Source of the DNA: Paludibacteraceae bacterium
Lineage (GTDB): Bacteria; Bacteroidota; Bacteroidia; Bacteroidales; Paludibacteraceae
Direction of reading: 5' to 3'
Length of the DNA stretch: 59,917 nt
NCBI GenBank assembly: GCA_017962085.1
Contig: JAGCWA010000021.1
Coordinates: 1-59,917 of the forward strand
In this document: positions 1 to 59,917 of the stretch, piece after piece
Numbering within the stretch: position 1 is the stretch's first letter
Layout of the letters: the number at the start of each line of letters is the position of its first letter
Notes under the pieces: model-generated
What the model saw: the letters and a program-made list of their open reading frames with translations, nothing else
What the model was told of the DNA's origin: nothing
Databases searched by the model: none
Translations under genes and position numbers: made by a program

Positions 1-94
1 TAGTCATTAACATTCACCCATTCAACTGATAATCAAAAGATAATACAATGGGTTGGGAAATTTAAAGGAACCCATTCGAACAATAACAGCGGAA

Positions 95-1123
95 ATGCAA
101 AGAACAGAAATATCCACATTGGGCGAGTTCGGACTCATCAAGCACCTCACCCAATCCTTCGAACTGAAGAATAGTTCCTCGCTCAAGGGCATAGGCGACG
201 ACGCGGCCATCCTGGACTACAAGGAGAAACAGGTGTTGGTCACCACTGACCTCCTGCTGGAGGGTGTGCACTTCGACCTCACCTACGTGCCGTTGAAGCA
301 CCTAGGCTACAAATCGGCGGTCGTCAACATATCCGACATCTGCGCCATGAACGGTAAACCCAAACAGATAACCGTCTCCCTCGGCGTCTCCAAACGGTTC
401 TCCGTGGAGGACATGGATGAGCTCTACGCAGGCATACGGTTGGCTTGCGACCACTACGGAGTGGATCTGGTAGGCGGCGACACATCCGCCTCCATGACGG
501 GCCTGACCATCAGCATCACCTGCATCGGCGAAGGCGAGAAGGGGAAGGTGGTCTGCCGCAACACAGCCCAACCCAACGACCTCATCTGCGTGTCGGGCGA
601 CCTCGGCGCAGCCTACATGGGACTGTTGCTCCTCGAACGTGAGAAGAAAATCTTCGCCGGGGACAATTCCATCCAACCCGACTTCGCTGGCAAGGAATAC
701 ATCATCGAACGACAGCTGAAGCCTGAGGCTCGACAGGACATCATCGAGTCGCTGGAGCGCATCAACGTGGTGCCGACCTCCATGATGGACATCTCGGACG
801 GACTCTCCTCCGAATTGTTGCACATCTGCAAGCAAAGCAATGTGGGTTGCCGCGTCTACGAGGACAGGATCCCTATCGACTACCAGACCGCAGTCATGGC
901 GGAGGAGTTCAACATGAACGTCACCACCGTCGCCCTGAACGGAGGCGAGGACTACGAACTGCTCTTCACCGTACCGCTGTCGATGAACGACGTGTTCCAG
1001 AACCTGCCGGGCATCAAGGTGATCGGACACACGACCGACGCTTCGTTAGGCTCTTGCCTCATCACACGCGACGGCCAGGAAATCACCCTGAAAGCGCAGG
1101 GTTGGAACTCCCTCGAAAAATAA
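95..1123 (+). CDS. thiL: Thiamine-monophosphate kinase
   Basis: This enzyme phosphorylates thiamine monophosphate to thiamine diphosphate with ATP, the last step of cofactor synthesis, in the cytosol. The 342-residue product has the family layout. Near the N-terminus are the sequence GEFGLI and the acidic metal/nucleotide motif GDDAAIL (residues 34-40), followed by TTDLLLEGVHFD and the VGGDTS loop typical of the AIR-synthase/ThiL fold. The frame stays open upstream to about position 53 through a TTG. I chose the ATG at 95 because ThiL proteins normally begin with a short Met-x-x-T-E-x-S-x-L-G-E-F segment, and this start reproduces it. No other thiamine genes are adjacent. The next gene, a PorE-like lipoprotein, follows after 56 nt in the same direction and may share its transcript. 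Confidence 0.93.
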   Translation: MQRTEISTLGEFGLIKHLTQSFELKNSSSLKGIGDDAAILDYKEKQVLVTTDLLLEGVHFDLTYVPLKHLGYKSAVVNISDICAMNGKPKQITVSLGVSKRFSVEDMDELYAGIRLACDHYGVDLVGGDTSASMTGLTISITCIGEGEKGKVVCRNTAQPNDLICVSGDLGAAYMGLLLLEREKKIFAGDNSIQPDFAGKEYIIERQLKPEARQDIIESLERINVVPTSMMDISDGLSSELLHICKQSNVGCRVYEDRIPIDYQTAVMAEEFNMNVTTVALNGGEDYELLFTVPLSMNDVFQNLPGIKVIGHTTDASLGSCLITRDGQEITLKAQGWNSLEK

Positions 1124-1179
1124 AAGGCGCCATTTCACGTTAGATATATTATAGACATAAAGATACTATTATCTCAGAC

Positions 1180-3159
1180 ATGATTCGACTAACAAAATAC
1201 CTCATCGGAATATTGCTCCTCTCCCTATTCAGTGGATGCTCCGTCAAGTCTAAAATCAGAAAGGCGGACAAGAAATACGAGATCGGAGAATACTATAACG
1301 CGGCGAACATCTACAACAAAGCCTACCCTAAGGTGAAACTCAAGGATAGACAACTGAAGGCGTACACCGCATTCAAATTGGGTGATTGCTACCGACTCAC
1401 GAACCTCGATGAAAAGGCCGAACGTGCCTTCGCCAATGCGGTGAAGTTCAACTACAAGGACTCCATCGTCTTCCTGTACTACGCCGACGCGCTGAGGAAG
1501 AACCAAAAGATGAAATATGCCATCACATTATACGACAGCTATCTGGCGACCCACCCCAACGACCAGCGCGCCATCAACGGCAAGCAGTCCGCCGAGGAGG
1601 CCGCGGAGTGGGAAAAGAACCCTACCCGCTACATCGTGAAGAAGGAGGAGTTCTTCTCCTCCAAGAAGGCAGAGTTCAGCCCGGCATTCCCTGGCGGTGA
1701 CGGTGAGATCGTCTACTTCAACTCCTCAAGAGAGAACAAGGAGATCGGGGGCGGAAACAGTAAGATCACAGGACTCCGCAACAACGATATCTACACCGCC
1801 AAGCGCAACGCCTTGGGGGAATGGGACGACATCACACCTGTAGAGGGTGACATCAACTCCGACATGGACGAGGGTTCCGCCTCCTTCAGCACGGACGGCA
1901 AGACGATGTACTTCACCCGTTGCGTCGCGCAAAAGGGAGAGAGCCGCGGCGCCCAGATCTGCTACGTGACCCGCTCCGGCGGCAAATGGGGCAAGGTGAA
2001 CGAGGTGAAACTATCCCCGGATAGCTCCATCACATTCGCCCACCCGACCATCTCGCCCGACGATAAATTCCTCTACTTCGTCTCCGACATGCCAGGCGGC
2101 TACGGTGGCAAGGATATCTGGCGAAGCGAGAAGACCGGCACCTCATTCGGCGCGCCGGTCAACCTGGGACCTTCCATCAACACCAGCGGAGACGAGATGT
2201 TCCCTTGCATGAGGGAGAACGGAACGCTCTACTTCTCCTCCACGGGACACCCTGGCTTCGGCGGACTGGACATCTTCTACGCCAACGAACTGGAGGATGG
2301 ATCCTGGACGGTCACCAACATGATGTACCCTATCAACTCCAACGGAGACGACTTCGGCATCACCTTCATCCAAGGGAAAGAGAAAGGACTCTTCTCCTCC
2401 AACCGTGGGGAGAAGAAAGGATACGACAAGATATACTCCTTCGAATTGCCTGAGATAGAGTTCCTTATCGACGGTAAGGTGACAGACATGTCCGGCGAGG
2501 CGCTGGGCGGTGCCACGGTGCGCATCGTGGGCGACGACGGCACCAACACGAAGGTGCAGTCCAAGAAGGACGGAACCTTCAAGCTGAGCCTCAACAAGGG
2601 CGTCAAATACGTGCTGTTGGGCAACTGCAGGGGCTACCTCAACCAGAAGGAGGACGCCGTGACCGTGGACTTGGAAGACTCCAAGACCTTCCCTATCAAC
2701 TTCACCCTCGCCTCCCTCAGCAAGCCTGTGGGCTTGGACAACATCTTCTTCGAGTTCGGCAAGGCCACCCTAACGCCTGAGTCCTCCGCCGCCTTAGATA
2801 AGTTGGTGAAGGTGCTGAACGACAACCCTAACATCACCATCGAGATCGGCGCCCACACGGACCGTATCGGATCCGCTGACGGCAACCTGCAGCTCTCCGG
2901 CAAACGTGCGCAGTCGGTTGTCGACTACCTCATCAAGGGGGGCATCGAGGCGGAGCGCCTGACCGCCAAAGGGTACGGAAAGACGCAGCCGGTCGTAGTG
3001 GACAAGAAGCTCAAGAAGAAATACAACTTCCTGAAGGAGGAGGCTGCCCTCGACGAAGAGTACATCGAGACCCTGACGGACGAGCAGAAGGAGATCGCGG
3101 ACTCCATCAACCGACGCACCGAGTTCCGCGTGCTGAAGACCACCTACAAGATGTACTAA
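1180..3159 (+). CDS. porE: PorE-like OmpA-family lipoprotein (type IX secretion)
   Basis: This is a 659-residue lipoprotein with a lipobox ending at Cys20 (LFSGC). TPR-like helices span roughly residues 25-150, and a PD40/WD40-type beta-propeller with repeated S/TxDGKxMYFxS and DIWRSEK motifs spans roughly 160-420. A carboxypeptidase-regulatory-like beta-sandwich follows at about 428-510. A C-terminal OmpA peptidoglycan-binding domain (FFEFGKATL ... GAHTDRIGS ... RAQSVVDYL) closes the protein. The order TPR, propeller, CRD, OmpA is that of Porphyromonas PorE, which is thought to anchor the type IX secretion apparatus to peptidoglycan in the periplasm. That role is transferred from the family. 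Two type IX cargo proteins elsewhere in the window agree with an active system. Other OmpA/PD40 proteins share parts of this layout, so the symbol is less certain than the family. Confidence 0.8.
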   Translation: MIRLTKYLIGILLLSLFSGCSVKSKIRKADKKYEIGEYYNAANIYNKAYPKVKLKDRQLKAYTAFKLGDCYRLTNLDEKAERAFANAVKFNYKDSIVFLYYADALRKNQKMKYAITLYDSYLATHPNDQRAINGKQSAEEAAEWEKNPTRYIVKKEEFFSSKKAEFSPAFPGGDGEIVYFNSSRENKEIGGGNSKITGLRNNDIYTAKRNALGEWDDITPVEGDINSDMDEGSASFSTDGKTMYFTRCVAQKGESRGAQICYVTRSGGKWGKVNEVKLSPDSSITFAHPTISPDDKFLYFVSDMPGGYGGKDIWRSEKTGTSFGAPVNLGPSINTSGDEMFPCMRENGTLYFSSTGHPGFGGLDIFYANELEDGSWTVTNMMYPINSNGDDFGITFIQGKEKGLFSSNRGEKKGYDKIYSFELPEIEFLIDGKVTDMSGEALGGATVRIVGDDGTNTKVQSKKDGTFKLSLNKGVKYVLLGNCRGYLNQKEDAVTVDLEDSKTFPINFTLASLSKPVGLDNIFFEFGKATLTPESSAALDKLVKVLNDNPNITIEIGAHTDRIGSADGNLQLSGKRAQSVVDYLIKGGIEAERLTAKGYGKTQPVVVDKKLKKKYNFLKEEAALDEEYIETLTDEQKEIADSINRRTEFRVLKTTYKMY

Positions 3160-3160
3160 C

Positions 3161-3313
3161 ATGACCCGAGGCAGAAGCAGGAAAGCAGTAGGAGGCAATC
3201 CGAAGAACCCGTTCCGATTCAACACGAACAGCAAAAAGAGCTCGGGCGGAAAACGAATCGGCAAATCCAAGCCCGAAAAGGCTAATAATATGCTGAATAG
3301 GAGGGTGAAGTGA
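3161..3313 (+). CDS. Small basic protein, 50 residues, unknown
   Basis: An ATG begins one base after the stop codon of the PorE-like gene and opens a 50-codon frame ending in TGA. The product is very basic, with about 15 Lys/Arg and few acidic residues. It is rich in Gly, Asn and Ser, with a run like KSSGGKRIGKSKPEK, and has no signal peptide or membrane segment. Immediate coupling to the upstream stop suggests translational re-initiation. I do not recognise a family. It could be a nucleic-acid- or wall-binding peptide or a chance frame. Base composition matches the GC-richer core region before it rather than the AT-rich island after it, which favours it belonging to the porE transcript. Confidence 0.4.
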   Translation: MTRGRSRKAVGGNPKNPFRFNTNSKKSSGGKRIGKSKPEKANNMLNRRVK

Positions 3314-3350
3314 AAGAATCACAGCGTTAGCTATAATAAAAATAGAATCA

Positions 3351-4166
3351 ATGAACAATAAAGACTTTTGGAACGATATAAATTCGATCATAGACGAAGG
3401 ATTTTCGTCCGAGGGTCTGTCAAAATTGGAGTCCTATGCAGAACAATTCATCATCGGAAGGCTTGTATATCAACGATTTTCACCGGCAGAACAGCATGGC
3501 TGCATTGCGGGAGGTCCGACGCATGTCATTGCATCCCTACTCGCGGGAGCAGAAAATTGGACAAATAAAGATGCTGGAAAAGGAATCGGGGATTTCAAAA
3601 GAGAAATTGAACGAGGAAAGACGCAGGCGGCAATTATAGAGCAATGGGCAAGAAAAGCCGGGTGTTGGATTGAGGATGTGGATAAGACTCTCCCGCAAAC
3701 ATTGGGAGAACATATTGCGGAAGGAGGAGAAGCAAAAGTTTATGACAACGGATACTTGCTTGTAAAAACAATTGGTCTAGATTATTTTATTCAGCCGATT
3801 TTAGCATTAGATCGTGTTTCTTTGCATAACACACTCTTTCCTGAAACTTCGATGGAGGTTATTGGCTTTGGGAAAACATCTTCGCAAGATTTCAACATCA
3901 TCGTGAATCAACCCTTTGTCGAAGGATCACATATTACTAATGCTGCCATTTCAGAATATATCCAGAGATTAGGTTTTCAGCTGATAAACCCGAGGAATTG
4001 GACTTTTGCGACGCCCGAAATCTATTTGAGTGACCTTCACGATGAGAATGTGATTCTTTCCAAAGAGGGTAATGTGTTTGTAGTAGATTGTGACGTGCGC
4101 ATCAACATACCAGAGCTGCGTTGCGGTGGCACACGGACACTGACAACGAATGTTGAATTTAGATGA
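3351..4166 (+). CDS. Kinase-fold protein of the polyvalent-protein type
   Basis: This 271-residue product matches the protein-kinase-like domain found in phage and conjugative-element polyvalent proteins. The N-terminal part carries a conserved block around RLVYQRFSPAEQHGC and GGPTHVIASLL. Then come a glycine-rich GEGGEAKVY-like loop (EHIAEGGEAKVY, about residue 119), a QPFVEG hinge, a catalytic-loop-like LSDLHDENV and a metal-binding VVDCDV. It ends in GGTRTLTTNVEF, a usual family end, so it is probably near complete. Such proteins are carried on mobile elements and are thought to help them overcome host barriers; the substrate is unknown. The region is markedly AT-richer than the flanking thiL/gld genes, and the following frame overlaps its stop by four bases. 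It is likely part of a horizontally acquired, decayed patch. Confidence 0.6.
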   Translation: MNNKDFWNDINSIIDEGFSSEGLSKLESYAEQFIIGRLVYQRFSPAEQHGCIAGGPTHVIASLLAGAENWTNKDAGKGIGDFKREIERGKTQAAIIEQWARKAGCWIEDVDKTLPQTLGEHIAEGGEAKVYDNGYLLVKTIGLDYFIQPILALDRVSLHNTLFPETSMEVIGFGKTSSQDFNIIVNQPFVEGSHITNAAISEYIQRLGFQLINPRNWTFATPEIYLSDLHDENVILSKEGNVFVVDCDVRINIPELRCGGTRTLTTNVEFR

Positions 4167-4450
4167 AAAGGTTTGCCTGGATTTCTCAGACAGTGTCTGA
4201 AAAATCCACATTGAGACAACTAAATATTTTTACGGAAGAGGAGATTGGGTACGCAGTGCGTATCCAATTCAGTTGGACGCATATTCGTTCGCTTTCCGCT
4301 TTGACAGACCCGCTCGCCCGCCAGTTTTATATGGAGATGTGTCGCATTGAACATTGGGACACACGAATAGAACTTCCCGAGAAGAGTTTCCTCTATCCCT
4401 TGTATGAGGAAGCGGTAAAAGGTTGCGAAACGGTTGAAGTAATAGGTTAA
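4163..4450 (+). pseudogene. Remnant of DUF1016 (YhcG-type) nuclease N-terminal region
   Basis: The frame encodes 95 residues. The middle part (FSWTHIRSL ... DPLARQFYMEMCRIEHWDTRIEL) is the hallmark of the DUF1016 N-terminal domain of YhcG-like proteins, which normally run to about 350 residues and end in a PD-(D/E)XK nuclease domain. Here nothing of the nuclease part remains, and the opening residues do not look like a native start. I therefore read it as an internal fragment fused by deletion to the end of the kinase gene. Overlap with that gene is four bases. A very short orphan version of the domain is possible but less likely. Confidence 0.6.
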
Positions 4451-4455
4451 ATTAT

Positions 4456-4725
4456 TCATTTCAAAATCACCCAATATCCAGACTTTCTTCCTCCGACTCT
4501 CTGTATTCGATTTGACGAACGGAGTTTTTTGATATTGTAGTAAATGCCATCTTCTGTCAGATTGAATTTAGAAACAAGTCCTTTGATCGTGATGAAAGGA
4601 TCATCGCGAATGGCGTCCAATATTTTCTCCGCTGTATAATCACTCTTTTCCGTAGTCTATTCCGTAGTCTATTCCGTAGTTTTTTCCGTAGTGTCGTTAC
4701 CATCAACATCTTCTCCGAAGTTCAT
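4456..4725 (-). pseudogene. Remnant of an AlbA_2/ATPase helicase-like protein: C-terminal winged helix
   Basis: Reading leftwards from an ATG at 4725, the frame gives a short acidic stretch, then four Thr-Thr-Glu repeats, each followed by Lys or a stop. Two of the repeats are interrupted by in-frame TAG codons. A clean winged-helix domain of about 60 residues follows (KILDAIRDDP ... LTEDGIYYNIKKLR ... RVGGRKSGYWVILK), then a stop. The domain and the T-T-x-K linker match the C-terminus of the intact gene at 12251-13711. The N-terminal AlbA_2 and ATPase regions are absent, so this is a fossil of a second copy. A tandem repeat array lies just upstream on this strand. Confidence 0.6.
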
Positions 4726-4740
4726 AGTGAATACGCATCT

Positions 4741-4868
4741 TTACACTTTTTAGTCGCACTTTCTGTACCATTATTACATTTTTTAGTCGCACTTTTTGTC
4801 TGTCCGATACACTTTTTAGTCGGAGTTTTTGTAAATCGTTACACTTTTCAGGCGGACTTTGGACAAAC
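4741..4868. repeat. Four-unit tandem repeat, about 32-bp period
   Basis: Four imperfect head-to-tail units begin at about 4741, 4774, 4808 and 4839. Each contains TTACACTTTTTAGTCGCAC or a close variant followed by a TTTCTGT-like tail. The period is 30-34 bp, about three helical turns, and the last unit is the most diverged. The array lies immediately upstream of the winged-helix remnant on the minus strand and upstream of gldE on the plus strand. Its layout is like the four-unit array in front of the ATPase gene at 17831-19015, although the unit sequence differs. This points to an operator array rather than CRISPR. Confidence 0.7.
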
Positions 4869-4918
4869 AGGGTCAAATCAAACATGCGCATATATTTCCA
4901 CAAATGAAGGGAAAATTA

Positions 4919-4947
4919 TATATTTGCACTATCGGAAAAATTCCGAT
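4919..4947 (+). promoter_or_regulatory. gldE promoter with palindrome at the start site
   Basis: TATATTTG at 4919-4926 fits the Bacteroidota -7 box. Just downstream, where transcription should start, is a perfect inverted repeat, ATCGGAA (4931-4937), three A, TTCCGAT (4941-4947). It could be an operator overlapping the start or a 5' RNA hairpin of the gldEDG transcript. Confidence 0.5.
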
Positions 4948-4999
4948 GTATTATGTTTAACGAAATTTTCAGTAATTGGATATACCACTTTTATCTTTT

Positions 5000-6310
5000 A
5001 TGGAATGGGCCGGCACACCAGATGCTTGGTGGATGGCCACTCTTACGGCGGCGGTCATTGTCGCGATTATCTCTTTTGTGTTGCTAGCCTTCGTTTCATT
5101 CTTCGAGTCGGAGTTCTTCTCTTTGAACAGCAATGAAATAGCTGAAATCAAGATTTCCAACGACAAGAAGTTCGAACGGCTGAAGAACCTCTCCGAAGAC
5201 CCGCTCAGGACCTTAGGCGGCGTGATCTCAACCCGCTACATCTTCATCGTGACGGGCATCTCCACCACCACCCTCCTGCTATGGCACCTCCTTTCGGGCA
5301 CCTGCGTGGCGCTGTGGGGGAAATGGCTCATCGTCATCGCCACAATAGGCATCCTACTGACCATCTTCGCGGAATACATCCCGAAGAAAATGGCCAACAA
5401 ACAAAGCCAGAAACACCTGTGCCGGAGCGCTAACATCGTCAGCCTGTTCGGCCTGCTATTCTCCCCATTCACCAAACTGCTGATGCTCAAAACGGGTGTC
5501 GTGGAGCGCAGGCTGGAGTCGCGCACCCAACATAGCGCGGCCATAGAGGACATCTCAGACTCGCTGAACCTCTCCGACGCGGAGACGGCCGACGAGAAAG
5601 AGATCCTGCGGGGCGTGATGAACTTCGGTAAAATCAGCGTCGACGAGATCATGCAACCGCGCGTGGACATCGTGGACGTGGACTTCAACAGCGACTTCGA
5701 CACCGTGCTCGAGATCATACGCGAGTCGGAATACTCCCGCCTCCCCGTCTACGAGGACTCCATCGACTACGTGAAGGGTATCCTCTACATCAAGGACTTC
5801 CTGCAATACACCGACCAGAAGAAAGACTTCAAGTGGCAGAACCATATCCGTGAGGCCTACTTCGTGCCGGAGAACAAGAAGATTGACGACCTCCTGAAGG
5901 AGTTCCAACAGAAGCATATCCACATGGCGGTCGTGGTGGACGAGTTCGGCGGAACATCGGGCATCGTCACCATGGAGGACATCATCGAGGTCATCGTGGG
6001 CGACATCTGCGACGAGCACGACGAGGAGGAGAAACAGATCATCCCAATCGACGCCAACACCTATATCCTCGACGGAAAGCTCCTGCTCTCGGACTTCTAC
6101 CACATCAACGGTGTGAACAAGGAGGACTTCGGCGAGACGGAGGGCGACGCGGACACGCTGGCGGGTCTCATCCTCGAAATGAAGGGCTACATCCCTACCC
6201 CAGGCGAAACGATCGAGCTGGGCAGCAGATACCGCTTCGAGATCAAATCGGCGGATAAACGCAGAATCAAGGAAATAAAGTTCATCATCAATGAAGAAAA
6301 GAATGAATAA
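5000..6310 (+). CDS. gldE: GldE, CNNM/CBS/CorC-type membrane protein
   Basis: This is a gliding-motility-associated relative of the CorC/HlyC family. The N-terminal CNNM-type membrane domain has hydrophobic segments at roughly residues 15-35, 75-105 and 120-145 of the ATG product. A pair of CBS domains follows (IMQPRVDIVDVD, EYSRLPVYEDSIDYVKGILYIKD, VVDEFGGTSGIVTMEDIIEVIVG), and then a CorC_HlyC domain (TYILDGKLLLSDF ... EMKGYIPTPGE). Identification as GldE rests on the adjoining gldD. The frame can also start at a TTG at 4976, but I prefer the ATG at 5000 because it follows the promoter at a sensible distance. The gldD start overlaps its end. GldE is linked to gliding/type IX function in Flavobacterium; its biochemical role is not established. 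Confidence 0.85.
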   Translation: MEWAGTPDAWWMATLTAAVIVAIISFVLLAFVSFFESEFFSLNSNEIAEIKISNDKKFERLKNLSEDPLRTLGGVISTRYIFIVTGISTTTLLLWHLLSGTCVALWGKWLIVIATIGILLTIFAEYIPKKMANKQSQKHLCRSANIVSLFGLLFSPFTKLLMLKTGVVERRLESRTQHSAAIEDISDSLNLSDAETADEKEILRGVMNFGKISVDEIMQPRVDIVDVDFNSDFDTVLEIIRESEYSRLPVYEDSIDYVKGILYIKDFLQYTDQKKDFKWQNHIREAYFVPENKKIDDLLKEFQQKHIHMAVVVDEFGGTSGIVTMEDIIEVIVGDICDEHDEEEKQIIPIDANTYILDGKLLLSDFYHINGVNKEDFGETEGDADTLAGLILEMKGYIPTPGETIELGSRYRFEIKSADKRRIKEIKFIINEEKNE

Positions 6311-6872
6311 AGGCATATTGTTCCTCTTCGCCATGGTGCTGCTGAGCGCCTGCACGGAATACATGCCTAAGCCACGTGGATACTTCCGCATAGACCTGCA
6401 AGAGAAGTCTTACAAGAGATTCCATACGGAGGGTTTCCCCTGCTCCTTCGAATACGCCGACAACGTCTCCGTCGTCAAGACAAGCGGTGTCGAGGCGGAC
6501 TCGGTGTGGGTGGATATCATATACCCGCAATACAACGCGCGCATCTACGGCACCTACCGCAAGGTGGACGGCAACTTCGCCCAACTCTCGGAGGAGGCCT
6601 ACAAACTGGTGTACCAGCCCCACGTCTCCAAGGCGGAGGGCATCAACACCTCCTTCTTCTCCAGCGACGAGCACAAGGTCTACGGCATGCTCTATGAGCT
6701 GAAGGGCAACACCGCGTCGAACATCCAGTTCGCCATGTCGGACAGCACCCGCCACTTCCTGCGCGGGGCGCTCTACTTCAACGCCAGCCCGAACAAAGAC
6801 TCCATCGCCCCTGTGGTGGACTACATCAAGGAGGATATCATCAACCTAATCAACACGTTAGAATGGAAATGA
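6291..6872 (+). CDS. gldD: Gliding motility lipoprotein GldD
   Basis: This is a 193-residue lipoprotein with signal peptide and lipobox LLSAC (Cys21), so it is inserted in a membrane, presumably facing the periplasm. Directly after the Cys comes the GldD signature YMPKPRGYFRIDL, then a compact domain without recognisable catalytic motifs. The gene overlaps the end of gldE by 20 bp, and its own stop overlaps the start of gldG. This indicates translational coupling in a gldE-gldD-gldG operon. GldD is required for gliding in Flavobacterium and is conserved in non-gliding Bacteroidales with type IX secretion. An alternative start at 6303 would shorten the n-region by four residues. Confidence 0.88.
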   Translation: MKKRMNKGILFLFAMVLLSACTEYMPKPRGYFRIDLQEKSYKRFHTEGFPCSFEYADNVSVVKTSGVEADSVWVDIIYPQYNARIYGTYRKVDGNFAQLSEEAYKLVYQPHVSKAEGINTSFFSSDEHKVYGMLYELKGNTASNIQFAMSDSTRHFLRGALYFNASPNKDSIAPVVDYIKEDIINLINTLEWK

Positions 6873-8563
6873 TAAAAAAGAGCATCCATATCATTCTCTT
6901 CATCATAGCGGTCATCGCTGTCTACTTCATCTCGGAGCGGCACTTCTTCCGCATCGACCTGACCTCGGAGAAGCGTTATTCCCTCTCCGACAACACCAAG
7001 AACCTACTCGGCTCACTGGACGAGGAACTGGAGGTGAAGGTCTATCTGGACGGCGACCTCAACGCTGGCTTCCTGCGCCTACGCAAGGCCACCAAGGAGA
7101 TGCTGGACGAGTTCGACGCATACGCGGGGAAGAGGGTCCGCTACTCATTCGAGAACCCTTCCGCAGGCGCCACCAACGAGGAGCGCGACAAGAAATACGA
7201 AGAGCTGGAGAAACGTGGAATGCGGGGCATATTGGTCCACGACAGGGACCAGGAGGGTCAGGCCATGCAAAAGGTGGTCTTCCCTTGGATAGAGATCCTC
7301 TACAAGGGGAAAAGCCGTCCCGTCAACCTCCTGAAGAACGTACCGGACAAGTCGGGCGAGGAGAACCTCAACACCTCCATCGAGACGCTTGAATACGAAA
7401 TCACGGACGCCCTACGCCTCATGACCACGAAGCAGGTGCCTAAGGTGGCTTTCCTGGAGGGCCACGGAGAATGGGTGCAGCCGCTGGTGTACGACATGAC
7501 CCAAGCCTTGAGCCACTACTACCAAGTGGACAGAGGTGCCATCACCGACGACCCTTCCATCCTGAACGACTACAAGGCGCTCATCATCGCTGGACCTACG
7601 GAGGACTTCCCCGAGAAGGATAAATACGTGATCGACCAATACATCATGAAGGGAGGCAAGGTGCTCTGGCTAGTGGACGGAGCCCGCATCTCGCTGGATA
7701 GCCTCTCCACCGCCTCGCAAACCATCGGCATAGAGAACAAGCTGAACCTCAGCGACCAACTCTTCAACTACGGCGTGCGCATCAACGCGGACCTCGTGCA
7801 GGACGTGCAATGCCTACTGATCCCAGTGAACACGGCGCGCATGGGCGACCAGCCTAAGTACGAACCGATGCCTTGGTACTACTCACCGTTGGCGTTGGCG
7901 ACCCCTATCCACCCTATCTCCAAGAACCTGGCGCCCGTGAAGACGGAGTTCGTCAGCTCGATCGATTTCGTGAACGAGGAAATGGACGTGAAGAAGACTC
8001 CGCTGCTCGTCACCTCGACCGGTACGCACGTGCAGAACATCCCTTCCGTCGTCAGCATGGATGTCATCAACGTGGAAAAGAACGGTTACTACTTCAACAA
8101 GCATAATATCATCCTCGGAGCCGTGCTGGAGGGCGTTTTCCCTTCCGTCTTCAAGAACAGGATGGTCCCTCAGGGCGTGACGACGTCAGACCCGATGCTG
8201 ACGGAGAGCAAACCGACCAAGATGGTTGTCATCGCGGATGGCGACGTCATCCGAAACGATGTGCAGGGAAAGGGTGAGAACATGAACATCCTACCGCTCG
8301 GCTACGACCGCTACATGAACCAACAATTCAGCAACAAGGAGCTGCTCCTCAACGCTGTGAACTACCTCACGGACGACGACGGATGGATGGCCCTCCGCTC
8401 ACGGGAGATCAAACTGCGCCTGCTGAACAAACCCGCCATCATCGGCCAACGCACCTTCTGGCAGATCGCCAACATAGCGCTGCCGCTCGTCCTCCTCGGA
8501 CTTTTCGGGGTATGTTTCAACTTTATCAGGAAGAAAAGATACACCAAGGAACTAAAAAAGTGA
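6869..8563 (+). CDS. gldG: GldG, ABC-transporter-associated membrane protein
   Basis: The product (about 564 residues) has one N-terminal membrane anchor (IIKKSIHIILFIIAVIAVYF-like). It then has a large extracytoplasmic domain of the DUF4350/ABC_transp_aux type (RYSLSDNTKNLL, DALRLMTTKQVPKVAFLEGHGE, LIIAGPTEDFPEKDKYVIDQYIMKGGKVLWLVDG), and a C-terminal membrane helix (IANIALPLVLLGLFGVCFNF) with a basic tail. I chose the ATG at 6869 because it overlaps the gldD stop as ATGA; an ATG at 6863 is also in frame. GldG normally pairs with the ABC permease GldF and ATPase GldA. No gldF precedes it here; gldD does. A hairpin begins directly after its stop. Confidence 0.85.
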   Translation: MIKKSIHIILFIIAVIAVYFISERHFFRIDLTSEKRYSLSDNTKNLLGSLDEELEVKVYLDGDLNAGFLRLRKATKEMLDEFDAYAGKRVRYSFENPSAGATNEERDKKYEELEKRGMRGILVHDRDQEGQAMQKVVFPWIEILYKGKSRPVNLLKNVPDKSGEENLNTSIETLEYEITDALRLMTTKQVPKVAFLEGHGEWVQPLVYDMTQALSHYYQVDRGAITDDPSILNDYKALIIAGPTEDFPEKDKYVIDQYIMKGGKVLWLVDGARISLDSLSTASQTIGIENKLNLSDQLFNYGVRINADLVQDVQCLLIPVNTARMGDQPKYEPMPWYYSPLALATPIHPISKNLAPVKTEFVSSIDFVNEEMDVKKTPLLVTSTGTHVQNIPSVVSMDVINVEKNGYYFNKHNIILGAVLEGVFPSVFKNRMVPQGVTTSDPMLTESKPTKMVVIADGDVIRNDVQGKGENMNILPLGYDRYMNQQFSNKELLLNAVNYLTDDDGWMALRSREIKLRLLNKPAIIGQRTFWQIANIALPLVLLGLFGVCFNFIRKKRYTKELKK

Positions 8564-8586
8564 GTTCATCCAATCATTGGACGAAC
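8564..8586 (+). terminator. Hairpin immediately after gldG
   Basis: GTTC-A-TCCAAT, one base, ATTGGA-C-GAAC forms an 11-bp stem with a single mismatch and a one-base centre, starting at the base after the gldG stop. There is no clear T-run. It sits between convergent gldG and serB and may act as a terminator or 3' stabiliser. Confidence 0.45.
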
Positions 8587-8635
8587 CCACCTGAACCATA
8601 TATGAGGGCATTCCGCCCCGCCACACACCGTCACC

Positions 8636-9862
8636 CTACACGAGCGACTCGATGTGGGAATCCCTAAACCCAAGGAAATATAGGATACCATCCAACCCGA
8701 TGGTGGAGATCGCTTGTTGTGCGTTCGCCTTCACCTTAGGCTTCGCATGGAAGGCGATGCCCAAGCCCGCCAAGTTCAGCATCGGGAGGTCATTCGCACC
8801 GTCCCCGACCGCAATCACCTGTTCCAGCTCGATCTTCTCCACCTGTGCGATAAGGTTCAGCAACTCCGCCTTGCGCTTACCGTCCACGATATCACCCACA
8901 TAGTTGCCCGTCAGCTTACCATCCACAATCTCCAACTGGTTGGCATAGACATAATCGACACCGAAACGTTTCTGCAGATAACGGCCGAAGTAGGTGAAAC
9001 CACCGGAGAGGATCGCTATCTTGAAGCCGCAACGCTTCAGCACACCCATCAGACGGTCGGCGCCGTCCATGATCGGCAGGTTCTCGGCTATATTGCGCAT
9101 CACAGACTCGTCCAACCCCTTCAGCAGCGCCACACGGCGACGGAAGCTCTCGCTGAAATCGATCTCACCACGCATGGCAGACTCCGTGATGGCGCGCACT
9201 TGGTCGCCCACGCCGGCGCGGTCCGCCAGCTCATCGATCACCTCCGTCTTGATCAGCGTGGAATCCATATCGAAGCATACCAAGCGACGGTTGCGGCGGT
9301 AGAGGTCATCCTTCTGGAAGGAGATGTCCACATTCTCCTGCGAGGAGATCTCCATGAAACGTTGGGAGAGCGCCTCCTTGTCCAACAACTGCCCGCGCAC
9401 GGAGAACTCGATGCAGGAACGCACGTTCTCCAGCTCCCGCACGTCCAACGAAGGACGACCGGAAAGACGCTTGATGGAGTCGATGTTGAGGTGTTGCTCC
9501 GCCACCGCCTTGGAGACCAAAGCCATCTGGCGCGCCGTGATCGCATGGCCCAACATCGTGACGACGTAGCGGTGACGACCCTGCTTGCCCGCCCACTCGT
9601 TGTACTCGTCCGACGAGACAGGCGAGAAGCGCACCTGGATGCCCAGTTCGGAGCATTTGAAGAGAATCTCCTTCATGATGTTACCCGAATCGTTCGAGTC
9701 ATCAATCTTCACCAAGAAACCCAACGACAACGTGTGGTGGATGTCCGCCTGGCCCACATCCAGGATGGTGGTGCCATATCTACCCAAAATCTCCGTCACG
9801 GAAGCAGTCACACCAGGACGATCCTCTCCATGTATGCTAATCAATATAATCTCACTAACCAT
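8636..9862 (-). CDS. serB: Phosphoserine phosphatase with N-terminal ACT domains
   Basis: This enzyme dephosphorylates O-phosphoserine to serine, the last step of the phosphorylated serine pathway. The 408-residue product has two ACT-like regulatory domains (residues about 3-85, starting EIILISIHGEDRPGVTASV, and about 97-175). A HAD phosphatase domain follows, with the DxDST motif FDMDST (Asp198 nucleophile, Asp200), LSGGFTYF, a conserved Lys in GKRKAELL and AVGDGANDLPML. The ACT half suggests feedback by an amino acid, probably serine; that is a family inference. It is transcribed alone and leftwards, convergent with the gld operon. An upstream promoter box at 9938-9945 supports the ATG at 9862. 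Confidence 0.95.
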   Translation of the reverse strand: MVSEIILISIHGEDRPGVTASVTEILGRYGTTILDVGQADIHHTLSLGFLVKIDDSNDSGNIMKEILFKCSELGIQVRFSPVSSDEYNEWAGKQGRHRYVVTMLGHAITARQMALVSKAVAEQHLNIDSIKRLSGRPSLDVRELENVRSCIEFSVRGQLLDKEALSQRFMEISSQENVDISFQKDDLYRRNRRLVCFDMDSTLIKTEVIDELADRAGVGDQVRAITESAMRGEIDFSESFRRRVALLKGLDESVMRNIAENLPIMDGADRLMGVLKRCGFKIAILSGGFTYFGRYLQKRFGVDYVYANQLEIVDGKLTGNYVGDIVDGKRKAELLNLIAQVEKIELEQVIAVGDGANDLPMLNLAGLGIAFHAKPKVKANAQQAISTIGLDGILYFLGFRDSHIESLV

Positions 9863-9937
9863 TAATCTCTCTTACTTAATTATTTAGGTTTATCCAATCA
9901 CACCCTGTCACACCAGAGTAGTTTCACAAACAGGGCG

Positions 9938-9945
9938 CAAAGGTA
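9938..9945 (-). promoter_or_regulatory. serB promoter -7 box
   Basis: Minus-strand TACCTTTG matches the Bacteroidota -7 consensus. It lies 76 nt upstream of the serB ATG, and no other gene lies between. Confidence 0.5.
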
Positions 9946-10043
9946 CAACATTAACCGCACATATGGAACAATCAGCACCTGCCAAATTACCGCGGAATAG
10001 CCATAAATAAAGCGTTTTTTAACATTAGGAGGGAGGAACCCTC

Positions 10044-10074
10044 TTGGAAGTGCAGGCGGATTCGCGTAACTTTG
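10044..10074 (+). promoter_or_regulatory. Promoter of the PNPOx-fold gene
   Basis: TTG at 10044-10046, a 20-nt spacer and TAACTTTG at 10067-10074 form a good Bacteroidota promoter. The leader to the ATG at 10172 is about 90 nt. Confidence 0.55.
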
Positions 10075-10171
10075 TGAAAACCGCAATACCTGTACGGATG
10101 AAGATGTACCCAAGTCAGGACATACATACGAAGAGATTGGGGGATGTAGATAACAATAAAAAATTCACACA

Positions 10172-10600
10172 ATGACAAAAGAAGAGCTATTCAAACTGAT
10201 GAACGAACATCCAGTGATGTACGTTGCGACCAATGACAACGGGCAGCCTCACGTACGAGGCATATTGATGTACAAAGCCGACGAGGAAGGCATCGTGTTC
10301 CATACCGGAGTGACGAAGGATCTATACCGCCAGTTGGTGGCCGACCCGCGCGCCGAGGTGTGCTTCTCCTGCGGCAAGTACCAGATACGTGTGGAAGGCA
10401 AATTCGAGCTCGTCGAGGATAGAGCATTGAAGGAAGAGATCGTCAACCACCCGTCACGCCAGTTCCTCCAGCCTTGGAGAGCACAGCAAGGCGACGAGGC
10501 GTTCTTCGCCTTCCTTCAGGTGTTCCGCATGCGGCACGGCAAAGCGCACGCATGGTGCATGGAGGACAACTTCAAGCCAAAAGAGTACGTGATATTGTAA
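10172..10600 (+). CDS. Pyridoxamine 5'-phosphate oxidase-fold flavin-binding protein
   Basis: The 142-residue product has the split-barrel flavin-binding fold. An N-terminal helix is followed by PVMYVATNDNGQPHVRGILMY and IVFHTGVTKDLYRQLVADPRAEVCF. It then has the strand RVEGKFELVEDRALKEEIV and a C-terminal strand ending KPKEYVIL. Proteins of this small type bind FMN and reduce or oxidise diverse substrates; the true substrate is not evident. It is a single gene with its own promoter and is followed by a GC-rich hairpin. A clear but broken copy of its middle section lies at 17742-17810, on the other side of the accessory island. The downstream fragment at 10695-10803 also has an intact relative there. 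Confidence 0.85.
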   Translation: MTKEELFKLMNEHPVMYVATNDNGQPHVRGILMYKADEEGIVFHTGVTKDLYRQLVADPRAEVCFSCGKYQIRVEGKFELVEDRALKEEIVNHPSRQFLQPWRAQQGDEAFFAFLQVFRMRHGKAHAWCMEDNFKPKEYVIL

Positions 10601-10606
10601 GAGAAT

Positions 10607-10633
10607 GCCGCCCGGAGAGAGACTTCGGGCGGC
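10607..10633 (+). terminator. GC-rich hairpin after the PNPOx-fold gene
   Basis: GCCGCCCG and CGGGCGGC form a perfect 8-bp stem around an 11-nt loop, seven bases after the stop codon. It is not followed by a strong T-tract, so it is a terminator-like structure at the border of the AT-rich island. Confidence 0.55.
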
Positions 10634-10694
10634 GATTCGTTGTGCGCCCACTTCAGCCAACCATTGACGAATTGGTTCCGCCTTCTTGGGAAGA

Positions 10695-10803
10695 AATCAA
10701 GTCTGTTGCGGATGTCACCTTCGTATGCAAAAAAGGAGACGCATGCGGAGAGGGAGGAAGTTATACTCCCCATGCCCACACGGAGCACGGAGAGTTTTGT
10801 TAA
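10695..10803 (+). pseudogene. Fragment related to the unknown gene at 19404-19952
   Basis: In this stretch the plus strand encodes a short segment with KKGDACGEGGS followed by a stop. It resembles KAGACGDGGS in the unknown protein at 19404. The DNA alignment from TTCGTATGC onward is closer than the protein alignment because the frame shifts at a run of six A. No plausible start exists in this frame outside the PNPOx gene. I read it as a broken copy. Confidence 0.4.
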
Positions 10804-11088
10804 TTAATCGAGCACATAGGCCTGACTCATATAGACCCTCTTCACGAGAGTTGTGCACAGCTTGTTTAACGCCTTGTTCAGGGATTTCTGCTCGCACTTG
10901 TCGAGGGCGGTGTAAGCACTGCCGTGTTCCTTGAGGAAATCGTCAAGCACATCCTTGGAGATAAATAGAGAAAACAACCCCTGATCTCTTGTCCAAAAAA
11001 TCTTCCTATACTCCCTTTGAATGGGAATTATTTTCCTACATTTGCAAGTATATGCAAACATACAATCCTCAAGATGTTGAGCGGGCAA
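10804..11088 (-). CDS. Unrecognised small protein or fragment, minus strand
   Basis: A 94-codon minus-strand frame ends with a protein-like stretch (KDVLDDFLKEHG ... KCEQKSLNKALNKLCTTLVKRVYM) that looks helical and basic. Its first part overlaps a convincing plus-strand promoter (TACATTTG at 11037-11044) and reads less like protein, so the true start may be internal or the gene may be 5'-truncated. I recognise no family. Placement between a fragment and a duplicated promoter in an AT-rich, decayed zone favours a remnant. It could still be a functional small gene. Confidence 0.3.
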   Translation of the reverse strand: MPAQHLEDCMFAYTCKCRKIIPIQREYRKIFWTRDQGLFSLFISKDVLDDFLKEHGSAYTALDKCEQKSLNKALNKLCTTLVKRVYMSQAYVLD

Positions 11089-11184
11089 TAAAATTATGAC
11101 ACAAGAGAATAAAGAGAGATTGATTCAATTACTCAGTAATCTTCCTGGACTTCCTCTGATTGGGGGATTATTTTTTTACATTTG
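11037..11184 (+). promoter_or_regulatory. Two similar promoters, 140 bp apart
   Basis: TACATTTG occurs at 11037-11044 and again at 11177-11184. Each is preceded by a related ATTATTTT segment and followed by GCA(A)GTAT. They look like duplicated promoters. The first is followed by only a 15-codon frame and the unrecognised ORF at 11096; the second leads towards the truncated RhuM gene. Confidence 0.4.
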
Positions 11185-11350
11185 CAGTATGCTTCATGGT
11201 GTACAGACGAACAAGGAGAAATGTCAGGTAAACCATACGGAACCTTTGTTAGAAAGAAACTTCAGCCTGCAGATTAGATGTTTCTATCACACCAAACATC
11301 ATTTGTCCGACGCTATTAGAATAATTCGAACACTTTCGGACAAATGGTAA
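11096..11350 (+). CDS. Doubtful short ORF, unknown
   Basis: An 84-codon frame opens 50 nt after the first duplicated promoter. The start (MTQENKERLIQLLSNL) looks like a real N-terminus, but the second duplicated promoter lies inside the frame and the remainder has no recognisable character. I recognise no family. It is probably the beginning of a lost gene fused to non-coding DNA, and no function can be proposed. Confidence 0.2.
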   Translation: MTQENKERLIQLLSNLPGLPLIGGLFFYICSMLHGVQTNKEKCQVNHTEPLLERNFSLQIRCFYHTKHHLSDAIRIIRTLSDKW

Positions 11351-11387
11351 TACTTACAAAATTCAATAACATTAAGAGACTCATATA

Positions 11388-11738
11388 ATGGAAGAACAAA
11401 ATAATCCTATAGTAATATACCAAAGTGAGGATGGTAATACTCGCATTGAGGTAAAGCTCGAAAACGAGACCGTTTGGCTTACGCAACAACAATTGTGCGA
11501 TTTGTATCAGACTGGCAAATCAAATGTTAGTGAACATATTAAGCACATTTTTGAAGAAGGCGAGCTAGACGAAAATTCAGTTGTTCGGAAATTCCGAACA
11601 ACTGCATCTGACGGGAAAACTTACAATGTGACATTCTATAATCTTGACATGATTATTTCCCTCGGCTATCGTGTTCACAGCAGGGTTGCGACTCATTTCC
11701 GCAAATGGGCAACTCTCCCGTTAAACAAGCATATCTAG
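11388..11738 (+). pseudogene. RhuM-family protein, truncated after 116 residues
   Basis: The product matches the conserved N-terminal half of RhuM-family proteins: YQSEDGNTRIEVKLENETVW, LTQQQLCDLYQT, SNVSEHIKHIFEEGELDENS, RKFRT, FYNLDMIISLGYRV and FRKWAT. Full members are about 330 residues. Here homology stops just after FRKWAT, where the family continues into KEYI-like sequence, and the frame ends after LPLNKHI. The family is common on islands and near toxin-antitoxin genes, with an uncertain role. Within the gene, positions 11578-11604 form a perfect 13-bp inverted repeat over the RKFR codons. I call it a 3'-deleted pseudogene; a short functional form cannot be excluded. Confidence 0.75.
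11578..11604. repeat. Perfect palindrome inside the rhuM-like gene
   Basis: CAGTTGTTCGGAA (11578-11590), one A, then TTCCGAACAACTG (11592-11604). This is a 13-bp perfect inverted repeat with a single-base centre, encoding the conserved VVRKFRTT segment. Confidence 0.8.
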
Positions 11739-11840
11739 ACAACATCAAAGCTATAAGCAAAAAGGGTGGAAAGCAATAGAAATAGAGACCAACTTAACTT
11801 ACTAAAGGAGGGGAATGGGTTCTTCTTAAAAGAACAAAAT

Positions 11841-11888
11841 AATTGCACTAATAATTGTACCAATAATTGTACCAATAATTGTACCAAT
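11841..11888 (+). repeat. 12-bp tandem repeat, four units
   Basis: AATTGTACCAAT is repeated three times exactly, preceded by one variant, AATTGCACTAAT. The array lies in a 70-codon frame (11766-11978), where it encodes a tetrapeptide N-N-C-T repeat. The flanking residues (IEGSTVTEVEAQLLFDD) resemble a linker from a larger protein, so the frame is probably a remnant. Repeats of 12 bp keep frame and resemble in period, not sequence, the coding array at 13469-13504. Confidence 0.7.
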
Positions 11889-12097
11889 GTTATTACCCAT
11901 TCCACTGCCATTGAGGGCAGTACAGTGACCGAAGTGGAGGCTCAATTGCTGTTTGATGACCGAAAAGGAGGAATTTGATAAAGCATTTGTTATACGCAAA
12001 TTCCCATGCAATGATAACTTTTTTTGAGCATTATACGATGTTGTAACTCATGGTTCCATGTTTGTGGGGTTAAATGGAAAAAATCACTTGCGATTTC

Positions 12098-12125
12098 TTG
12101 ATATTGAAAATATCCTTTACCTTTG
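12098..12125 (+). promoter_or_regulatory. Island-type promoter A, with GATATT/AATATC dyad
   Basis: TTG at 12098-12100 and TACCTTTG at 12118-12125 frame a spacer holding the perfect dyad GATATT (12100-12105), GAA, AATATC (12109-12114). The same arrangement recurs at 14906-14934 and partly at 19340-19366. It serves the AlbA_2 gene at 12251. The stretch between the rhuM remnant and this gene holds otherwise only the 12-bp repeat and its short frame. Confidence 0.6.
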
Positions 12126-12250
12126 TAGAAGATCTGTTATGGAATATACAAGTGAATAGAATTTGAAAAAAGACAATAATATACACATGCCTGAAGAAAT
12201 CATGTCAAACATAAAGCAAAATAAAAATTAATCAAGAGGAATAGGCAGAT

Positions 12251-13711
12251 ATGATGACAATAGAAGAAATGCAGGCTCGCAAAGAATGCCAGACGTTTGA
12301 TTGTAAGAGCATTCAGATTGACCCCAAAGCATTGGCAATACCCATTGTGGCAATGGCTAATGCCGATGGTGGTGTGCTTGCTATCGGTATTTCTGACAAG
12401 ACTCGAAAAATTGAGGGTGTTGATGGGAACGAGGAACGACTGAACGAGTTGCTTCGTGTTCCTTTCGACTTCTGCAATCCGTCTGTTAAAGTTAGGTGCG
12501 AGTATCTGCCATGCACGGATTATAATGGTCGGGGGAATCGCATTCTGCTGATGCACATCCCTGCAAGTGTTCAACTTCACACCAATCAGGCAGATGAATG
12601 TTTCATGCGCGTAGGCGACAAAAGTAAAAAACTTAACTTTGAGGAACGTATGCAACTACTCTATGACAAGGGCGAACGGTACTATGAAGATAAGGATGTT
12701 TATGGTGCTACCATCGATGATGTTGACATGAATCTCGTTAATGAATACATCAGTGTCATTGGTTATGGGAAGTTAGGCATGGAGTTTCTGCGAGAGAATA
12801 ACGACTTTGTTACAGAGGTAGATGGTCAGCAGAAAATAAGCACGGCATGCATCCTTCTCTTCGGCAAAAATCCGCAACGGTTCTTCCCCCGTGCCCGGAC
12901 TCGCTTCATCCGTTATGAAGGAAAAGAGGAAAAAGTAGGTAGGGAAATGAATGTTATCAAGGATGTGACATTCGAGGGTGCCATCCTTCAGCAGGTTCGA
13001 AGCACTATCGACTATCTAGAGACTCAGGTTAGCGAACATTCATTCCTTGGCGAACATGGCGTTTTCGTCACTCGTCGCAACTACTCAAAGTATGCCATAC
13101 AAGAGATGGTGGTCAACAGTTGCTGCCACAGAGCCTACAACATAAAGGGGACGGAGATACAGATAAAAATGTTTGATGATCGTATTGTCTTCGAGACGCC
13201 AGGAGATCTGCCAGGGTTGGTACGACCAGACAACATTCGTCACACCCACTTCTCCCGTAATCCCAAGATAGCCCAATACCTAAAGGCATACAAGTATGTC
13301 AAGGAGTTTGGTGAGGGTGTTGACCGTATCTGTAGAGAGTTGGAAACAAAAGGTTGTGCCATACCATCGTTCCATGCCGATGCTTTCATTCTAAAGGCAA
13401 CGTTGATGGCAGAATGGACAACAGAAAAGGAGTTTGACCGCCCCAATTCCTTAAAAGACGAACTGGGTACTACCCAGAAAACTACCCAGAAAACTACCCA
13501 GAAACTTTCGGAAATCCAACAAAGGATAGTTGATTGTTTGGAAAACAATCCATCAGCAGGCCGTAAAGAACTTGCTATACAAATTGGAGATATAACAGAG
13601 GACGGTATAAAATATCATCTCAAAAAACTTCAACAAAAAGGTGTGATTACACGTGTTGGCAGTGACAAAGGTGGACATTGGGAGATTGTGAAACACATCT
13701 GTGGAGAATAA
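12251..13711 (+). CDS. AlbA_2 / RecG-related ATPase-like protein with C-terminal winged helix
   Basis: This 486-residue protein belongs to the widespread Schlafen-AlbA_2 group (often annotated RecG-like or ATP-dependent DNA helicase related, COG2865). The N-terminal AlbA_2 domain covers about residues 5-130 (ECQTFDCKSIQIDP, AIPIVAMANADGGVLAIGI, CFMRVGDKSKKL). A GHKL-like ATP-binding segment follows at about 280-385 (YAIQEMVVNSCCHRAY, IKMFDDRIVFETPGDLPG, FGEGVDRICRE). A linker with three T-T-Q-K repeats leads to a C-terminal winged helix (IQQRIVDCLENNP ... GGHWEIV). The linker is encoded by three exact 12-bp repeats, which could change length without frameshift. Such genes are commonly found in defence islands and may be regulators or nucleases; the role here is unknown. 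ATGs at 12251 and 12254 are equally plausible. Confidence 0.85.
   Translation: MMTIEEMQARKECQTFDCKSIQIDPKALAIPIVAMANADGGVLAIGISDKTRKIEGVDGNEERLNELLRVPFDFCNPSVKVRCEYLPCTDYNGRGNRILLMHIPASVQLHTNQADECFMRVGDKSKKLNFEERMQLLYDKGERYYEDKDVYGATIDDVDMNLVNEYISVIGYGKLGMEFLRENNDFVTEVDGQQKISTACILLFGKNPQRFFPRARTRFIRYEGKEEKVGREMNVIKDVTFEGAILQQVRSTIDYLETQVSEHSFLGEHGVFVTRRNYSKYAIQEMVVNSCCHRAYNIKGTEIQIKMFDDRIVFETPGDLPGLVRPDNIRHTHFSRNPKIAQYLKAYKYVKEFGEGVDRICRELETKGCAIPSFHADAFILKATLMAEWTTEKEFDRPNSLKDELGTTQKTTQKTTQKLSEIQQRIVDCLENNPSAGRKELAIQIGDITEDGIKYHLKKLQQKGVITRVGSDKGGHWEIVKHICGE
13469..13504 (+). repeat. 12-bp coding repeat, three units, inside the AlbA_2 gene
   Basis: ACTACCCAGAAA is repeated three times exactly, giving the T-T-Q-K linker. 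The 12-bp unit preserves frame on slippage. The related minus-strand remnant at 4456-4725 has an equivalent T-T-E-K array with two stop codons in it. Confidence 0.85.
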
Positions 13712-13814
13712 CATCGATAAGGCGTTGGCATTTATTACCAAGAATAACATGTCGGAATAAATAATTGATGGCGTGTACCTATGCCTAAAATCGATTTTTA
13801 TAAACGGAACCCCT

Positions 13815-14033
13815 AAGGTGGACAGAAAAGGTGGACAGAAAACTCGTGAAGCCATTCTGTCGCTCATCACAGAGAATCCACAAATCACCTCCATGCAAAT
13901 GGCGGAAAGACTCGGCATAAACCGTAGTGCCATCTCCAAGCACCTCAAACGTATGCAAGCGGAAGGTGTCGTTCGTCGCATAGGCCCGGACAAGGGCGGA
14001 CACTGGGAGGTGGGTCATAACACAAACGGATAA
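13815..14033 (+). pseudogene. Winged-helix remnant 2, C-terminus of an AlbA_2-type protein
   Basis: Starting around KVDRKGGQKTREAI, this frame encodes a linker piece and a complete winged helix (ILSLITENPQITSMQMAERLGINRSAISKHLKRMQ ... RRIGPDKGGHWEV) ending in a stop. The last residues parallel GSDKGGHWEIV of the intact upstream gene, but the DNA is clearly diverged, so it is not a fresh duplication. The frame is open from 13773 (86 codons) but has no AlbA_2 or ATPase part. It could act as a solitary DNA-binding protein; I favour a remnant. Confidence 0.55.
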
Positions 14034-14107
14034 AATCCTCTTACTCGAAAAGGAGGAAATTATCATGTTGCATTACATCGTTCCTTAAGGTACGGCAAAA
14101 AAGTGAT

Positions 14108-14176
14108 AGTATTACACACATTCGCTATGTAGGTAGCGGATATAGTGGTTATTGGGAGGTGTTTGACGATAAATAA
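14108..14176 (+). pseudogene. Winged-helix remnant 3
   Basis: A 22-codon stretch ends with the wing of the same domain type (SITHIRYVGSGYSGYWEVF) and then a stop. Nothing upstream in the frame continues the domain. It is the third successive C-terminus of this type in about 700 bp. Confidence 0.4.
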
Positions 14177-14399
14177 AAACACGAAATAAGGAAAGAGCCC
14201 TTGTTGAATAACGAGCGTACATACAAATACGAGAGTAAAAAATTGAACAAAACACAATAAAAGAGAAGAAAATCACATTCCTTTTGAGTGTATCTTACGT
14301 GGTTTTCATAATTAATTCGTATCTTCGAAGCACATCCAGACATACCTTCTCCCGAAGAAGATGTGACAACAGCTAACCAAACTTGCCACAATGTAAGAA

Positions 14400-14777
14400 A
14401 TGCAAAAAATTGGCTTAAAAGGTAGACGTTATATACCTTTAATGGCAAAAACTTGCAAAAACAAAGGGCAATTCCTCACCTATTTCACCAAGCTATTTGT
14501 AGAGGAAGTTACGTACAATATTCGTTTCCTCACAGAACGAGGGAATAATGTATGGTGGTTCGATGGTGAGCGAGTGAACTTCCGCAGCGACTCAACAAGC
14601 AAGATCCTCAATCTTATGTATGCTGCCCCAGACATCACAATTCAGAAGCTATCAAATGAGGTGGGTATCAACGTTGCAGCCGTAAACAAGCAACTGAAGC
14701 AGCTGACCACCAAAGGCTACATACAACGAGTAGAGAAAGATGGCACATGGCGACTAATTATCACGCCATCGGTATAA
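14400..14777 (+). CDS. Winged-helix protein or remnant 4
   Basis: This is a 125-codon frame. Residues about 60-125 form a winged helix (KILNLMYAAPDITIQKLSNEVGINVAAVNKQLKQL ... RVEKDGTWRLI) that resembles the preceding three remnants. The first 60 residues (LTYFTKLFVEEVTYNIRFLTERGNNVWWFDG) are not from a domain I recognise, and the start is not well supported. A weak TATCTTCG promoter box lies at about 14321. It could be a small transcription factor, or the decayed end of another multi-domain protein. Its position directly upstream of the structured RNA and SIR2 genes makes a regulatory role conceivable, but nothing in the sequence proves it. Confidence 0.4.
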   Translation: MQKIGLKGRRYIPLMAKTCKNKGQFLTYFTKLFVEEVTYNIRFLTERGNNVWWFDGERVNFRSDSTSKILNLMYAAPDITIQKLSNEVGINVAAVNKQLKQLTTKGYIQRVEKDGTWRLIITPSV

Positions 14778-14905
14778 ATTTAGCACGGAATACCGACATC
14801 ATCCAACCACTTCCCGACCGGTCCCCAAATCCATGATCAATCCGTCTATATGATACTTGGAATTAAGCGCGGGAACGTGCTTATGAAAAAATCACACGCA
14901 CATTC

Positions 14906-14934
14906 TTGATATTAAAAAATATCCTTTACCTTTG
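14906..14934 (+). promoter_or_regulatory. Island-type promoter B, upstream of the structured RNA
   Basis: TTG at 14906-14908 and TACCTTTG at 14927-14934 flank GATATT (14908-14913) and AATATC (14918-14923). About 50 bp around it is closely similar to promoter A (12074-12126), including an upstream AAAAAATCAC run. Transcription should start near 14940, exactly where the first stem of the RNA candidate begins. Confidence 0.65.
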
Positions 14935-14939
14935 TGGCG

Positions 14940-15227
14940 TACCCACTACGGGTGCGGACATATATAGAAAAACGTTTACTGACGTTTTCCTTTGACGATT
15001 CGGAACTTCGCAACTTTTGAATTTGCTGTCAAAGAGAATGCAACGGTGGACGCTTACGTTGGTATGCATTGATTTGCAGACCTTTCTTTGATGTATACGC
15101 ATCGGAGTAAGTCTGTATCATTCATATCTAAGCGTGGGCTTCGCGTTGCTCGATCTTACAGCAAAGGGCAATGCGAAGGCCTCGAATCGTGGGAGCGAGT
15201 AACAAGATTCCCACGTTTTTCTTTTTT
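14940..15227 (+). ncRNA. Candidate structured RNA / leader upstream of the SIR2 module
   Basis: No credible ORF spans this region, but it holds consecutive stem-loops. They are: ACCC/GGGT (14941-14953, extendable by two pairs); AAAACGT/ACGTTTT (14969-14988, perfect); CTTTGAC/GTCAAAG (14990-14996 with 15028-15034, perfect); CAACG/CGTTG (15041-15061); TGCAGAC/GTCTGTA (15075-15081 with 15111-15117, one G-U) enclosing GATG/CATC; CTTCGCGTTGC/GCAATGCGAAG (15139-15149 with 15168-15178, one G-U); and a terminator stem at 15188-15215. A strong promoter lies just upstream. The next gene starts 44 nt after the T-tract with no further promoter in between. It could therefore be an independent small RNA or an attenuating leader. 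I do not recognise an Rfam class; it lacks the hallmarks of tmRNA and RNase P RNA. Confidence 0.6.
15188..15227 (+). terminator. Intrinsic terminator ending the structured RNA
   Basis: CGTGGGA (15188-15194), a 14-nt loop and TCCCACG (15209-15215) are followed by a long T-rich run (15216-15227). A competing pairing, CTCG (15181-15184) with CGAG (15196-15199), overlaps the ascending arm and would break the terminator stem. This is the layout expected of a switchable attenuator. Confidence 0.7.
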
Positions 15228-15270
15228 ATAATAGCCGTTTAGGGGAATCGACGGATAGAAGTAAAAAGTT

Positions 15271-15570
15271 ATGGAAGAAGATAAGAAACAAAATTCCGCA
15301 GAAAAAAAATCGGTCATTATTAGTTGGTATCAGAAGCTTACCAAAGGAGAAAAAAACTGTTTAAAAGGTTACATCATATGGTTTTTGATACATTGTGCAT
15401 TGTTAAGCGCAGGCGATAATTGGAGCGGGTTCTACCCATGGAACAGTTATTCTAAATTGAGATGGGAGATACGTGATTATGGATTACCTGAATTTATAGT
15501 TTACGCAGCACTAATACCAACTGTGGCGTACTTTATTTATTCATTTTACAAGAAAACAAAAACTAAATGA
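15271..15570 (+). CDS. Small two-helix membrane protein
   Basis: The 99-residue protein has a charged N-terminus (KKQNSAEKK) and a first membrane segment at about residues 33-48 (GYIIWFLIHCALLSAG). A polar loop with NWSGFYPWNSYSKLRW follows, then a second segment at about 75-93 (FIVYAALIPTVAYFIYSF) and a lysine-rich tail. Loop patterns of this kind occur in small Bacteroidales membrane proteins of unknown role. It lies 44 nt after the terminator of the structured RNA and 7 nt before the SIR2-like gene, so it is probably co-transcribed with that gene. In defence modules a small membrane partner can be an effector, sensor or immunity protein; which applies here is unknown. Confidence 0.6.
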   Translation: MEEDKKQNSAEKKSVIISWYQKLTKGEKNCLKGYIIWFLIHCALLSAGDNWSGFYPWNSYSKLRWEIRDYGLPEFIVYAALIPTVAYFIYSFYKKTKTK

Positions 15571-15577
15571 AATTGAA

Positions 15578-16840
15578 ATGAATAATAAAATAGACATTGA
15601 TTTTGGAGACAACAAACAAACAGTTCCTTTGAAGGATAGAAAATCTATATCTATTCTATTAGGAGCTGGTTTTTCTATTCCTATGGGATATCCTTCAGGG
15701 AATAAAATGAATGAGTATTTGCTGCATTTTGATGATAATACGCATTCGTTTGATGCTAATTCGGGGAAGTTGACAACTACAACAGACCATTCAAAAACAA
15801 ATTTTAATAACACAAGAGTTGGAGACCGGAAATATTTTGATTTGTGTTTACGTTTAATAAAAAAGTACGAAGAAACACATAACGGAAATTTTGATTATGA
15901 GCATTTCTACGACTTTATAAAGGGAGACGAAATAAAAGAAGAACAATATAAAAGTTTATTTGATAAACTCGTTGATGAACGTAATACTTACGGAGATTGC
16001 ATATACCATGTTTCTGATATTTACAATCAGATGATAGCTTGTCTAATGAAAGACAAGGACAAAGAATCGTGGTATGACAATGAACCGACTAGGGTGGATT
16101 ACTACGATGAAAAATATGATACTTTCATTAAATATCTGTCTGATTTGAGTAAAGAATATATTGTTAATGTTCACACACTGAATCACGATTTGCTATTTGA
16201 ATCGTTCAAAATCAGCACACTTATCGACAACGGAGACGTCTCTGATGGATTCGAAGAACTTGGTTCTAAATATTACGGTATTTTATGTCATGAAAATAGG
16301 ACTTACCACTGTCGACTAGAAAGGTATACGGGCAAATACGACACGCCTATACGTCTGTACAAACTACACGGAAGTCTTGATTACGTACATTTCTATCGAC
16401 GAAATGGGCACATCATGGAACTAGACAATTATATTAAAATTAAACATGGCATAGGTTATGATAAAATTATGAAAGAAAATGATGAAGGGACCTCCTACGA
16501 AGAAGATCCTTTCGAGACACATGCGGACTTTTTAACAGGTACAACAGCAAAGATAAAACGATATGGTGAACCTTTCTTCAAGAACCTTTCGGGAAAATTT
16601 GAAGAGAACTTAAAAAATGCAGAGAAACTCATTATTATTGGATATGGTTGCAAGGATCAAGGAATAAACGATATGATAAAAAATAATTTTAACAGAGAAA
16701 AGCCTTCTTTCATTATTGATCCTAACCCTCAGGAACTCGTGAATGCATTTAGCGAATGCATCGGTTCAAAAATATTGAAGTTTGGGATTGACAATTTAGA
16801 TATTAATTCGCTCAAATCACAAGACAATGAAAATAAATAG
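15578..16840 (+). CDS. SIR2-like NAD-dependent protein, likely defence effector
   Basis: This is a 420-residue protein of the SIR2_2 group. The NAD-binding motifs are in place: GAGFSIPMG (residues 29-37); TLNHD (200-204), with Asn202 at the position of the catalytic Asn in TxNxD; KLHGSLDY (262-269), with His264; and GYGCKDQGIN (355-364). Bacterial proteins of this type (for example in Thoeris ThsA, DSR and short-Argonaute systems) hydrolyse NAD during phage infection. Activity here is inferred from those motifs. No fused sensor domain, STAND or Argonaute gene is visible. The gene follows the two-TM protein by 7 nt, and its stop lies 14 nt inside the following lipoprotein gene, so the three probably form one unit. 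Base composition is AT-rich, unlike the core genes. Confidence 0.8.
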   Translation: MNNKIDIDFGDNKQTVPLKDRKSISILLGAGFSIPMGYPSGNKMNEYLLHFDDNTHSFDANSGKLTTTTDHSKTNFNNTRVGDRKYFDLCLRLIKKYEETHNGNFDYEHFYDFIKGDEIKEEQYKSLFDKLVDERNTYGDCIYHVSDIYNQMIACLMKDKDKESWYDNEPTRVDYYDEKYDTFIKYLSDLSKEYIVNVHTLNHDLLFESFKISTLIDNGDVSDGFEELGSKYYGILCHENRTYHCRLERYTGKYDTPIRLYKLHGSLDYVHFYRRNGHIMELDNYIKIKHGIGYDKIMKENDEGTSYEEDPFETHADFLTGTTAKIKRYGEPFFKNLSGKFEENLKNAEKLIIIGYGCKDQGINDMIKNNFNREKPSFIIDPNPQELVNAFSECIGSKILKFGIDNLDINSLKSQDNENK

Positions 16841-17438
16841 TTTATTATTATTGGGGGCTTTATCAATAGCAATAACCTCATGCAATAATGGAGGGAATAA
16901 TAAAACGTCTGAATCTGGCACAGAGAAAGAAGAAGTGAAAACAGAGGAACAGCCATATAACGAGTCCATTCAAAATGTTTTTTTTGGAGTGCCATTCGGA
17001 GCAACTTATGAGGAGGCATGCGAAAAACTGTCTCAAGACTTTTGGTTTAATAAAAGAGTGACAACAAAAGACAGGTTATCTCTTAACCCTAAAAAAGGTG
17101 GTAAAATTAGTTTTGGTGGCAGATCATGGGATCTCCTTGATATGGGCTTTAGCAATAACAGATTCTACACTATTCAACTACACAACACCCACAAAACAAA
17201 AGAGTCTGCAATGTCAGAGTATAATAGTTTATATTCAGTGATTTCCCGGAAATATAATATGAAGACTGTACAAGAGAGCGATACTACAACATACGGGCTA
17301 GCCTATGGAATAACTAAAACGAATCAGCAAGTGTGGGTTCAGTGTCATAGTTACGAAAGCGTTAGTCATGAACGTTGGATTGGAGTTTCTTTGATATATG
17401 CTGATCAAAATTTCGAAGGAATAAGTGAAGAATTATAA
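16827..17438 (+). CDS. Lipoprotein of unknown function, coupled to the SIR2-like gene
   Basis: The 203-residue protein has a signal peptide and lipobox (ITSC at Cys19). A low-complexity N/G/K/E linker to about residue 45 follows, then a compact domain of about 150 residues opening with FFGVPFGATYEEACEKLSQ. That opening resembles small Bacteroidales lipoproteins whose domains begin with a similar FxGxPxxxxxxE pattern. No catalytic residues are evident. The start codon lies within the SIR2-like gene (14-bp overlap), which implies translational coupling. A surface or periplasmic lipoprotein is an unusual partner for a cytosolic NADase. It may be a sensor or a passenger; the sequence does not say. 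Confidence 0.7.
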   Translation: MKINSLLLLGALSIAITSCNNGGNNKTSESGTEKEEVKTEEQPYNESIQNVFFGVPFGATYEEACEKLSQDFWFNKRVTTKDRLSLNPKKGGKISFGGRSWDLLDMGFSNNRFYTIQLHNTHKTKESAMSEYNSLYSVISRKYNMKTVQESDTTTYGLAYGITKTNQQVWVQCHSYESVSHERWIGVSLIYADQNFEGISEEL

Positions 17439-17483
17439 AAAGGCACAAATGACATTCAGCTGGGGAACTCTTCGTAGCCTTCC

Positions 17484-17738
17484 TTACCCAATAGCCACCC
17501 CCTTCACCCCAATCCCATAATGGTTTGATTCGTATCGGTATCTCTCCACGACAATGTGATAGTTGAGATGGTAGTCTGACGATAACTGCGCGAGGCGCTT
17601 TAGGATAGACTGATTCGACAAACTCTTGGTGCCTGCGGACATCAACTTGCTCCATGTCTCCCTTGGGATGAGAATGTCTTCGGCGAATCTGTTCGCCTCT
17701 TTCTCTAGCTTGTTTTCTCGGGAATAGGTTTCGTCCGA
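17484..17738 (-). pseudogene. Remnant of an ImmA/IrrE-type metallopeptidase (C-terminal part)
   Basis: Reading leftwards, one frame gives KLEKEANRFAEDILIPRETW, the conserved segment that follows the HExxH motif in ImmA/IrrE family proteins. About 45 more residues follow (SILKRLAQLSSDYHLNYHIVVERY ... GVKGVAIG), then a stop at 17484. The HExxH helix and any HTH domain are missing, because the frame runs into the unrelated PNPOx fragment. It is therefore a 5'-deleted pseudogene of a mobile-element regulator or toxin-antitoxin-type protein. Confidence 0.6.
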
Positions 17739-17741
17739 AGA

Positions 17742-17810
17742 AACGGCAACGGGCTACCTCACGCACGAGGCATGCAGATGTACTGTTCCCTATGCGGCAA
17801 GGCAAGTTGA
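17742..17810 (+). pseudogene. Fragment of a PNPOx-fold gene
   Basis: The stretch encodes NGNGLPHARGMQMY, then C-x-x-CGK and a stop. It aligns with NDNGQPHVRGILMY and CFSCGK in the intact gene at 10172-10600, with the roughly 90 nt between these two segments missing. DNA identity is obvious over CTCACG(C/T)ACGAGGCAT. It is a scrap of a second copy of that gene. Confidence 0.6.
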
Positions 17811-17830
17811 TAGGCTCCTATTGCTTGAAG

Positions 17831-19015
17831 TTATAAGGCATCAAAGAAGTTACCCCAGTCCTTCCAACTCACGTAGTTTATGTCATTTATTTTGCAAGAC
17901 AAATCACCTAAATACAACACTGTTCCCTCGCATTGAGGGTCTGAACGCAGATCAATGTATTTACGGATATTCTCAGACAATTTCTTTTCCGCATCACTCG
18001 AACTTTTTATTTCGATGACAAAAGAATGTTTCCAGTCAGCTATGATGTCAACCTCAAATCCCTTGCTGTCCCGGAAATAAGTCAGGTTAGCCTTTTTCGC
18101 CTTGTTCAGCCTTGTTTTCAGCAACTCGGACACGGCAAATGTTTCAACAATGGCCCCTTTGCTGAGACTTAGAATCAAATCAGATACCGTTTCTATGCGT
18201 AGCAAATGACAAAGCAAGCCAGTATCGACGAAATATAATTTAGGCGTTTTGACGATTGATTTCCCAAGGTTGTTTGTGTCAGGTTCCAAGAAGTGGATAA
18301 TGTAAGATGACTCCAATATCGAAAGCCAGCTTTTGATCGTAGGCGATGACAGACCTAATTTTTTAGAGATGCTTTCCATGGAAACCATTTGACCGCTATA
18401 GGTGGCACAAATCTGGATAAACTGCCTGAACAAAGAAAGATTACCTGCATTTATTAAATCCTTCACATCGTAATCCAAATATGTATCGATATAGCTTTCG
18501 AACCAATCCTCTTTTATGAAATGTCTACGAGAATCGTGCAATGGAGGGTAAAAGCCTTTGAGAATCATGTCGTAAGGAGTCTCGAACGATTCTGAAGTGG
18601 AGCTCACCTCAGCGATCGAGAGCGGTAATAATTTCAAAAAGGCAGCCCGTCCAGCCAAAGAGTCCGACATGTTTTCTTTTAGCTTAAACTGGCTGGAACC
18701 TGTAAGGATGAATGATCCAGGCTCCATGTCTTTGTTGTCCACAAAATATTTTACCGCATCGAAGATTTCGGGCACCTTCTGTGCTTCGTCAATAATGGCA
18801 CCGTCAGGGAACGCCTGTAAAAAGTCCTTAGGATTTGACACTGCAAGTTCACGAAGGCTTTTGTCATCAAAGGTGACATATTGTTTCTGAGGGAACGTCA
18901 TCTTTGCCAATGTCGACTTCCCACTTTGCCGAGGCCCTGTTAGTCCCACGATGGGGAACTGGGAAGCGAGTCTCAGCAAAGCCTCACGAGCACTTCTATT
19001 TATATACATACCCAT
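17831..19015 (-). CDS. AAA ATPase with DUF4143 domain
   Basis: This 394-residue protein has the AAA_14/DUF4143 layout. The Walker A is GPRQSGKST (residues 27-35), the Walker B GAIIDEAQKVP, and a sensor-like ILTGSSQF follows. A winged-helix segment comes next (MESISKKLGLSSPTIKSWLSIL). The C-terminal DUF4143 half has a PD-(D/E)XK-like set FRDSKGFEVDIIAD ... FVIEIKSS. The family is very common in Bacteroidales and archaea, usually in accessory DNA. Its function is unclear, with proposals ranging from toxin-antitoxin-like to DNA-associated roles. The gene is alone. Its promoter region holds a four-unit 23-bp repeat array, and the internal winged helix makes self-regulation through it a reasonable hypothesis. 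A start two codons downstream (MYINR) is also possible. Confidence 0.88.
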   Translation of the reverse strand: MGMYINRSAREALLRLASQFPIVGLTGPRQSGKSTLAKMTFPQKQYVTFDDKSLRELAVSNPKDFLQAFPDGAIIDEAQKVPEIFDAVKYFVDNKDMEPGSFILTGSSQFKLKENMSDSLAGRAAFLKLLPLSIAEVSSTSESFETPYDMILKGFYPPLHDSRRHFIKEDWFESYIDTYLDYDVKDLINAGNLSLFRQFIQICATYSGQMVSMESISKKLGLSSPTIKSWLSILESSYIIHFLEPDTNNLGKSIVKTPKLYFVDTGLLCHLLRIETVSDLILSLSKGAIVETFAVSELLKTRLNKAKKANLTYFRDSKGFEVDIIADWKHSFVIEIKSSSDAEKKLSENIRKYIDLRSDPQCEGTVLYLGDLSCKINDINYVSWKDWGNFFDAL

Positions 19016-19037
19016 TGCATTTTTGTTATTTCAGAAG

Positions 19038-19132
19038 CAAATATAGTAAAAATCTAAAGTTTGACATAGTAAAAATCTAAAGTTTTGTATGGTGAAAATC
19101 TAAAGTTTGGAGTTGGTAAAATCTAAAGTTTG
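19038..19132 (-). promoter_or_regulatory. Four-unit repeat array overlapping the ATPase promoter
   Basis: On the plus strand, TAGTAAAAATCTAAAGTTTG or a close variant starts at 19044, 19067, 19090 and 19114, an almost exact 23-bp period or about two helical turns. The minus-strand -7 box TATATTTG (19045-19038) overlaps the first unit and lies 23 nt before the ATPase ATG. The array therefore covers the core promoter and 70 bp upstream, as expected for a cooperative operator. Confidence 0.75.
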
Positions 19133-19339
19133 AGTCATATATAACTAATATACAATCATTTATATTTTACCACAAAAGGAGCTAAATGGCCTATCAAAAA
19201 TGATAAAATCACCCTTATTTCATAGGCTTACATCTTGTAGGCTTTCACGCCTACACCAATAGGCAAACAGGGGGACAAATTGTCCCCCACTTGAGGCTAA
19301 ATTCGGGGAATATGATTACGAATAATTGCATGCATATTC

Positions 19340-19366
19340 TTGATATTAAAAAATCCATTACTTTTG
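19340..19366 (+). promoter_or_regulatory. Island-type promoter C
   Basis: TTCTTGATATT followed by an A-run and TACTTTTG (19359-19366) is a degenerate third copy of the promoter type at 12098 and 14906. The right half of the dyad is damaged. It serves the unknown gene at 19404. Confidence 0.5.
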
Positions 19367-19403
19367 TGTTATAACGATGTCTTTCCGCTAACATAAAGCC
19401 ACC

Positions 19404-19952
19404 ATGTTACAGATCATCAAAATTGAAGAAGCGAATTACAAGAAGTATTGCAACCTTGATATTGTAGCATTTTCGTATGCTAAAGCAGGAGCATGTGGAG
19501 ATGGTGGAAGCGTATGCATTATTGATATAAATGGTCAGATATACTACACCAATTATGCGGACCTCCATGCAAAGCTGAAGTACAAACATCTATTGAAAGT
19601 CGTACCAACCTTGAAGGATTGCATATTCAACTCTTTTGATCACTTGGCGCCAGAAGGTTGGGTGCCTTTTTACTTGGGTCTCGGCAACCACTTGACTCTC
19701 AAATCGATATACCATGAGTCATTCAAATCCGAAATGGAGAAACGTGGGGTATACGGACCGCCAGACCTATATGTTCACTGGCCAGGAATGGTATTGAGCA
19801 TTCTCAGCCACACACAATCAGACATTACCTTGAGAGAGATTTCGGAAGGAGTAGAAAAGACAGAAACAATCGACGAGGGAACATGTTTCCTCTCAAAGAT
19901 CCGAAAACACATCAAAGATAAATTTGAGGTATTACTTGGTAAGGATAATTGA
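19404..19952 (+). CDS. Unknown protein with ACGDGGS motif
   Basis: This 182-residue, probably cytosolic protein has no signal peptide or membrane helices. Visible features are FSYAKAGACGDGGSVCIIDINGQIYYTNY near the N-terminus, a central FDHLAPEGWVPFYLGLGNHL and a C-terminal basic amphipathic tail. I recognise no family. A glycine- and cysteine-containing loop followed by beta strands could be a nucleotide- or metal-binding site, but this is speculation. It has an island-type promoter. The gene converges on, and overlaps by 21 bp, an orphan HigA antitoxin gene on the other strand. A broken relative of its N-terminal segment is found at 10695-10803. Confidence 0.6.
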   Translation: MLQIIKIEEANYKKYCNLDIVAFSYAKAGACGDGGSVCIIDINGQIYYTNYADLHAKLKYKHLLKVVPTLKDCIFNSFDHLAPEGWVPFYLGLGNHLTLKSIYHESFKSEMEKRGVYGPPDLYVHWPGMVLSILSHTQSDITLREISEGVEKTETIDEGTCFLSKIRKHIKDKFEVLLGKDN

Positions 19953-20216
19953 CGAATCAATCTCGTACTGAGACTGCAAGTTTAGCCAGAAATCGCAAGG
20001 TATGTCAAGCGCCAACTCTAATTTGGCCGCAATAGCAGGAGTGATGTTCTCCCCCTTGAGCAACCTGCTCAAATCAGAAAGCTTCATCCCCATCCTGAAG
20101 GCCAACTCCTTCTGCGATATGCCTCTCGCCTTTATCTCATCCTTAACGATTTCCGTAGGATGGACCGCTGCGAATGGAACATATTCCGTATGTTTATTTG
20201 TCTCCATAATATTCAT
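19932..20216 (-). CDS. higA: HigA-family antitoxin (orphan)
   Basis: The 94-residue protein is a HigA/VapI-type XRE regulator. The segment VPFAAVHPTEIVKDEIKARGISQKELAFRMGM carries the family HPGEVLKDEL-like lead-in and the first helices. SDLSRLLKGENITPAIAAKLELAL forms the recognition region, and the end has IPCDFWLNLQSQY. HigA normally neutralises the RNase HigB encoded just upstream and represses the operon. No HigB-like frame lies upstream (20217-20400) or downstream. Instead its 3' end overlaps the unknown gene at 19404. It may regulate in trans or be what is left of a pair. An internal ATG at 20207 gives METNKHTE. Confidence 0.85.
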   Translation of the reverse strand: MNIMETNKHTEYVPFAAVHPTEIVKDEIKARGISQKELAFRMGMKLSDLSRLLKGENITPAIAAKLELALDIPCDFWLNLQSQYEIDSSIILTK

Positions 20217-20362
20217 AGAAAAATAAGTTAAAAACTATGGAAGAAATTCCTCCGTAAAAATTTTGTGTAAAATTACTACTTTGCGCAGTTATTGCCAAAT
20301 CTTACCCAACAAAACTGTAATTTATTCTTCCCACACAACCGAACTTCTCGCCATAAAAGCAA

Positions 20363-20370
20363 TATATTTG
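20363..20370 (+). promoter_or_regulatory. Promoter -7 box of the DUF1848 gene
   Basis: TATATTTG lies 40 nt before the ATG at 20410. It decides that start over the longer frame beginning at 20263. The interval between higA and this gene is otherwise empty. Confidence 0.5.
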
Positions 20371-20409
20371 CATGTAAATATCCTAAGAATAGCTCGAAAA
20401 ACAGCCCCC

Positions 20410-21465
20410 ATGCCCGATAAACTCCCCATCATCACCTCATCAGGCGAAACCGTTGAAGCCCCCGCCCCCGTCATCCTCTCCGCCAGCCGATCGACGGACG
20501 TGCCGGCATTCTACGCCCAATGGTTCATCAACCGTTTGCGGGCGGGCTACTGCGTGTGGTACAACCCGTTCAACCAGAAGCCAATGTACATCTCTTTCCA
20601 AAACTGCAAGGTGGTGGTGTTCTGGACCAAGAACCCACGCCCGATACTGCCGCTGCTGCACGAGCTGGATGAGCGGGGCATCCACTACTACTTCCAATTC
20701 ACCCTCAACGACTACGACAACGAGGGCTTCGAGCCGAACGTGCCTAGCGTGGAACAACGGGTGCAGACCTTCCGCCAACTCTCGGAACAGATCGGCAGGG
20801 AACGGGTCATCTGGCGCTTCGACCCGCTCATCGTCACCCCGCAACTCTCCGTGCGTGATCTGCTGAAAAAGGTTTGGAACCTCGGCAACCAACTGCGTGG
20901 ACTGACCGACAAACTGGTCTTCAGTTTCATCGATATCTTAGGCTACCGCAAGGTGCAGGCCAACCTCGTGAAGGAGACCGCCCACTTCTCCAAGGAGACT
21001 ATCGAACGGGCGGAGTTCACCCAAGCACAGATGAACGAGATAGCCAACGGACTCGCCCAATGCCGCGACCGCTGGCACGATGAGGGCTGGGACCTGCAAC
21101 TCGCCACCTGCGGCGAACAGATCGACCTCGACAAGTATGGCATCGAACACAACCGCTGCGTCGACGGCGAACTGATGAAACGGCTGTGGCCCGACGACAA
21201 GGATCTGCTCCACTACCTCTGCTACGGCAAACTACCCGAACGCAACTCCCTCTTCGGACCCGACTTCAGCCGCCCCGCCCTCTCGCCCGAAAAGATGAAG
21301 GACAAGGGTCAACGCCTGGCCTGCGGTTGCATGACGAGCAAGGACATCGGCATGTACAACACGTGCAGCCACTTCTGCGCCTACTGCTACGCCAACACGT
21401 CAAGGGAGGTGGTGGAGAAGAACAGGAAGCGGCATAGCGGAGAGGCGGAGAGCATCATCCGCTAA
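20410..21465 (+). CDS. DUF1848 family protein with C-terminal Cys-rich motif
   Basis: The 351-residue product is a DUF1848 protein. It begins by pattern with VILSASRSTDVPAFYAQWFINRLRAGY and YNPFNQKPMYISF, and has VVFWTKNPRPILP, YYFQFTLNDYDNEGFEPNVP and ERVIWRFDPLI. It ends with a metal-site-like CGCMTSKDIGMYN, CSHFCAYCYAN. The CxxC-type cysteines close to aromatic residues suggest an iron-sulfur cluster. The barrel-like strands suggest similarity to radical-SAM enzymes, but the reaction is unknown. GC content matches the core genes, so this gene marks the right edge of the AT-rich island. I chose the ATG after the promoter at 20363. Confidence 0.85.
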   Translation: MPDKLPIITSSGETVEAPAPVILSASRSTDVPAFYAQWFINRLRAGYCVWYNPFNQKPMYISFQNCKVVVFWTKNPRPILPLLHELDERGIHYYFQFTLNDYDNEGFEPNVPSVEQRVQTFRQLSEQIGRERVIWRFDPLIVTPQLSVRDLLKKVWNLGNQLRGLTDKLVFSFIDILGYRKVQANLVKETAHFSKETIERAEFTQAQMNEIANGLAQCRDRWHDEGWDLQLATCGEQIDLDKYGIEHNRCVDGELMKRLWPDDKDLLHYLCYGKLPERNSLFGPDFSRPALSPEKMKDKGQRLACGCMTSKDIGMYNTCSHFCAYCYANTSREVVEKNRKRHSGEAESIIR

Positions 21466-21570
21466 GAAACGTCCCGAATCCATAGAAGGAACATCCTGTG
21501 AGATAATATCGTCCACTCCGCCGAAGCCATAATGCGCTCATCGGAATCAATTGAATATAAACGATTAACA

Positions 21571-21620
21571 CAAAAAAAGAAGAAGGAGACCGTCGGAGCA
21601 CACCCCGAACAGTCACCTTC
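21571..21620 (-). terminator. Terminator of the NAD salvage operon
   Basis: On the minus strand, GAAGGTGAC and GTCTCCTTC arms (21620-21612 and 21590-21582) enclose a 21-nt loop. A T-rich run from 21581 to 21571 follows. Confidence 0.55.
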
Positions 21621-21646
21621 CTCATGCGAAATATATATCTAATGAA

Positions 21647-22897
21647 TTATTCCACGCTGATAGGCAAGCCCTCCAGATCCAATTGAGCTTTCTCGTCAAT
21701 AGCGACGGTACCCGCCTTCTTGATGACGATCTTCACGCCAGGGTAAGCCTTGGCGGTCTCCTTGGCGCAAGAAGCGACGCAATAGTCGTAGCACAAGCCT
21801 ACGAGGTGCAGCTCCTTCACGTTGGTGAGTCCCTGCAACACATTGATACCGTACTCCTCCACACTGTTGTTCATGCCCTTGTTGAGCGTTAGAGCCCTAA
21901 CTTGCAGGTGAGCGAAGTCCGCATCGATCTCAGCGCCTTTCTCTCCCTGTACGCAGTGGTTAGGCCAGATGCCCCCCTGCGCCTTGAAAGAGCAGTGGTT
22001 AGTTGGGTGCCAGTCCTTCGTGAAGATGATTTTATCGTAATCCTCTTGTTTCACGAGGTCAAAGATCGCCTTCTTCGCCTTGTTCCACTTCTCCGTGCCG
22101 ACGCCCATGCTACCGTCGATGAAGTCATTCTGCGCGTCGATGATGGCCAGCACCTTCTGGGAAGGAACGAACTTAGGCAGGTTCAGCAATTTAGTTTTCC
22201 AGCTCATGCCCTTGATCTTCTGCTCGATTTTCTGAGCCACCGCCGGGTCCACCTCGTCGAACTTACCCCTTGCGACCCTTTCCACGTCAGCATAGGTGAA
22301 GCCGAGGTTCTCCTCGTCCGTCTTTCCGCACATACCGTCGGAAGGTGCTTTTCTGACGAAGTGTTCCGGCAAGCCTAGTTCAAGGCCCAAATTTATCACG
22401 TCGTTCACGTAGAGGTTCGCCAACGGAGCGAAGTCGCCCGCACCGTCGCCCCACAAGGTGAAGTAACCCATGAGGCACTCGGAGAGGTTGCCGTTGTTAG
22501 AGATACGACAGTTACCGATTATGGCAGCCACGCCATATAGGGTCGCCATCCTTAGGCGAGAAGGCGTGTTCGTCTTGAATTGGGGCGTCAGCTCACCACC
22601 CGTCTTGCGCATGATCTCGTTACTGATCCCCACATAGGCATCGTTAATATTGACCTCGTAGCTCTTGATGCCCAAGAACTCGATCAACTGTTTAGAATCC
22701 GCGATGTCGCTCTGCACACCATTCGGCATCATGACACCCACGACTCTCTCTTTGCCCAACGCAGCCACGCAAGCCGCAGCCACCACCGAGCTATCCTTAC
22801 CGCCGCTGATACCGATCAGCGCCTTCGTCTCCTTGTCTCCGTTCTTGGCGAAATAGTCCCTGATCCAAGCAACCATTTCATCTTTGATCCTCTTCAT
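21647..22897 (-). CDS. nadE-pncA: Fused NAD synthetase-nicotinamidase
   Basis: This 416-residue protein joins two salvage enzymes. Residues 1 to about 240 are NadE: the ATP-pyrophosphatase loop ISGGKDSS (30-37), GVMMPNGVQSDI, a YFTLWGDGAGDFAP region and the SDGMCGKTDEENLGFTY substrate loop. They make NAD from nicotinate adenine dinucleotide. Residues about 248-416 are a PncA-type nicotinamidase: Asp254 (IIDAQNDF), the metal-binding FTKDWHPTNH, Lys340 (TLNKGM) and nucleophile Cys373 (GLCYDYCVASC). They turn nicotinamide into nicotinate. Both active sites look complete and the frame is continuous, so this is a real fusion. No glutaminase domain is present, so NadE probably uses ammonia. It is the last gene of an operon with a Nudix gene and pncB. 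Confidence 0.9.
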   Translation of the reverse strand: MKRIKDEMVAWIRDYFAKNGDKETKALIGISGGKDSSVVAAACVAALGKERVVGVMMPNGVQSDIADSKQLIEFLGIKSYEVNINDAYVGISNEIMRKTGGELTPQFKTNTPSRLRMATLYGVAAIIGNCRISNNGNLSECLMGYFTLWGDGAGDFAPLANLYVNDVINLGLELGLPEHFVRKAPSDGMCGKTDEENLGFTYADVERVARGKFDEVDPAVAQKIEQKIKGMSWKTKLLNLPKFVPSQKVLAIIDAQNDFIDGSMGVGTEKWNKAKKAIFDLVKQEDYDKIIFTKDWHPTNHCSFKAQGGIWPNHCVQGEKGAEIDADFAHLQVRALTLNKGMNNSVEEYGINVLQGLTNVKELHLVGLCYDYCVASCAKETAKAYPGVKIVIKKAGTVAIDEKAQLDLEGLPISVE

Positions 22898-22932
22898 AAC
22901 TTATCCTCCTTTTTAGTTTAGAGTTTTAAATC

Positions 22933-23487
22933 CTACTTTTTTGCTATTAATCCGATGGCCAGCGCATGTTCCCATGCCAAGCGCATCATCGCATTGTAAT
23001 CGTTTTGGCAAACGATGGACTCCATGTCCGCCTTCTTGACGATGACCGTCTCCAGGAACTCGTCCTCGTCCGGATGGTTCTTCCCGTACCCGTTCACCAC
23101 CACATGGTAGCAAGTGATCTTGTTCTCCATGAAGGCAGGGTTAGGGCTCGCCGTATACAATTCGCTGACGCTAAGGACATTCTCCTTCGTAATGCCCAAT
23201 TCCTCGTCCAATTCGCGGTAGAGGGCCTGGATGGCCTGTTCGCCTTCGTCCACCATTCCAGACGGATATTCCACCACCTCATGGTTGACACCATGTCTGA
23301 ACTGACGCACCATCACAAAATCGTCACTGTCAACCCCCAATTGCACAATAGCACAAACCCAGTCGGGAGCCTTCATAGAAATATACTTCCGCTCCACTCC
23401 CTTCGGGTCCACCTTCTTCGTCGTGTTAAAACTTCCGATAGGGGTCTTCAGCAACACTTCCGTCTCTTTTATTTTCCAATCCATCAT
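22933..23487 (-). CDS. Nudix hydrolase, ADP-ribose-pyrophosphatase type
   Basis: The product (185 residues from the MMDWK start) has an N-terminal strand region (WKIKETEVLLKTPIGSFNTTKK). It then has VMVRQFRHGVNHEVVEYPSGMVDEGE leading into a Nudix helix (AIQALYRELDEELGI), and the SELYTASPNPAFMENK segment typical of ADP-sugar hydrolases. The box has the REL-x-EELG core. Members split ADP-ribose into AMP and ribose 5-phosphate, which would recycle the product of NAD breakdown; its place between pncB and nadE-pncA supports that. The frame is open to 23571, but those residues look non-coding and run into the pncB stop. I prefer the ATGATG at 23487-23482, preceded by an A-rich tract. Confidence 0.85.
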   Translation of the reverse strand: MMDWKIKETEVLLKTPIGSFNTTKKVDPKGVERKYISMKAPDWVCAIVQLGVDSDDFVMVRQFRHGVNHEVVEYPSGMVDEGEQAIQALYRELDEELGITKENVLSVSELYTASPNPAFMENKITCYHVVVNGYGKNHPDEDEFLETVIVKKADMESIVCQNDYNAMMRLAWEHALAIGLIAKK

Positions 23488-23574
23488 ATTTATTATTTTT
23501 GGCGGGTTCCGACGACCGAAATCATCAGAACCCATTGTTTCGTAATTATTGAATAATAATGATCCTCGCACGGA

Positions 23575-24822
23575 TCACATCTCCGGATGGTTCATCCTCC
23601 AATCGATCGCCCTTTGCAGGTAATCGACGTAGTCTGGATTCTTGCACATGCCTTTGCCTGGCGTGTCAGATATCTTCGCCACATCACCGTTGTTACAAAG
23701 GGTAGTCTTCATGACGATGTTAAGCGCAGGCACATCCGTGTCGTTCGCGATGAACGTTCCGATACCGAAGGCGGTCTTCGCCTTTCCCTCGAAGTATTTC
23801 CTCAGTTTCGTCGCCTTCTCGAAGTTCAAGCTGTCGCTGAAGAGCAAGGTCTTCGTTTTAGGGTCGATGCCCAGCTTTTGGTAGTGTGCGATGAGTTTAT
23901 CTCCCCACTCGTACGGGTCGCCGGAGTCGTGTCGCACACCGCTGAATACCGTAGCGAACTCCTCGTCGAAGTCGCGCAGGAAGCAGTCGGTCGTGATCGC
24001 ATCCGTGAGGGCGGTGCCATTCTGCACCTTATACTCGTTGACCCAAGCGCGTAGCGAATAGAGGTTAGAGTAGGCCGGATTGACAGAGCGGTTGCCCTGT
24101 CCGACGCACATGATCCACTCGTGCGCCATGGTGCCCACAGGAATCAATCCGTATTTCTTGGCGAGGAAGACGTTGCTGGTGCCTACGAATGTAGACTTCC
24201 CGTTCATCTTGGCCCCCTTCAAAGCCTTGACCGCCATCTCCTGGCACTCCGCGGAGAGACGACGACGCAATCCGAACTCAGAGAATGCGCCCAGTTCGTA
24301 AATGTCCTGCTCCAAAAGATTCACCTTCTCGTTCAGCTTGCGGACGAACTGCTGTCGCAACTCGTCGTAGTTGTAGGCGTAGCGGAAATAGACCTCGTTC
24401 ACGATCGCCAACGTAGGGATCTCATACATACTGGTGTTCAACCATGTGCCCCTCGCCTCGATGCTGAGGCCGCACTCCGCCTTGTCAGTGATTTCGAAGT
24501 CCTCGTATCTTGGTCGCCAAATGCGTAGGAAGTCAATGTAAGACCCTTTGATCCACCCCTTCTTGACGACGTTGCCGGCGCTGTCACGCTTCGCACCGAT
24601 GTTTTCAAGGTACGATAGCTCATCCTCCGTGAAACGTAATTGGCAATATTCCTGCAACTGATGCTTGATTTCATCGATCATCTCGGATGTGAACTTAACA
24701 TCTTTGTTGCGGCATTTGAACGTCCACGTGGTTTTATAACCAGGGAATTGATGAAAAATCGCCTGACCCATAGAGAACTTGTACAGGTCGGTCTCCAATA
24801 AAGATGTGATAATTGCTTCCAT
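23575..24822 (-). CDS. pncB: Nicotinate phosphoribosyltransferase
   Basis: This enzyme converts nicotinate and PRPP to nicotinate mononucleotide, using ATP. The 415-residue sequence starts with the family pattern LLETDLYKFSMGQAIFHQFP. It has WRPRYEDFEI and the GTSNVFLAKKYGLIPVGTMAHEW block. It also has FSGVRHDSGDPYEWGDK, where the His is the phosphorylated residue in the family, and LLFSDSLNFEKA near the phosphate site. It is the first gene of the pncB-nudix-nadE/pncA operon. With NadD elsewhere, the operon would take nicotinamide or nicotinate to NAD. The promoter at 24859-24889 is directly upstream. Confidence 0.95.
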   Translation of the reverse strand: MEAIITSLLETDLYKFSMGQAIFHQFPGYKTTWTFKCRNKDVKFTSEMIDEIKHQLQEYCQLRFTEDELSYLENIGAKRDSAGNVVKKGWIKGSYIDFLRIWRPRYEDFEITDKAECGLSIEARGTWLNTSMYEIPTLAIVNEVYFRYAYNYDELRQQFVRKLNEKVNLLEQDIYELGAFSEFGLRRRLSAECQEMAVKALKGAKMNGKSTFVGTSNVFLAKKYGLIPVGTMAHEWIMCVGQGNRSVNPAYSNLYSLRAWVNEYKVQNGTALTDAITTDCFLRDFDEEFATVFSGVRHDSGDPYEWGDKLIAHYQKLGIDPKTKTLLFSDSLNFEKATKLRKYFEGKAKTAFGIGTFIANDTDVPALNIVMKTTLCNNGDVAKISDTPGKGMCKNPDYVDYLQRAIDWRMNHPEM

Positions 24823-24858
24823 GACGTTTATTTATTTGGTTGTCTAATTTTTATATGT

Positions 24859-24889
24859 CAAAGGTACGCAATATATTTCAAACGGCAAA
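24859..24889 (-). promoter_or_regulatory. Promoter of the NAD salvage operon
   Basis: On the minus strand, TTTG (24889-24886), a 19-nt spacer and TACCTTTG (24866-24859) form a canonical Bacteroidota promoter 37 nt before pncB. I see no NiaR or Nudix-regulator-like operator dyad. Confidence 0.6.
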
Positions 24890-24962
24890 ATATTTTTCAG
24901 TATTTTTTTTGAAAAGACAGGAAAAGCAATGTCACTTAGCGAGAATGCGCACCGCATCCCTT

Positions 24963-25913
24963 CTACACTGCGGAACCCGTATATACGAGATGGATGATAT
25001 ACCCCACATACAGGAGCAAAAGGGCGGCGCCCTCCCAACGTTCGAGCGTCCGGCGCGTAAAAAGGAAGAGCCAGAGCAAGAAAGCCAATCCCATCATCAG
25101 CAGGTAATCATAGAAAAACGCAGTGGTTCCATCCGTAATCGGGCTGATAGCGGCAGAGACACCCACCACAAAAAGGACGTTGAAAGAGACGCTTCCGATG
25201 ATGTTGCCAATCGCAAGGTCCGTCTCGCCCCGTTTAGCAGACATGACGGAGGCGAAAAGCTCAGGCAGGCTGGTGCCCACCGCGACGACCGTCAGTCCGA
25301 TGACACGTTCTGAAACACCTAATGAAGCCGCCACATTCTTCGCACCCTCCACCAAAATATTCGCGCCGAAGATCATCGCCGCGATGGAGAGGACCACCAT
25401 GATGGCCGATACAGGCAAGGAATGCAAAGGTGTATTCTCCGCCTGTGGCACGTCCGCATCCCCCATCCGTCGGGAAGAACGAATCTGCCAAATAAGAAAA
25501 AAGATGAGCAGCAACACGCCCACGATACCAGCGAGACGCCCAATCTCGCCCGTCATTCCGACAACAAAAAGCGCAACACAGGCAAAAACCATGAAAGGCA
25601 AATCGACACGAAGGGTATGGCTGTCTGTCACACAAGTGTAAAGCAAGCCTGTCACGCCTAAAATAAGCGCAATATTAGCGATATTGGAGCCCACTACGTT
25701 ACCCAACGCAATGCCGGGGCTATCCGCCAAGGCAGCGTTCACACTCACCAGCATCTCCGGGGCGGATGTGCCAAATCCGATGACCGTCATACCAATGACC
25801 ATCGAGCTCAATTTCGCCTTCCGGGCAATAGAGACCGATCCCTCCACCAAATAATCACCGCCCTTCACCAAGAGGACGAAACCGATTAATATAAAAAGAA
25901 TACTCGTGAGCAT
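24963..25913 (-). CDS. Calcium/sodium antiporter, YrbG/CaCA family
   Basis: This 316-residue inner-membrane protein has two inverted halves of about five helices each, the layout of the CaCA exchangers. Each half has its alpha-repeat: GFGTSAPEMLVSVNAAL with GNVVGSNIANIALILG in the first, and AVGTSLPELFASVMSA with GNIIGSVSFNVLFVVG in the second. These hold the acidic and polar ion-coordinating residues. A cytosolic loop (SSRRMGDADVPQAENTP) separates the halves. The usual role is exchange of Ca2+ against Na+ or H+. It is transcribed leftwards as a single gene, and its end is close to the pncB promoter region without overlap. It has no functional link to its neighbours. Confidence 0.92.
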   Translation of the reverse strand: MLTSILFILIGFVLLVKGGDYLVEGSVSIARKAKLSSMVIGMTVIGFGTSAPEMLVSVNAALADSPGIALGNVVGSNIANIALILGVTGLLYTCVTDSHTLRVDLPFMVFACVALFVVGMTGEIGRLAGIVGVLLLIFFLIWQIRSSRRMGDADVPQAENTPLHSLPVSAIMVVLSIAAMIFGANILVEGAKNVAASLGVSERVIGLTVVAVGTSLPELFASVMSAKRGETDLAIGNIIGSVSFNVLFVVGVSAAISPITDGTTAFFYDYLLMMGLAFLLWLFLFTRRTLERWEGAALLLLYVGYIIHLVYTGSAV

Positions 25914-25916
25914 AAT

Positions 25917-25967
25917 TAGACGTTAGTTTTAGGCGTTAGACGTTAGACTTTGGACGTTAGTTTTTAG
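25917..25967. repeat. Short direct repeats GACGTTAG
   Basis: GACGTTAG or GGCGTTAG recurs four times within 50 bp between rny and the antiporter gene. Similar low-complexity runs follow galE (about 32450-32480), thrA (46746) and the Nudix gene at 56177. Confidence 0.6.
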
Positions 25968-25986
25968 TTTGACTCAAAAGCGGAAA

Positions 25987-26014
25987 GAGTGCCTCCCATC
26001 AGGGGAAAGCACTC
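25987..26014 (-). terminator. rny terminator hairpin
   Basis: GAGTGC and GCACTC arms with an inner CTCCC/GGGGA pairing around ATCA lie 30 nt after the rny stop on the minus strand. They are followed by a T-rich stretch. Confidence 0.6.
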
Positions 26015-26043
26015 CATCCATATTTTTACCACAAAAGTAGAGA

Positions 26044-27573
26044 CTACTTCGCGAAGCTAACCGCACGGGTCTCACGGATCACCGTGATCTTCACCTGACC
26101 CGGATAAGTCATCTCGTCCTGGATCTTCTTAGCGATCTCGTAGGAGAGCGTCTCGATCTCCTTGTCGTCGATCTTATCCGCACCCACGATGACACGCAAC
26201 TCACGACCCGCCTGGATAGCGTAGGTCTTAACGACGCCAGGGTAAGAGAGCGCCAACTTCTCAAGGTCGTTGAGACGTTTGATGTAAGCCTCAACGATTT
26301 CACGGCGGGCACCTGGCCTAGCGCCGGAGATAGCGTCACACGCCTGCACGATCGGAGAGAGAAGGCTCTCCATCTCGATTTCGTCGTGGTGAGCACCGAT
26401 AGCGTTGCATATCTCTGGTTTCTCCTTGTACTTCTCGGCGAGTTTCATACCCAAGATAGCGTGAGGCAACTCAGGCTCATCGTCAGGCACCTTACCGATA
26501 TCGTGCAACAGTCCGGCGCGTTTAGCCTTCTTAGGGTTCAAGCCCAACTCGGAAGCCATGACGGCGCAGAGGTTAGCGGTCTCACGCGCATGCTGCAGCA
26601 AGTTCTGTCCATAAGAGGAACGATATTTCATCTTACCGATGAGGCGGACCAAATCAGGGTGCAAGCCATGCACACCCAAGTCGATGGTAGTGCGCTTACC
26701 CGTCTCGATGATCTCCTCCTCGACCTGTTTCTTCACCTTAGCGACCACCTCCTCGATGCGGGCAGGGTGGATACGTCCGTCCGTCACCAGCTGGTGCAAC
26801 GCGAGGCGAGCCACCTCACGGCGGACAGGGTCGAACGCTGAGAGCACAATAGCCTCCGGCGTGTCGTCCACGATGATCTCCACGCCCGTAGCGGCCTCCA
26901 AGGCACGGATGTTACGGCCTTCACGACCGATGATACGTCCCTTGATTTCGTCGGAATCGATATTGAACACAGTGACTGAATTCTCGATGGCGGCCTCGGT
27001 AGCGACACGTTGGATGGTCTGCACCACGATACGTTTAGCCTCCTTGTTGGCGGTCATCTTAGCCTCCTCCATGATCTCGTTCACGTACGACATGGCGTCG
27101 GTCTTAGCCTCCTCCTTGAGAGCCTCGATCAGCTTCTCCTTGGCCTCGCTCGCCGACAATCCGGAGATAGTCTCCAGGCGTTCGCTCGCCATGCGGTTCA
27201 GTTTCTCAAGCTCCTGTTTGCGGGAGTTCACGATGTCCATTTGATTGTTGAGGGTTTCCCTCATGTTCTCCGTCTCGGCTTTACCCTTCTGCAGCTCAGC
27301 TTGGAACTGGTTCAGCTGCATTTCACGTTGTTTGAGTTTAGACTCCTGCTGTTGCATCTTCGCATTACGTTGGTTGCATTGGGAATCGTACTCGTTCTTC
27401 ATTTCCTGAAACTTCTGCTTCGCCTCACGCACTTTCTCAGAGCGGATTCTGGCGCCCTCCGTTTCCGCATCCTGCAAGACCTTCTGGGACTTAGACTTCA
27501 GGATGGTGTTCAGCACAATCCAGGTCACCAGTACGCCGACCAGGAATGCTGCGATTATAAAAACATACTCCAT
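26044..27573 (-). CDS. rny: Ribonuclease Y
   Basis: RNase Y is a membrane-anchored endoribonuclease that starts mRNA turnover. The 509-residue product has an N-terminal membrane helix ([19 protein letters not shown]) and a long coiled coil (about residues 25-160, rich in KEQR). A KH domain ([27 protein letters not shown]) and an HD domain follow, with [25 protein letters not shown] as the metal-binding HD motif, and GAHHDE. It ends with the usual family C-terminus ([13 protein letters not shown] ... [22 protein letters not shown]). It lies downstream of zapA but is separated from it by a strong terminator, so it likely has its own promoter. Confidence 0.97.
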
Positions 27574-27597
27574 ATCAATAAACTAAGTGTTAAATAT

Positions 27598-27641
27598 AAA
27601 AAAACGCATCACTTTTGAAGGCTAAATTCAAAAGAAATGCG
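27598..27641 (-). terminator. Terminator between zapA and rny
   Basis: On the minus strand, CGCAT, TTTTGA, loop, TCAAAA, ATGCG form a two-part stem (27641-27605) followed by seven T. This is the strongest intrinsic terminator in this part of the window. Confidence 0.75.
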
Positions 27642-27670
27642 GGTGATTAGCTGTAAAAAAAGGCCACATC

Positions 27671-27964
27671 TCACGACGGATTCAGATACTTGGACAACTC
27701 CTCTTCCAAGGATTGCAGTCTCATACTCTCCTCCGAGCATTTAGACTCGAGACGCTTCAGCTGTAACGCAACCTCAAGCAAGTCAAAAGTCAATATAACC
27801 TCCTCCTTTACCCCAGCGTTGGTCCCAACGGCTTTCGTCATATTTTTATGCACCTTTTTTATCAAATCAGCCGCCTCCCGATAGAGTGGTTCTTCGGACC
27901 TCAAGCACTTCACTTTGTAGTCCGACCCGGCCAATTCGAGCTTGATAGTTATATTATCGTCCAT
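27671..27964 (-). CDS. zapA: Cell division protein ZapA
   Basis: ZapA binds FtsZ and helps bundle the Z-ring. The product (97 residues from the MDDN start) begins with the beta-hairpin domain (ITIKLELAGSDYKVKC, EEPLYREAADLIKKVHKNM). It continues into the long alpha-helical coiled coil (EEVILTFDLLEVALQLKRLESK ... LQSLEEELSKYL) by which ZapA tetramerises. An upstream in-frame ATG would add four residues. The gene follows a coiled-coil protein by about 30 nt in one transcript; in Bacteroidota this pairing is common. Confidence 0.88.
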   Translation of the reverse strand: MDDNITIKLELAGSDYKVKCLRSEEPLYREAADLIKKVHKNMTKAVGTNAGVKEEVILTFDLLEVALQLKRLESKCSEESMRLQSLEEELSKYLNPS

Positions 27965-27993
27965 ACTTGCCTCCACTAAATTAGGCTTTCACG

Positions 27994-28287
27994 TCATTCA
28001 TTTAGCAACGCAATGCACTTTTCTATCTCCCGCTCCAATTTCGACAAGCGAGCGATCGTCTTCTTCGAGTCCTCCTCGGACGTAGAAATCGTCTTGGCGA
28101 TCAGCAGATGCTGGTATTTATCCCTCCACGACTTTTCCGACAACCTCGCAACGGACAACTCTTCCTCACATTTGCGCAAGTTCTTGACGAGTGTCTCGTT
28201 TTCCACCCTTCTCTCCTCGTTCAAAGAGATCAGTTCTTTGACCTTCGATTCCAAACTATCCAATAATTCGTTCCTCGGAGTTGCCAC
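27994..28287 (-). CDS. Coiled-coil protein upstream of zapA
   Basis: The 97-residue protein is almost wholly predicted coiled coil, with heptads throughout LLDSLESKVKELISLNEERR and RLSKLEREIEKCIALL. It has no signal peptide or membrane helix. The length, charge pattern and position directly before zapA resemble ZapB-like division proteins, which bridge ZapA and the nucleoid. Sequence similarity to ZapB is not clear enough to name it. The promoter at 28305-28312 gives a very short leader for both genes. Confidence 0.7.
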   Translation of the reverse strand: MATPRNELLDSLESKVKELISLNEERRVENETLVKNLRKCEEELSVARLSEKSWRDKYQHLLIAKTISTSEEDSKKTIARLSKLEREIEKCIALLNE

Positions 28288-28304
28288 TTTGCCAAAATTT
28301 TTCG

Positions 28305-28312
28305 CAAAGTTA
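28305..28312 (-). promoter_or_regulatory. Promoter of the coiled-coil/zapA pair
   Basis: Minus-strand TAACTTTG lies 17 nt upstream of the ATG at 28287. Confidence 0.5.
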
Positions 28313-28500
28313 TGAATATCGTTGTAATTTCAAAGCATTTCGTTGAAAAAGATTTTAGAATTTAGGCACAAATATGGACCGAATGCACAACGGGCATCAT
28401 TCGCTCTGCCGCACAGCAAAATCCGGGCAGGGGAAGGGTCAAAATCGGCAGAACCGATCCCCACATTGTTTAGCATTTGCACAGAATATGTTTTTTTTTC

Positions 28501-28508
28501 TAACTTTG
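28501..28508 (+). promoter_or_regulatory. Promoter of the phosphoethanolamine-transferase-like gene
   Basis: TAACTTTG follows a T-run, 100 nt before the ATG at 28608. It shows that the longer frame from 28374 is not the real start. Confidence 0.55.
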
Positions 28509-28607
28509 CGGAAAATAACGAACGCACGGTTTTCACACAATCGCCCCATTGGGGGAAATGTGGCACACCAAAACCGAATAGAACACAAACGAATTGTTAA
28601 CCCGAAA

Positions 28608-30302
28608 ATGAGTAATTCAAAGAAAACGCTCGCAGAGCATGCGAGCACCATTTGGACGAGCATCCTGGCTCCACTAGGCCAATACCCGCTCACCATACTC
28701 TTCCTGGTTTTCCTGCTGACGATTCCACGCGTCTTTTGCTACGAAACGATTTCAGGCCTTCTGATCGGAATCGTCCAAGACTTCGCCATCCTTTATTTGC
28801 TTTACACGCTCTGTTACCTGCTAAGGCGGAACAACACGTTATCCAAAGGCACAGACATCGCGATCCACACGGTCGTTTACATCATCGCCTTCCTGACGAT
28901 AACGATTTTCTGTCTATCCGACACGGTGTTTTTCATGGAGCTGCTACTCATCGTCTACGAGACATCCGTCGAGGAAGCCCTGGACTTCGTCTCCTTCTAT
29001 AGAGTGATGGTTATCACAACCATGATTGTCGTCATTGTCGTGTTACTCCTAGGCAGGTTCCTGCGCAAAAAGAACCCTGTCGTTGGAGAAAAAATAAAGA
29101 GTTGGAAGAACCCTTGGAAAACGGTCGTCCCCGTGCTGACACTCTGCTCCATAATGACGTTGCCCCTATACGGGGAAGGCTCATTGGGCAATTTCAAGCA
29201 CCAGCTCGGAGGATTCGCCCGATATCTGAAAGACATCGCATCGGTGGACAAAGCCAACGCCAACCTGCAGAACGACTGTTGTTCGTACACTTCGCCCAAC
29301 ATAGTATTGATCATCGGAGAGTCACACAACAAACATCACAGCAGCCTCTATGGCTACAAACTACCAACCAATCCTTTCCTCTCGAAGCAGAAGAACCTCT
29401 ACGTCTTCGACAACGTCATCTCCCCGATCAACTACACGATGGGAGCCTTCAACCATTTCCTTTCGCTATCCAGCGTGGATCAGGAGACCGAGTGGTTCGA
29501 ATCACCGCTTTTCCCTTGTCTGTTCAGAGCCTCAGACTACAACGTCCTGCTTTGGGAGAACCAAACCGCCTCTTGTTCCTACATCCGTAGCGGGAACCTC
29601 GACTTCTACAACGAAAAGAATACCCTTCAATACGACTACGACGAAGACATCGTCAAAGACTTCGTGAAGGCTCGCCCAACGGTGGAGAAAGAGAAGAACA
29701 ACCTGATCATCTTTCACCTGATAGGGCAACACTTCGACTACAAAAGCAGGTTCCCGAAGGATAGGAACCACTTTACCGCGAAGGATTATGACAGGAAAGA
29801 ACTTTCCTCCTCACAGATCCAGACATTGGCAGACTACGACAACGCCACCCGATACAACGACTCGATCGTGAGCGAGATCATCCGTCTATACCAAGACAAG
29901 GACGCGATCGTACTCTATTTCTCCGACCATGGAGAAGAAATCTATGATTTCCGGGACTGTTCAGGAAGAAACGCCTTCGACGAAAACAACATGCCGGCAT
30001 GGATGCACTGCGAGGTGGAGATCCCCTTCCTCATCTACGTGTCCGACCTCTACAAGGAGAATCATCCTGAGATTGTCAGCAGGATAGAGAGCGCCGTACA
30101 TAAGCCCTTCATGACAGACGATCTGCCCCACCTCATGTTCGATTTGGCGGGCATAAAGAACAAATGGTACGACCCCAAACGTAGTTTGATCAACGATTCC
30201 TTCGACACAAGCCGCAAAAGATTGGTGAACGACTGGGGGGCTGTTTTAGTTAATTACGACTCCATCTGCGACCCTAAAGAGGAATGGTCTATTGGCTGGT
30301 AA
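28608..30302 (+). CDS. Sulfatase-fold phosphoethanolamine transferase-like membrane protein
   Basis: This is a 564-residue inner-membrane enzyme of the EptA/LTA-synthase class. Five hydrophobic segments lie in the first about 240 residues. A periplasmic alkaline-phosphatase-like domain follows. It starts NIVLIIGESHNKHHSSLYGY, with the metal-binding Glu and a nucleophile candidate just after it. It contains ISPINYTMGAFNHFLSL, LIIFHLIGQHFDYKSRFP and LYFSDHGEEIYDFR with the metal-binding D-H pair. Relatives attach phosphoethanolamine to lipid A or glycans and change resistance to cationic peptides. The acceptor here is unknown. The usual GESxR context is changed (ESHNKH), so the nucleophile should be confirmed by alignment. 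It is a single gene with its own promoter. Confidence 0.85.
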   Translation: MSNSKKTLAEHASTIWTSILAPLGQYPLTILFLVFLLTIPRVFCYETISGLLIGIVQDFAILYLLYTLCYLLRRNNTLSKGTDIAIHTVVYIIAFLTITIFCLSDTVFFMELLLIVYETSVEEALDFVSFYRVMVITTMIVVIVVLLLGRFLRKKNPVVGEKIKSWKNPWKTVVPVLTLCSIMTLPLYGEGSLGNFKHQLGGFARYLKDIASVDKANANLQNDCCSYTSPNIVLIIGESHNKHHSSLYGYKLPTNPFLSKQKNLYVFDNVISPINYTMGAFNHFLSLSSVDQETEWFESPLFPCLFRASDYNVLLWENQTASCSYIRSGNLDFYNEKNTLQYDYDEDIVKDFVKARPTVEKEKNNLIIFHLIGQHFDYKSRFPKDRNHFTAKDYDRKELSSSQIQTLADYDNATRYNDSIVSEIIRLYQDKDAIVLYFSDHGEEIYDFRDCSGRNAFDENNMPAWMHCEVEIPFLIYVSDLYKENHPEIVSRIESAVHKPFMTDDLPHLMFDLAGIKNKWYDPKRSLINDSFDTSRKRLVNDWGAVLVNYDSICDPKEEWSIGW

Positions 30303-30469
30303 ACAAAGGGTCGCAACAAGCATGACGCAAAAAAAATTGCTTCATTCGAACAATTATGCGTTCATTTTGATGGAAAATTTAACTTTTCTTTTGTTATCTT
30401 CGCGAGATAAATTTCAGTCAAAGTGAGTCTTAGAGATTCACTGTTAAAAAAAGAAAGGAGTATCATTTT

Positions 30470-31375
30470 ATGAAACCCACATTATTGGTTTTAGCTGCGG
30501 GAATGGGCAGCCGTTACGGAGGATTGAAGCAGTTGGACGGTCTTGGCCCTAACGGGGAGACCATCATGGACTTTTCCATTTTCGACGCTATACGCGCGGG
30601 GTTCGGCAAAGTGGTCTTTGTCATCCGCCACGCATTCGAACAGGACTTTAGGGAAAAAGTAATCAGCAAATACAAAGACGCTATTCAAGTGGAGGTCGTA
30701 TTCCAAGAGTTGGATTGCCTTCCGGCGGGGTTCTCCCTGCACCCGGACAGGGTGAAGCCTTGGGGAACCAACCATGCGATCCTCATGGGCAAAGACGCCG
30801 TGAAGGAGCCTTTCGCCGTCATCAACGCGGACGACTTCTACGGCAAGGAGAGCTTCCAGATTTTGGCCGACGCCCTGAAAGCGATGGAGGGGAAGAAGGA
30901 CCAATACTGCATGGTGGCTTATAGATTGGGCAACACGCTCTCTGAAAGCGGACACGTATCCCGCGGCGTATGCAACAAGAACGCACAGAACCACCTGACG
31001 ACCGTTGTCGAGCACTACGAGGTGCAACGCAAGGGCAACGACGTGGTCTTCAAGAACCAACAGACGGGCGAATACGACACCATCGACGAGAACCTGCCGG
31101 TTTCCATGAACATGTGGGGCTTCACGACGGACTATTTCGAGCACTCCGAGGCGGACTTCAAGGAGTTCCTGCAAAAGAACGCCGACAACATCAAGGCGGA
31201 GTACGGCATCCCTACCATGGTGAACCGTCTGATCCAAGAGGGCACATCCACCATCGACGTGTTAGAGACGCCTTGCAAATGGTTCGGTGTGACCTACAAG
31301 GAGGATAGACCGATGGTTGTGGCCAAGATCCAACAGCTGATCAACGACGGAGTCTATCCCAACAAACTGTTTTAA
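30470..31375 (+). CDS. Sugar-phosphate nucleotidyltransferase family protein
   Basis: The 301-residue cytosolic protein has the nucleotidyltransferase signature at its N-terminus (LLVLAAGMGSRYGGLKQLDGLGPNGETIMDFSI). It also has the uridine-binding-type WGTNHAILMGKDAV and the metal-binding VINADDFYG. A central insertion and the ending KWFGVTYKEDRPMVVAKIQQL follow. It would activate a sugar 1-phosphate with an NTP. The exact sugar cannot be read off, and it is shorter than GalU or RmlA. It is followed by galE after 18 nt, so the two probably form an operon supplying a nucleotide sugar for surface glycans. Confidence 0.8.
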   Translation: MKPTLLVLAAGMGSRYGGLKQLDGLGPNGETIMDFSIFDAIRAGFGKVVFVIRHAFEQDFREKVISKYKDAIQVEVVFQELDCLPAGFSLHPDRVKPWGTNHAILMGKDAVKEPFAVINADDFYGKESFQILADALKAMEGKKDQYCMVAYRLGNTLSESGHVSRGVCNKNAQNHLTTVVEHYEVQRKGNDVVFKNQQTGEYDTIDENLPVSMNMWGFTTDYFEHSEADFKEFLQKNADNIKAEYGIPTMVNRLIQEGTSTIDVLETPCKWFGVTYKEDRPMVVAKIQQLINDGVYPNKLF

Positions 31376-31393
31376 CAAGAAGAGAGTCCAAAC

Positions 31394-32440
31394 ATGGCAA
31401 ACAAAGGGAAAATATTAGTTACCGGCGGAACAGGATACATCGGATCCCACACCGCCGTCGAACTCTTCAACGCAGGGTATGAGCCTGTCATCATCGACAA
31501 CCTGTCCAACTCCAACATCGGTGTGCTCGATGGCATCAAAGCCATCACTGGCACCCTTCCCACCTACGAGAACATAGACTGCAAAGACTACATCTCATTG
31601 GGACACTTCATGGAGAGGCACTCGGACATCAAGGCGATCATCCATTTCGCCGCTTCGAAGTCGGTGGGAGAGTCTGTCGAGCAACCATTGGTCTACTATA
31701 GGAACAACATCGTCTCCTTGATCAACCTGCTCCAGCTCATGCCTAAGTTCAACATCAACAACATCGTCTTCTCCTCCTCCTGCACCGTCTACGGACAACC
31801 CGACGTGTTGCCAGTCACGGAGAACTCCCCTATCAAACCTGCCACATCGCCTTACGGCAGCACAAAACAGATGAGCGAGACGATCCTTAGGGACGCATCC
31901 GCCGCCGACAAGAACCTGAACGTGGTGCTCCTGCGCTACTTCAACCCAATCGGCGCGCACCCAAGCGCAGAGATCGGTGAATTGCCGAACGGCATCCCGA
32001 ACAACCTCCTGCCTTACCTCACCCAGACAGTGGCTGGCATCCGTAAGACATTGAAAGTGTTCGGAAACGACTATAACACCCCAGACGGCAGCTGCATACG
32101 CGACTACATCAACGTGGTGGACCTCGCCAAGGCTCACGTGTGCGCCATCGACCGTATCCTGGAAAAGAAGAACAAAAAGAACTTGGAAATCTTCAACCTC
32201 GGAACCGGCAAGGGGGTATCCGTGCTTGAGATCATCAACACCTTCGAGAAGGCGACGGGCGTAAAAGTGCCTTACGAAATCGCCCCTCGTCGAGCAGGAG
32301 ACATCGAACAAGTATGGGCGAACGCCTCCCACGCCAACAAGGAACTGGGATGGAAAGCGGAAGCCACCTTGGAAGAGACTTTGCTCTCCGCCTGGAAATG
32401 GCAACAAAAGTTGAAGGAGAAAGAGGATAAGAGTGAGTGA
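31394..32440 (+). CDS. galE: UDP-glucose 4-epimerase
   Basis: This enzyme interconverts UDP-glucose and UDP-galactose using tightly bound NAD. The 348-residue short-chain-dehydrogenase-type protein has the NAD-binding GGTGYIGSHTAVEL, HFAASKSVGESV and the catalytic set (SSSCTVYG and YGSTK, i.e. Ser and YxxxK). It continues with LRYFNPIGAHPS, GSCIRDYINVVDLAKAHV and NLGTGKGVSVLEII. All expected residues are present. It lies in an operon with a sugar nucleotidyltransferase and is closed by the terminator at 32518. Some family members act on UDP-GlcNAc or dTDP sugars, so substrate breadth is open. Confidence 0.93.
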   Translation: MANKGKILVTGGTGYIGSHTAVELFNAGYEPVIIDNLSNSNIGVLDGIKAITGTLPTYENIDCKDYISLGHFMERHSDIKAIIHFAASKSVGESVEQPLVYYRNNIVSLINLLQLMPKFNINNIVFSSSCTVYGQPDVLPVTENSPIKPATSPYGSTKQMSETILRDASAADKNLNVVLLRYFNPIGAHPSAEIGELPNGIPNNLLPYLTQTVAGIRKTLKVFGNDYNTPDGSCIRDYINVVDLAKAHVCAIDRILEKKNKKNLEIFNLGTGKGVSVLEIINTFEKATGVKVPYEIAPRRAGDIEQVWANASHANKELGWKAEATLEETLLSAWKWQQKLKEKEDKSE

Positions 32441-32517
32441 TGGGTAGGTTTAGACCCTAGACTCTAGACATTAGTCTTTGGGCTTTTGTTGGTCGTGGAA
32501 AACGATGGAACGATAAC

Positions 32518-32549
32518 GGACGGGCTTCCTTAGGGGGTCCGTCCTTTTT
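32518..32549 (+). terminator. galE terminator
   Basis: GGACGG (32518-32523) and CCGTCC (32539-32544) frame a 15-nt loop, followed by TTTTTA. It ends the nucleotidyltransferase-galE transcript in front of the convergent ABC genes. Confidence 0.7.
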
Positions 32550-32575
32550 ATCCCCCAACATATAGATTAGAAGAA

Positions 32576-34399
32576 TTACTGCTCCGCAAACTGGCTATTG
32601 TAAATCGTCCAATAGATTCCACGCTTGCGCAAGAGTTCATCATGCGTCCCCTGCTCCACCACCTCGCCGGCGTCCAGCACAATGATCTTGTCCGCATTCA
32701 TGATAGTACTGAGACGATGAGCAATGATCAGGCACGTACGGCCGCGCGTAATCTGAGAGATAGCGTTCTGGATCAACATCTCCGTCCGGGTATCGATGTT
32801 GCTGGTCGCCTCGTCCATGACTAGGATAGGAGCGTTCTTATTCACAGCCCTAGCGATGGTGAGCAGCTGTCGCTGCCCTTGGCTGATGCCCGCTCCCTGC
32901 TCCCCCAGCACCGTCTCATACCCATCGGGCATACGGTCCACCACCGAATCGGCATTCGCCAAACGGGCCGATTCACGCACTTCGTCAAGGGTGGCGGATG
33001 GTTGGCCATAAGCCACATTATACCGCACCGTGTCCGAGAAAAGATAGGCCTCCTGAGGCACCCACCCGATGGAGCGTCGCAAATCCCCCACAGAGAGCTC
33101 ACGGACATCCACCCCATCGACCAAGACGCTTCCCTCGGCGACATCATAGAAACGGTTCAGCAGGTTCACCAACGTGGTCTTTCCCGCACCCGTGAAACCC
33201 ACGATGGCGGCCACCTCGCCCGGATTCACCGAGAAACTGACGTTCTTCAGCACCAGTTCCTTCCCATATCCGAAACTCACGTTCCTGAACTCCACGCCCC
33301 CTTTCACCTCGTCCAACCGTCGAGGGGAGGCTTGGTCCTTTATCTCCACCTCCTCATCCAACAGTCCGAAGATGCGTTCCGCCCCCGCGATGGCCGCCTG
33401 CACCACATTCAGCTGCGTGGCGATGGAATTGATAGGCCGTTGGAAATTCTTCGTGTAAAGGAGGAAAGCCTGCACCACGCCCACCGTCACGGAGCCATGC
33501 AAAGCCAAAAAGGCGCCCACCAGCGTCACCACGATGTAGGAACAATTATCCAGGACACGCATCAGCGGCATGAGCAAACCGCTATAAATCTGCGCCTGCC
33601 TGCCCGTTTCGCACACAGTTCGATTCAATGCCTCAAACTGGGCGATACGCTCCTCCTCCCTGCCGAAACTCTTGATTGTCCTAATACCGCTGAAGGACTC
33701 CTCCACGGCGCCGTTCATCTCACCTAACGACTCCTGATGGAGGGAGAAACGTCGACGAGTATGCTTCATCACGAAACGGCTCACCATCACGGAGAAAGGC
33801 ACCGTCAGGCAGGTGGCGATCGTCAGCTGCCAACTCAGATGCGCCATGACGACAACCGAGCCGATCAGGGTGAGAAGGCTGACCACAATCTGCACGACCG
33901 TGTCCCCCAATGCGCTCCGCACCAGCTCCGCATCATTGGTGAAATGACTCATCAAGGAACCACACAAGTGGTCATTGAAGAAACGAGGACTCAAGGAGAG
34001 TAATTTCTTCGTCAGCTCCTCCTTCAGCCTGCGCAAGAGACGTTGCGCCAAGACACCCATCCCATACCCGTTGATCCACGAGAAGAGGGAGGAGAGCAAG
34101 TGGAACAGCACGAAAACGCCCAAGTGGAGCAAGAGCGCATCCCTGTAGGATTCCGCCCCACCGGAACGGACCAACTCCACGCAATCGTCCACCGTGCGTC
34201 CCAAAAGATACGGACATAGCAACGCACTGACCACGGAAAGGACAGAAAGGAAGGTCAGGGCGACGAGCAACCAGCGCTCCCCGCTCCAATAGGAAAGTAG
34301 GCGGCGGACCGTTCCCCGCGCGTTCTCCGCCTTCTCCTCAGCCGTGCCCAACGCACGCAGGCGGTGTCTTCCCTCCGATGTCGAAATGCGTTCAGCCAT
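32576..34399 (-). CDS. ABC exporter half-transporter with the consensus ATPase site
   Basis: The 607-residue protein has six predicted membrane helices (about residues 35-330) and a C-terminal ATPase domain. Walker A is FTGAGKTT, the Q-loop is in GWVPQEAYLF, and Walker B is ILVMDEATSNID with the catalytic Glu. The H-loop is IIAHRLST. The ABC signature reads ISQGQRQ instead of LSGGQ. In heterodimeric exporters this combination belongs to the subunit with normal Walker B and H-loop, whose altered signature faces the partner's degenerate site. The partner is encoded directly upstream (34406-36142). The exported substrate is unknown; relatives move lipids, drugs or peptides. Confidence 0.9.
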   Translation of the reverse strand: MAERISTSEGRHRLRALGTAEEKAENARGTVRRLLSYWSGERWLLVALTFLSVLSVVSALLCPYLLGRTVDDCVELVRSGGAESYRDALLLHLGVFVLFHLLSSLFSWINGYGMGVLAQRLLRRLKEELTKKLLSLSPRFFNDHLCGSLMSHFTNDAELVRSALGDTVVQIVVSLLTLIGSVVVMAHLSWQLTIATCLTVPFSVMVSRFVMKHTRRRFSLHQESLGEMNGAVEESFSGIRTIKSFGREEERIAQFEALNRTVCETGRQAQIYSGLLMPLMRVLDNCSYIVVTLVGAFLALHGSVTVGVVQAFLLYTKNFQRPINSIATQLNVVQAAIAGAERIFGLLDEEVEIKDQASPRRLDEVKGGVEFRNVSFGYGKELVLKNVSFSVNPGEVAAIVGFTGAGKTTLVNLLNRFYDVAEGSVLVDGVDVRELSVGDLRRSIGWVPQEAYLFSDTVRYNVAYGQPSATLDEVRESARLANADSVVDRMPDGYETVLGEQGAGISQGQRQLLTIARAVNKNAPILVMDEATSNIDTRTEMLIQNAISQITRGRTCLIIAHRLSTIMNADKIIVLDAGEVVEQGTHDELLRKRGIYWTIYNSQFAEQ

Positions 34400-34405
34400 A
34401 TATCG

Positions 34406-36142
34406 TCACACGCTCATTTGTTTATCACACATATCCTTGTACAAGGCACAGGAAGCGTACAACGCCTCGTGCGTGCCTTGGGCGACGACGCGCCCTTGGT
34501 CCAAAACCAATATCTTATCCGCATAGCGGGCGGAACTCATCCGTTGGGTGATGACCACCTTCGTGGCAGGCACCTTCGCCAGCTCCTTACGGATCAGCAG
34601 GTCGGTGCGCACATCGACCGCACTCAGGCAGTCATCCAAGACCAGTATATCGTAATTCCCCGCCAAGACACGGGCGATGGAGAAACGTTGCCTTTGCCCG
34701 CCGGAGAGGTTCAAACCCTTTTGGCTGACAAGATAATCCAAGCCTTCCGGCCGAGCCTTGACGAAGTCTGCGATCTGGGCCTTCTCGCAGGCCAGGAGCA
34801 ACTCCTCGTCCGTGGCGGAAAGATTTCCCCAGCGCAGATTATCCCGCAACGTGCCAGAAAAGAGCAGAGAATCCTGCATCACCATCCCCACCATCCGCCG
34901 CAGGCGCTCCTCGCCATAATCGTTCAATTCAGCGCCATTCAGCCAAATCGTGCCCGAGGAAGGCTGATAGAAACGGGCCAGCAGGCTTGCGACGGTAGAC
35001 TTGCCGGAACCTGTGCCACCCACGACGGCAAGCGTTCCACCCCTCTCCACAGAGAAGCAGAGATCGCTCAAGACCTCCTTCCCGACGCACCTGTCCCCCT
35101 CATAGGCGAACGACACGTGGTCGAACACGATAGCGGCATCCGACGAGGCAGGCGCACCAGCCCCCCTACCCGACACCCGGCACTCCGAGGCGGAGAGCAC
35201 ATCATCGACACGCGACATGGAAGCCCTCGCCTCCGTGATGGAGACGATGATATGGGAAGCCATCAGCAAGGAGAGAAGGATCTGCGCCATATAATTGACG
35301 CAAGCCATGATGTCACCCACATTGACCTCGCCCAACTCCATAAGACGGGCCCCGTAGTAGACAATCACGGCGATACCTATATTCAACAACAAAGACATGA
35401 CGGGCCACAGCAGCGTCATCCACTTCGCCACACGGAGGGAACGCTCGACCAGTTCGTCATTGTTCGTCTTGAACCGTTCTGCCTCGGCGGACTCATTCAC
35501 GGAGGACTTCACCACACGGATGCCAGCTATGTACTCCTGCACAATCGTGTTTTGTCTATCCGTAACGTTTTGTATATGAAGAATCTGCGGGTACGCATGT
35601 TTCAGGATCCGGACGATGGTGAAGATCAGTACGGGCAAGAGGACGAAAAGCACGGAGGAGAGTCCCAAATGGACCATGAGCATCATGGAGACCGCCCCCA
35701 CGAAGAGGATCGGAAAGCGGAACAGCAGACGCATGGAGGCCTGCACCACGCCCTGCACACGCTGCACGTCGGAGGTCATGCGGGTAATCAAGGAGCCGAT
35801 CCGCAGTTTATCCATGTCATGGAAAGAGAGGCTCATCGTCTTGCGGAAGAGCGCCGAACGCATATCAGCCCCCATCCGGTACGAGACCGTCCCCGCGGCG
35901 TAGATGGACAAGACACCGCCCACCATGCCCAACAGAGCCACCACGACCATCCGAATGCCCATAGGGACGATCAGGGAAGCATTTCCGCCAAGCACACCCT
36001 CGTTGACGATGACAGACATGATATAGGGCTGCAACAACTCCGCCACGACCTCGGTGGCCACAAACAAAGGTGATAGGACCGCCCATTTCCAATGCGGCCT
36101 CAAGAAACGCAATATTTGTTTTAACTCATCCAACTCACTCAA
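34406..36142 (-). CDS. ABC exporter half-transporter with a degenerate ATPase site
   Basis: The 578-residue protein has six predicted membrane helices followed by an ATPase domain. Walker A is GGTGSGKST and the signature is the standard LSGGQRQRFSIAR. Walker B ends ILVLDDCLSAVD, with Asp in place of the catalytic Glu. The H-loop reads VVITQRMSS, with Gln in place of His. Those are the classic changes of the non-hydrolysing subunit in TM287/288- or LmrCD-like heterodimers. The gene ends 6 nt before the start of the partner gene, which carries the complementary altered signature. It is the first gene of the pair. Function as a lipid or drug exporter is family inference. Confidence 0.9.
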   Translation of the reverse strand: MSELDELKQILRFLRPHWKWAVLSPLFVATEVVAELLQPYIMSVIVNEGVLGGNASLIVPMGIRMVVVALLGMVGGVLSIYAAGTVSYRMGADMRSALFRKTMSLSFHDMDKLRIGSLITRMTSDVQRVQGVVQASMRLLFRFPILFVGAVSMMLMVHLGLSSVLFVLLPVLIFTIVRILKHAYPQILHIQNVTDRQNTIVQEYIAGIRVVKSSVNESAEAERFKTNNDELVERSLRVAKWMTLLWPVMSLLLNIGIAVIVYYGARLMELGEVNVGDIMACVNYMAQILLSLLMASHIIVSITEARASMSRVDDVLSASECRVSGRGAGAPASSDAAIVFDHVSFAYEGDRCVGKEVLSDLCFSVERGGTLAVVGGTGSGKSTVASLLARFYQPSSGTIWLNGAELNDYGEERLRRMVGMVMQDSLLFSGTLRDNLRWGNLSATDEELLLACEKAQIADFVKARPEGLDYLVSQKGLNLSGGQRQRFSIARVLAGNYDILVLDDCLSAVDVRTDLLIRKELAKVPATKVVITQRMSSARYADKILVLDQGRVVAQGTHEALYASCALYKDMCDKQMSV

Positions 36143-36293
36143 TCACAAACAATTAATCTTGCAGGCTTCCGCAAGACCATTCGAAGGTGCACACCATCCA
36201 CCCCAACGAAGAAAAAAAGAGCGTATCATTCCGACACGCTCCCTATCATTTCACACCTGACTTCCATGGGAAAGAGAGGTGTTGGCACGCACA

Positions 36294-36653
36294 TTAATTA
36301 TTATTCTTCTTGTGAGCTTTTTGTTTCTCACGCAACTTCTGCAGACGGAAATACTCCTCACTATTATCACGGGCAACCGTCTTGATCACACGGATAGTAT
36401 CAGCTTGAGGGTCATATTTCTCGACGAACATCGTATATTGGTACCCCTCCACATAGTAGAAGTTGGAGAACTCGCCGCAGTAAGGAGTCCACTCCGTCAT
36501 ATCACGTCTCGCATGTCCTTTACGAATCTGGTAACAACGCTTGGAACCATCCACGAGGATCTTATCCCCCGCGACCTTCATGAACTCACCTTCCTCCGGG
36601 AATGCTGACAACGAAACAGCACCAAGTATTACTGATAACAATATCTTTTTCAT
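36294..36653 (-). CDS. Small secreted protein, possibly DUF4377-like
   Basis: This 119-residue protein has a signal peptide (MKKILLSVILGAVSLSAF, no lipobox Cys). It then has a short beta-rich domain (WTPYCGEFSNFYYVEGYQYTMFVEKYDP, IRVIKTVARDN) and a basic, Lys/Gln-rich tail. The W-x-x-Y...F-x-x-GY-x-Y pattern is reminiscent of DUF4377 domains of periplasmic proteins, but I cannot confirm this by eye. It is a single gene with its own promoter at 36680-36687, lying between the ABC exporter and the C25 protease. Its function is unknown. Confidence 0.6.
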   Translation of the reverse strand: MKKILLSVILGAVSLSAFPEEGEFMKVAGDKILVDGSKRCYQIRKGHARRDMTEWTPYCGEFSNFYYVEGYQYTMFVEKYDPQADTIRVIKTVARDNSEEYFRLQKLREKQKAHKKNNN

Positions 36654-36679
36654 GATACCGAAATTTTATATTATAGCGA

Positions 36680-36687
36680 CAAATATA
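36680..36687 (-). promoter_or_regulatory. Promoter of the small secreted protein gene
   Basis: Minus-strand TATATTTG lies 26 nt before the ATG at 36653. The 249-bp interval to the C25 gene also holds that gene's terminator. Confidence 0.5.
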
Positions 36688-36828
36688 ATATTTTTTTTAC
36701 TTCTACAAAAACTTACGTGGATATTTCTCATCATCCGTCATTTTTGCGGAAAGATTATCATTCGTTAAGGCGGGCTCCATCAACCGGAGGCGCAGTAGTA
36801 CCCCAGGAATTGAGGCAGACATCCGCCG

Positions 36829-36869
36829 TCAAAAAGGAGAAAGCACCGAAGGATTGCTCCGACGGTGCC
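36829..36869 (-). terminator. Terminator of the C25 protease gene
   Basis: On the minus strand, GCACCG (36869-36864) and CGGTGC (36849-36844) form a stem with a partly paired loop. A TTTCTCCTTTTT tail follows, about 34 nt after the stop codon. Confidence 0.65.
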
Positions 36870-36902
36870 TTGCTCCACTAGATAAGCGGCGGTTCTATCG
36901 CC

Positions 36903-39644
36903 TTACCGAAGCACTTGAACCTTTGCCACCTTGCCACTATATTTCACCAGATAGACACCTGGCTCGAAATCATAGGTTGCCTGTGACACGCCCTGGTAGC
37001 TTCCCAAAAGTTGTCCGACGACATTGTACACCTCGATGTCCGTAGGCTGACTCATTTGAACGACAATTGTCTGATGCCCGCCATATACAAAATCTGCGTC
37101 ACCGAGTTTATCCTCGTTGCCGGTCAATATCGGATTGTCATACGGATCCACATCAGGATTATCGACATTCACAAGATTAGAGTTCTTCAGAGACTCATCA
37201 TACACGCTGACAGGGTCTCTGTATGAGAAGTTGCAAATGTAATCCAAATCATCACTACCTCTCATAATCGTAGCATACATTTTGCCACCATCAGTCTTAA
37301 ACCCTTTGGAGAAATATATCCTCTTAGTAGCTTTCAAATCCAACTTCGAGCCAGCCTCCACCACAACATCACCCACAGTCAGGGTTGTTGTCACCGACTT
37401 GCCAAGAGAAATATTCCTTCCCATCTCAACAACATCTTCCTTAATCGTTTCGTTTTGAACATACTGGTCAAAACTTCTCGAATCGATTATGAACGGTTTG
37501 TAATTATGTTTGCTGATTACAATTGTGTACGGGAAATCAATATTCCTAAATGTAACGGAACTAACGCCCTCCGCCACATTGACAAACGACCGTCCGTGGT
37601 CCAAATAACTAGAAATTGCGATATTGCAGTTCTCCACACCATTCATTTTAACCGAAACTGTCGTGCCATTCTGCACAATAGTAGGTTTCTCGAAACAAGC
37701 AGGGGCCTCTGTGTACATCTGCATGGAAGGGTCACCGAAATAATGGAAAATCTGCTTACCATAATTGTTTAAGGCGTCTTCCCCCGCCACATTTAGCAAC
37801 TTACCCATTTCGTATACAGGAGTAACCTCCTTCTCCGACGACGAAAGCAATGAGCCAATCGAACTCACAGTGCCAAATATTGAACCAGTTGCTATACTAA
37901 GCCCAAGATCAAGTAGAGATTTGTCCTTTTTCTTCTTTGATGGGGTTACATATAAATGATTCATAATACTAATTATGAAATCATCATTTACGCCCGAATA
38001 GCTCAGTCCACTTGCTGCCACAACACCCACAGCTCCAGCATCTTTCATACTCAATATTTTAGATGTGAAACAAGGGGTCTTATCTGGAGATATATAAGGG
38101 GATTGGTAACTTCCTGTCAAACAATTAATGCTAAAAACAATCGGGTATAAATCTTTGTTGGTTAAACGATTCATGTCTGAGACACAAAAAGTAGGAGTAC
38201 CCCAACATTCTATATTTCCATGATCCCTATGAAAGATATAATAACATCCATTATTGATATGATTGATGATATCGTTCGTATTACCATTCCAAACAGGAGA
38301 TGGCCATCTAATATCTTCAGGCAACAAGGCACCAGAAGTAAAGTATCTGGGAGTAACACCAGTTTCCCCAGTCGAGTAAACCACATCAACGTTTTTACCG
38401 AAACACAATATTTTCTGACGCAATGTTTCGGAAGTAGTCATAAACAGGAGGCTACTTTCCTTATCTGTTGTGCCTTCTTCCTTCTCAAATTGGGCGCAAT
38501 GTACAGCGTGATTATAAAAAGCCTCATTCTCCGTTGGTTCCTTCTCATATCGGATAATCTTTTGGAATACATTCCTCGCCTCCTCTTCGTTAGAAACAGG
38601 GATTCTACCAGCAGCCAATTCTGGGCTAAAATCACGACTACCGTCACCATCCAAGCACTTATATCTCAAGTCCGAAGATATTTGCCCGTATTCCTTGGTA
38701 TAATCATATTTGCCCTTAGGTTGGTCCATAAGGTATCCAGGGACAGAACCATAGTCTCCAACAATAAGCAAATATTCCGGGGTGGTTTCATCATACTTAT
38801 TTGCTTTATAGGCATTGATTATACTATCTCTTACGATTTTTTCATCTCCAGCCTTCCAGTTGCTAGAGATGACATGGCACTTGTGTCCCTGCATCGCTTT
38901 CCATGCAAGGAAATCCCCTAGAGAATTCCGTAATTGAGGGGTCGTCACAATAATATAATCACAAACTGGTCTGCTCCTCGACACAACTTTTGCCCCCGTC
39001 TCATCCACATCTATCGGATTGGGCGCCCTTTGCGGTTTAGGGAGAGTATCCTCTGGCCATGAAACTCGATAGGTTATAGATTGGCAACATCTAATTGTTC
39101 CAGCCACAGGGTTATACTGAATTGGATACACGTTGACATCCGCTTTATACATTCCTTTTTGTCTTTGAATATCCAACAAAACAGCATGATGATTGCCAGG
39201 GTAATACTCACCCTTTTTGTACACCTCTGAGAACTCCCTGACGGAATCCCTCTCTGACAACTGAAGAACCAATCCTTGCGATGGAGCAATATCATAACCA
39301 TCGTATTCCTTCTCCTCAACGTTTAATATTTCCAGTGTGATATCCGCAGATTCAACATCGATAACGTCAGTGAAATACGGCAAAGCAGGGTCTCCCTTTT
39401 CTTCGATGTTTTTTATTCCAGGCATCAAAACATTCTTATATGCCTTCCCGTCGATTTCTATGTTCTCAATGTAAAAGCCATTGAATGTATAAGTTATATC
39501 CCTATAATTCAGGCCTTTCTCCTCTGATTTTGTTATATCATAGTCAGATGCCTCACCTCCCGCTTCAAACGGGAAGTACTGCTGCGCGACAACATTGACT
39601 ACAGAACAAAAGAGCAGAGATATGTAAAGAATAATATTTTTCAT
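36903..39644 (-). CDS. Gingipain-family (C25) cysteine protease, type IX secreted
   Basis: This 913-residue secreted protein has a signal peptide ending near AQQ (residue 22). A prodomain-like region (to about 215) follows, including the SYRVSWPE-type end, then a caspase-like C25 catalytic domain (about 225-640). The dyad is clear: His475 in HRDHG and Cys508 in INCLTG. Their 33-residue spacing equals that of His211/Cys244 in RgpB. An Ig-like segment and a beta-rich region follow. The end (TDIEVYNVVGQLLGSYQG ... FEPGVYLVKYSGKVAKVQVLR) is a type A C-terminal sorting domain used by type IX secretion. Cleavage specificity cannot be read from the sequence. It is co-transcribed after the tail-fibre-like gene (24-nt gap). 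Confidence 0.88.
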   Translation of the reverse strand: MKNIILYISLLFCSVVNVVAQQYFPFEAGGEASDYDITKSEEKGLNYRDITYTFNGFYIENIEIDGKAYKNVLMPGIKNIEEKGDPALPYFTDVIDVESADITLEILNVEEKEYDGYDIAPSQGLVLQLSERDSVREFSEVYKKGEYYPGNHHAVLLDIQRQKGMYKADVNVYPIQYNPVAGTIRCCQSITYRVSWPEDTLPKPQRAPNPIDVDETGAKVVSRSRPVCDYIIVTTPQLRNSLGDFLAWKAMQGHKCHVISSNWKAGDEKIVRDSIINAYKANKYDETTPEYLLIVGDYGSVPGYLMDQPKGKYDYTKEYGQISSDLRYKCLDGDGSRDFSPELAAGRIPVSNEEEARNVFQKIIRYEKEPTENEAFYNHAVHCAQFEKEEGTTDKESSLLFMTTSETLRQKILCFGKNVDVVYSTGETGVTPRYFTSGALLPEDIRWPSPVWNGNTNDIINHINNGCYYIFHRDHGNIECWGTPTFCVSDMNRLTNKDLYPIVFSINCLTGSYQSPYISPDKTPCFTSKILSMKDAGAVGVVAASGLSYSGVNDDFIISIMNHLYVTPSKKKKDKSLLDLGLSIATGSIFGTVSSIGSLLSSSEKEVTPVYEMGKLLNVAGEDALNNYGKQIFHYFGDPSMQMYTEAPACFEKPTIVQNGTTVSVKMNGVENCNIAISSYLDHGRSFVNVAEGVSSVTFRNIDFPYTIVISKHNYKPFIIDSRSFDQYVQNETIKEDVVEMGRNISLGKSVTTTLTVGDVVVEAGSKLDLKATKRIYFSKGFKTDGGKMYATIMRGSDDLDYICNFSYRDPVSVYDESLKNSNLVNVDNPDVDPYDNPILTGNEDKLGDADFVYGGHQTIVVQMSQPTDIEVYNVVGQLLGSYQGVSQATYDFEPGVYLVKYSGKVAKVQVLR

Positions 39645-39668
39645 CTTGTACTTCTCTCTTTAAGTTGA

Positions 39669-40796
39669 CTATTTCTTCATATTCTGCATCTCAGCCTTCA
39701 GCGCCTTATTCTCCTTCTCCAATTGGATCATGTGCAAAGTCAACTCCTCAACCTTCTCCAACAACAGGTTGGTCATCTTAGAGAGGCTGACACCATCCTT
39801 CTCGATTTCCGCAGCCGAAGGAATGCCTGGCAAATGCTTGTTCGCATTGACGTAAGCCTCCACTTCCGACAAGTTCTTCAAATCATAGCCCTCCTCGAAC
39901 ACATAGTCCGCCACATCATTCATCTTAACAGTGATGTCGTTGGTCTTGATGTCGCTCGCATCGATGCTTGCCACCTCGATGTCGCCCGTGCACAATATCT
40001 TGCCGGCCACCTGCAACTGTACATTGTCGCTAACCTCATTGGTCCCGATACCCACTTTACCATCAATGAAAAGCTTAGATGCCTGAATACTTCCTCTTTG
40101 AATACTATTATATAGGCCACGGAAAGATATTGTCGGAGTGTAATCTTCCCCTGACATTAAACTTATGCCTAATGGAGCACCATCGCTTGGGCTAACATAT
40201 AACTCATCATACACTCTACATCTCCCATTTACAGTCACCGCAGAGTCAAATGACACAGGACCACCGACAAAATCGAACGATGAGGACCTGATTTTCCCTT
40301 TATAAGCACCGCTCTTCTGCTCGAATGATATCACTGGCACGGAACCTTCCTCTTTTATCTTTACGGAATATGGAGCTCCCTTTATAGGATATACAGACAA
40401 CGTGCTTTGCAAATAACTTTCTCCACTCACAGTAAACGTACTATCCAGATAGACTGGCCCACCAATAAAATGGAAATCGCTGGAACGGAAGTTCAACGGA
40501 GTTAACGAAGCAAACTTAGACACTGATTCCACCGTAGGAATAACAGTACCGTAACTCGTCTCTCTCCCGCTAATATAGATGTTTTGGTTAATATCAATAT
40601 CTCCTCCAGTATAAATAGAGAAAGATTTTTTTGCACTCCCCCCATCGTTCATATTCAGATACCCGTTCATGGTTGTTAATCCCTCAAACGTTGCGTTGTT
40701 CTGGAATTTTACTTCGTCCTCAAAAGATTGTTCTGCATATGACACAAGAGAACATGAGCACAACATAAAAACTACTGAAAATCTTTTAATGTTCAT
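39669..40796 (-). CDS. Secreted tail-fibre-like protein with internal repeats
   Basis: This 375-residue protein has a signal peptide (cleavage likely near YAEQ). Two diverged repeats of about 65 residues follow, each starting with F-x-GGPV-x-x-DS-x-x-TV-x-G, then a less conserved third start near RGSIQASKLF. A VGIGTNEVSDNVQLQVAGKI segment introduces a C-terminal region (DYVFEEGYDLKNLSEVEAYV, HLPGIPSAAEIEKDGVSL, then a coiled coil of LEKVEELTLHMIQLEKENK type). That region is typical of Bacteroidota tail-fibre-like surface proteins. No sorting domain is seen. It is the first gene of an operon with the C25 protease, which suggests that the protease acts on it or that both are surface partners; that is inference. 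Confidence 0.75.
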   Translation of the reverse strand: MNIKRFSVVFMLCSCSLVSYAEQSFEDEVKFQNNATFEGLTTMNGYLNMNDGGSAKKSFSIYTGGDIDINQNIYISGRETSYGTVIPTVESVSKFASLTPLNFRSSDFHFIGGPVYLDSTFTVSGESYLQSTLSVYPIKGAPYSVKIKEEGSVPVISFEQKSGAYKGKIRSSSFDFVGGPVSFDSAVTVNGRCRVYDELYVSPSDGAPLGISLMSGEDYTPTISFRGLYNSIQRGSIQASKLFIDGKVGIGTNEVSDNVQLQVAGKILCTGDIEVASIDASDIKTNDITVKMNDVADYVFEEGYDLKNLSEVEAYVNANKHLPGIPSAAEIEKDGVSLSKMTNLLLEKVEELTLHMIQLEKENKALKAEMQNMKK

Positions 40797-40886
40797 AATT
40801 GTAATATTTTAAGATAATAAGAATTCACACACTAACACTAGGACTCCTAAAATTGGGTTCTATAAATTCACCGCTTTAAGAAAATG

Positions 40887-40894
40887 CAAATTTA
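40887..40894 (-). promoter_or_regulatory. Promoter of the tail-fibre-like/C25 operon
   Basis: Minus-strand TAAATTTG lies about 90 nt before the ATG at 40796, in an AT-rich 250-bp gap that holds no gene. Confidence 0.5.
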
Positions 40895-41047
40895 TTAAAT
40901 GTATTCGTATTATTTCATCAATAAGCAACAAAAATGATTGTATTTCAGGTAAATATTTTATTTCAGCAATAAAAACAGGGGTTCTAGGGTCCTAATTATA
41001 CCCTCAAAAAATCCATATAGGGAGATTTTATTGGCAAAAATCTCCCC

Positions 41048-41236
41048 TTATTTCTCGATAAGGCTCTCCACCTCTTCCGAAGTACGGTAGAGCTTATCCT
41101 TGCAGATCTGCAACAGCTCCTTCGCCCGTTTGGCCTTCTTGGTCAACTCATCCATGTCCGCCTGTCCGCTCTCCAGCAGGTCCAATATTTCCTTCAGCTC
41201 GGCCATAGCCGCCTTATAAGACATTTCCTTCTTCAT
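41048..41236 (-). CDS. xseB: Exodeoxyribonuclease VII small subunit
   Basis: The 62-residue protein matches XseB: SYKAAMAELKEILDLLESGQADMDELTKKAKRAKELLQICKDKL with a short tail. It binds the large subunit XseA to form the nuclease that degrades single-stranded DNA. The gene overlaps the end of xseA by 23 bp, so the two are translated together. Length is normal for Bacteroidales. It is the last gene of the pair. Confidence 0.93.
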   Translation of the reverse strand: MKKEMSYKAAMAELKEILDLLESGQADMDELTKKAKRAKELLQICKDKLYRTSEEVESLIEK

Positions 41237-42494
41237 ATTCTTCGCATTTATTTATTACACTTTCCACATTACCATCCCGCAAATAGGTGGTGATCACGTC
41301 TCCCTTCCGCAGGTTCGCGACGGACGAGACCGCCTTGCCCCCGCACATTGTCAGGCTATATCCCTTCTTGAGAATCGCTTCCGGGGAGACCAACGACAGC
41401 GACTTCTCCATCATCTCCAGGCGATGGTTCTCCTCTAGCAGGCGGGTCCGTATGGCGGACGACAAGCGCACACCGTACAAGCCTATCTGTTGCGTCGCGG
41501 CCTGCAAGGACAACCGGCAAGCGCTCGCGAGGGCATGGGAGAGATGCTCCACCTCATGTTCCTCATCCGACAACCGCTTGCGGAGGGCGAGTATCATATC
41601 GTTGGAGAGAGTAGTAAGCTCCGCCTCCAGATCCATCATCGTCTCGACCAAGAATGCGGCGACTGCGGTAGGGGTTTTGCAACGGATGGCCGCCACCATG
41701 TCGACGACAGACTCGTCGCGGTCGTGCCCGATACCCGTAAGGATAGGCAACGGGAAGTTCGCCACGTTACTGGCCAGGTCATACTCGTCGAAGGCCGCCA
41801 TATCGGTCGTCGCGCCACCTCCGCGGATAATCACCACCACATCGAAATGGTCTATCTCCTCGTATATCTTATCCAACGCACTGATTATGCTCCTTGCGGT
41901 CTGGTCCCCCTGCATCACCGCTGGGAAGAGTTTAGGCACAAAACCGAAACGGTTACCGTCCGCCAATAGTTGGTCGCAAAAGTCGCCATAGCCCGCCGCT
42001 GTGCCGGAGGAAATCACGGCGATGCGTCTTGCGGGCACGGGGAACTCCACCTGCCGGTTCATGTCCCAGATACCGTCCCTCTTCAGTTGATCAATCGTCT
42101 CCTGGCGCTTCTTCGCCATGTCACCGAGGGTGAAGGAAGGGTCGATGTCACGGATGTTCAGCTGCAGACCATATTGCTCATGGAAAGAGAGATTCACCGC
42201 CACCAAAACCTTCATGCCGGGGCAAAGGTTGCGATGTGTCTCCGAAAAGAAGAAAGACTTCATCAGCCTATAGGTGCTTTGCCAGATAACAGCATTGATT
42301 TTCGCCTCGATCAGTTTGTCCGAGGAGCCTTTGTCAACCAAAGCGAGGTAGCAGTTTCCGTTCGCGTTCTCGCGCAATTCACTGATCTCCGCACGAACCC
42401 AATAGATGTCTTCGAAAGCATCCGACAACACCCTTCTGACCTTCACGAGGAAGTCCTTGAGGGACAATGATTCAGGCATGGATTCTGGTTGCAT
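41214..42494 (-). CDS. xseA: Exodeoxyribonuclease VII large subunit
   Basis: XseA is the catalytic subunit of the single-strand-specific exonuclease used in mismatch and recombination repair. An N-terminal OB-fold (FLVKVRRVLSDAFEDIYWVRAEISEL, CYLALVDKGS) is followed by the catalytic domain. That domain has ARRIAVISSGTAAGYGDF, DVVVIIRGGGATTDMAAFDEYDLA and GIGHDRDESVVDMVA. A helical region and C-terminal segment (SPEAILKKGYSLT) follow. The frame opens at 42518, but that ATG lies in the rpsT terminator hairpin, so I take the ATG at 42494 (MQPES). One at 42479 is also possible. Confidence 0.93.
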   Translation of the reverse strand: MQPESMPESLSLKDFLVKVRRVLSDAFEDIYWVRAEISELRENANGNCYLALVDKGSSDKLIEAKINAVIWQSTYRLMKSFFFSETHRNLCPGMKVLVAVNLSFHEQYGLQLNIRDIDPSFTLGDMAKKRQETIDQLKRDGIWDMNRQVEFPVPARRIAVISSGTAAGYGDFCDQLLADGNRFGFVPKLFPAVMQGDQTARSIISALDKIYEEIDHFDVVVIIRGGGATTDMAAFDEYDLASNVANFPLPILTGIGHDRDESVVDMVAAIRCKTPTAVAAFLVETMMDLEAELTTLSNDMILALRKRLSDEEHEVEHLSHALASACRLSLQAATQQIGLYGVRLSSAIRTRLLEENHRLEMMEKSLSLVSPEAILKKGYSLTMCGGKAVSSVANLRKGDVITTYLRDGNVESVINKCEEYEEGNVL

Positions 42495-42509
42495 ATTATA
42501 CACGACAAA

Positions 42510-42535
42510 GAAGCCCACCTGAAAAGATGGGCTTC
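42510..42535 (-). terminator. rpsT terminator
   Basis: GAAGCCCA and TGGGCTTC form a perfect 8-bp stem with a 10-nt loop and a following TTTGT on the minus strand. It lies between rpsT and xseA. Confidence 0.65.
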
Positions 42536-42565
42536 AAATTCCTAGCTCAAACAAGTCGCCACTAA

Positions 42566-42817
42566 TTACATCTTGTTGATCATGATGCTCAACTTAGACT
42601 TCAAATTAGATGCCTTGTTCTTGTGGATAACGTGGGTCTTTACCAATTTATCCAACATGGAAGATACCTCAGGAAGTCTCTTGATAGCCTCTTCCTTATC
42701 CTTTGTAGCTCTCAAATCGCGGACAGCATTACGAGCTGTTTTAGCGTAATACCTGTTCTGCAATCTTTTGGCCTCAGCTTGTCTTACTCTTTTGATTGAT
42801 GATTTGTGATTTGCCAT
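42566..42817 (-). CDS. rpsT: 30S ribosomal protein S20
   Basis: The 83-residue basic, helical protein starts [35 protein letters not shown] and ends in the family tail [24 protein letters not shown]. It binds 16S rRNA early in small-subunit assembly. It lies just downstream of tRNA-Glu on the same strand and may share its promoter. It is followed by its own terminator. Length and composition are normal. Confidence 0.97.
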
Positions 42818-42843
42818 TTTAATATGTCTTTATTGTTTATTAG

Positions 42844-42915
42844 TAGCCTCTAGGGGAGTCGAACCCCTCTTTAGAGAATGAAAATCTCTCGTCCTAGCCG
42901 ATAGACGAAGAGGCC
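42844..42915 (-). tRNA. tRNA-Glu (anticodon UUC)
   Basis: On the minus strand the acceptor GGCCTCT pairs with AGAGGCT (one G-U). The D-arm GTC/GAC, the anticodon stem AGAGA/TCTCT with loop TTTTCAT (anticodon TTC) and the T-arm AGGGG-TTCGACT-CCCCT complete the cloverleaf. The CCA end is not encoded. Confidence 0.95.
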
Positions 42916-42954
42916 AGCCTTTTTGCGTTTGATACCTGTGTCTCAAATGCGGTG

Positions 42955-42962
42955 CAAAAGTA
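42955..42962 (-). promoter_or_regulatory. Promoter of tRNA-Glu (and rpsT)
   Basis: Minus-strand TACTTTTG lies 40 nt upstream of the tRNA 5' end. Confidence 0.5.
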
Positions 42963-43066
42963 ATGCCTATTTTTTTATCTGACAAATATTTTCATCGTTT
43001 TTTTCCTCCGTTAAGTCAAGAATCGGCGCCATTCCTTATAAATAAAGGGTTGTCATAGACACAAAA

Positions 43067-43092
43067 GGCGGTGAATCCTGAGACTCACCGCC
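43067..43092 (-). terminator. Terminator of the gyrB/isomerase transcript
   Basis: GGCGGTGA and TCACCGCC form a perfect 8-bp stem with a 10-nt loop. It is followed by TTTTGTG on the minus strand, 22 nt after the isomerase stop. Confidence 0.7.
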
Positions 43093-43114
43093 TTGCTATA
43101 AGGTTGGATAGGTA

Positions 43115-43729
43115 CTATCCGTTATTGCTCTGCTTCCTGGACTTCTCACCCAAATACCCCCCATGGTGACGTTTCGCATACTCCTCGTTGGTGAATGCGA
43201 TAGCCTTCATGGTGCTGACCACCAGAATGTCTCCGATGACCGTCATGATGGTGGTGGAAGTGGTAGGCGTCAGACCTAAGGCGCACACCTCCTTCGGGTT
43301 GCCCGTATAAAGGAGCGCATCCGCCTCATGGGCCAACAAACTGTCCGCATTGCCCGTGATGACAATAAACTTAATATCAGGACGAAGGCGGCGCGCCAAA
43401 GGCATCAATTCCAGAATCTCGCGCGTCTTCCCCGAATTGGAGATCAGGAGCATGACATCATTCTCCTGCAGCAAGCCCAAATCGCCATGCTGTGCCTCGC
43501 TCGGGTGCAGGAAGACGGAAGGCGTACCCGTGGAGCTGAAGGTGGTGGCGATGTTCAAAGCGATCTGACCCGCCTTGCCCATGCCGCTGGTCACGAGCTT
43601 ACCATGCTTTTCGTGGACATACTTCACAATCAAGTCCACCGCCTTCTTGTAATCGTCCGTGATCGGGATGTTCAGGACCGCCTCGGCCTCATGCTTAAGT
43701 ATCCGCTCAATTTCCTCTTTCATCATCAT
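43115..43729 (-). CDS. kdsD: SIS-domain sugar isomerase, arabinose-5-phosphate isomerase type
   Basis: The 204-residue protein consists of a single SIS domain: LVTSGMGKAGQIALNIATTFSSTGTPSVFLHPSEAQHGDLG, LLISNSGKTREILELM and VCALGLTPTTSTT. It then ends with RHHGGYLGEKSRK. The pattern is that of KdsD/KpsF/GutQ, which convert ribulose 5-phosphate to arabinose 5-phosphate for Kdo synthesis. The two C-terminal CBS domains found in the longer enzymes are missing, as in known short API proteins. It starts 6 nt after the gyrB stop, so it is translated from the gyrB transcript. The symbol rests on family resemblance only. Confidence 0.75.
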   Translation of the reverse strand: MMMKEEIERILKHEAEAVLNIPITDDYKKAVDLIVKYVHEKHGKLVTSGMGKAGQIALNIATTFSSTGTPSVFLHPSEAQHGDLGLLQENDVMLLISNSGKTREILELMPLARRLRPDIKFIVITGNADSLLAHEADALLYTGNPKEVCALGLTPTTSTTIMTVIGDILVVSTMKAIAFTNEEYAKRHHGGYLGEKSRKQSNNG

Positions 43730-43734
43730 ACTGA

Positions 43735-45681
43735 TTAAGTATCGATAGTGGCGTAAGTAGCGTTTTCCTCGATGAATTGGCGGCGAGGAGCCACATCGTC
43801 ACCCATCAACATGGAGAAGGTGTAATCGGCCTGCGCCACATTCTCGATAGCGACCTGACGGAGCGTACGGTTCTCAGGGTTCATGGTCGTGGACCACAAC
43901 TGCTCCGCACTCATCTCACCCAAACCCTTGTATCGCTGGATGTTCACCGAGCTCTCGTTACCACTTCCGTACTTGTCCACGAAGGCCTGCTTCTGCTGGT
44001 CGGTCCAGCAATACTCCTCCACATTACCCTTCTTGCAGAGATAGAGCGGAGGTGCGGCGATGTAGACATAACCCTTCTCGATCAATTCGCGCATGTGTCT
44101 GAAGAAGAATGTAAGAATCAGCGTGTCGATGTGGCTACCATCGACATCGGCATCGGTCATGATAATCACCTTATGGTAACGGAGTTTCTCCATATTCAGC
44201 GCCTTCGCGTCATCCTCCGTACCGATCGTGACGCCCAAGGCAGTGTAAATATTCTTGATTTCCTCGCTTTCAAGCACCTTATGAGGCATAGCCTTCTCGA
44301 CGTTCAGGATCTTACCACGCAACGGCAGGATCGCTTGCGTCATACGGTTACGGCCCTGTTTAGCCGTACCACCTGCGGAGTCTCCCTCGACGAGGAACAG
44401 CTCGCAGTTCTCAGGGTTCTTGTCGGAGCAGTCGGCCAGCTTACCCGGCAGACCGGCACCACCCATCGGGGATTTTCTCTGCACGAGGTCGCGGGCCTTG
44501 CGGGCGGCGATACGGGCACGGGCGGCGAGGATCACCTTGTCGACGATCATGCGCGCCTCCTTCGGATGCTCCTCCAAGTAGTTCGTGAGGGCTTCACCAA
44601 CGGCCTGTTGCACGATACCGGAAACCTCATCGTTACCCAGTTTCGTCTTCGTCTGTCCCTCGAACTGAGGCTCAGCCACCTTCACGGAGATGACAGCGGT
44701 CAGACCCTCGCGGAAGTCGTCACCATTGATCTCCACCTTCGCCTTCTCCAACATCTTGGAGTCCTCGGCATATTTCTTCAACGTCCTCGTCAGTGCCATG
44801 CGGAAGCCGGTCACGTGCGTACCGCCCTCGATGGTGTTGATGTTATTGACGTAGGAGTGGATGTTTTCGTTGTAGGATGTGTTGTAGGTCATCGCCACCT
44901 CGACCGGCGTACCGTACTTGTCCGTATTGATGTGGATCACATCAGGGATCAAGTGCTCACGGGTGCTATCCAGGTACTCGACGAACTCGCCCAGACCTCT
45001 CTCCGAGTGGAAGACGTCCGAACGCATATTGCCCTCCGCATCGACGCGGTGGTCGGTAAGGGTGATACGGATACCCGCATTCAGGTAAGCCAAGTCGCGC
45101 AGACGGTTGGCGAGGATCTCGTACTTATAGACCGTCTCCGTGAAGATGGAGCTATCAGGGTGGAAGGTGACCTTCGTACCCGTCTTGTCGGCGGTGCCCA
45201 CCTCCTTCACAGCGTACAATGGTTTACCGCAGGCATACTCCTGGATGTAGCGTTTGCCGCCACGGCACACCTCGGCCACCAACTTCGTGGAGAGGGCGTT
45301 CACGCAGGATACACCCACACCGTGGAGACCACCGGACACTTTGTAAGTTCCCTTATCGAACTTACCGCCGGCGTGCAACACCGTCATGACGACTTCGAGC
45401 GCTGATTTCTTCTCTTTCTCATGGAAATCCACAGGAATACCACGTCCATCATCCTCCACAGAAATGGAGTTATCTTCCCAAATATCCACCAGGATATTCT
45501 TGCAATACCCGGCTAACGCCTCATCGATGGAGTTGTCAACAACCTCGTATACCAGGTGGTGCAAACCACGCTCGCTGATGTCTCCGATGTACATCGCAGG
45601 GCGCTTCCTCACTGCCTCAAGGCCTTCCAACACCTGAATGTTTTTGGCGGAATAGGAGGTCTCTTTGTTTTGTTCACTCAT
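43735..45681 (-). CDS. gyrB: DNA gyrase subunit B
   Basis: GyrB is the ATPase subunit of the enzyme that adds negative supercoils to DNA. The 648-residue sequence has the GHKL ATPase with LEAVRKRPAMYIGD, VVDNSIDEALAGYC, VEDDGRGIPVDFHEKEKKSA and VSGGLHGVGVSCVNAL. A transducer domain follows, then the TOPRIM domain with LVEGDSAGGTAKQGRNR and IIMTDADVDGSHI, and the C-terminal IQRYKGLGEMSAEQLW. Length is normal for Bacteroidota. The promoter at 45753-45760 is upstream, and a KdsD-type gene follows in the same transcript. Confidence 0.98.
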   Translation of the reverse strand: MSEQNKETSYSAKNIQVLEGLEAVRKRPAMYIGDISERGLHHLVYEVVDNSIDEALAGYCKNILVDIWEDNSISVEDDGRGIPVDFHEKEKKSALEVVMTVLHAGGKFDKGTYKVSGGLHGVGVSCVNALSTKLVAEVCRGGKRYIQEYACGKPLYAVKEVGTADKTGTKVTFHPDSSIFTETVYKYEILANRLRDLAYLNAGIRITLTDHRVDAEGNMRSDVFHSERGLGEFVEYLDSTREHLIPDVIHINTDKYGTPVEVAMTYNTSYNENIHSYVNNINTIEGGTHVTGFRMALTRTLKKYAEDSKMLEKAKVEINGDDFREGLTAVISVKVAEPQFEGQTKTKLGNDEVSGIVQQAVGEALTNYLEEHPKEARMIVDKVILAARARIAARKARDLVQRKSPMGGAGLPGKLADCSDKNPENCELFLVEGDSAGGTAKQGRNRMTQAILPLRGKILNVEKAMPHKVLESEEIKNIYTALGVTIGTEDDAKALNMEKLRYHKVIIMTDADVDGSHIDTLILTFFFRHMRELIEKGYVYIAAPPLYLCKKGNVEEYCWTDQQKQAFVDKYGSGNESSVNIQRYKGLGEMSAEQLWSTTMNPENRTLRQVAIENVAQADYTFSMLMGDDVAPRRQFIEENATYATIDT

Positions 45682-45752
45682 ACTTTATATGACTTTTATT
45701 CTTCTCAGTTTTATGCTTTCATGGTTTCGCACACGCACCAATATAAAGCGAA

Positions 45753-45760
45753 CAAATATA
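45753..45760 (-). promoter_or_regulatory. gyrB promoter
   Basis: Minus-strand TATATTTG lies about 70 nt before the gyrB ATG. I see no obvious supercoiling- or fold-control element. Confidence 0.5.
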
Positions 45761-45823
45761 GCATTTTCCGCCGACATACGCAAGAAAAGAATCGTTTTTG
45801 AGCGATGAAATCACACCATTTCC

Positions 45824-46624
45824 CTATGCGTCATGCCTCATGGAAAAGAAGAGTTTCCGTAAATCCTTGTGGTAAATGGATTTTAGGCACATCAGCAGGA
45901 ACTTCCGGAACGTCCTCGCGGAATGGACTCCCTTGATGGCATAGCCCATCTTCTGGCACATGGCGCCGAACATGGTCTCCATCGAGTGCGCGAGCGTACC
46001 GATCCCTCCCGTGGTACAGGTGGGAAGGAACTCACTCTCCGAAAAAGGTCGGGTAAGTATTCGCTGTATGATCTGCGGACGACACGCGAACATCGTCCCC
46101 TCGAAGAAAAGGAAGTTTTCCCGGTAGGTTATTCCATAATCATCACATAACGCCTTGGTGTTCTGCCTATTCCTTTCTTCCTCCTTGTTGACGATAAGGT
46201 TGAATGACCCCACCATGCCCACCTTCTCCTTCAACAGCTGGCGCAACGTGTTCTTAAAACAGCACTTGGAGCCTACCAACGGATCGACAAGATCGTTCCT
46301 CCACTCATAGCCCTTATAATGCAGGTGATTGATGGATACGCTGCTTTCACGGCTATTTTTGCTGTGGAGCTTCAGGATGCAGTCATACGCGTCCAAACAA
46401 TACCGCCCCATCGCCTGCAGGAAAGGATAAACGTCGTAACCAATGTTCTTCACCAGCAGGAAAGAGGCCGTCGGAATCTCACGCATAATGATTTGCCGGG
46501 TCTGCTCATCATCCTCCGTCAGGGTGAAAACCACATCGTACGGAACCGTGATATTCCCTAACCGACGCAGGAAAAAAGGAACCTGATCATGGTAATGCAG
46601 ATGTATGTGGACTAATACTTTCAT
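45824..46624 (-). CDS. RgpF-like (rhamnan synthesis F) surface-polysaccharide protein
   Basis: The 266-residue protein corresponds to the rhamnan synthesis F domain: VHIHLHYHDQVPFFLRRLGNI at the start, VKNIGYDVYPFL, CILKLHSKNS, WRNDLVDPLVG, and FFEGTMFACRPQI followed by SMETMFGAMC. Proteins of this domain are involved in assembling rhamnose-containing or other cell-wall polysaccharides and resemble GT-A-type transferases; the exact step is unknown. It has no membrane segment or signal peptide. The gene stands alone between thrA and gyrB with no other glycan genes nearby. The 166-bp gap upstream holds no obvious gene. Confidence 0.8.
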   Translation of the reverse strand: MKVLVHIHLHYHDQVPFFLRRLGNITVPYDVVFTLTEDDEQTRQIIMREIPTASFLLVKNIGYDVYPFLQAMGRYCLDAYDCILKLHSKNSRESSVSINHLHYKGYEWRNDLVDPLVGSKCCFKNTLRQLLKEKVGMVGSFNLIVNKEEERNRQNTKALCDDYGITYRENFLFFEGTMFACRPQIIQRILTRPFSESEFLPTCTTGGIGTLAHSMETMFGAMCQKMGYAIKGVHSARTFRKFLLMCLKSIYHKDLRKLFFSMRHDA

Positions 46625-46790
46625 GAGTAATTCTCAACATTCAACCAATGAATCCGAGTGATAAATAAACGATATAATATATTGACCAAGTGCATATTAA
46701 CAATGGAAGAACAAGTTGAAGGAATCATCTCCAACCTATTCTCCCATTAGACGTTAAATCCTTATCATTCAAGCTACGCTATTTTCCTCA

Positions 46791-49214
46791 TTAACGGATG
46801 TTCGCAATGCTGATGATGTCCGCAAAGACACCCGCAGCCGTCACGGCCGCACCTGCACCGTAGCCACGGATCATCATCGGATCCTGGTAGCGTGCCGTAT
46901 TGATGATGATCAGGTTGTTGCTGCCCCTCAAGTCGAAGAACGGATGGGTAGGACCCACCGCCTGCAAGCCTACGCTGGTCTTGCCGTTCTCGAGCTTAGC
47001 GACGAAGCAGAAGTGCTTGCCCTCCGCCTCAACAGCCTTACGTTTCTCCTCGAACACAGCGTCGTAGCCCTCCACCTTCTTCCAGAAGTCGTCCAACGTG
47101 CCCTCGAAGAAGTCATTAGGGATGAAGAGGTTCTTCTCCACATCGTCCTGCTCCACACGGATACCCGACTCACGGGCCAGGATGACCAGCTTACGGATCA
47201 CGTCCTTACCGCTCAAGTCGATACGAGGGTCCGGCTCGGCGAAACGGGCCTCCATGGCCATGCGGATGGCCTTGCTCAAAGGAATATCCTTGCTGATGGT
47301 ATTGAAGATAAAGTTCAACGTACCGGAAAGCACAGCCTCCAGTTTCACGATTCTATCACCACTGAAAATCAAGTCGTTGATTGTATTGATAATCGGAAGG
47401 CCGGCACCCACGTTGGTCTCGTACAAGTACTTGATGCCACGCTTACGGGCGATGTTCTTCAGCTCCATGTAGTTGTCATAATCACCGGAAGCAGCGATCT
47501 TATTGGCCGCCACGACAGAGATGTTATGCAACAAGAGATCCTTGTATATGTTCGCGATCGCGCCACTCGCCGTACAGTCGACGAAGACGCAATTGTAGAT
47601 GTTCAAATCGATCAATGCCTGCTTGATGATCTCAGGCGTGGAGGTCTTGCCGCTCTTCAGCAACTCCTGGTATTGGGTCAGGTCTATACCGTCACGGTCC
47701 AGGATATAGTTGCTCACGTCCGCGATACCGATCACCTTCACCATCAGGTTGTTCTGCTTCATCAGCAGATCCTTCTGCGTGTGCAATTGCTCCAAAAGGC
47801 TACCGCCCACCGTACCCGTACCGACCACGAAGAGGTTCAGTTGCTGGTATTCGGAGAGGAAGAAGGACTCGTGGATACAGTTCAACGCCTTGCGCAAGTC
47901 AACACGTTTCACCACGCAGGAGATGTTCGTCTCGGCGGAACCCTGCGCCAACGCGATGATATTGATGTTGTTACGTCCCAGCGCATTGAAGAGCTTACCG
48001 GCCGTACCCGTCGCCTGCCTCATGTTGTCGCCCACGATAGCGATGGTGGAGAGGTCCTTCTCCGTATTGATGGAGTTGATGGCGCCCATCGACATCTCCT
48101 CGTTGAACTCCTCGCTCAAGAGCTCCATCACCGTCTCCGCGTCCTCGGTCCTCACACCGATGGAGATGGAGCTTCCGGAAGAAGCCTGGGAGACAAAGAA
48201 AGTATGGATACCATTATAGTCCAATGTCATGAAAATACGGCTGTTCACGTCGTGCACGTTCATCATGCCCATGCCTTGGATGGTCACCAATACCGTATTC
48301 TCGATGGAGGATATACCCTTGATGGTCTTCTCGTCCTTCACGTCCGTCGAAATCAGCGTACCGAAAGAGTCCGGCTTCTCGATGTTCATGATTTGGATAG
48401 GGATGTTCGCCACGCAAGCTGGATAGATGGATGGCGGGAAGATCACCGTGGCGCCGAAGTTACAGAGCTCCATCGCCTCGGAGTAGCTCAAGTGCTCTAT
48501 CTTATAGGCCTTGCGGGTCACGGAAGGATCCGCAGTCATGAAGCCATCGTTCGAGTTCCAAATCTCTATCTTAGAGGCGCCCAAAGCGGCTGCCACCAAG
48601 GCTGCGGTGCAGTCCGAACCGCCACGGCCCAAGGTCGTCACGTCAGCCGTCTCCGCATCGCTGGCGATAAAACCGGCGATCACGATGCGCTTATCGGAAG
48701 AAGAGGAGAACTGCTCACGGATCAGCTTATAGGTCAGCTCGAAATCCACATTCGCGCTGCCCAATGAATTATTGGTTTTGATGAAGTTACGGGAGTCCAA
48801 GCATTTAGCGCCAAGGAGCCTGCTGACGAAAAGCGAAGCGATACGCTCCCCATACGACAGGATAGCGTCCTCCGTCTTAGGCGTCAAGTCCTTGATCAAA
48901 TAGACACCCTTCAGGATATTCATCATCTCCTCATAAAGGGTAGAAACCTCCTTTTTCACAGTCTCACACTCCGTCGAAGGCAACAACCCCTCGATCAGCT
49001 GGTTATGTGTTGTTATAATTGCATCTAATTTTTCTGTATATGAAGCATTTCCTTGTGCGGCCAACGATGTGGCATCCTCCAACATATCGGTGACATGCTC
49101 CACCGCTGAAACAACAATCACGACGGGCTCGCTCACACCCTCAACAATCCTCTTGACCTGCTGCAAGTTTTTTATGGAGCCTACGGACGCTCCACCAAAT
49201 TTCAAGACTTTCAT
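46791..49214 (-). CDS. thrA: Bifunctional aspartate kinase/homoserine dehydrogenase
   Basis: This enzyme performs steps one and three of threonine synthesis. The 807-residue protein has an aspartokinase (residues 1 to about 290: MKVLKFGGASVGSIKNL, LGRGGSDCTAALVAAALGA). Two ACT regulatory domains follow (about 310-460, including VLVTIQGMGMMNVHDVN and LSTIAIVGDNMRQATGTAGK). The homoserine dehydrogenase part follows (about 465-807: LNLFVVGTGTVGGSLLEQL, VVAANKIAASGDYDNY, YETNVGAGLPIINT). The frame is open to 49322, but the extra residues are A/T-derived and lie over the promoter, so I use the ATG at 49214. thrC is 9 kb away at 58088. Feedback by threonine is expected from the ACT domains. Confidence 0.96.
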   Translation of the reverse strand: MKVLKFGGASVGSIKNLQQVKRIVEGVSEPVVIVVSAVEHVTDMLEDATSLAAQGNASYTEKLDAIITTHNQLIEGLLPSTECETVKKEVSTLYEEMMNILKGVYLIKDLTPKTEDAILSYGERIASLFVSRLLGAKCLDSRNFIKTNNSLGSANVDFELTYKLIREQFSSSSDKRIVIAGFIASDAETADVTTLGRGGSDCTAALVAAALGASKIEIWNSNDGFMTADPSVTRKAYKIEHLSYSEAMELCNFGATVIFPPSIYPACVANIPIQIMNIEKPDSFGTLISTDVKDEKTIKGISSIENTVLVTIQGMGMMNVHDVNSRIFMTLDYNGIHTFFVSQASSGSSISIGVRTEDAETVMELLSEEFNEEMSMGAINSINTEKDLSTIAIVGDNMRQATGTAGKLFNALGRNNINIIALAQGSAETNISCVVKRVDLRKALNCIHESFFLSEYQQLNLFVVGTGTVGGSLLEQLHTQKDLLMKQNNLMVKVIGIADVSNYILDRDGIDLTQYQELLKSGKTSTPEIIKQALIDLNIYNCVFVDCTASGAIANIYKDLLLHNISVVAANKIAASGDYDNYMELKNIARKRGIKYLYETNVGAGLPIINTINDLIFSGDRIVKLEAVLSGTLNFIFNTISKDIPLSKAIRMAMEARFAEPDPRIDLSGKDVIRKLVILARESGIRVEQDDVEKNLFIPNDFFEGTLDDFWKKVEGYDAVFEEKRKAVEAEGKHFCFVAKLENGKTSVGLQAVGPTHPFFDLRGSNNLIIINTARYQDPMMIRGYGAGAAVTAAGVFADIISIANIR

Positions 49215-49248
49215 TCTTTTGAAAATTATATTTATACGTTTTGCGTCG

Positions 49249-49256
49249 CGAAGATA
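49249..49256 (-). promoter_or_regulatory. thrA promoter (near-consensus)
   Basis: Minus-strand TATCTTCG, one mismatch from TAnnTTTG, lies 35 nt before the thrA ATG. No leader-peptide attenuator is visible in so short a leader. Confidence 0.4.
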
Positions 49257-49279
49257 GTTATTTATTCGATTTTTTTCTA

Positions 49280-49287
49280 TATGTTTG
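49280..49287 (+). promoter_or_regulatory. Promoter of the outer-membrane barrel gene
   Basis: TATGTTTG fits the -7 consensus, 88 nt before the ATG at 49375 and divergent from thrA. Confidence 0.4.
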
Positions 49288-49374
49288 CGCATACTTTCTT
49301 TGGAGAATGAATGGATCCGCACTCTCTAAAAGAAAATCTAATACTATATGGATCCGCAAATAAGTAAAGTTAAA

Positions 49375-50127
49375 ATGAAAAAGTTATTTTTGGCTATTGC
49401 GGCAGTTATGTCTGCAATAGTACTGAACGCCCAAGCGGTTTCAGATGCCACGAACGAATCAAACGATTCAAACCAAGCAAACCAAACAAACTCCACTAGC
49501 GATTACAAACCTGAAGAGGGCAGCTTCATGATGGAGGTTGGTTTTGCGCCTTTCCACAGTGTAATTGTTGATGATGAAGCAGGAACGAGAACGAATGGTA
49601 GTTTGGTTAACCTTCAAGGTGGCCTTTTGAGAGGTGTGTATGTGTTGACTGACAATCTCCAGTTGAAATTGGGCTTCGGCCTTAGCATCTTCAAGGATGT
49701 GGATGACAATGGCGAGACGGGCGACGCTTGGCACAAGAGCACAAACCGTATCTCTATCTTCTCCGTATGCCCTGGCATCAACTACGTGTTCGACGGAACG
49801 GACAAGTTGGCTCCTTACATCGGTGGTGAGCTCGGTTTCGGAATCTATTCCACAAAGGTGACCGACGAGTCTGAAAACAACAAGACGATCACGAAGAACC
49901 AAGGTGGTTTCAATACCTTCGGCGTGGCTGCAGTCTCTGGTTTCAACTACTACTTTGCTAAGAACATCTTCATCGGCGCAGAGGTGAAACTTGGTGTTGA
50001 CATGCGCACTGACAAGAAACTTTCTGTTGAGAACGATGGAAGAACTACAACTACTGAGACTAAGGTTCACAGCTTGAACTTCCAACCTCAGGCTGTTCCT
50101 TCCCTACGTTTGGGTTGGGCGTTCTAA
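49375..50127 (+). CDS. Outer-membrane beta-barrel protein
   Basis: This 250-residue protein has a signal peptide (MKKLFLAIAAVMSAIVLNAQA, cleavage at AQA). A short N/Q/S/T-rich linker leads to about eight amphipathic strands (EGSFMMEVGFAPF, LLRGVYVLTDNLQLKLGFGLSIF, LAPYIGGELGFGIYS, GFNTFGVAAVSGFNYYFAKNIFIGAEVKLGVDM). It ends with the terminal-aromatic strand VPSLRLGWAF expected of BAM substrates. It resembles the OmpW/OprF-type porin-like barrels common in Bacteroidales. Cargo or role is unknown. The frame is open upstream to 49348, but the signal peptide fixes the start at 49375. A terminator follows. Confidence 0.85.
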   Translation: MKKLFLAIAAVMSAIVLNAQAVSDATNESNDSNQANQTNSTSDYKPEEGSFMMEVGFAPFHSVIVDDEAGTRTNGSLVNLQGGLLRGVYVLTDNLQLKLGFGLSIFKDVDDNGETGDAWHKSTNRISIFSVCPGINYVFDGTDKLAPYIGGELGFGIYSTKVTDESENNKTITKNQGGFNTFGVAAVSGFNYYFAKNIFIGAEVKLGVDMRTDKKLSVENDGRTTTTETKVHSLNFQPQAVPSLRLGWAF

Positions 50128-50150
50128 TCGATCATACGATTTATACGAAC

Positions 50151-50182
50151 AAGGCTGGCTTCGAAAGGGGCTGGCCTTTTTT
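50151..50182 (+). terminator. Terminator of the barrel gene
   Basis: AAGGCTGGC (50151-50159) pairs with GCTGGCCTT (50170-50178) over nine positions with two G-U pairs, followed by six T (50177-50182). Confidence 0.7.
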
Positions 50183-50261
50183 GTGCTTACCGGCCAAGGC
50201 GGTTTCGTTGACCGTGTTGGATTATTTACGATTTAACTATTTACGATTTACTATTCCGTGC

Positions 50262-51035
50262 TTATTTGGAGCATGTGCGGAAGAGCTTGCGGAGCGCCAT
50301 GGACGGGTAGCCGTACACGATCGCCAGCAAGCAAAGCAGGGTGTTCAACAGGCTGATTCTAATGAAGTCCACCGTGGGACGGAAGTGCGTGACCCGCTCC
50401 TCCTTGGAGGGGTAGAAGACGTTGATGGAGATGCTCTTCAGCGGAATGGCCCGCCATGCGCTGCGCACCAAGAGCTCCAACTCGGCCTCGTAGCGGTGGC
50501 AGAGGGGTTTCATGCCTTTCATCCTTTGCAACGGATAGAGCCGATAGCCGGTCTGGGTGTCGGGCAGGCGGATGCCGGTCTGCACCGTGAACCAGAAGTT
50601 GGAGAACTTATTGGCGAAACTACTTTTCTGCGGCATGTTCGGATTGAGGAACGATCGGCTGCCTACGATCAACGACTCCGGGTTGGTCTGACACGCCTCC
50701 GCAAAGAGCGGAAGGTCGCTTGCGAAGTGTTGCCCGTCCGAATCCAGGGTCACCACGGCGGAAAGCCCTAGCTCCATGGCCTTCTCGAAGCCTCTCTTCA
50801 AGGCATAGCCTTTCCCTCGGTTCTGCGCATAGGAGACGACATGGATATTTTCTGGTAATGTCTCCAACAGGCTTAGGGTCTCATCGGTGGAGCCATCGTT
50901 CACCACGATCACCTCCCCGCAATAGGGCTCGACGGAGGCCACCACCTGGGCGACGGTCTTCCCATTGTTGTAGGTGGGTATCAACACACCAATGCGCCTC
51001 GCAGCGAAAAGATCCTTTGTCTCCTCCGCCGTCAT
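50262..51035 (-). CDS. Family 2 glycosyltransferase
   Basis: The 257-residue protein has the GT2 core: VLIPTYNNGKTVAQVVASV, VIVVNDGSTDETL, GKGYALKRGFEKAM, VVTLDSDGQH as the DxD-type metal site, and DTQTGYRLYPL in the acceptor region. A C-terminal hydrophobic helix (ISLLNTLLCLLAIVYGYP) probably tethers it to the membrane. The layout fits DPM1-like enzymes that use polyprenyl or lipid acceptors. It is the last gene of a cluster with acyl carrier protein and ketosynthases. Transfer of a sugar to the cluster's lipid or polyene product is an inference from that context. Confidence 0.85.
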   Translation of the reverse strand: MTAEETKDLFAARRIGVLIPTYNNGKTVAQVVASVEPYCGEVIVVNDGSTDETLSLLETLPENIHVVSYAQNRGKGYALKRGFEKAMELGLSAVVTLDSDGQHFASDLPLFAEACQTNPESLIVGSRSFLNPNMPQKSSFANKFSNFWFTVQTGIRLPDTQTGYRLYPLQRMKGMKPLCHRYEAELELLVRSAWRAIPLKSISINVFYPSKEERVTHFRPTVDFIRISLLNTLLCLLAIVYGYPSMALRKLFRTCSK

Positions 51036-51403
51036 AGGCTCCTCCCTTTCACCAATAAATCGAACTTGGCGTAGATCTTCCCTTCGTCGGCTATGACCGA
51101 CTTGAACAAATAGTCCTCTCCTGAGGTGGTATAGCTCGTCTTCACCTTCAACTCCACATTGGATTGCGGCACAATCACGGTGATGAACTTAGCGTTCTTG
51201 ACCGTCACCACCTGCGCCTCAACGCCTAGAATGTCTGTGTCGACCGCACGCATCACATCCACCAGCACCGCCCCGGGCACAATCGGATTGCCGGGGAAAT
51301 GCGCCGCGAACACAGCATGCGTCTCGTCGAAACGAAGCGTATGCCCGTAGAGGTTCTCCTCCTTCGTGTCATAGGATTGTATGGTAAACATCTCTTTCAT
51401 CAT
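51032..51403 (-). CDS. FabZ/FabA-like hot-dog dehydratase
   Basis: The 123-residue single hot-dog domain has the FabZ-type active-site segment HFPGNPIVPGAVLVDVMRAV. The catalytic His is present, and Asp stands where FabZ usually has Glu. The remaining strands (VVTVKNAKFITVIVPQSNVELKVK) fit the fold. In the cluster it would remove water from the beta-hydroxyacyl-ACP intermediate. The gene overlaps the next (GT2) start by four bases and the preceding transporter end by four, a tightly coupled operon. Confidence 0.75.
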   Translation of the reverse strand: MMKEMFTIQSYDTKEENLYGHTLRFDETHAVFAAHFPGNPIVPGAVLVDVMRAVDTDILGVEAQVVTVKNAKFITVIVPQSNVELKVKTSYTTSGEDYLFKSVIADEGKIYAKFDLLVKGRSL

Positions 51404-51753
51404 TTAGCCACAAAAAACACACCGACCATGATGATGCCCACGCCTATCCACCTTGTGACGGGCACCGACTCGTGCAGGAAGAAGGCGGAGGCGAGCAATG
51501 CGAAGATGAAGCTCAGGCATGTGAGCGGATGCGCCTCTGACAATGGATAGTGGCGCAGAATATACAACCATAAAACTGTCGCCAGACCCATCGAGACACC
51601 CGTGAGGGCCAGCCAGTAATTCAGCAACAGCTCCTTGAACCACTCCCACGTGAAGGCGAACTTATGCATCCTGGCCACGGCGAATTTCAGGAACACCTGC
51701 CCCATGGCCAAGCAGAAGGACTGCACGATGGATAGTAACAACAATCTCAGCAT
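51400..51753 (-). CDS. Small DMT-type membrane transporter (EmrE/EamA-like)
   Basis: The 117-residue protein has four predicted membrane helices (LLLLSIVQSFCLAMGQVFLKF, LLNYWLALTGVSMGLATVLWLYIL, LTCLSFIFALLASAFFL, WIGVGIIMVGVFFVAK). The pattern GQxFLKxA near the first helix is typical of small drug/metabolite transporters of the EamA/ArnE type. In lipid clusters such proteins are thought to flip a lipid-linked sugar. Here it sits between ketosynthase and dehydratase genes, overlapping both neighbours. The transported molecule is unknown. Confidence 0.75.
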   Translation of the reverse strand: MLRLLLLSIVQSFCLAMGQVFLKFAVARMHKFAFTWEWFKELLLNYWLALTGVSMGLATVLWLYILRHYPLSEAHPLTCLSFIFALLASAFFLHESVPVTRWIGVGIIMVGVFFVAK

Positions 51754-52799
51754 GATAGTAAAGCGACGGAATGATCCCTGTTCTGGAAATGGTTATAGAC
51801 TAATATATGTTTCGGACGGATGCTCTTCCCCTCCCTGTAACGGATGTGGGCAGGTATCTCGCCTCGTTTCAGACAGGTCGCCGCCACGTAATAACCCATG
51901 GCGGATGCGGAGAAGCCCTCTCCGAAGAGGTGCTTGTAATAGATTTGGGTGGTCTGAGGGAAGTAGAGGTCCATCCGACGGGCATACACCTCGTCGTTCG
52001 ACGGGTCCGCATTGTAACCGCAGACCACGGCGTCCACCTCCGTCTTCTCAATGCCTGCCTTGCGCAGAAGCTCCTCCACGCAACGCAGGAAGCGCTCGTC
52101 CGTAGGCTCGTACAGCAGTTCCATTCCCTCCAGGCGGCAAAGCGTACGCTCGGTCGGTTCTCCACCCAAGAGGAAGGCTGCGGAGACTTCCCCCGCGAAA
52201 CTACCCGTCGTGGCTGGGTGTCGGAACATATCCTCCGTCACATCCTCCCGCTTCCAGTAACCGATTTGGTCGAACAGTTGGAAATAGGCCTCCGTCATCT
52301 CGTCGTTGGCGCAGACCAAGGCGGAGGAGATATCCCCCAGCTCGAATTGCACGAGCACATCCTGCAGGGCACAGTCGAAGGAGGTGCCACGATGGGTGAA
52401 TGTATTGTTATACCCATGGCATTTCAGCCTTTGGGCGATGACGGAACCGATCGTATTGTGCGTGGATTGCATGAAGAAGGAGGGCGGTAAAGCCTGCTCC
52501 CCATCCCGCAGCATCGCATTGAGGAACTTCTCGGTGGTCTCTATGCAACCCAAGCCTGTCCCTGTCACGATCGCGTCCAGCGGCACTTCATATCCCTCGA
52601 GGGCGGTCATGGCGGAGGCGATGGCCCGTTTCAGCAGTCTGCCCATCCTTCGGGAGGCCATCGGGTCGATGAATGCCTTGAAGTCCGGCTCCACGGAGCG
52701 GAAATAACGCCCCTCCCTCCGTATCGGGGAGGTGAACCAATCGTCGCACAGGGGCGATTGGATGGTTATTTGTGCCGCTGATTGTATATAGACTGCCAT
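51747..52799 (-). CDS. Ketosynthase-like chain-length-factor homologue
   Basis: This 350-residue thiolase-fold protein aligns with beta-ketoacyl-ACP synthases over TGTGLGCIETTEKFL, FMQSTHNTIGSVIAQRL and VVCGYNADPSNDEVY. At the usual active-site Cys segment it reads THRGTSFDCAL, without the T-A-C-S-S motif, so it is probably catalytically inactive. Such subunits pair with an active ketosynthase and set chain length in type II polyketide and aryl-polyene systems. The active partner is the next gene upstream, three bases away. The role is assigned by motif loss and context. Confidence 0.75.
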   Translation of the reverse strand: MAVYIQSAAQITIQSPLCDDWFTSPIRREGRYFRSVEPDFKAFIDPMASRRMGRLLKRAIASAMTALEGYEVPLDAIVTGTGLGCIETTEKFLNAMLRDGEQALPPSFFMQSTHNTIGSVIAQRLKCHGYNNTFTHRGTSFDCALQDVLVQFELGDISSALVCANDEMTEAYFQLFDQIGYWKREDVTEDMFRHPATTGSFAGEVSAAFLLGGEPTERTLCRLEGMELLYEPTDERFLRCVEELLRKAGIEKTEVDAVVCGYNADPSNDEVYARRMDLYFPQTTQIYYKHLFGEGFSASAMGYYVAATCLKRGEIPAHIRYREGKSIRPKHILVYNHFQNRDHSVALLSC

Positions 52800-52802
52800 G
52801 GC

Positions 52803-53990
52803 TTAACTGATTTTAGAGAAGATACAGGAGGAGTCATTGCCTCCGAAACCGAACGAGTTGCTCATCACATGACGCAGGTCCACGTCGCTCAACCCCTTTG
52901 TCACGGGTGTCAAACCACTCTCTTCGATAGCGGAAGAGAAGTTGAGGTTCGCCGGGATGAATCCGTTCGTCAGGGAAAGGATCGATATGACGGCCTCCAC
53001 CGCACCAGCGGCGCTGGTAGTGTGGCCCGTGAAGGATTTCGTGGAGGAGAATGGTGGCACACGGTCACCAAAGACCCGTTTGATCGCCACGCTTTCGCAC
53101 AGATCATTATTGCCCGTGCCCGTGCCGTGCGCATTGATGTAATCGATGTCGGCAGGCTTCAGTCCGGCCCTGTTCAATGCACCGGTCATGGCGAGGAAAG
53201 GCCCTTCTCCGTCGGGAGAGGTGGCTGTCTGGTGAAATGCGTCGCAGGCATTGGCGTAGCCGCTCAACTCGCACAAGGGGGTCGCACCCCGCTTCCGCGC
53301 GCGCTCGGCGGTCTCGATGACCAGGTAGGCGGCGCCCTCACCTAGGTTCAATCCGTTGCGGTTCTTATCGAATGGTTTGCAAGGTTCATGGTCCAATATC
53401 ATCAGGGAATTGAACCCATTGAGGTGGAATTTGCTGAGCGACTCCGTGCCGCCCACAATCGCCGCGTCCGCCTTGCCGCTTCTGATTAGGTTAGCGCCCG
53501 TGATAAGGGCGTTGGTGGCGGAGGAACAAGCGGTCGAGATGGTGTACATCGCATCCAGATGGCCGAAAAGGCGACCGATCTGCTCCGTACCCGCCCCGCA
53601 GTCGTGCGCGGCGATGTATTCCGTATGTTTGCCTTCGAAGAAATCCAGGTAGTATTGTTCACTCTTCTCCATGCCGCCCACGGTCGTACCGTTCACGAAG
53701 GCGGTGCGCACAGCGTCTGTCAAGCCAGACTGCTCCACAGCCTGACGGAAAGCCACCATGCCTAAGAGGGGGGTGCGGGTCACCACCATGTCGGAGGGCA
53801 GGCGAAGCATCCCGATCATCTCCTCGTTGCTCATCGCCACCTCGCTGACAGGAAGTTCCTCATGGGAGGTGCGCAGATGGTGCACCTTGCCGATGGCAGG
53901 CTTGCCCGCGCGGAGTGCGTCGAAAACAGCGCGCGTCCCGCAGCCTAAGCCGCAGATGATGCCCATACCTGTCACGACGATACTATCCAT
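52803..53990 (-). CDS. Beta-ketoacyl-ACP synthase (FabF-like), active subunit
   Basis: The 395-residue condensing enzyme has all three catalytic residues: Cys155 in STACSSATNA, His288 in INAHGTGTGNND and His323 in SFTGHTTSAAG. It extends an acyl chain on ACP by two carbons. It lies between the ACP gene (8-nt gap) and the chain-length-factor-like gene (3-nt gap). It is shorter than FabF of primary metabolism (about 415) and has a non-acting partner, which points to a specialised type II synthase, perhaps of aryl-polyene type, rather than housekeeping fatty acid synthesis. Confidence 0.88.
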   Translation of the reverse strand: MDSIVVTGMGIICGLGCGTRAVFDALRAGKPAIGKVHHLRTSHEELPVSEVAMSNEEMIGMLRLPSDMVVTRTPLLGMVAFRQAVEQSGLTDAVRTAFVNGTTVGGMEKSEQYYLDFFEGKHTEYIAAHDCGAGTEQIGRLFGHLDAMYTISTACSSATNALITGANLIRSGKADAAIVGGTESLSKFHLNGFNSLMILDHEPCKPFDKNRNGLNLGEGAAYLVIETAERARKRGATPLCELSGYANACDAFHQTATSPDGEGPFLAMTGALNRAGLKPADIDYINAHGTGTGNNDLCESVAIKRVFGDRVPPFSSTKSFTGHTTSAAGAVEAVISILSLTNGFIPANLNFSSAIEESGLTPVTKGLSDVDLRHVMSNSFGFGGNDSSCIFSKIS

Positions 53991-53997
53991 ACAAAGA

Positions 53998-54273
53998 CTA
54001 TTTCGTTCTGTTCTTGGAGATATAATCCGCCATCGTAGCGATGGACTTGAAGATTTCCTTGCCTTCGTTAGCGTTCTTCAACTTGATGCCGTAATTTCTT
54101 TCCATCAAAACGATCAGCTCAAGCGCATCGATCGAGTCCAAACCCAAACCCGCCGCTGAAGGGTCGCCACCGTTGAACAACGGAGCGTTCTCATCAATAC
54201 CATCAGGTGTCATGCCCTCGAGGTTCAACACCTCGATGATCTCTTCTTTCAAAGTAGCTATCAATTCATTCAT
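53998..54273 (-). CDS. Acyl carrier protein
   Basis: This is a 91-residue acidic, four-helix carrier. The phosphopantetheine site is Ser47 in GLGLDSIDALEL. The N-terminal helix is LIATLKEEIIEVLNLEG, and an insertion around NAPLFNGGDPSAAG is longer than in housekeeping AcpP. That insertion is seen in carriers of specialised clusters. It is the first gene of the operon running to the GT2 gene at 50262. The promoter at 54300-54307 lies directly upstream. Confidence 0.88.
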   Translation of the reverse strand: MNELIATLKEEIIEVLNLEGMTPDGIDENAPLFNGGDPSAAGLGLDSIDALELIVLMERNYGIKLKNANEGKEIFKSIATMADYISKNRTK

Positions 54274-54299
54274 TACAAATCATCTTTATATTTTGCCAA

Positions 54300-54307
54300 C
54301 AAAGATA
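54300..54307 (-). promoter_or_regulatory. Promoter of the ACP/ketosynthase operon
   Basis: Minus-strand TATCTTTG lies 26 nt before the ACP ATG. Confidence 0.5.
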
Positions 54308-54386
54308 TAAAAAAAGAAATGGAAAGGCAACCGTATGGGGGTAGAGTCGCGAGGGGCATCCTTTCACACGTTGGATTTGCTGTTTG

Positions 54387-54575
54387 TTTACTATTTATCG
54401 ATTGACGATTTACTGTTCACGACGGCTCAAAACCACGTTATTCTCCGCATTTTCGCGGTAAATATATGTTTTATTCTCCGCAAATTGAGTTTGAGACACA
54501 GTATGATTCATTTATTGTATTGGATTTAATACAATATTTACTGCTTATTTACTATTTATCGATTGACGATTTACT
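54387..54575. repeat. 28-bp direct repeat in a 475-bp gap
   Basis: The same 28 bases, beginning TTTACTATTTATCGATTG and ending CGATTTACT, occur at 54387-54414 and 54548-54575. Shorter relatives (ATTTACGATTTA, AATTTACTATTCC) occur at about 50225-50255, 54595 and 54735-54760. The interval 54274-54748 has no gene; besides the promoter I see only these AT-rich repeats. Confidence 0.75.
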
Positions 54576-54748
54576 ACAATCATTTGCTTTTTAACAATTT
54601 ACTATTCCAGCGGCACAGAAACCCTAATTGGCTTACGTCTTGTTCGGATGAAAAATCTGTATAATCCCCAAGTTCATCCTTAAAAAGTTGTAAAATACGA
54701 CAACTTTATTGCAAATAGCCAAACAATAAATGGTTAAATTGTAAATGG

Positions 54749-55360
54749 CTAAATAGTAAATAAGTCTTCCCCCCACTCCATCAAAGCTCCCTCACCGTTC
54801 AACGAGAGGGCGAACATCTTGACGGAGAGCTGTCCGTCCAAATACTCACACCACCCGAAGATCTGATGATCCACCTCCTTCTCAGGCAGGAAAGCACATT
54901 CGGAGAGCGCCAAGGCGGTTTGCGGAGAGAAGGTTTGCGTCACGTAGCAAGTGGATTCGCCCATGATTTTGTGGCGGATGGCGATCTCCCCCGTCACGAT
55001 ATTGGAGAGCGTGTAGACGAAGACGGCCGGACTTGGGAAGTAGTTGTCGGCGGACTGTATCGTCTGCTGGTAGGTCTGGTCATCGTCCAACGAGCCGGAG
55101 CGTGACATCAATGCGACGGACCAATTGCGCTTAGGCTCCTCCGGGGTGAGCCCTAATTTGCCCATCAACAGCTCCGCACCTAAGAAACCTGCCTTGCATA
55201 GGTTGTCCATCTTGAAGAACTTAGGGTACTGGAAGCCTAAGGAATAGTAGATGTTCGTGAGCCATGGCTTACCCTCCTCCACCTGGATGGGGAGGTTTTC
55301 ACCATTCAGCCTAACCTCCTTGTCGGAGATCGAAACGAACGCCTTCACATACGCTTTCAT
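54749..55360 (-). CDS. Ketoacyl-synthase N-terminal-like protein (Ketoacyl-synt_2 type)
   Basis: The 203-residue protein matches the short ketosynthase-like family found with polyene clusters. Signs are an N-terminal strand with VKAFVSISDKEV, YPKFFKMDNLCKAGFLGAELL, VALMSRSGSLDDDQTYQQTI, the block PSPAVFVYTLSNIVTGEIAIRHKIMGE, and no catalytic Cys motif. It would be a non-catalytic condensation helper. It is translated from the HAD-phosphatase transcript (4-bp overlap), 475 bp upstream of the ACP operon, and probably belongs functionally to that cluster. Confidence 0.65.
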   Translation of the reverse strand: MKAYVKAFVSISDKEVRLNGENLPIQVEEGKPWLTNIYYSLGFQYPKFFKMDNLCKAGFLGAELLMGKLGLTPEEPKRNWSVALMSRSGSLDDDQTYQQTIQSADNYFPSPAVFVYTLSNIVTGEIAIRHKIMGESTCYVTQTFSPQTALALSECAFLPEKEVDHQIFGWCEYLDGQLSVKMFALSLNGEGALMEWGEDLFTI

Positions 55361-56166
55361 GACAGAATGAATTCATTTACGACGTTGGCGACTCCGTTCT
55401 CATCGTTGGTGGTGGTCACGTAGTTGGCGGACTCCTTCACCACCTCTTGCGCATTGCCCATGGCGACGCCCAAGCCTGCGTATTGGATCATGGAGAGGTC
55501 GTTGAAACCATCTCCGCAAGCGATCATTTCGTCTTTAGTTAAGCCTATGATATTCAATAATTTACTCAAAGAATAAGCCTTATCGATGTTTTGTGGCATG
55601 ATCTCGAGGAAGAAAGGCTCGGAACGGTAGACGTTCAGTCTGTCGCCATACTCCTTGCACATGTCCTGCTCCACCTCGGCGAGGTAATCACCGTCGCCCA
55701 CCATCAGGCATTTGGTCACCGGTTTCGTGATCTGCGCCACGAAGTTATCCACCTTCCGCACAGGCATCTTGTTGATGCGCGCCTCGATGGCCACGTATTG
55801 GTCCTCCTCGTTCTCCGTGATGATGGAGTCATCCTTGTAGGTGACGATGGTCACGCCATGCTCCTTGGAGGATTGGTAGAGCTTCGAGAGCTCGTCCATC
55901 GGCAGGACGGTCTCATAGACCACCTCCTTGGTCTGGTAATTGGTGATGACGGCTCCGTTGAAGGAGAGGATATAGCCGCCGAACTTGTCCAATTCGATCT
56001 CATCCGCAATCGGTACGATGCCAGGCGTAGGCCTACCGGAAGCCAAGACCACGATCACGCCATGCTCCTGCGCCTCGTGCAAAGCCTTTTTGGTCTCTTG
56101 GGTGATCTCCTTCTTCGAATTGGTCAACGTACCATCGATATCCAATACTAAAACCTTGTAATCCAT
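55357..56166 (-). CDS. Cof-type HAD-family phosphatase
   Basis: This 269-residue hydrolase has the HAD motifs: DIDGTLTNSKKE (Asp nucleophile and acid/base), ASGRPTPGI, a Lys at NIDKAYSLSKLL and CGDGFNDLSMIQYA. The Cof-type (C2B) cap lies between residues about 85 and 190. Members dephosphorylate sugar phosphates, pyridoxal phosphate or other small metabolites; the substrate is unknown. It is upstream of, and overlaps by four bases, the ketosynthase-like gene. It follows the Nudix gene by 10 nt in one leftward unit. Confidence 0.9.
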   Translation of the reverse strand: MDYKVLVLDIDGTLTNSKKEITQETKKALHEAQEHGVIVVLASGRPTPGIVPIADEIELDKFGGYILSFNGAVITNYQTKEVVYETVLPMDELSKLYQSSKEHGVTIVTYKDDSIITENEEDQYVAIEARINKMPVRKVDNFVAQITKPVTKCLMVGDGDYLAEVEQDMCKEYGDRLNVYRSEPFFLEIMPQNIDKAYSLSKLLNIIGLTKDEMIACGDGFNDLSMIQYAGLGVAMGNAQEVVKESANYVTTTNDENGVANVVNEFILS

Positions 56167-56176
56167 GTCTTTATCT

Positions 56177-56686
56177 CTATTTGGAAGTGATAGCGCCCAC
56201 TTCCTTCAACTTCTTGAAATCCAGTTCAAAATTAGGGGTGAAGACATCCTTGCCGAGGCTCTCCTCGATTTCGGAAATCTTCCAGAACCTGCCGTCCACC
56301 ACTTCGGAATGGTCTGGCTGCGGTTCTCCGTCATACGTGATGCGGTGCACGTAGATCATCTCACGCTCCCTCGGGCTTTCCCAGATGTAGTTGAAGAGAC
56401 GTTCGGGTTGGATGTTCTCCAGCCCCAGCTCCTCGCGAGCCTCACGCAGCAGAGCGATCTCGACGCTCTCGCCGAAGTCGATGTGGCCACCCACCGCAGT
56501 GTCCCATTTGCCGGGTTGGATATCCTTCCAATCGGCGCGTTTCTGCATGTATAGGTCACCCTCCTTGTTGAAGACGTGCAGGTGGACCGCCGCATGGAGT
56601 ATCTTGGAACCGTTGTGGCACTCTTGACGGGTTGCCCGGTCTATTACGTTACCATCCTCATCGATGACTGGGAAATATTCGACCAT
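56177..56686 (-). CDS. Nudix hydrolase, IDI/YfcD-like
   Basis: The 169-residue protein has a complete Nudix box GGHIDFGESVEIALLREAREELGL (shown at about residues 65-88). It is framed by VIDRATRQECHNGSKILHAAVHLHVFN and KRADWKDIQPGKWDTAVGGH, the layout of YfcD- and isopentenyl-diphosphate-isomerase-like Nudix proteins. The substrate is not evident. The diphosphate-hydrolysing glutamates (REAREEL) are all present. It is the first gene of a short leftward unit with the HAD phosphatase. Repeats of AGTTAAGAATTA precede it. Confidence 0.88.
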   Translation of the reverse strand: MVEYFPVIDEDGNVIDRATRQECHNGSKILHAAVHLHVFNKEGDLYMQKRADWKDIQPGKWDTAVGGHIDFGESVEIALLREAREELGLENIQPERLFNYIWESPREREMIYVHRITYDGEPQPDHSEVVDGRFWKISEIEESLGKDVFTPNFELDFKKLKEVGAITSK

Positions 56687-56691
56687 CTTTA

Positions 56692-56718
56692 GAGTTAAGA
56701 ATTAAGAGTTAAGAATTA
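56692..56718. repeat. Direct repeats AGTTAAGAATTA
   Basis: AGAGTTAAGAATTA occurs twice, head to tail, in the gap between hisF and the Nudix gene. Confidence 0.6.
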
Positions 56719-56733
56719 AAAAGCGTCGATTAC

Positions 56734-57495
56734 TTATACGATGCGCATTGGGATCCCTTCCTTCGCGAGGTATTGCTTCAGGTCTGGGATAGCGATCTCA
56801 TGAAAGTGGAAGATGGAGGCCGCGAGGGCAGCATCCGCCTTGCCTTGCTCGAAGACATCCTTGAAGTGCTCCATGTTGCCGGCACCGCCCGAAGCGATGA
56901 CAGGGATGGAGAGGCTATCGGACAAACGGGCGAGCGCCTCATTGGCGAAGCCCTGCTTCACACCGTCATGGTTCATGCTGGTGAAGAGGATCTCACCCGC
57001 ACCACGCTCCTGCGCCTCTTTCGCCCAGGAGAAGAGCTTCTTCTCCGTCGGCACACGTCCACCGTTCAGGTAACAGGTCCACTCCCCGCTCTCGTCCAGC
57101 TTGGCGTCGATGGCCACCGTGCAGACTTGGCTACCGAAGTTCTTCGCCACCTCAGAGATCAGGTCCGGGTTCTTGATCGCCGCGGAGTTGATGGATACCT
57201 TATCCGCCCCAGCGGCCAAGAGCGTATCCACATCCTTCAGCTCATGGATACCACCACCCACCGTGAAGGGGATGGAGATATGGGCGGCGATGCGCTTCAC
57301 CAAGTCCACGAACGTCTTACGCCCCTCATGCGAGGCGGTGATGTCGAGGAAGACAAGCTCGTCAGCGCCTTGGCGGCTATATTCCGCACCCAGCTCCACA
57401 GGGTCGCCCACATTGCGTATATTCACGAAGTTGATGCCTTTGACGGTCTGCCCGTCTTTGATGTCAAGGCAAGGTATGATACGTTTCGCTAGCAT
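56734..57495 (-). CDS. hisF: Imidazole glycerol phosphate synthase, cyclase subunit
   Basis: HisF closes the imidazole ring using ammonia from HisH, giving IGP and AICAR. The 253-residue TIM barrel has [18 protein letters not shown] (Asp catalytic), [44 protein letters not shown] (second catalytic Asp) and [15 protein letters not shown], then [15 protein letters not shown]. All hallmark residues are present. The gene overlaps hisH by 7 bp. hisA is not between them, although it usually is in Bacteroidales his operons. Confidence 0.96.
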
Positions 57496-58091
57496 AATTC
57501 CAAGAAGTTTTTCAAAACCGTTTCGCCCACCGAGCCACTCTTTTCAGGGTGGAACTGCACCGCATAGAAATTCTCTTTGGCGAGTGCGGCGCTGTATGGG
57601 TGGATATAGTCTGTCGTGGCGATGGTGTCTTTGCCTACCGTAGCGTAGTAGCTGTGCACGTAGTAGAAGTACGGGTCAGCCGGCAAGCCCTTGAAGAGAG
57701 GACTCTCCTTCGCCGCCACGGTGTTCCAACCCATGTGAGGCACCTTGCTGATGTGCGCGTCAGGGACGAAGCGCCTCACCTGCTCGTCGAATATGCCTAA
57801 GCACTCCACATTGCCGGAGGTAGCCTCCTCGGAGGATTTGCACATGAGCTGCATGCCGATGCAGATGCCCAACGTAGGCTGTTTCAAGCCACGGATCACC
57901 TCGTCCAAGCGGTGCTCACGGAGGTACTTCATCGTCGTCTCCGCCTCACCCACGCCTGGGAAAATCACCTTGTCGGCCGCCTTGATCTTCTCGATGTCGC
58001 CCGTGATCTCCGCCTCCACTCCTAAGCGCTTCATCGCATAGTCGACCGAGAAGATATTGCCCGCGTTGTATTTTATGATCACTACTTTCAT
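57489..58091 (-). CDS. hisH: Imidazole glycerol phosphate synthase, glutaminase subunit
   Basis: HisH releases ammonia from glutamine for HisF. The 200-residue class I amidotransferase has [33 protein letters not shown] and the nucleophile in [15 protein letters not shown]. It also has MGWNTV and the His/Glu pair in [14 protein letters not shown]. It overlaps thrC upstream (4 bp) and hisF downstream (7 bp), so thrC-hisH-hisF is a single translated unit. Confidence 0.95.
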
Positions 58092-59386
58092 TGCGCCATC
58101 AGATAAGATTTGAACGTGTCGAATGTCTTAGGCAATTCGATGCTTTGCTTCTTACCCTTCATGAACTCCTGCAGCTTGGCAGGGATCACGACAGGCTCGC
58201 CGATGATGGACTCCACAGTGTCCTTGAACTTAGCCGGGTGGGCCGTCTCCAAGAAGACACCTACCTCGTTCGGCTTCAGGTACTCGCACAACGCGCGGTA
58301 ACCCACCGCACCGTGAGGGTCCAAAAGGTATTTATGTTGTTGATAACAATTCTTCAATGTCTCACGGATCTGCTCGTCCGTGTAGGTGCAACCGGCAATG
58401 TCCTTGCAGATGGCCTCGTGGGAACCGTAGAGGGCCAACACACGGGCAAAGTTGCTAGGGTCGCCCACATCCATGGCGTTGGCGATGGTCTGCACGGAAG
58501 GCTTCGGCTCATATTTGCCGCTCTTCAAGTAGTTGAAGAAGATGTCGTTGCGGTTGTTGGCCGCGATGAATCGGCTGACAGGCATACCCATGCGCTTGCC
58601 GAAGAGACCTGCGGTGATGTTACCGAAGTTGCCCGAAGGCACGCAGATCACGATGTTATCCTTGATGCCCAGCTTGTGCAATTGTGCCACCGCGTAGAAG
58701 TAGTAGAACGCCTGCGGCAAGAAACGGGCCACGTTGATCGAATTGGCGGAAGTGAGCTTCATGTGGTTGTTCAGGTCCTTATCCATGAAGGCGGACTTCA
58801 CAAGCGCCTGGCAATCGTCGAACACGCCGTCAATCTCCAGGGCGGTGATGTTCTTGCCCAAGGTGGTGAACTGGCACTCCTGGATCGGGCTCACCTTTCC
58901 TTTCGGGTAGAGCACGTAGACATGGATGCCCTCCACACCGAGGAATCCGTTCGCCACGGCCGAACCCGTGTCGCCGGAGGTAGCCACCAGGACGTTCACC
59001 TCCTTCTGGCCCTCCTTCTTGATGAAGTAGCCCAACAGACGGGACATGAAGCGGGCGCCCACATCCTTGAACGCCAGGGTAGGTCCGTGGAAGAGCTCCA
59101 GGCTGAAGATATGGTCGTTGACGTGCACCAAAGGCACATCGAAGCTCAAAGTGTCATACACGATTTTCTTCAGCGACTCCGCGTCCACATCCTCCCCGAA
59201 GAAAGCATCCGCCACCACATAGGCGATCTCTTGGAAAGACATGTCCTTCATCTTATCGAAGAAGGAAGCAGGTAACTGTTTGATTACTTCGGGCATGAAC
59301 AAGCCCCTGTCAGAGGCCAATCCCTTCACCACCGCCTCTTGCAGCGTGGCTTTGTCCGCTTGTTTGTTGGTACTGTAATATTTCAT
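58088..59386 (-). CDS. thrC: Threonine synthase
   Basis: This enzyme converts O-phosphohomoserine to threonine with PLP. The product (432 residues from 59386) starts MKYYSTNKQADKATLQEAVVKGLASDRGLFMPE, the usual N-terminus. It has the PLP Lys in HGPTLAFKDVGARFMSRL, VLVATSGDTGSAVANGF and VCVPSGNFGNITAGLFGKRMG. The frame is open to 59419, but that ATG falls in the promoter, so I use 59386. It heads an operon with hisH and hisF. thrA is at 46791. Confidence 0.96.
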   Translation of the reverse strand: MKYYSTNKQADKATLQEAVVKGLASDRGLFMPEVIKQLPASFFDKMKDMSFQEIAYVVADAFFGEDVDAESLKKIVYDTLSFDVPLVHVNDHIFSLELFHGPTLAFKDVGARFMSRLLGYFIKKEGQKEVNVLVATSGDTGSAVANGFLGVEGIHVYVLYPKGKVSPIQECQFTTLGKNITALEIDGVFDDCQALVKSAFMDKDLNNHMKLTSANSINVARFLPQAFYYFYAVAQLHKLGIKDNIVICVPSGNFGNITAGLFGKRMGMPVSRFIAANNRNDIFFNYLKSGKYEPKPSVQTIANAMDVGDPSNFARVLALYGSHEAICKDIAGCTYTDEQIRETLKNCYQQHKYLLDPHGAVGYRALCEYLKPNEVGVFLETAHPAKFKDTVESIIGEPVVIPAKLQEFMKGKKQSIELPKTFDTFKSYLMAQ

Positions 59387-59416
59387 GACAAATGTATTTT
59401 CGCGAAAATATATCCG

Positions 59417-59424
59417 CAAAGATA
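59417..59424 (-). promoter_or_regulatory. thrC promoter
   Basis: Minus-strand TATCTTTG lies 30 nt before the ATG at 59386. Confidence 0.5.
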
Positions 59425-59476
59425 CGCATAAAAACTTATGTTTACGAAAAATACAAACGAAACAGAGCGCAAAAAA

Positions 59477-59917
59477 CTATTTCACGATCAGGCGGTCCAC
59501 AAAGGCGCCCCTCCTTGTGATAGTACGGACGATATATATTCCTTTGTTGAAACTGCTTGCGTCTAATGTGAAGGAAGGAGAGTTGGCAGATTCGGAAAAT
59601 AAGGTTCTTGCATTCATGTCCAGGATTTCTATTTTTTCGATGTTAACGTTTGCGTTGATTTGTACAGGGCCTGTTGTGGGATTGGGAGACAATGTAGGTC
59701 GTTCGTCGTCGGATTCAGTGAGCTGATCACCTGTCGGGGTGGGGTCATACCCTGGCGGACAAGTAGTGTTGAGCAGTGTCACGTGGTCGGAAACCTCCAC
59801 ACGGTCACCAAAGTTGTTTTTAAAAACGGCGGTGTACCAATAGTCTGTAGCGGGTAAGGGATTTATTGCGGAACCGTCCCACATCTCTGCGTAGCCGTTT
59901 TTTACGAGGCCTGCACA
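59477..59917 (-). CDS. 3' part of a type IX secreted protein (C-terminal sorting domain)
   Basis: The frame is open to the right edge of the window, so the gene is partial. The visible about 146 residues first read NGYAEMWDGSAINPLPATDYWYTAVFKN, a domain like those near the end of gliding-associated surface proteins. A proline/threonine-rich linker follows. A type A sorting domain comes last (LSPNPTTGPVQIN, VNIEKIEILDMNARTLF, FTLDASSFNKGIYIVRTI, ending FVDRLIVK). Such proteins are exported by type IX secretion and attached to the cell surface or released. The catalytic or binding region lies outside the window. Confidence 0.8.
   Translation of the reverse strand, partial: CAGLVKNGYAEMWDGSAINPLPATDYWYTAVFKNNFGDRVEVSDHVTLLNTTCPPGYDPTPTGDQLTESDDERPTLSPNPTTGPVQINANVNIEKIEILDMNARTLFSESANSPSFTLDASSFNKGIYIVRTITRRGAFVDRLIVK

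Follow-up and report, generated by a model that had tools for sequence, protein, structure and literature searches.

The RNA of about 290 nt that precedes a SIR2-like gene in the window (the whole 59,917-nt stretch of Paludibacteraceae DNA analysed here) is an ordinary member of an apparently new Bacteroidales family of structured leader RNAs, and the covariation and genomic placement of its homologues suggest that it is a cis-acting transcription attenuator, a reading to which we assign a probability of about 0.7. A preliminary description of this DNA had noted a structured leader ending in a terminator, and this observation is confirmed. On the forward strand, TTG (14906-14908) and TACCTTTG (14927-14934) occupy the −33 and −7 positions of what we take to be the Bacteroidetes promoter pattern, which locates the strong promoter described earlier, and transcription would start near 14940. 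From this putative start to the end of its U-rich run, the leader (14940-15227) has a predicted folding energy of −108.9 kcal/mol, against −73.5 (sd 4.9) for 200 dinucleotide shuffles (z = −7.26; none of the 200 as low), and it contains no forward-strand ORF of at least 50 aa, in keeping with the structured, ORF-free stretch previously described. It ends, as had also been proposed, in an intrinsic terminator (15188-15215), which is seen in the sequence and supported by covariation and in which CGUGGGA (15188-15194) pairs with UCCCACG (15209-15215) ahead of a U-rich run (15216-15227); the hairpin alone has a computed energy of −10.9 kcal/mol. A generic scan of the window lists neither the leader terminator, because its 14-nt loop exceeds the limit of 8 set in the scan, nor the leader promoter, because the scan uses a different consensus. 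Between the promoter boxes, a GATATT/AATATC inverted repeat (14908-14923) can be seen by eye and is a possible operator.

Among homologues, covariation strongly supports a long-range helix, helix P, whose 5′ strand (14995-15002 and 15006-15012) and 3′ strand (15172-15178 and 15183-15190) would connect the 5′ domain with the stretch that leads into the terminator, overlapping the first three bases of the latter. Helix P was first read from 39 loci and the window, and then counted on 124 other loci, at most 90% like those of the first reading, again with the window. In these 125 sequences, 96.5% of its pairs are standard, against 78.1% when shuffled, and double changes are seen in 11 of 15 pairs and 366 cells, against 7.8 and 104.8; none of 500 shuffles reaches either the doubly changed pairs or the cells, and 17 reach the number of pair types. 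This shuffle control ignores relatedness, but a sliding control that keeps it lowers pairing to between 29.6 and 42.5% when helix P is moved out of register. The six highest-scoring pairs by corrected mutual information, computed on 158 of 189 sequences after removal of those short or more than 90% alike (effective number 110), all lie in helix P, and five of them are 98-99% standard, with up to 1.78 bits; this analysis included the test loci and was seen before the helix P count. The outer part of helix P, like the terminator, was left free by the pattern and the model used to collect loci. Its outer eight pairs are paired at 0.968 within a copy and at 0.605 between random copies (L021-L210), and thus appear nearly sequence-free yet strictly paired, as though every copy carried a key of its own.

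The remaining conserved helices share strands with one another, and covariation supports them more weakly than helix P. Strand 2 (CGUUGCUCGAUC, 15144-15155) can pair either with strand 1 (GCAACG, 15040-15045) or with strand 3 (GGAGCGAGUAAC, 15192-15203), which overlaps the 5′ arm of the terminator, while GCGUGGG (15132-15138) provides an alternative partner for the 3′ arm, in an outer helix with 15210-15216. The CTCG/CGAG pairing formerly said to overlap one terminator arm is likewise present and conserved. In a first set of loci (37 of 40, plus the window), helix 2:3 and the outer helix together are 96.8% paired against 92.9% when shuffled (0 of 500 shuffles reach this value, and 18 of 500 reach the doubly changed pairs). 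In the second set (124 loci plus the window), pairing reaches 99.8% in helix 1:2 (99.4% shuffled), 97.9% in helix 2:3 (97.3%) and 97.7% in the outer helix (95.5%), and none of these percentages is reached by any of 500 shuffles. Double changes affect two of five pairs and three cells of helix 1:2 (reached by 3 of 500 shuffles), four pairs and six cells of helix 2:3 (0.9 and 1.3 shuffled) and 27 cells of the outer helix (7.6 shuffled), whose count of doubly changed pairs is unremarkable (reached by 95 of 500). In the larger set of 158 sequences, 787 of 790 cells are paired over the five pairs of helix 1:2. Of the 124 test loci, 104 were collected with a pattern in which most of strand 2 and GGCAATGCGAAGGCC are fixed, and the other 20 with R1, a covariance model built on the 3′ domain of the leader that includes helices 2:3 and outer; the tests on helices 1:2, 2:3 and outer are thus tied to the way these loci were gathered. 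A small 5′ hairpin (14972-14975 with 14982-14985) is 93.6% paired (91.4% shuffled), with 11 double-change cells (2.0 shuffled) and one doubly changed pair (1.2 shuffled).

Of the conserved pairings, the terminator is the weakest supported. It is 90.7% paired in the first set (83.6% shuffled) and, when counted in the majority register, 84.9% in the second (79.9% shuffled), with 82 cells changed on both sides against 39.0; its count of doubly changed pairs, reached by 252 of 500 shuffles, is unremarkable. When counted in the register of the window itself, pairing shows no excess (84.0% against 83.9%), which we attribute to one extra G in the window. With the register left free, the mean length of terminator helices is 6.3 bp, falling to 5.5 bp when partners are exchanged between sequences, and helices of at least 6 bp are seen for the terminator in 92 of 125 sequences and for the outer helix in 123. 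The presence of covarying helices in homologues speaks against a degraded protein, and thus against one of the grounds on which the preliminary description would have abandoned an RNA element. Two further pairings of the window were discarded on inspection by eye. The pairing of the U-run with 14966-14975, a 10-nt inverted repeat contained in the best fold of the window, is lost in those relatives that have AAGACG with CGCGC, and a local GGGCUUC/GAAGGCC hairpin, which forms if the 3′ domain is folded alone, lacks covariation, its 3′ strand covarying with the 5′ domain. The same U-run repeat is the only inverted repeat of at least 10 nt in 14700-15300, and an invertible promoter was therefore rejected.

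The family is patchily distributed through the Bacteroidales. Relatives were detected by blastn in 24 of 101 genomes searched, with up to 10 matches per genome, some of them pieces of one copy, and a profile grown from them matches all 40 fetched loci, 39 across at least 200 positions. In the exception, L043, the match is confined to the first third of the leader; there (4943-6932) it stops at the equivalent of window position 15005, and homology to the window returns at 16859, beyond the SIR2 gene. At E ≤0.001, R1 matches 174 of 250 genomes of the family to which the window belongs, in 26 of 33 genera and at up to at least 16 places per genome. The best match reaches E ≤1e-8 in 130 of the 174; the remaining 44 are weaker and some may be chance matches, because the E-values are rough and a match with E 6e-6 in the genome of the window looks false. 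In the order, 47 of 295 genomes and 29 of 178 genera are matched at E 1e-5, and in a sample of 395 genomes from the phylum only three are matched at E 1e-4: the genome of the window, one of the same order and, weakly, one of the same class. Individual genomes can carry several matches at E 0.001, with four in Parabacteroides distasonis NM39_I3 and five each in Segatella copri iA622 and Bacteroides caecigallinarum ET12. When titled genomes were scanned with a sequence pattern, at least 120 stretches were returned; among the 80 matches listed, most are from Bacteroidales taxa and four bear Firmicutes-type names (L103, L122, L156, L158), perhaps through contamination. Neither blastn against plasmid and phage records nor a scan of IMG/VR with one pattern, a weak negative given the strictness of that pattern, returned any match, and an element of plasmid, phage or viral nature was rejected on these grounds.

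Besides the copy in the window, its genome holds a second strong copy (C51:133107), whose first downstream gene matches the PADLOC candidate PDC-S31 (E 7e-16), and a divergent one, L213 (C47:83753). The latter (1250-1680) precedes a TPR-like gene; by eye, its long-range, 2:3 and outer helices seem to be re-formed with other letters, and it seemingly retains the outer helix and not the terminator. A weak match at C45:2822 (L212) looks false by eye. Alignment columns 124-138 and 195-200 covary without forming standard pairs, which suggests sequence subtypes of the RNA, and several of these apparent subtypes are found within one genome. In six genomes with two to seven fetched copies each, mean identity among copies is 0.54-0.67, against 0.60 for random pairs (for the genome of the window, a near-identical copy from another genome, G001, was substituted), which indicates that the family has long been multicopy and that exchange among copies is not frequent.

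In the window, the U-run ends 43 nt before the first of three forward-strand genes, which encode a small membrane-type protein of 99 aa (15271-15570), a SIR2-like protein of 420 aa (15578-16840) and a lipoprotein-like product of 203 aa (16827-17438); neither the first nor the third matches any Pfam model at E 0.05. The SIR2-like identity of the second is supported by PADLOC SIR2-type models (best E 2e-15) and by Pfam SIR2_2 (E 7e-4, under the curated cut-off of that model), with no match in NCBIfam. Elsewhere, the genes behind the leader are of many kinds. In a collection of 148 proteins, made up of 145 products of the 163 first downstream genes, truncated at 330 aa, and the three of the window, 68 Pfam models are matched at E 0.001, some of them overlapping on one domain. 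Among the 25 most frequent of the 68, those at the top are BspA-type LRR (six), SNF2 helicase and ResIII (five each), followed by DUF3575 and the Por secretion tail (four each) and by BACON, outer-membrane barrel and DNA methylase (three each), with HaeIII endonuclease, TerD, sugar transferase and HSP70 among the singles. PADLOC adds DrmD (five) and Type III and Type II methyltransferase models (three each). The payloads thus include secreted, LRR, defence and polysaccharide genes, and the Pfam matches of the 148 proteins point to no evident common pathway. A crude signal-peptide rule is satisfied by 84 of 163 first genes and by 27 of 87 other ORFs (Fisher p 0.002), the control ORFs being longer and drawn from fewer loci. 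The preliminary description had envisaged an RNA switch dedicated to an NAD-depleting gene, and this part of it is not supported: SIR2 is one of many payloads, a relative (L023) with the same upstream flank and leader has another operon behind them, and a private SIR2 switch was rejected.

Leaders of this family consistently precede genes. Among the 138 distinct loci flanked by 520 nt or more on each side, 116 have a same-strand ATG ORF of at least 100 aa whose start lies no more than 200 nt downstream, against 20 with a divergent one upstream (131 against 31 for ORFs of at least 60 aa), and the median distance from U-run to start codon is 63 nt in 163 loci. Of 155 loci, 136 carry the −7 box TAnnTTTG no more than 140 nt ahead of the RNA core, against about 9% expected from single-base shuffles, and a single one carries it between U-run and start codon (3.4% expected), consistent with the earlier remark that no second promoter precedes the gene in the window; a laxer box with TTG at 17-23 nt gives 85 of 155 before the RNA and 5 of 155 between RNA and gene. 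With a −7 box before the RNA and hardly ever one before the gene, expression of these genes seems to require that the leader be read through, and the combination of an RNA with its own promoter and a same-strand gene apparently without one is what would be expected of an attenuator.

In the attenuator model, RNA polymerase would start near 14940 and make the structured leader. When strand 2 pairs back with strand 1, the terminator hairpin would be left free to form and transcription would stop near 15227. When strand 2 pairs instead with strand 3, it would take the 5′ arm of the terminator, the freed 3′ arm would pair with 15132-15138, and the polymerase might run on into the genes. Because these strands are shared, terminator and alternative would be mutually exclusive, and a terminator with a conserved, apparently exclusive alternative is the arrangement that defines attenuators. 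The 5′ domain could act as a sensor tipping this balance, since helix P links it to the segment before the terminator and overlaps the terminator itself. We infer that the alternatives act as a switch, which of them is the ON state, and that some trigger exists, whether small molecule, protein or RNA. The competing folds computed for the window differ by no more than about 11 kcal/mol: −108.6 kcal/mol with helix P and helix 1:2, −102.6 with the terminator, and −97.8 with helices 2:3 and outer and without helix P, whose combination with these two is a pseudoknot left out of the computed folds. Across 145 sequences, the energy gap of terminator minus alternative has a median of −0.1 kcal/mol for the terminator alone (quartiles −2.8 and 4.2) and of +2.6 kcal/mol when helix 1:2 is added (quartiles −0.4 and 8.1), the terminator of the window's clade being out of register, and so too weak, in these energies. 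The terminator may form transiently, with the finished RNA then refolding, and the alternative state might itself terminate, as the outer helix also borders the U-run.

The preliminary description had left two options open, an independent small RNA or a switchable leader, and it is the leader that promoter and gene placement favour, acting very probably in cis. A stable small RNA acting in trans, for which the helices would represent the mature fold and the genes would be reached by accidental read-through, would account for the RNA having its own promoter and U-run and for the outer helix and helix P being the better paired helices, and multicopy small RNAs such as FopS are known in Bacteroides from the available part of their description (PMC11697453). 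It would nonetheless leave without explanation the same-strand gene right behind the RNA in 116 of 138 loci, against 20 on the other side, the lack of any −7 box from U-run to start codon in 154 of 155, and the covariation, by cell counts, of a terminator 5′ arm that the mature fold does not need, and we regard it as unlikely. Somewhat less improbable, though still doubtful, is a loading site for a candidate processive antitermination factor, such as a NusG paralogue of the UpxY type or a LoaP-like protein, which the RNA fold would recruit, instead of binding a small ligand, to carry transcription through long accessory operons. This explanation overlaps with the attenuator and differs from it in the trigger; it fits the position of the leader before unrelated genes, and RfaH, UpxY and LoaP systems serve payloads akin to the polysaccharide, surface and defence genes seen here, but the alternative strands already supply a local antiterminator.

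The exchange of payloads behind the leader raises the further question of whether it is mainly a recombination junction, in which homology between promoters and leaders would swap payloads and the RNA fold would have little regulatory role. The window and L023 are 95% alike over 13812-15231, which spans the upstream flank, the promoter and the leader, and then diverge, L023 carrying another operon from just past the U-run. In L021, L022 and L024, similarity to the window around the leader is confined to promoter and leader (approximately 14878-15265, ending just before the start codon), with scattered further matches in other parts of the retrieved sequences. When leaders 80-99.5% alike are compared in 46 pairs, 29 of these have no flank in common, six share both, two are not comparable, and eight keep the upstream flank while changing downstream, against one with the reverse, the eight overlapping and amounting to about four separate cases. 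All this is compatible with a junction, but the covariation of helix P calls for selection on RNA pairing, and the identities of 0.54-0.67 within genomes indicate that exchange is infrequent, so that a junction of little regulatory role appears highly improbable. Two stretches of the window, 12077-12126 and 19306-19368, resemble the promoter region (14878-14936) and precede, respectively, a SLFN_AlbA-type gene (12251) and a gene at 19404, with no R1 match listed at either. Four 23-nt tandem repeats (ATAGTAAAAATCTAAAGTTTGAC) lie at 19043-19133, and related repeats adjoin the leaders of L021 and L024.

Several known systems resemble the attenuator proposed here in part. Like trp-type ribosome-mediated attenuators, in which leader pairings and a terminator overlap, this operon leader combines overlapping 1:2 and 2:3 pairings with a terminator. 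Unlike them, it has no shared start codon, is crossed by a long-range helix and precedes unrelated payloads, not those of one pathway. An ATG precedes strand 1 in 90 of 158 sequences, with no alignment column holding more than 15 (ATG starts only), so that a leader peptide with ribosome-mediated attenuation is not supported. Orphan riboswitch candidates are also long, conserved, covarying leaders with a terminator directly upstream of genes, but the family has no Rfam match and its downstream genes no evident pathway in common, unlike those of typical riboswitch regulons. Leader elements ahead of long accessory operons are used by the EAR/LoaP, JUMPstart/RfaH and UpxY systems; the analogy may extend to position, but the RNA family described here has its own terminator. 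The FopS/GibS small RNAs of Bacteroides form a multicopy family with their own promoters and terminators, but FopS, in the available part of its description, is a single-stranded 5′ stretch followed by a terminator hairpin that acts in trans (PMC11697453). On that account the leader, a large fold before genes with helix P and several other helices in place of a single-stranded 5′ seed, was not assigned to the FopS small RNAs.

The leader matches no RNA class in Rfam, in line with the preliminary description, which had recognised none. A scan of the window with Rfam 15 at gathering thresholds returned only a tRNA outside the leader, and in 14780-15400, at E values up to 5, only SNORD14 (16.3 against 64 bits); membership in a known class was rejected on this basis. 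Bacteroidales-1 RNA (RF01693) and 6S-flavo (RF01685), structured Bacteroidetes RNAs according to the part of the source at hand (PMC2864571), are not among the Rfam matches of the leader. The family appears undescribed in the open literature searched, subscription papers lying outside that search, and a fragment of it may figure among the 3161 structured RNAs predicted in human microbiomes, as far as the available part of that report indicates (PMC8040213).

A broader reading, less probable than the attenuator itself and less likely than not, is that one ancient class of RNA switch in Bacteroidales puts a large and changing set of accessory genes under the same ON/OFF control and serves also as the joint at which payloads are exchanged. 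If so, defence, surface, secreted and polysaccharide genes would plug into one leader answering one signal, and one cue might be enough to release the accessory genome. The leader stands before genes that are often unknown, secreted or devoted to defence; its trigger, once found, would reveal when they are expressed, and the leader itself offers an anchor for finding more of them.
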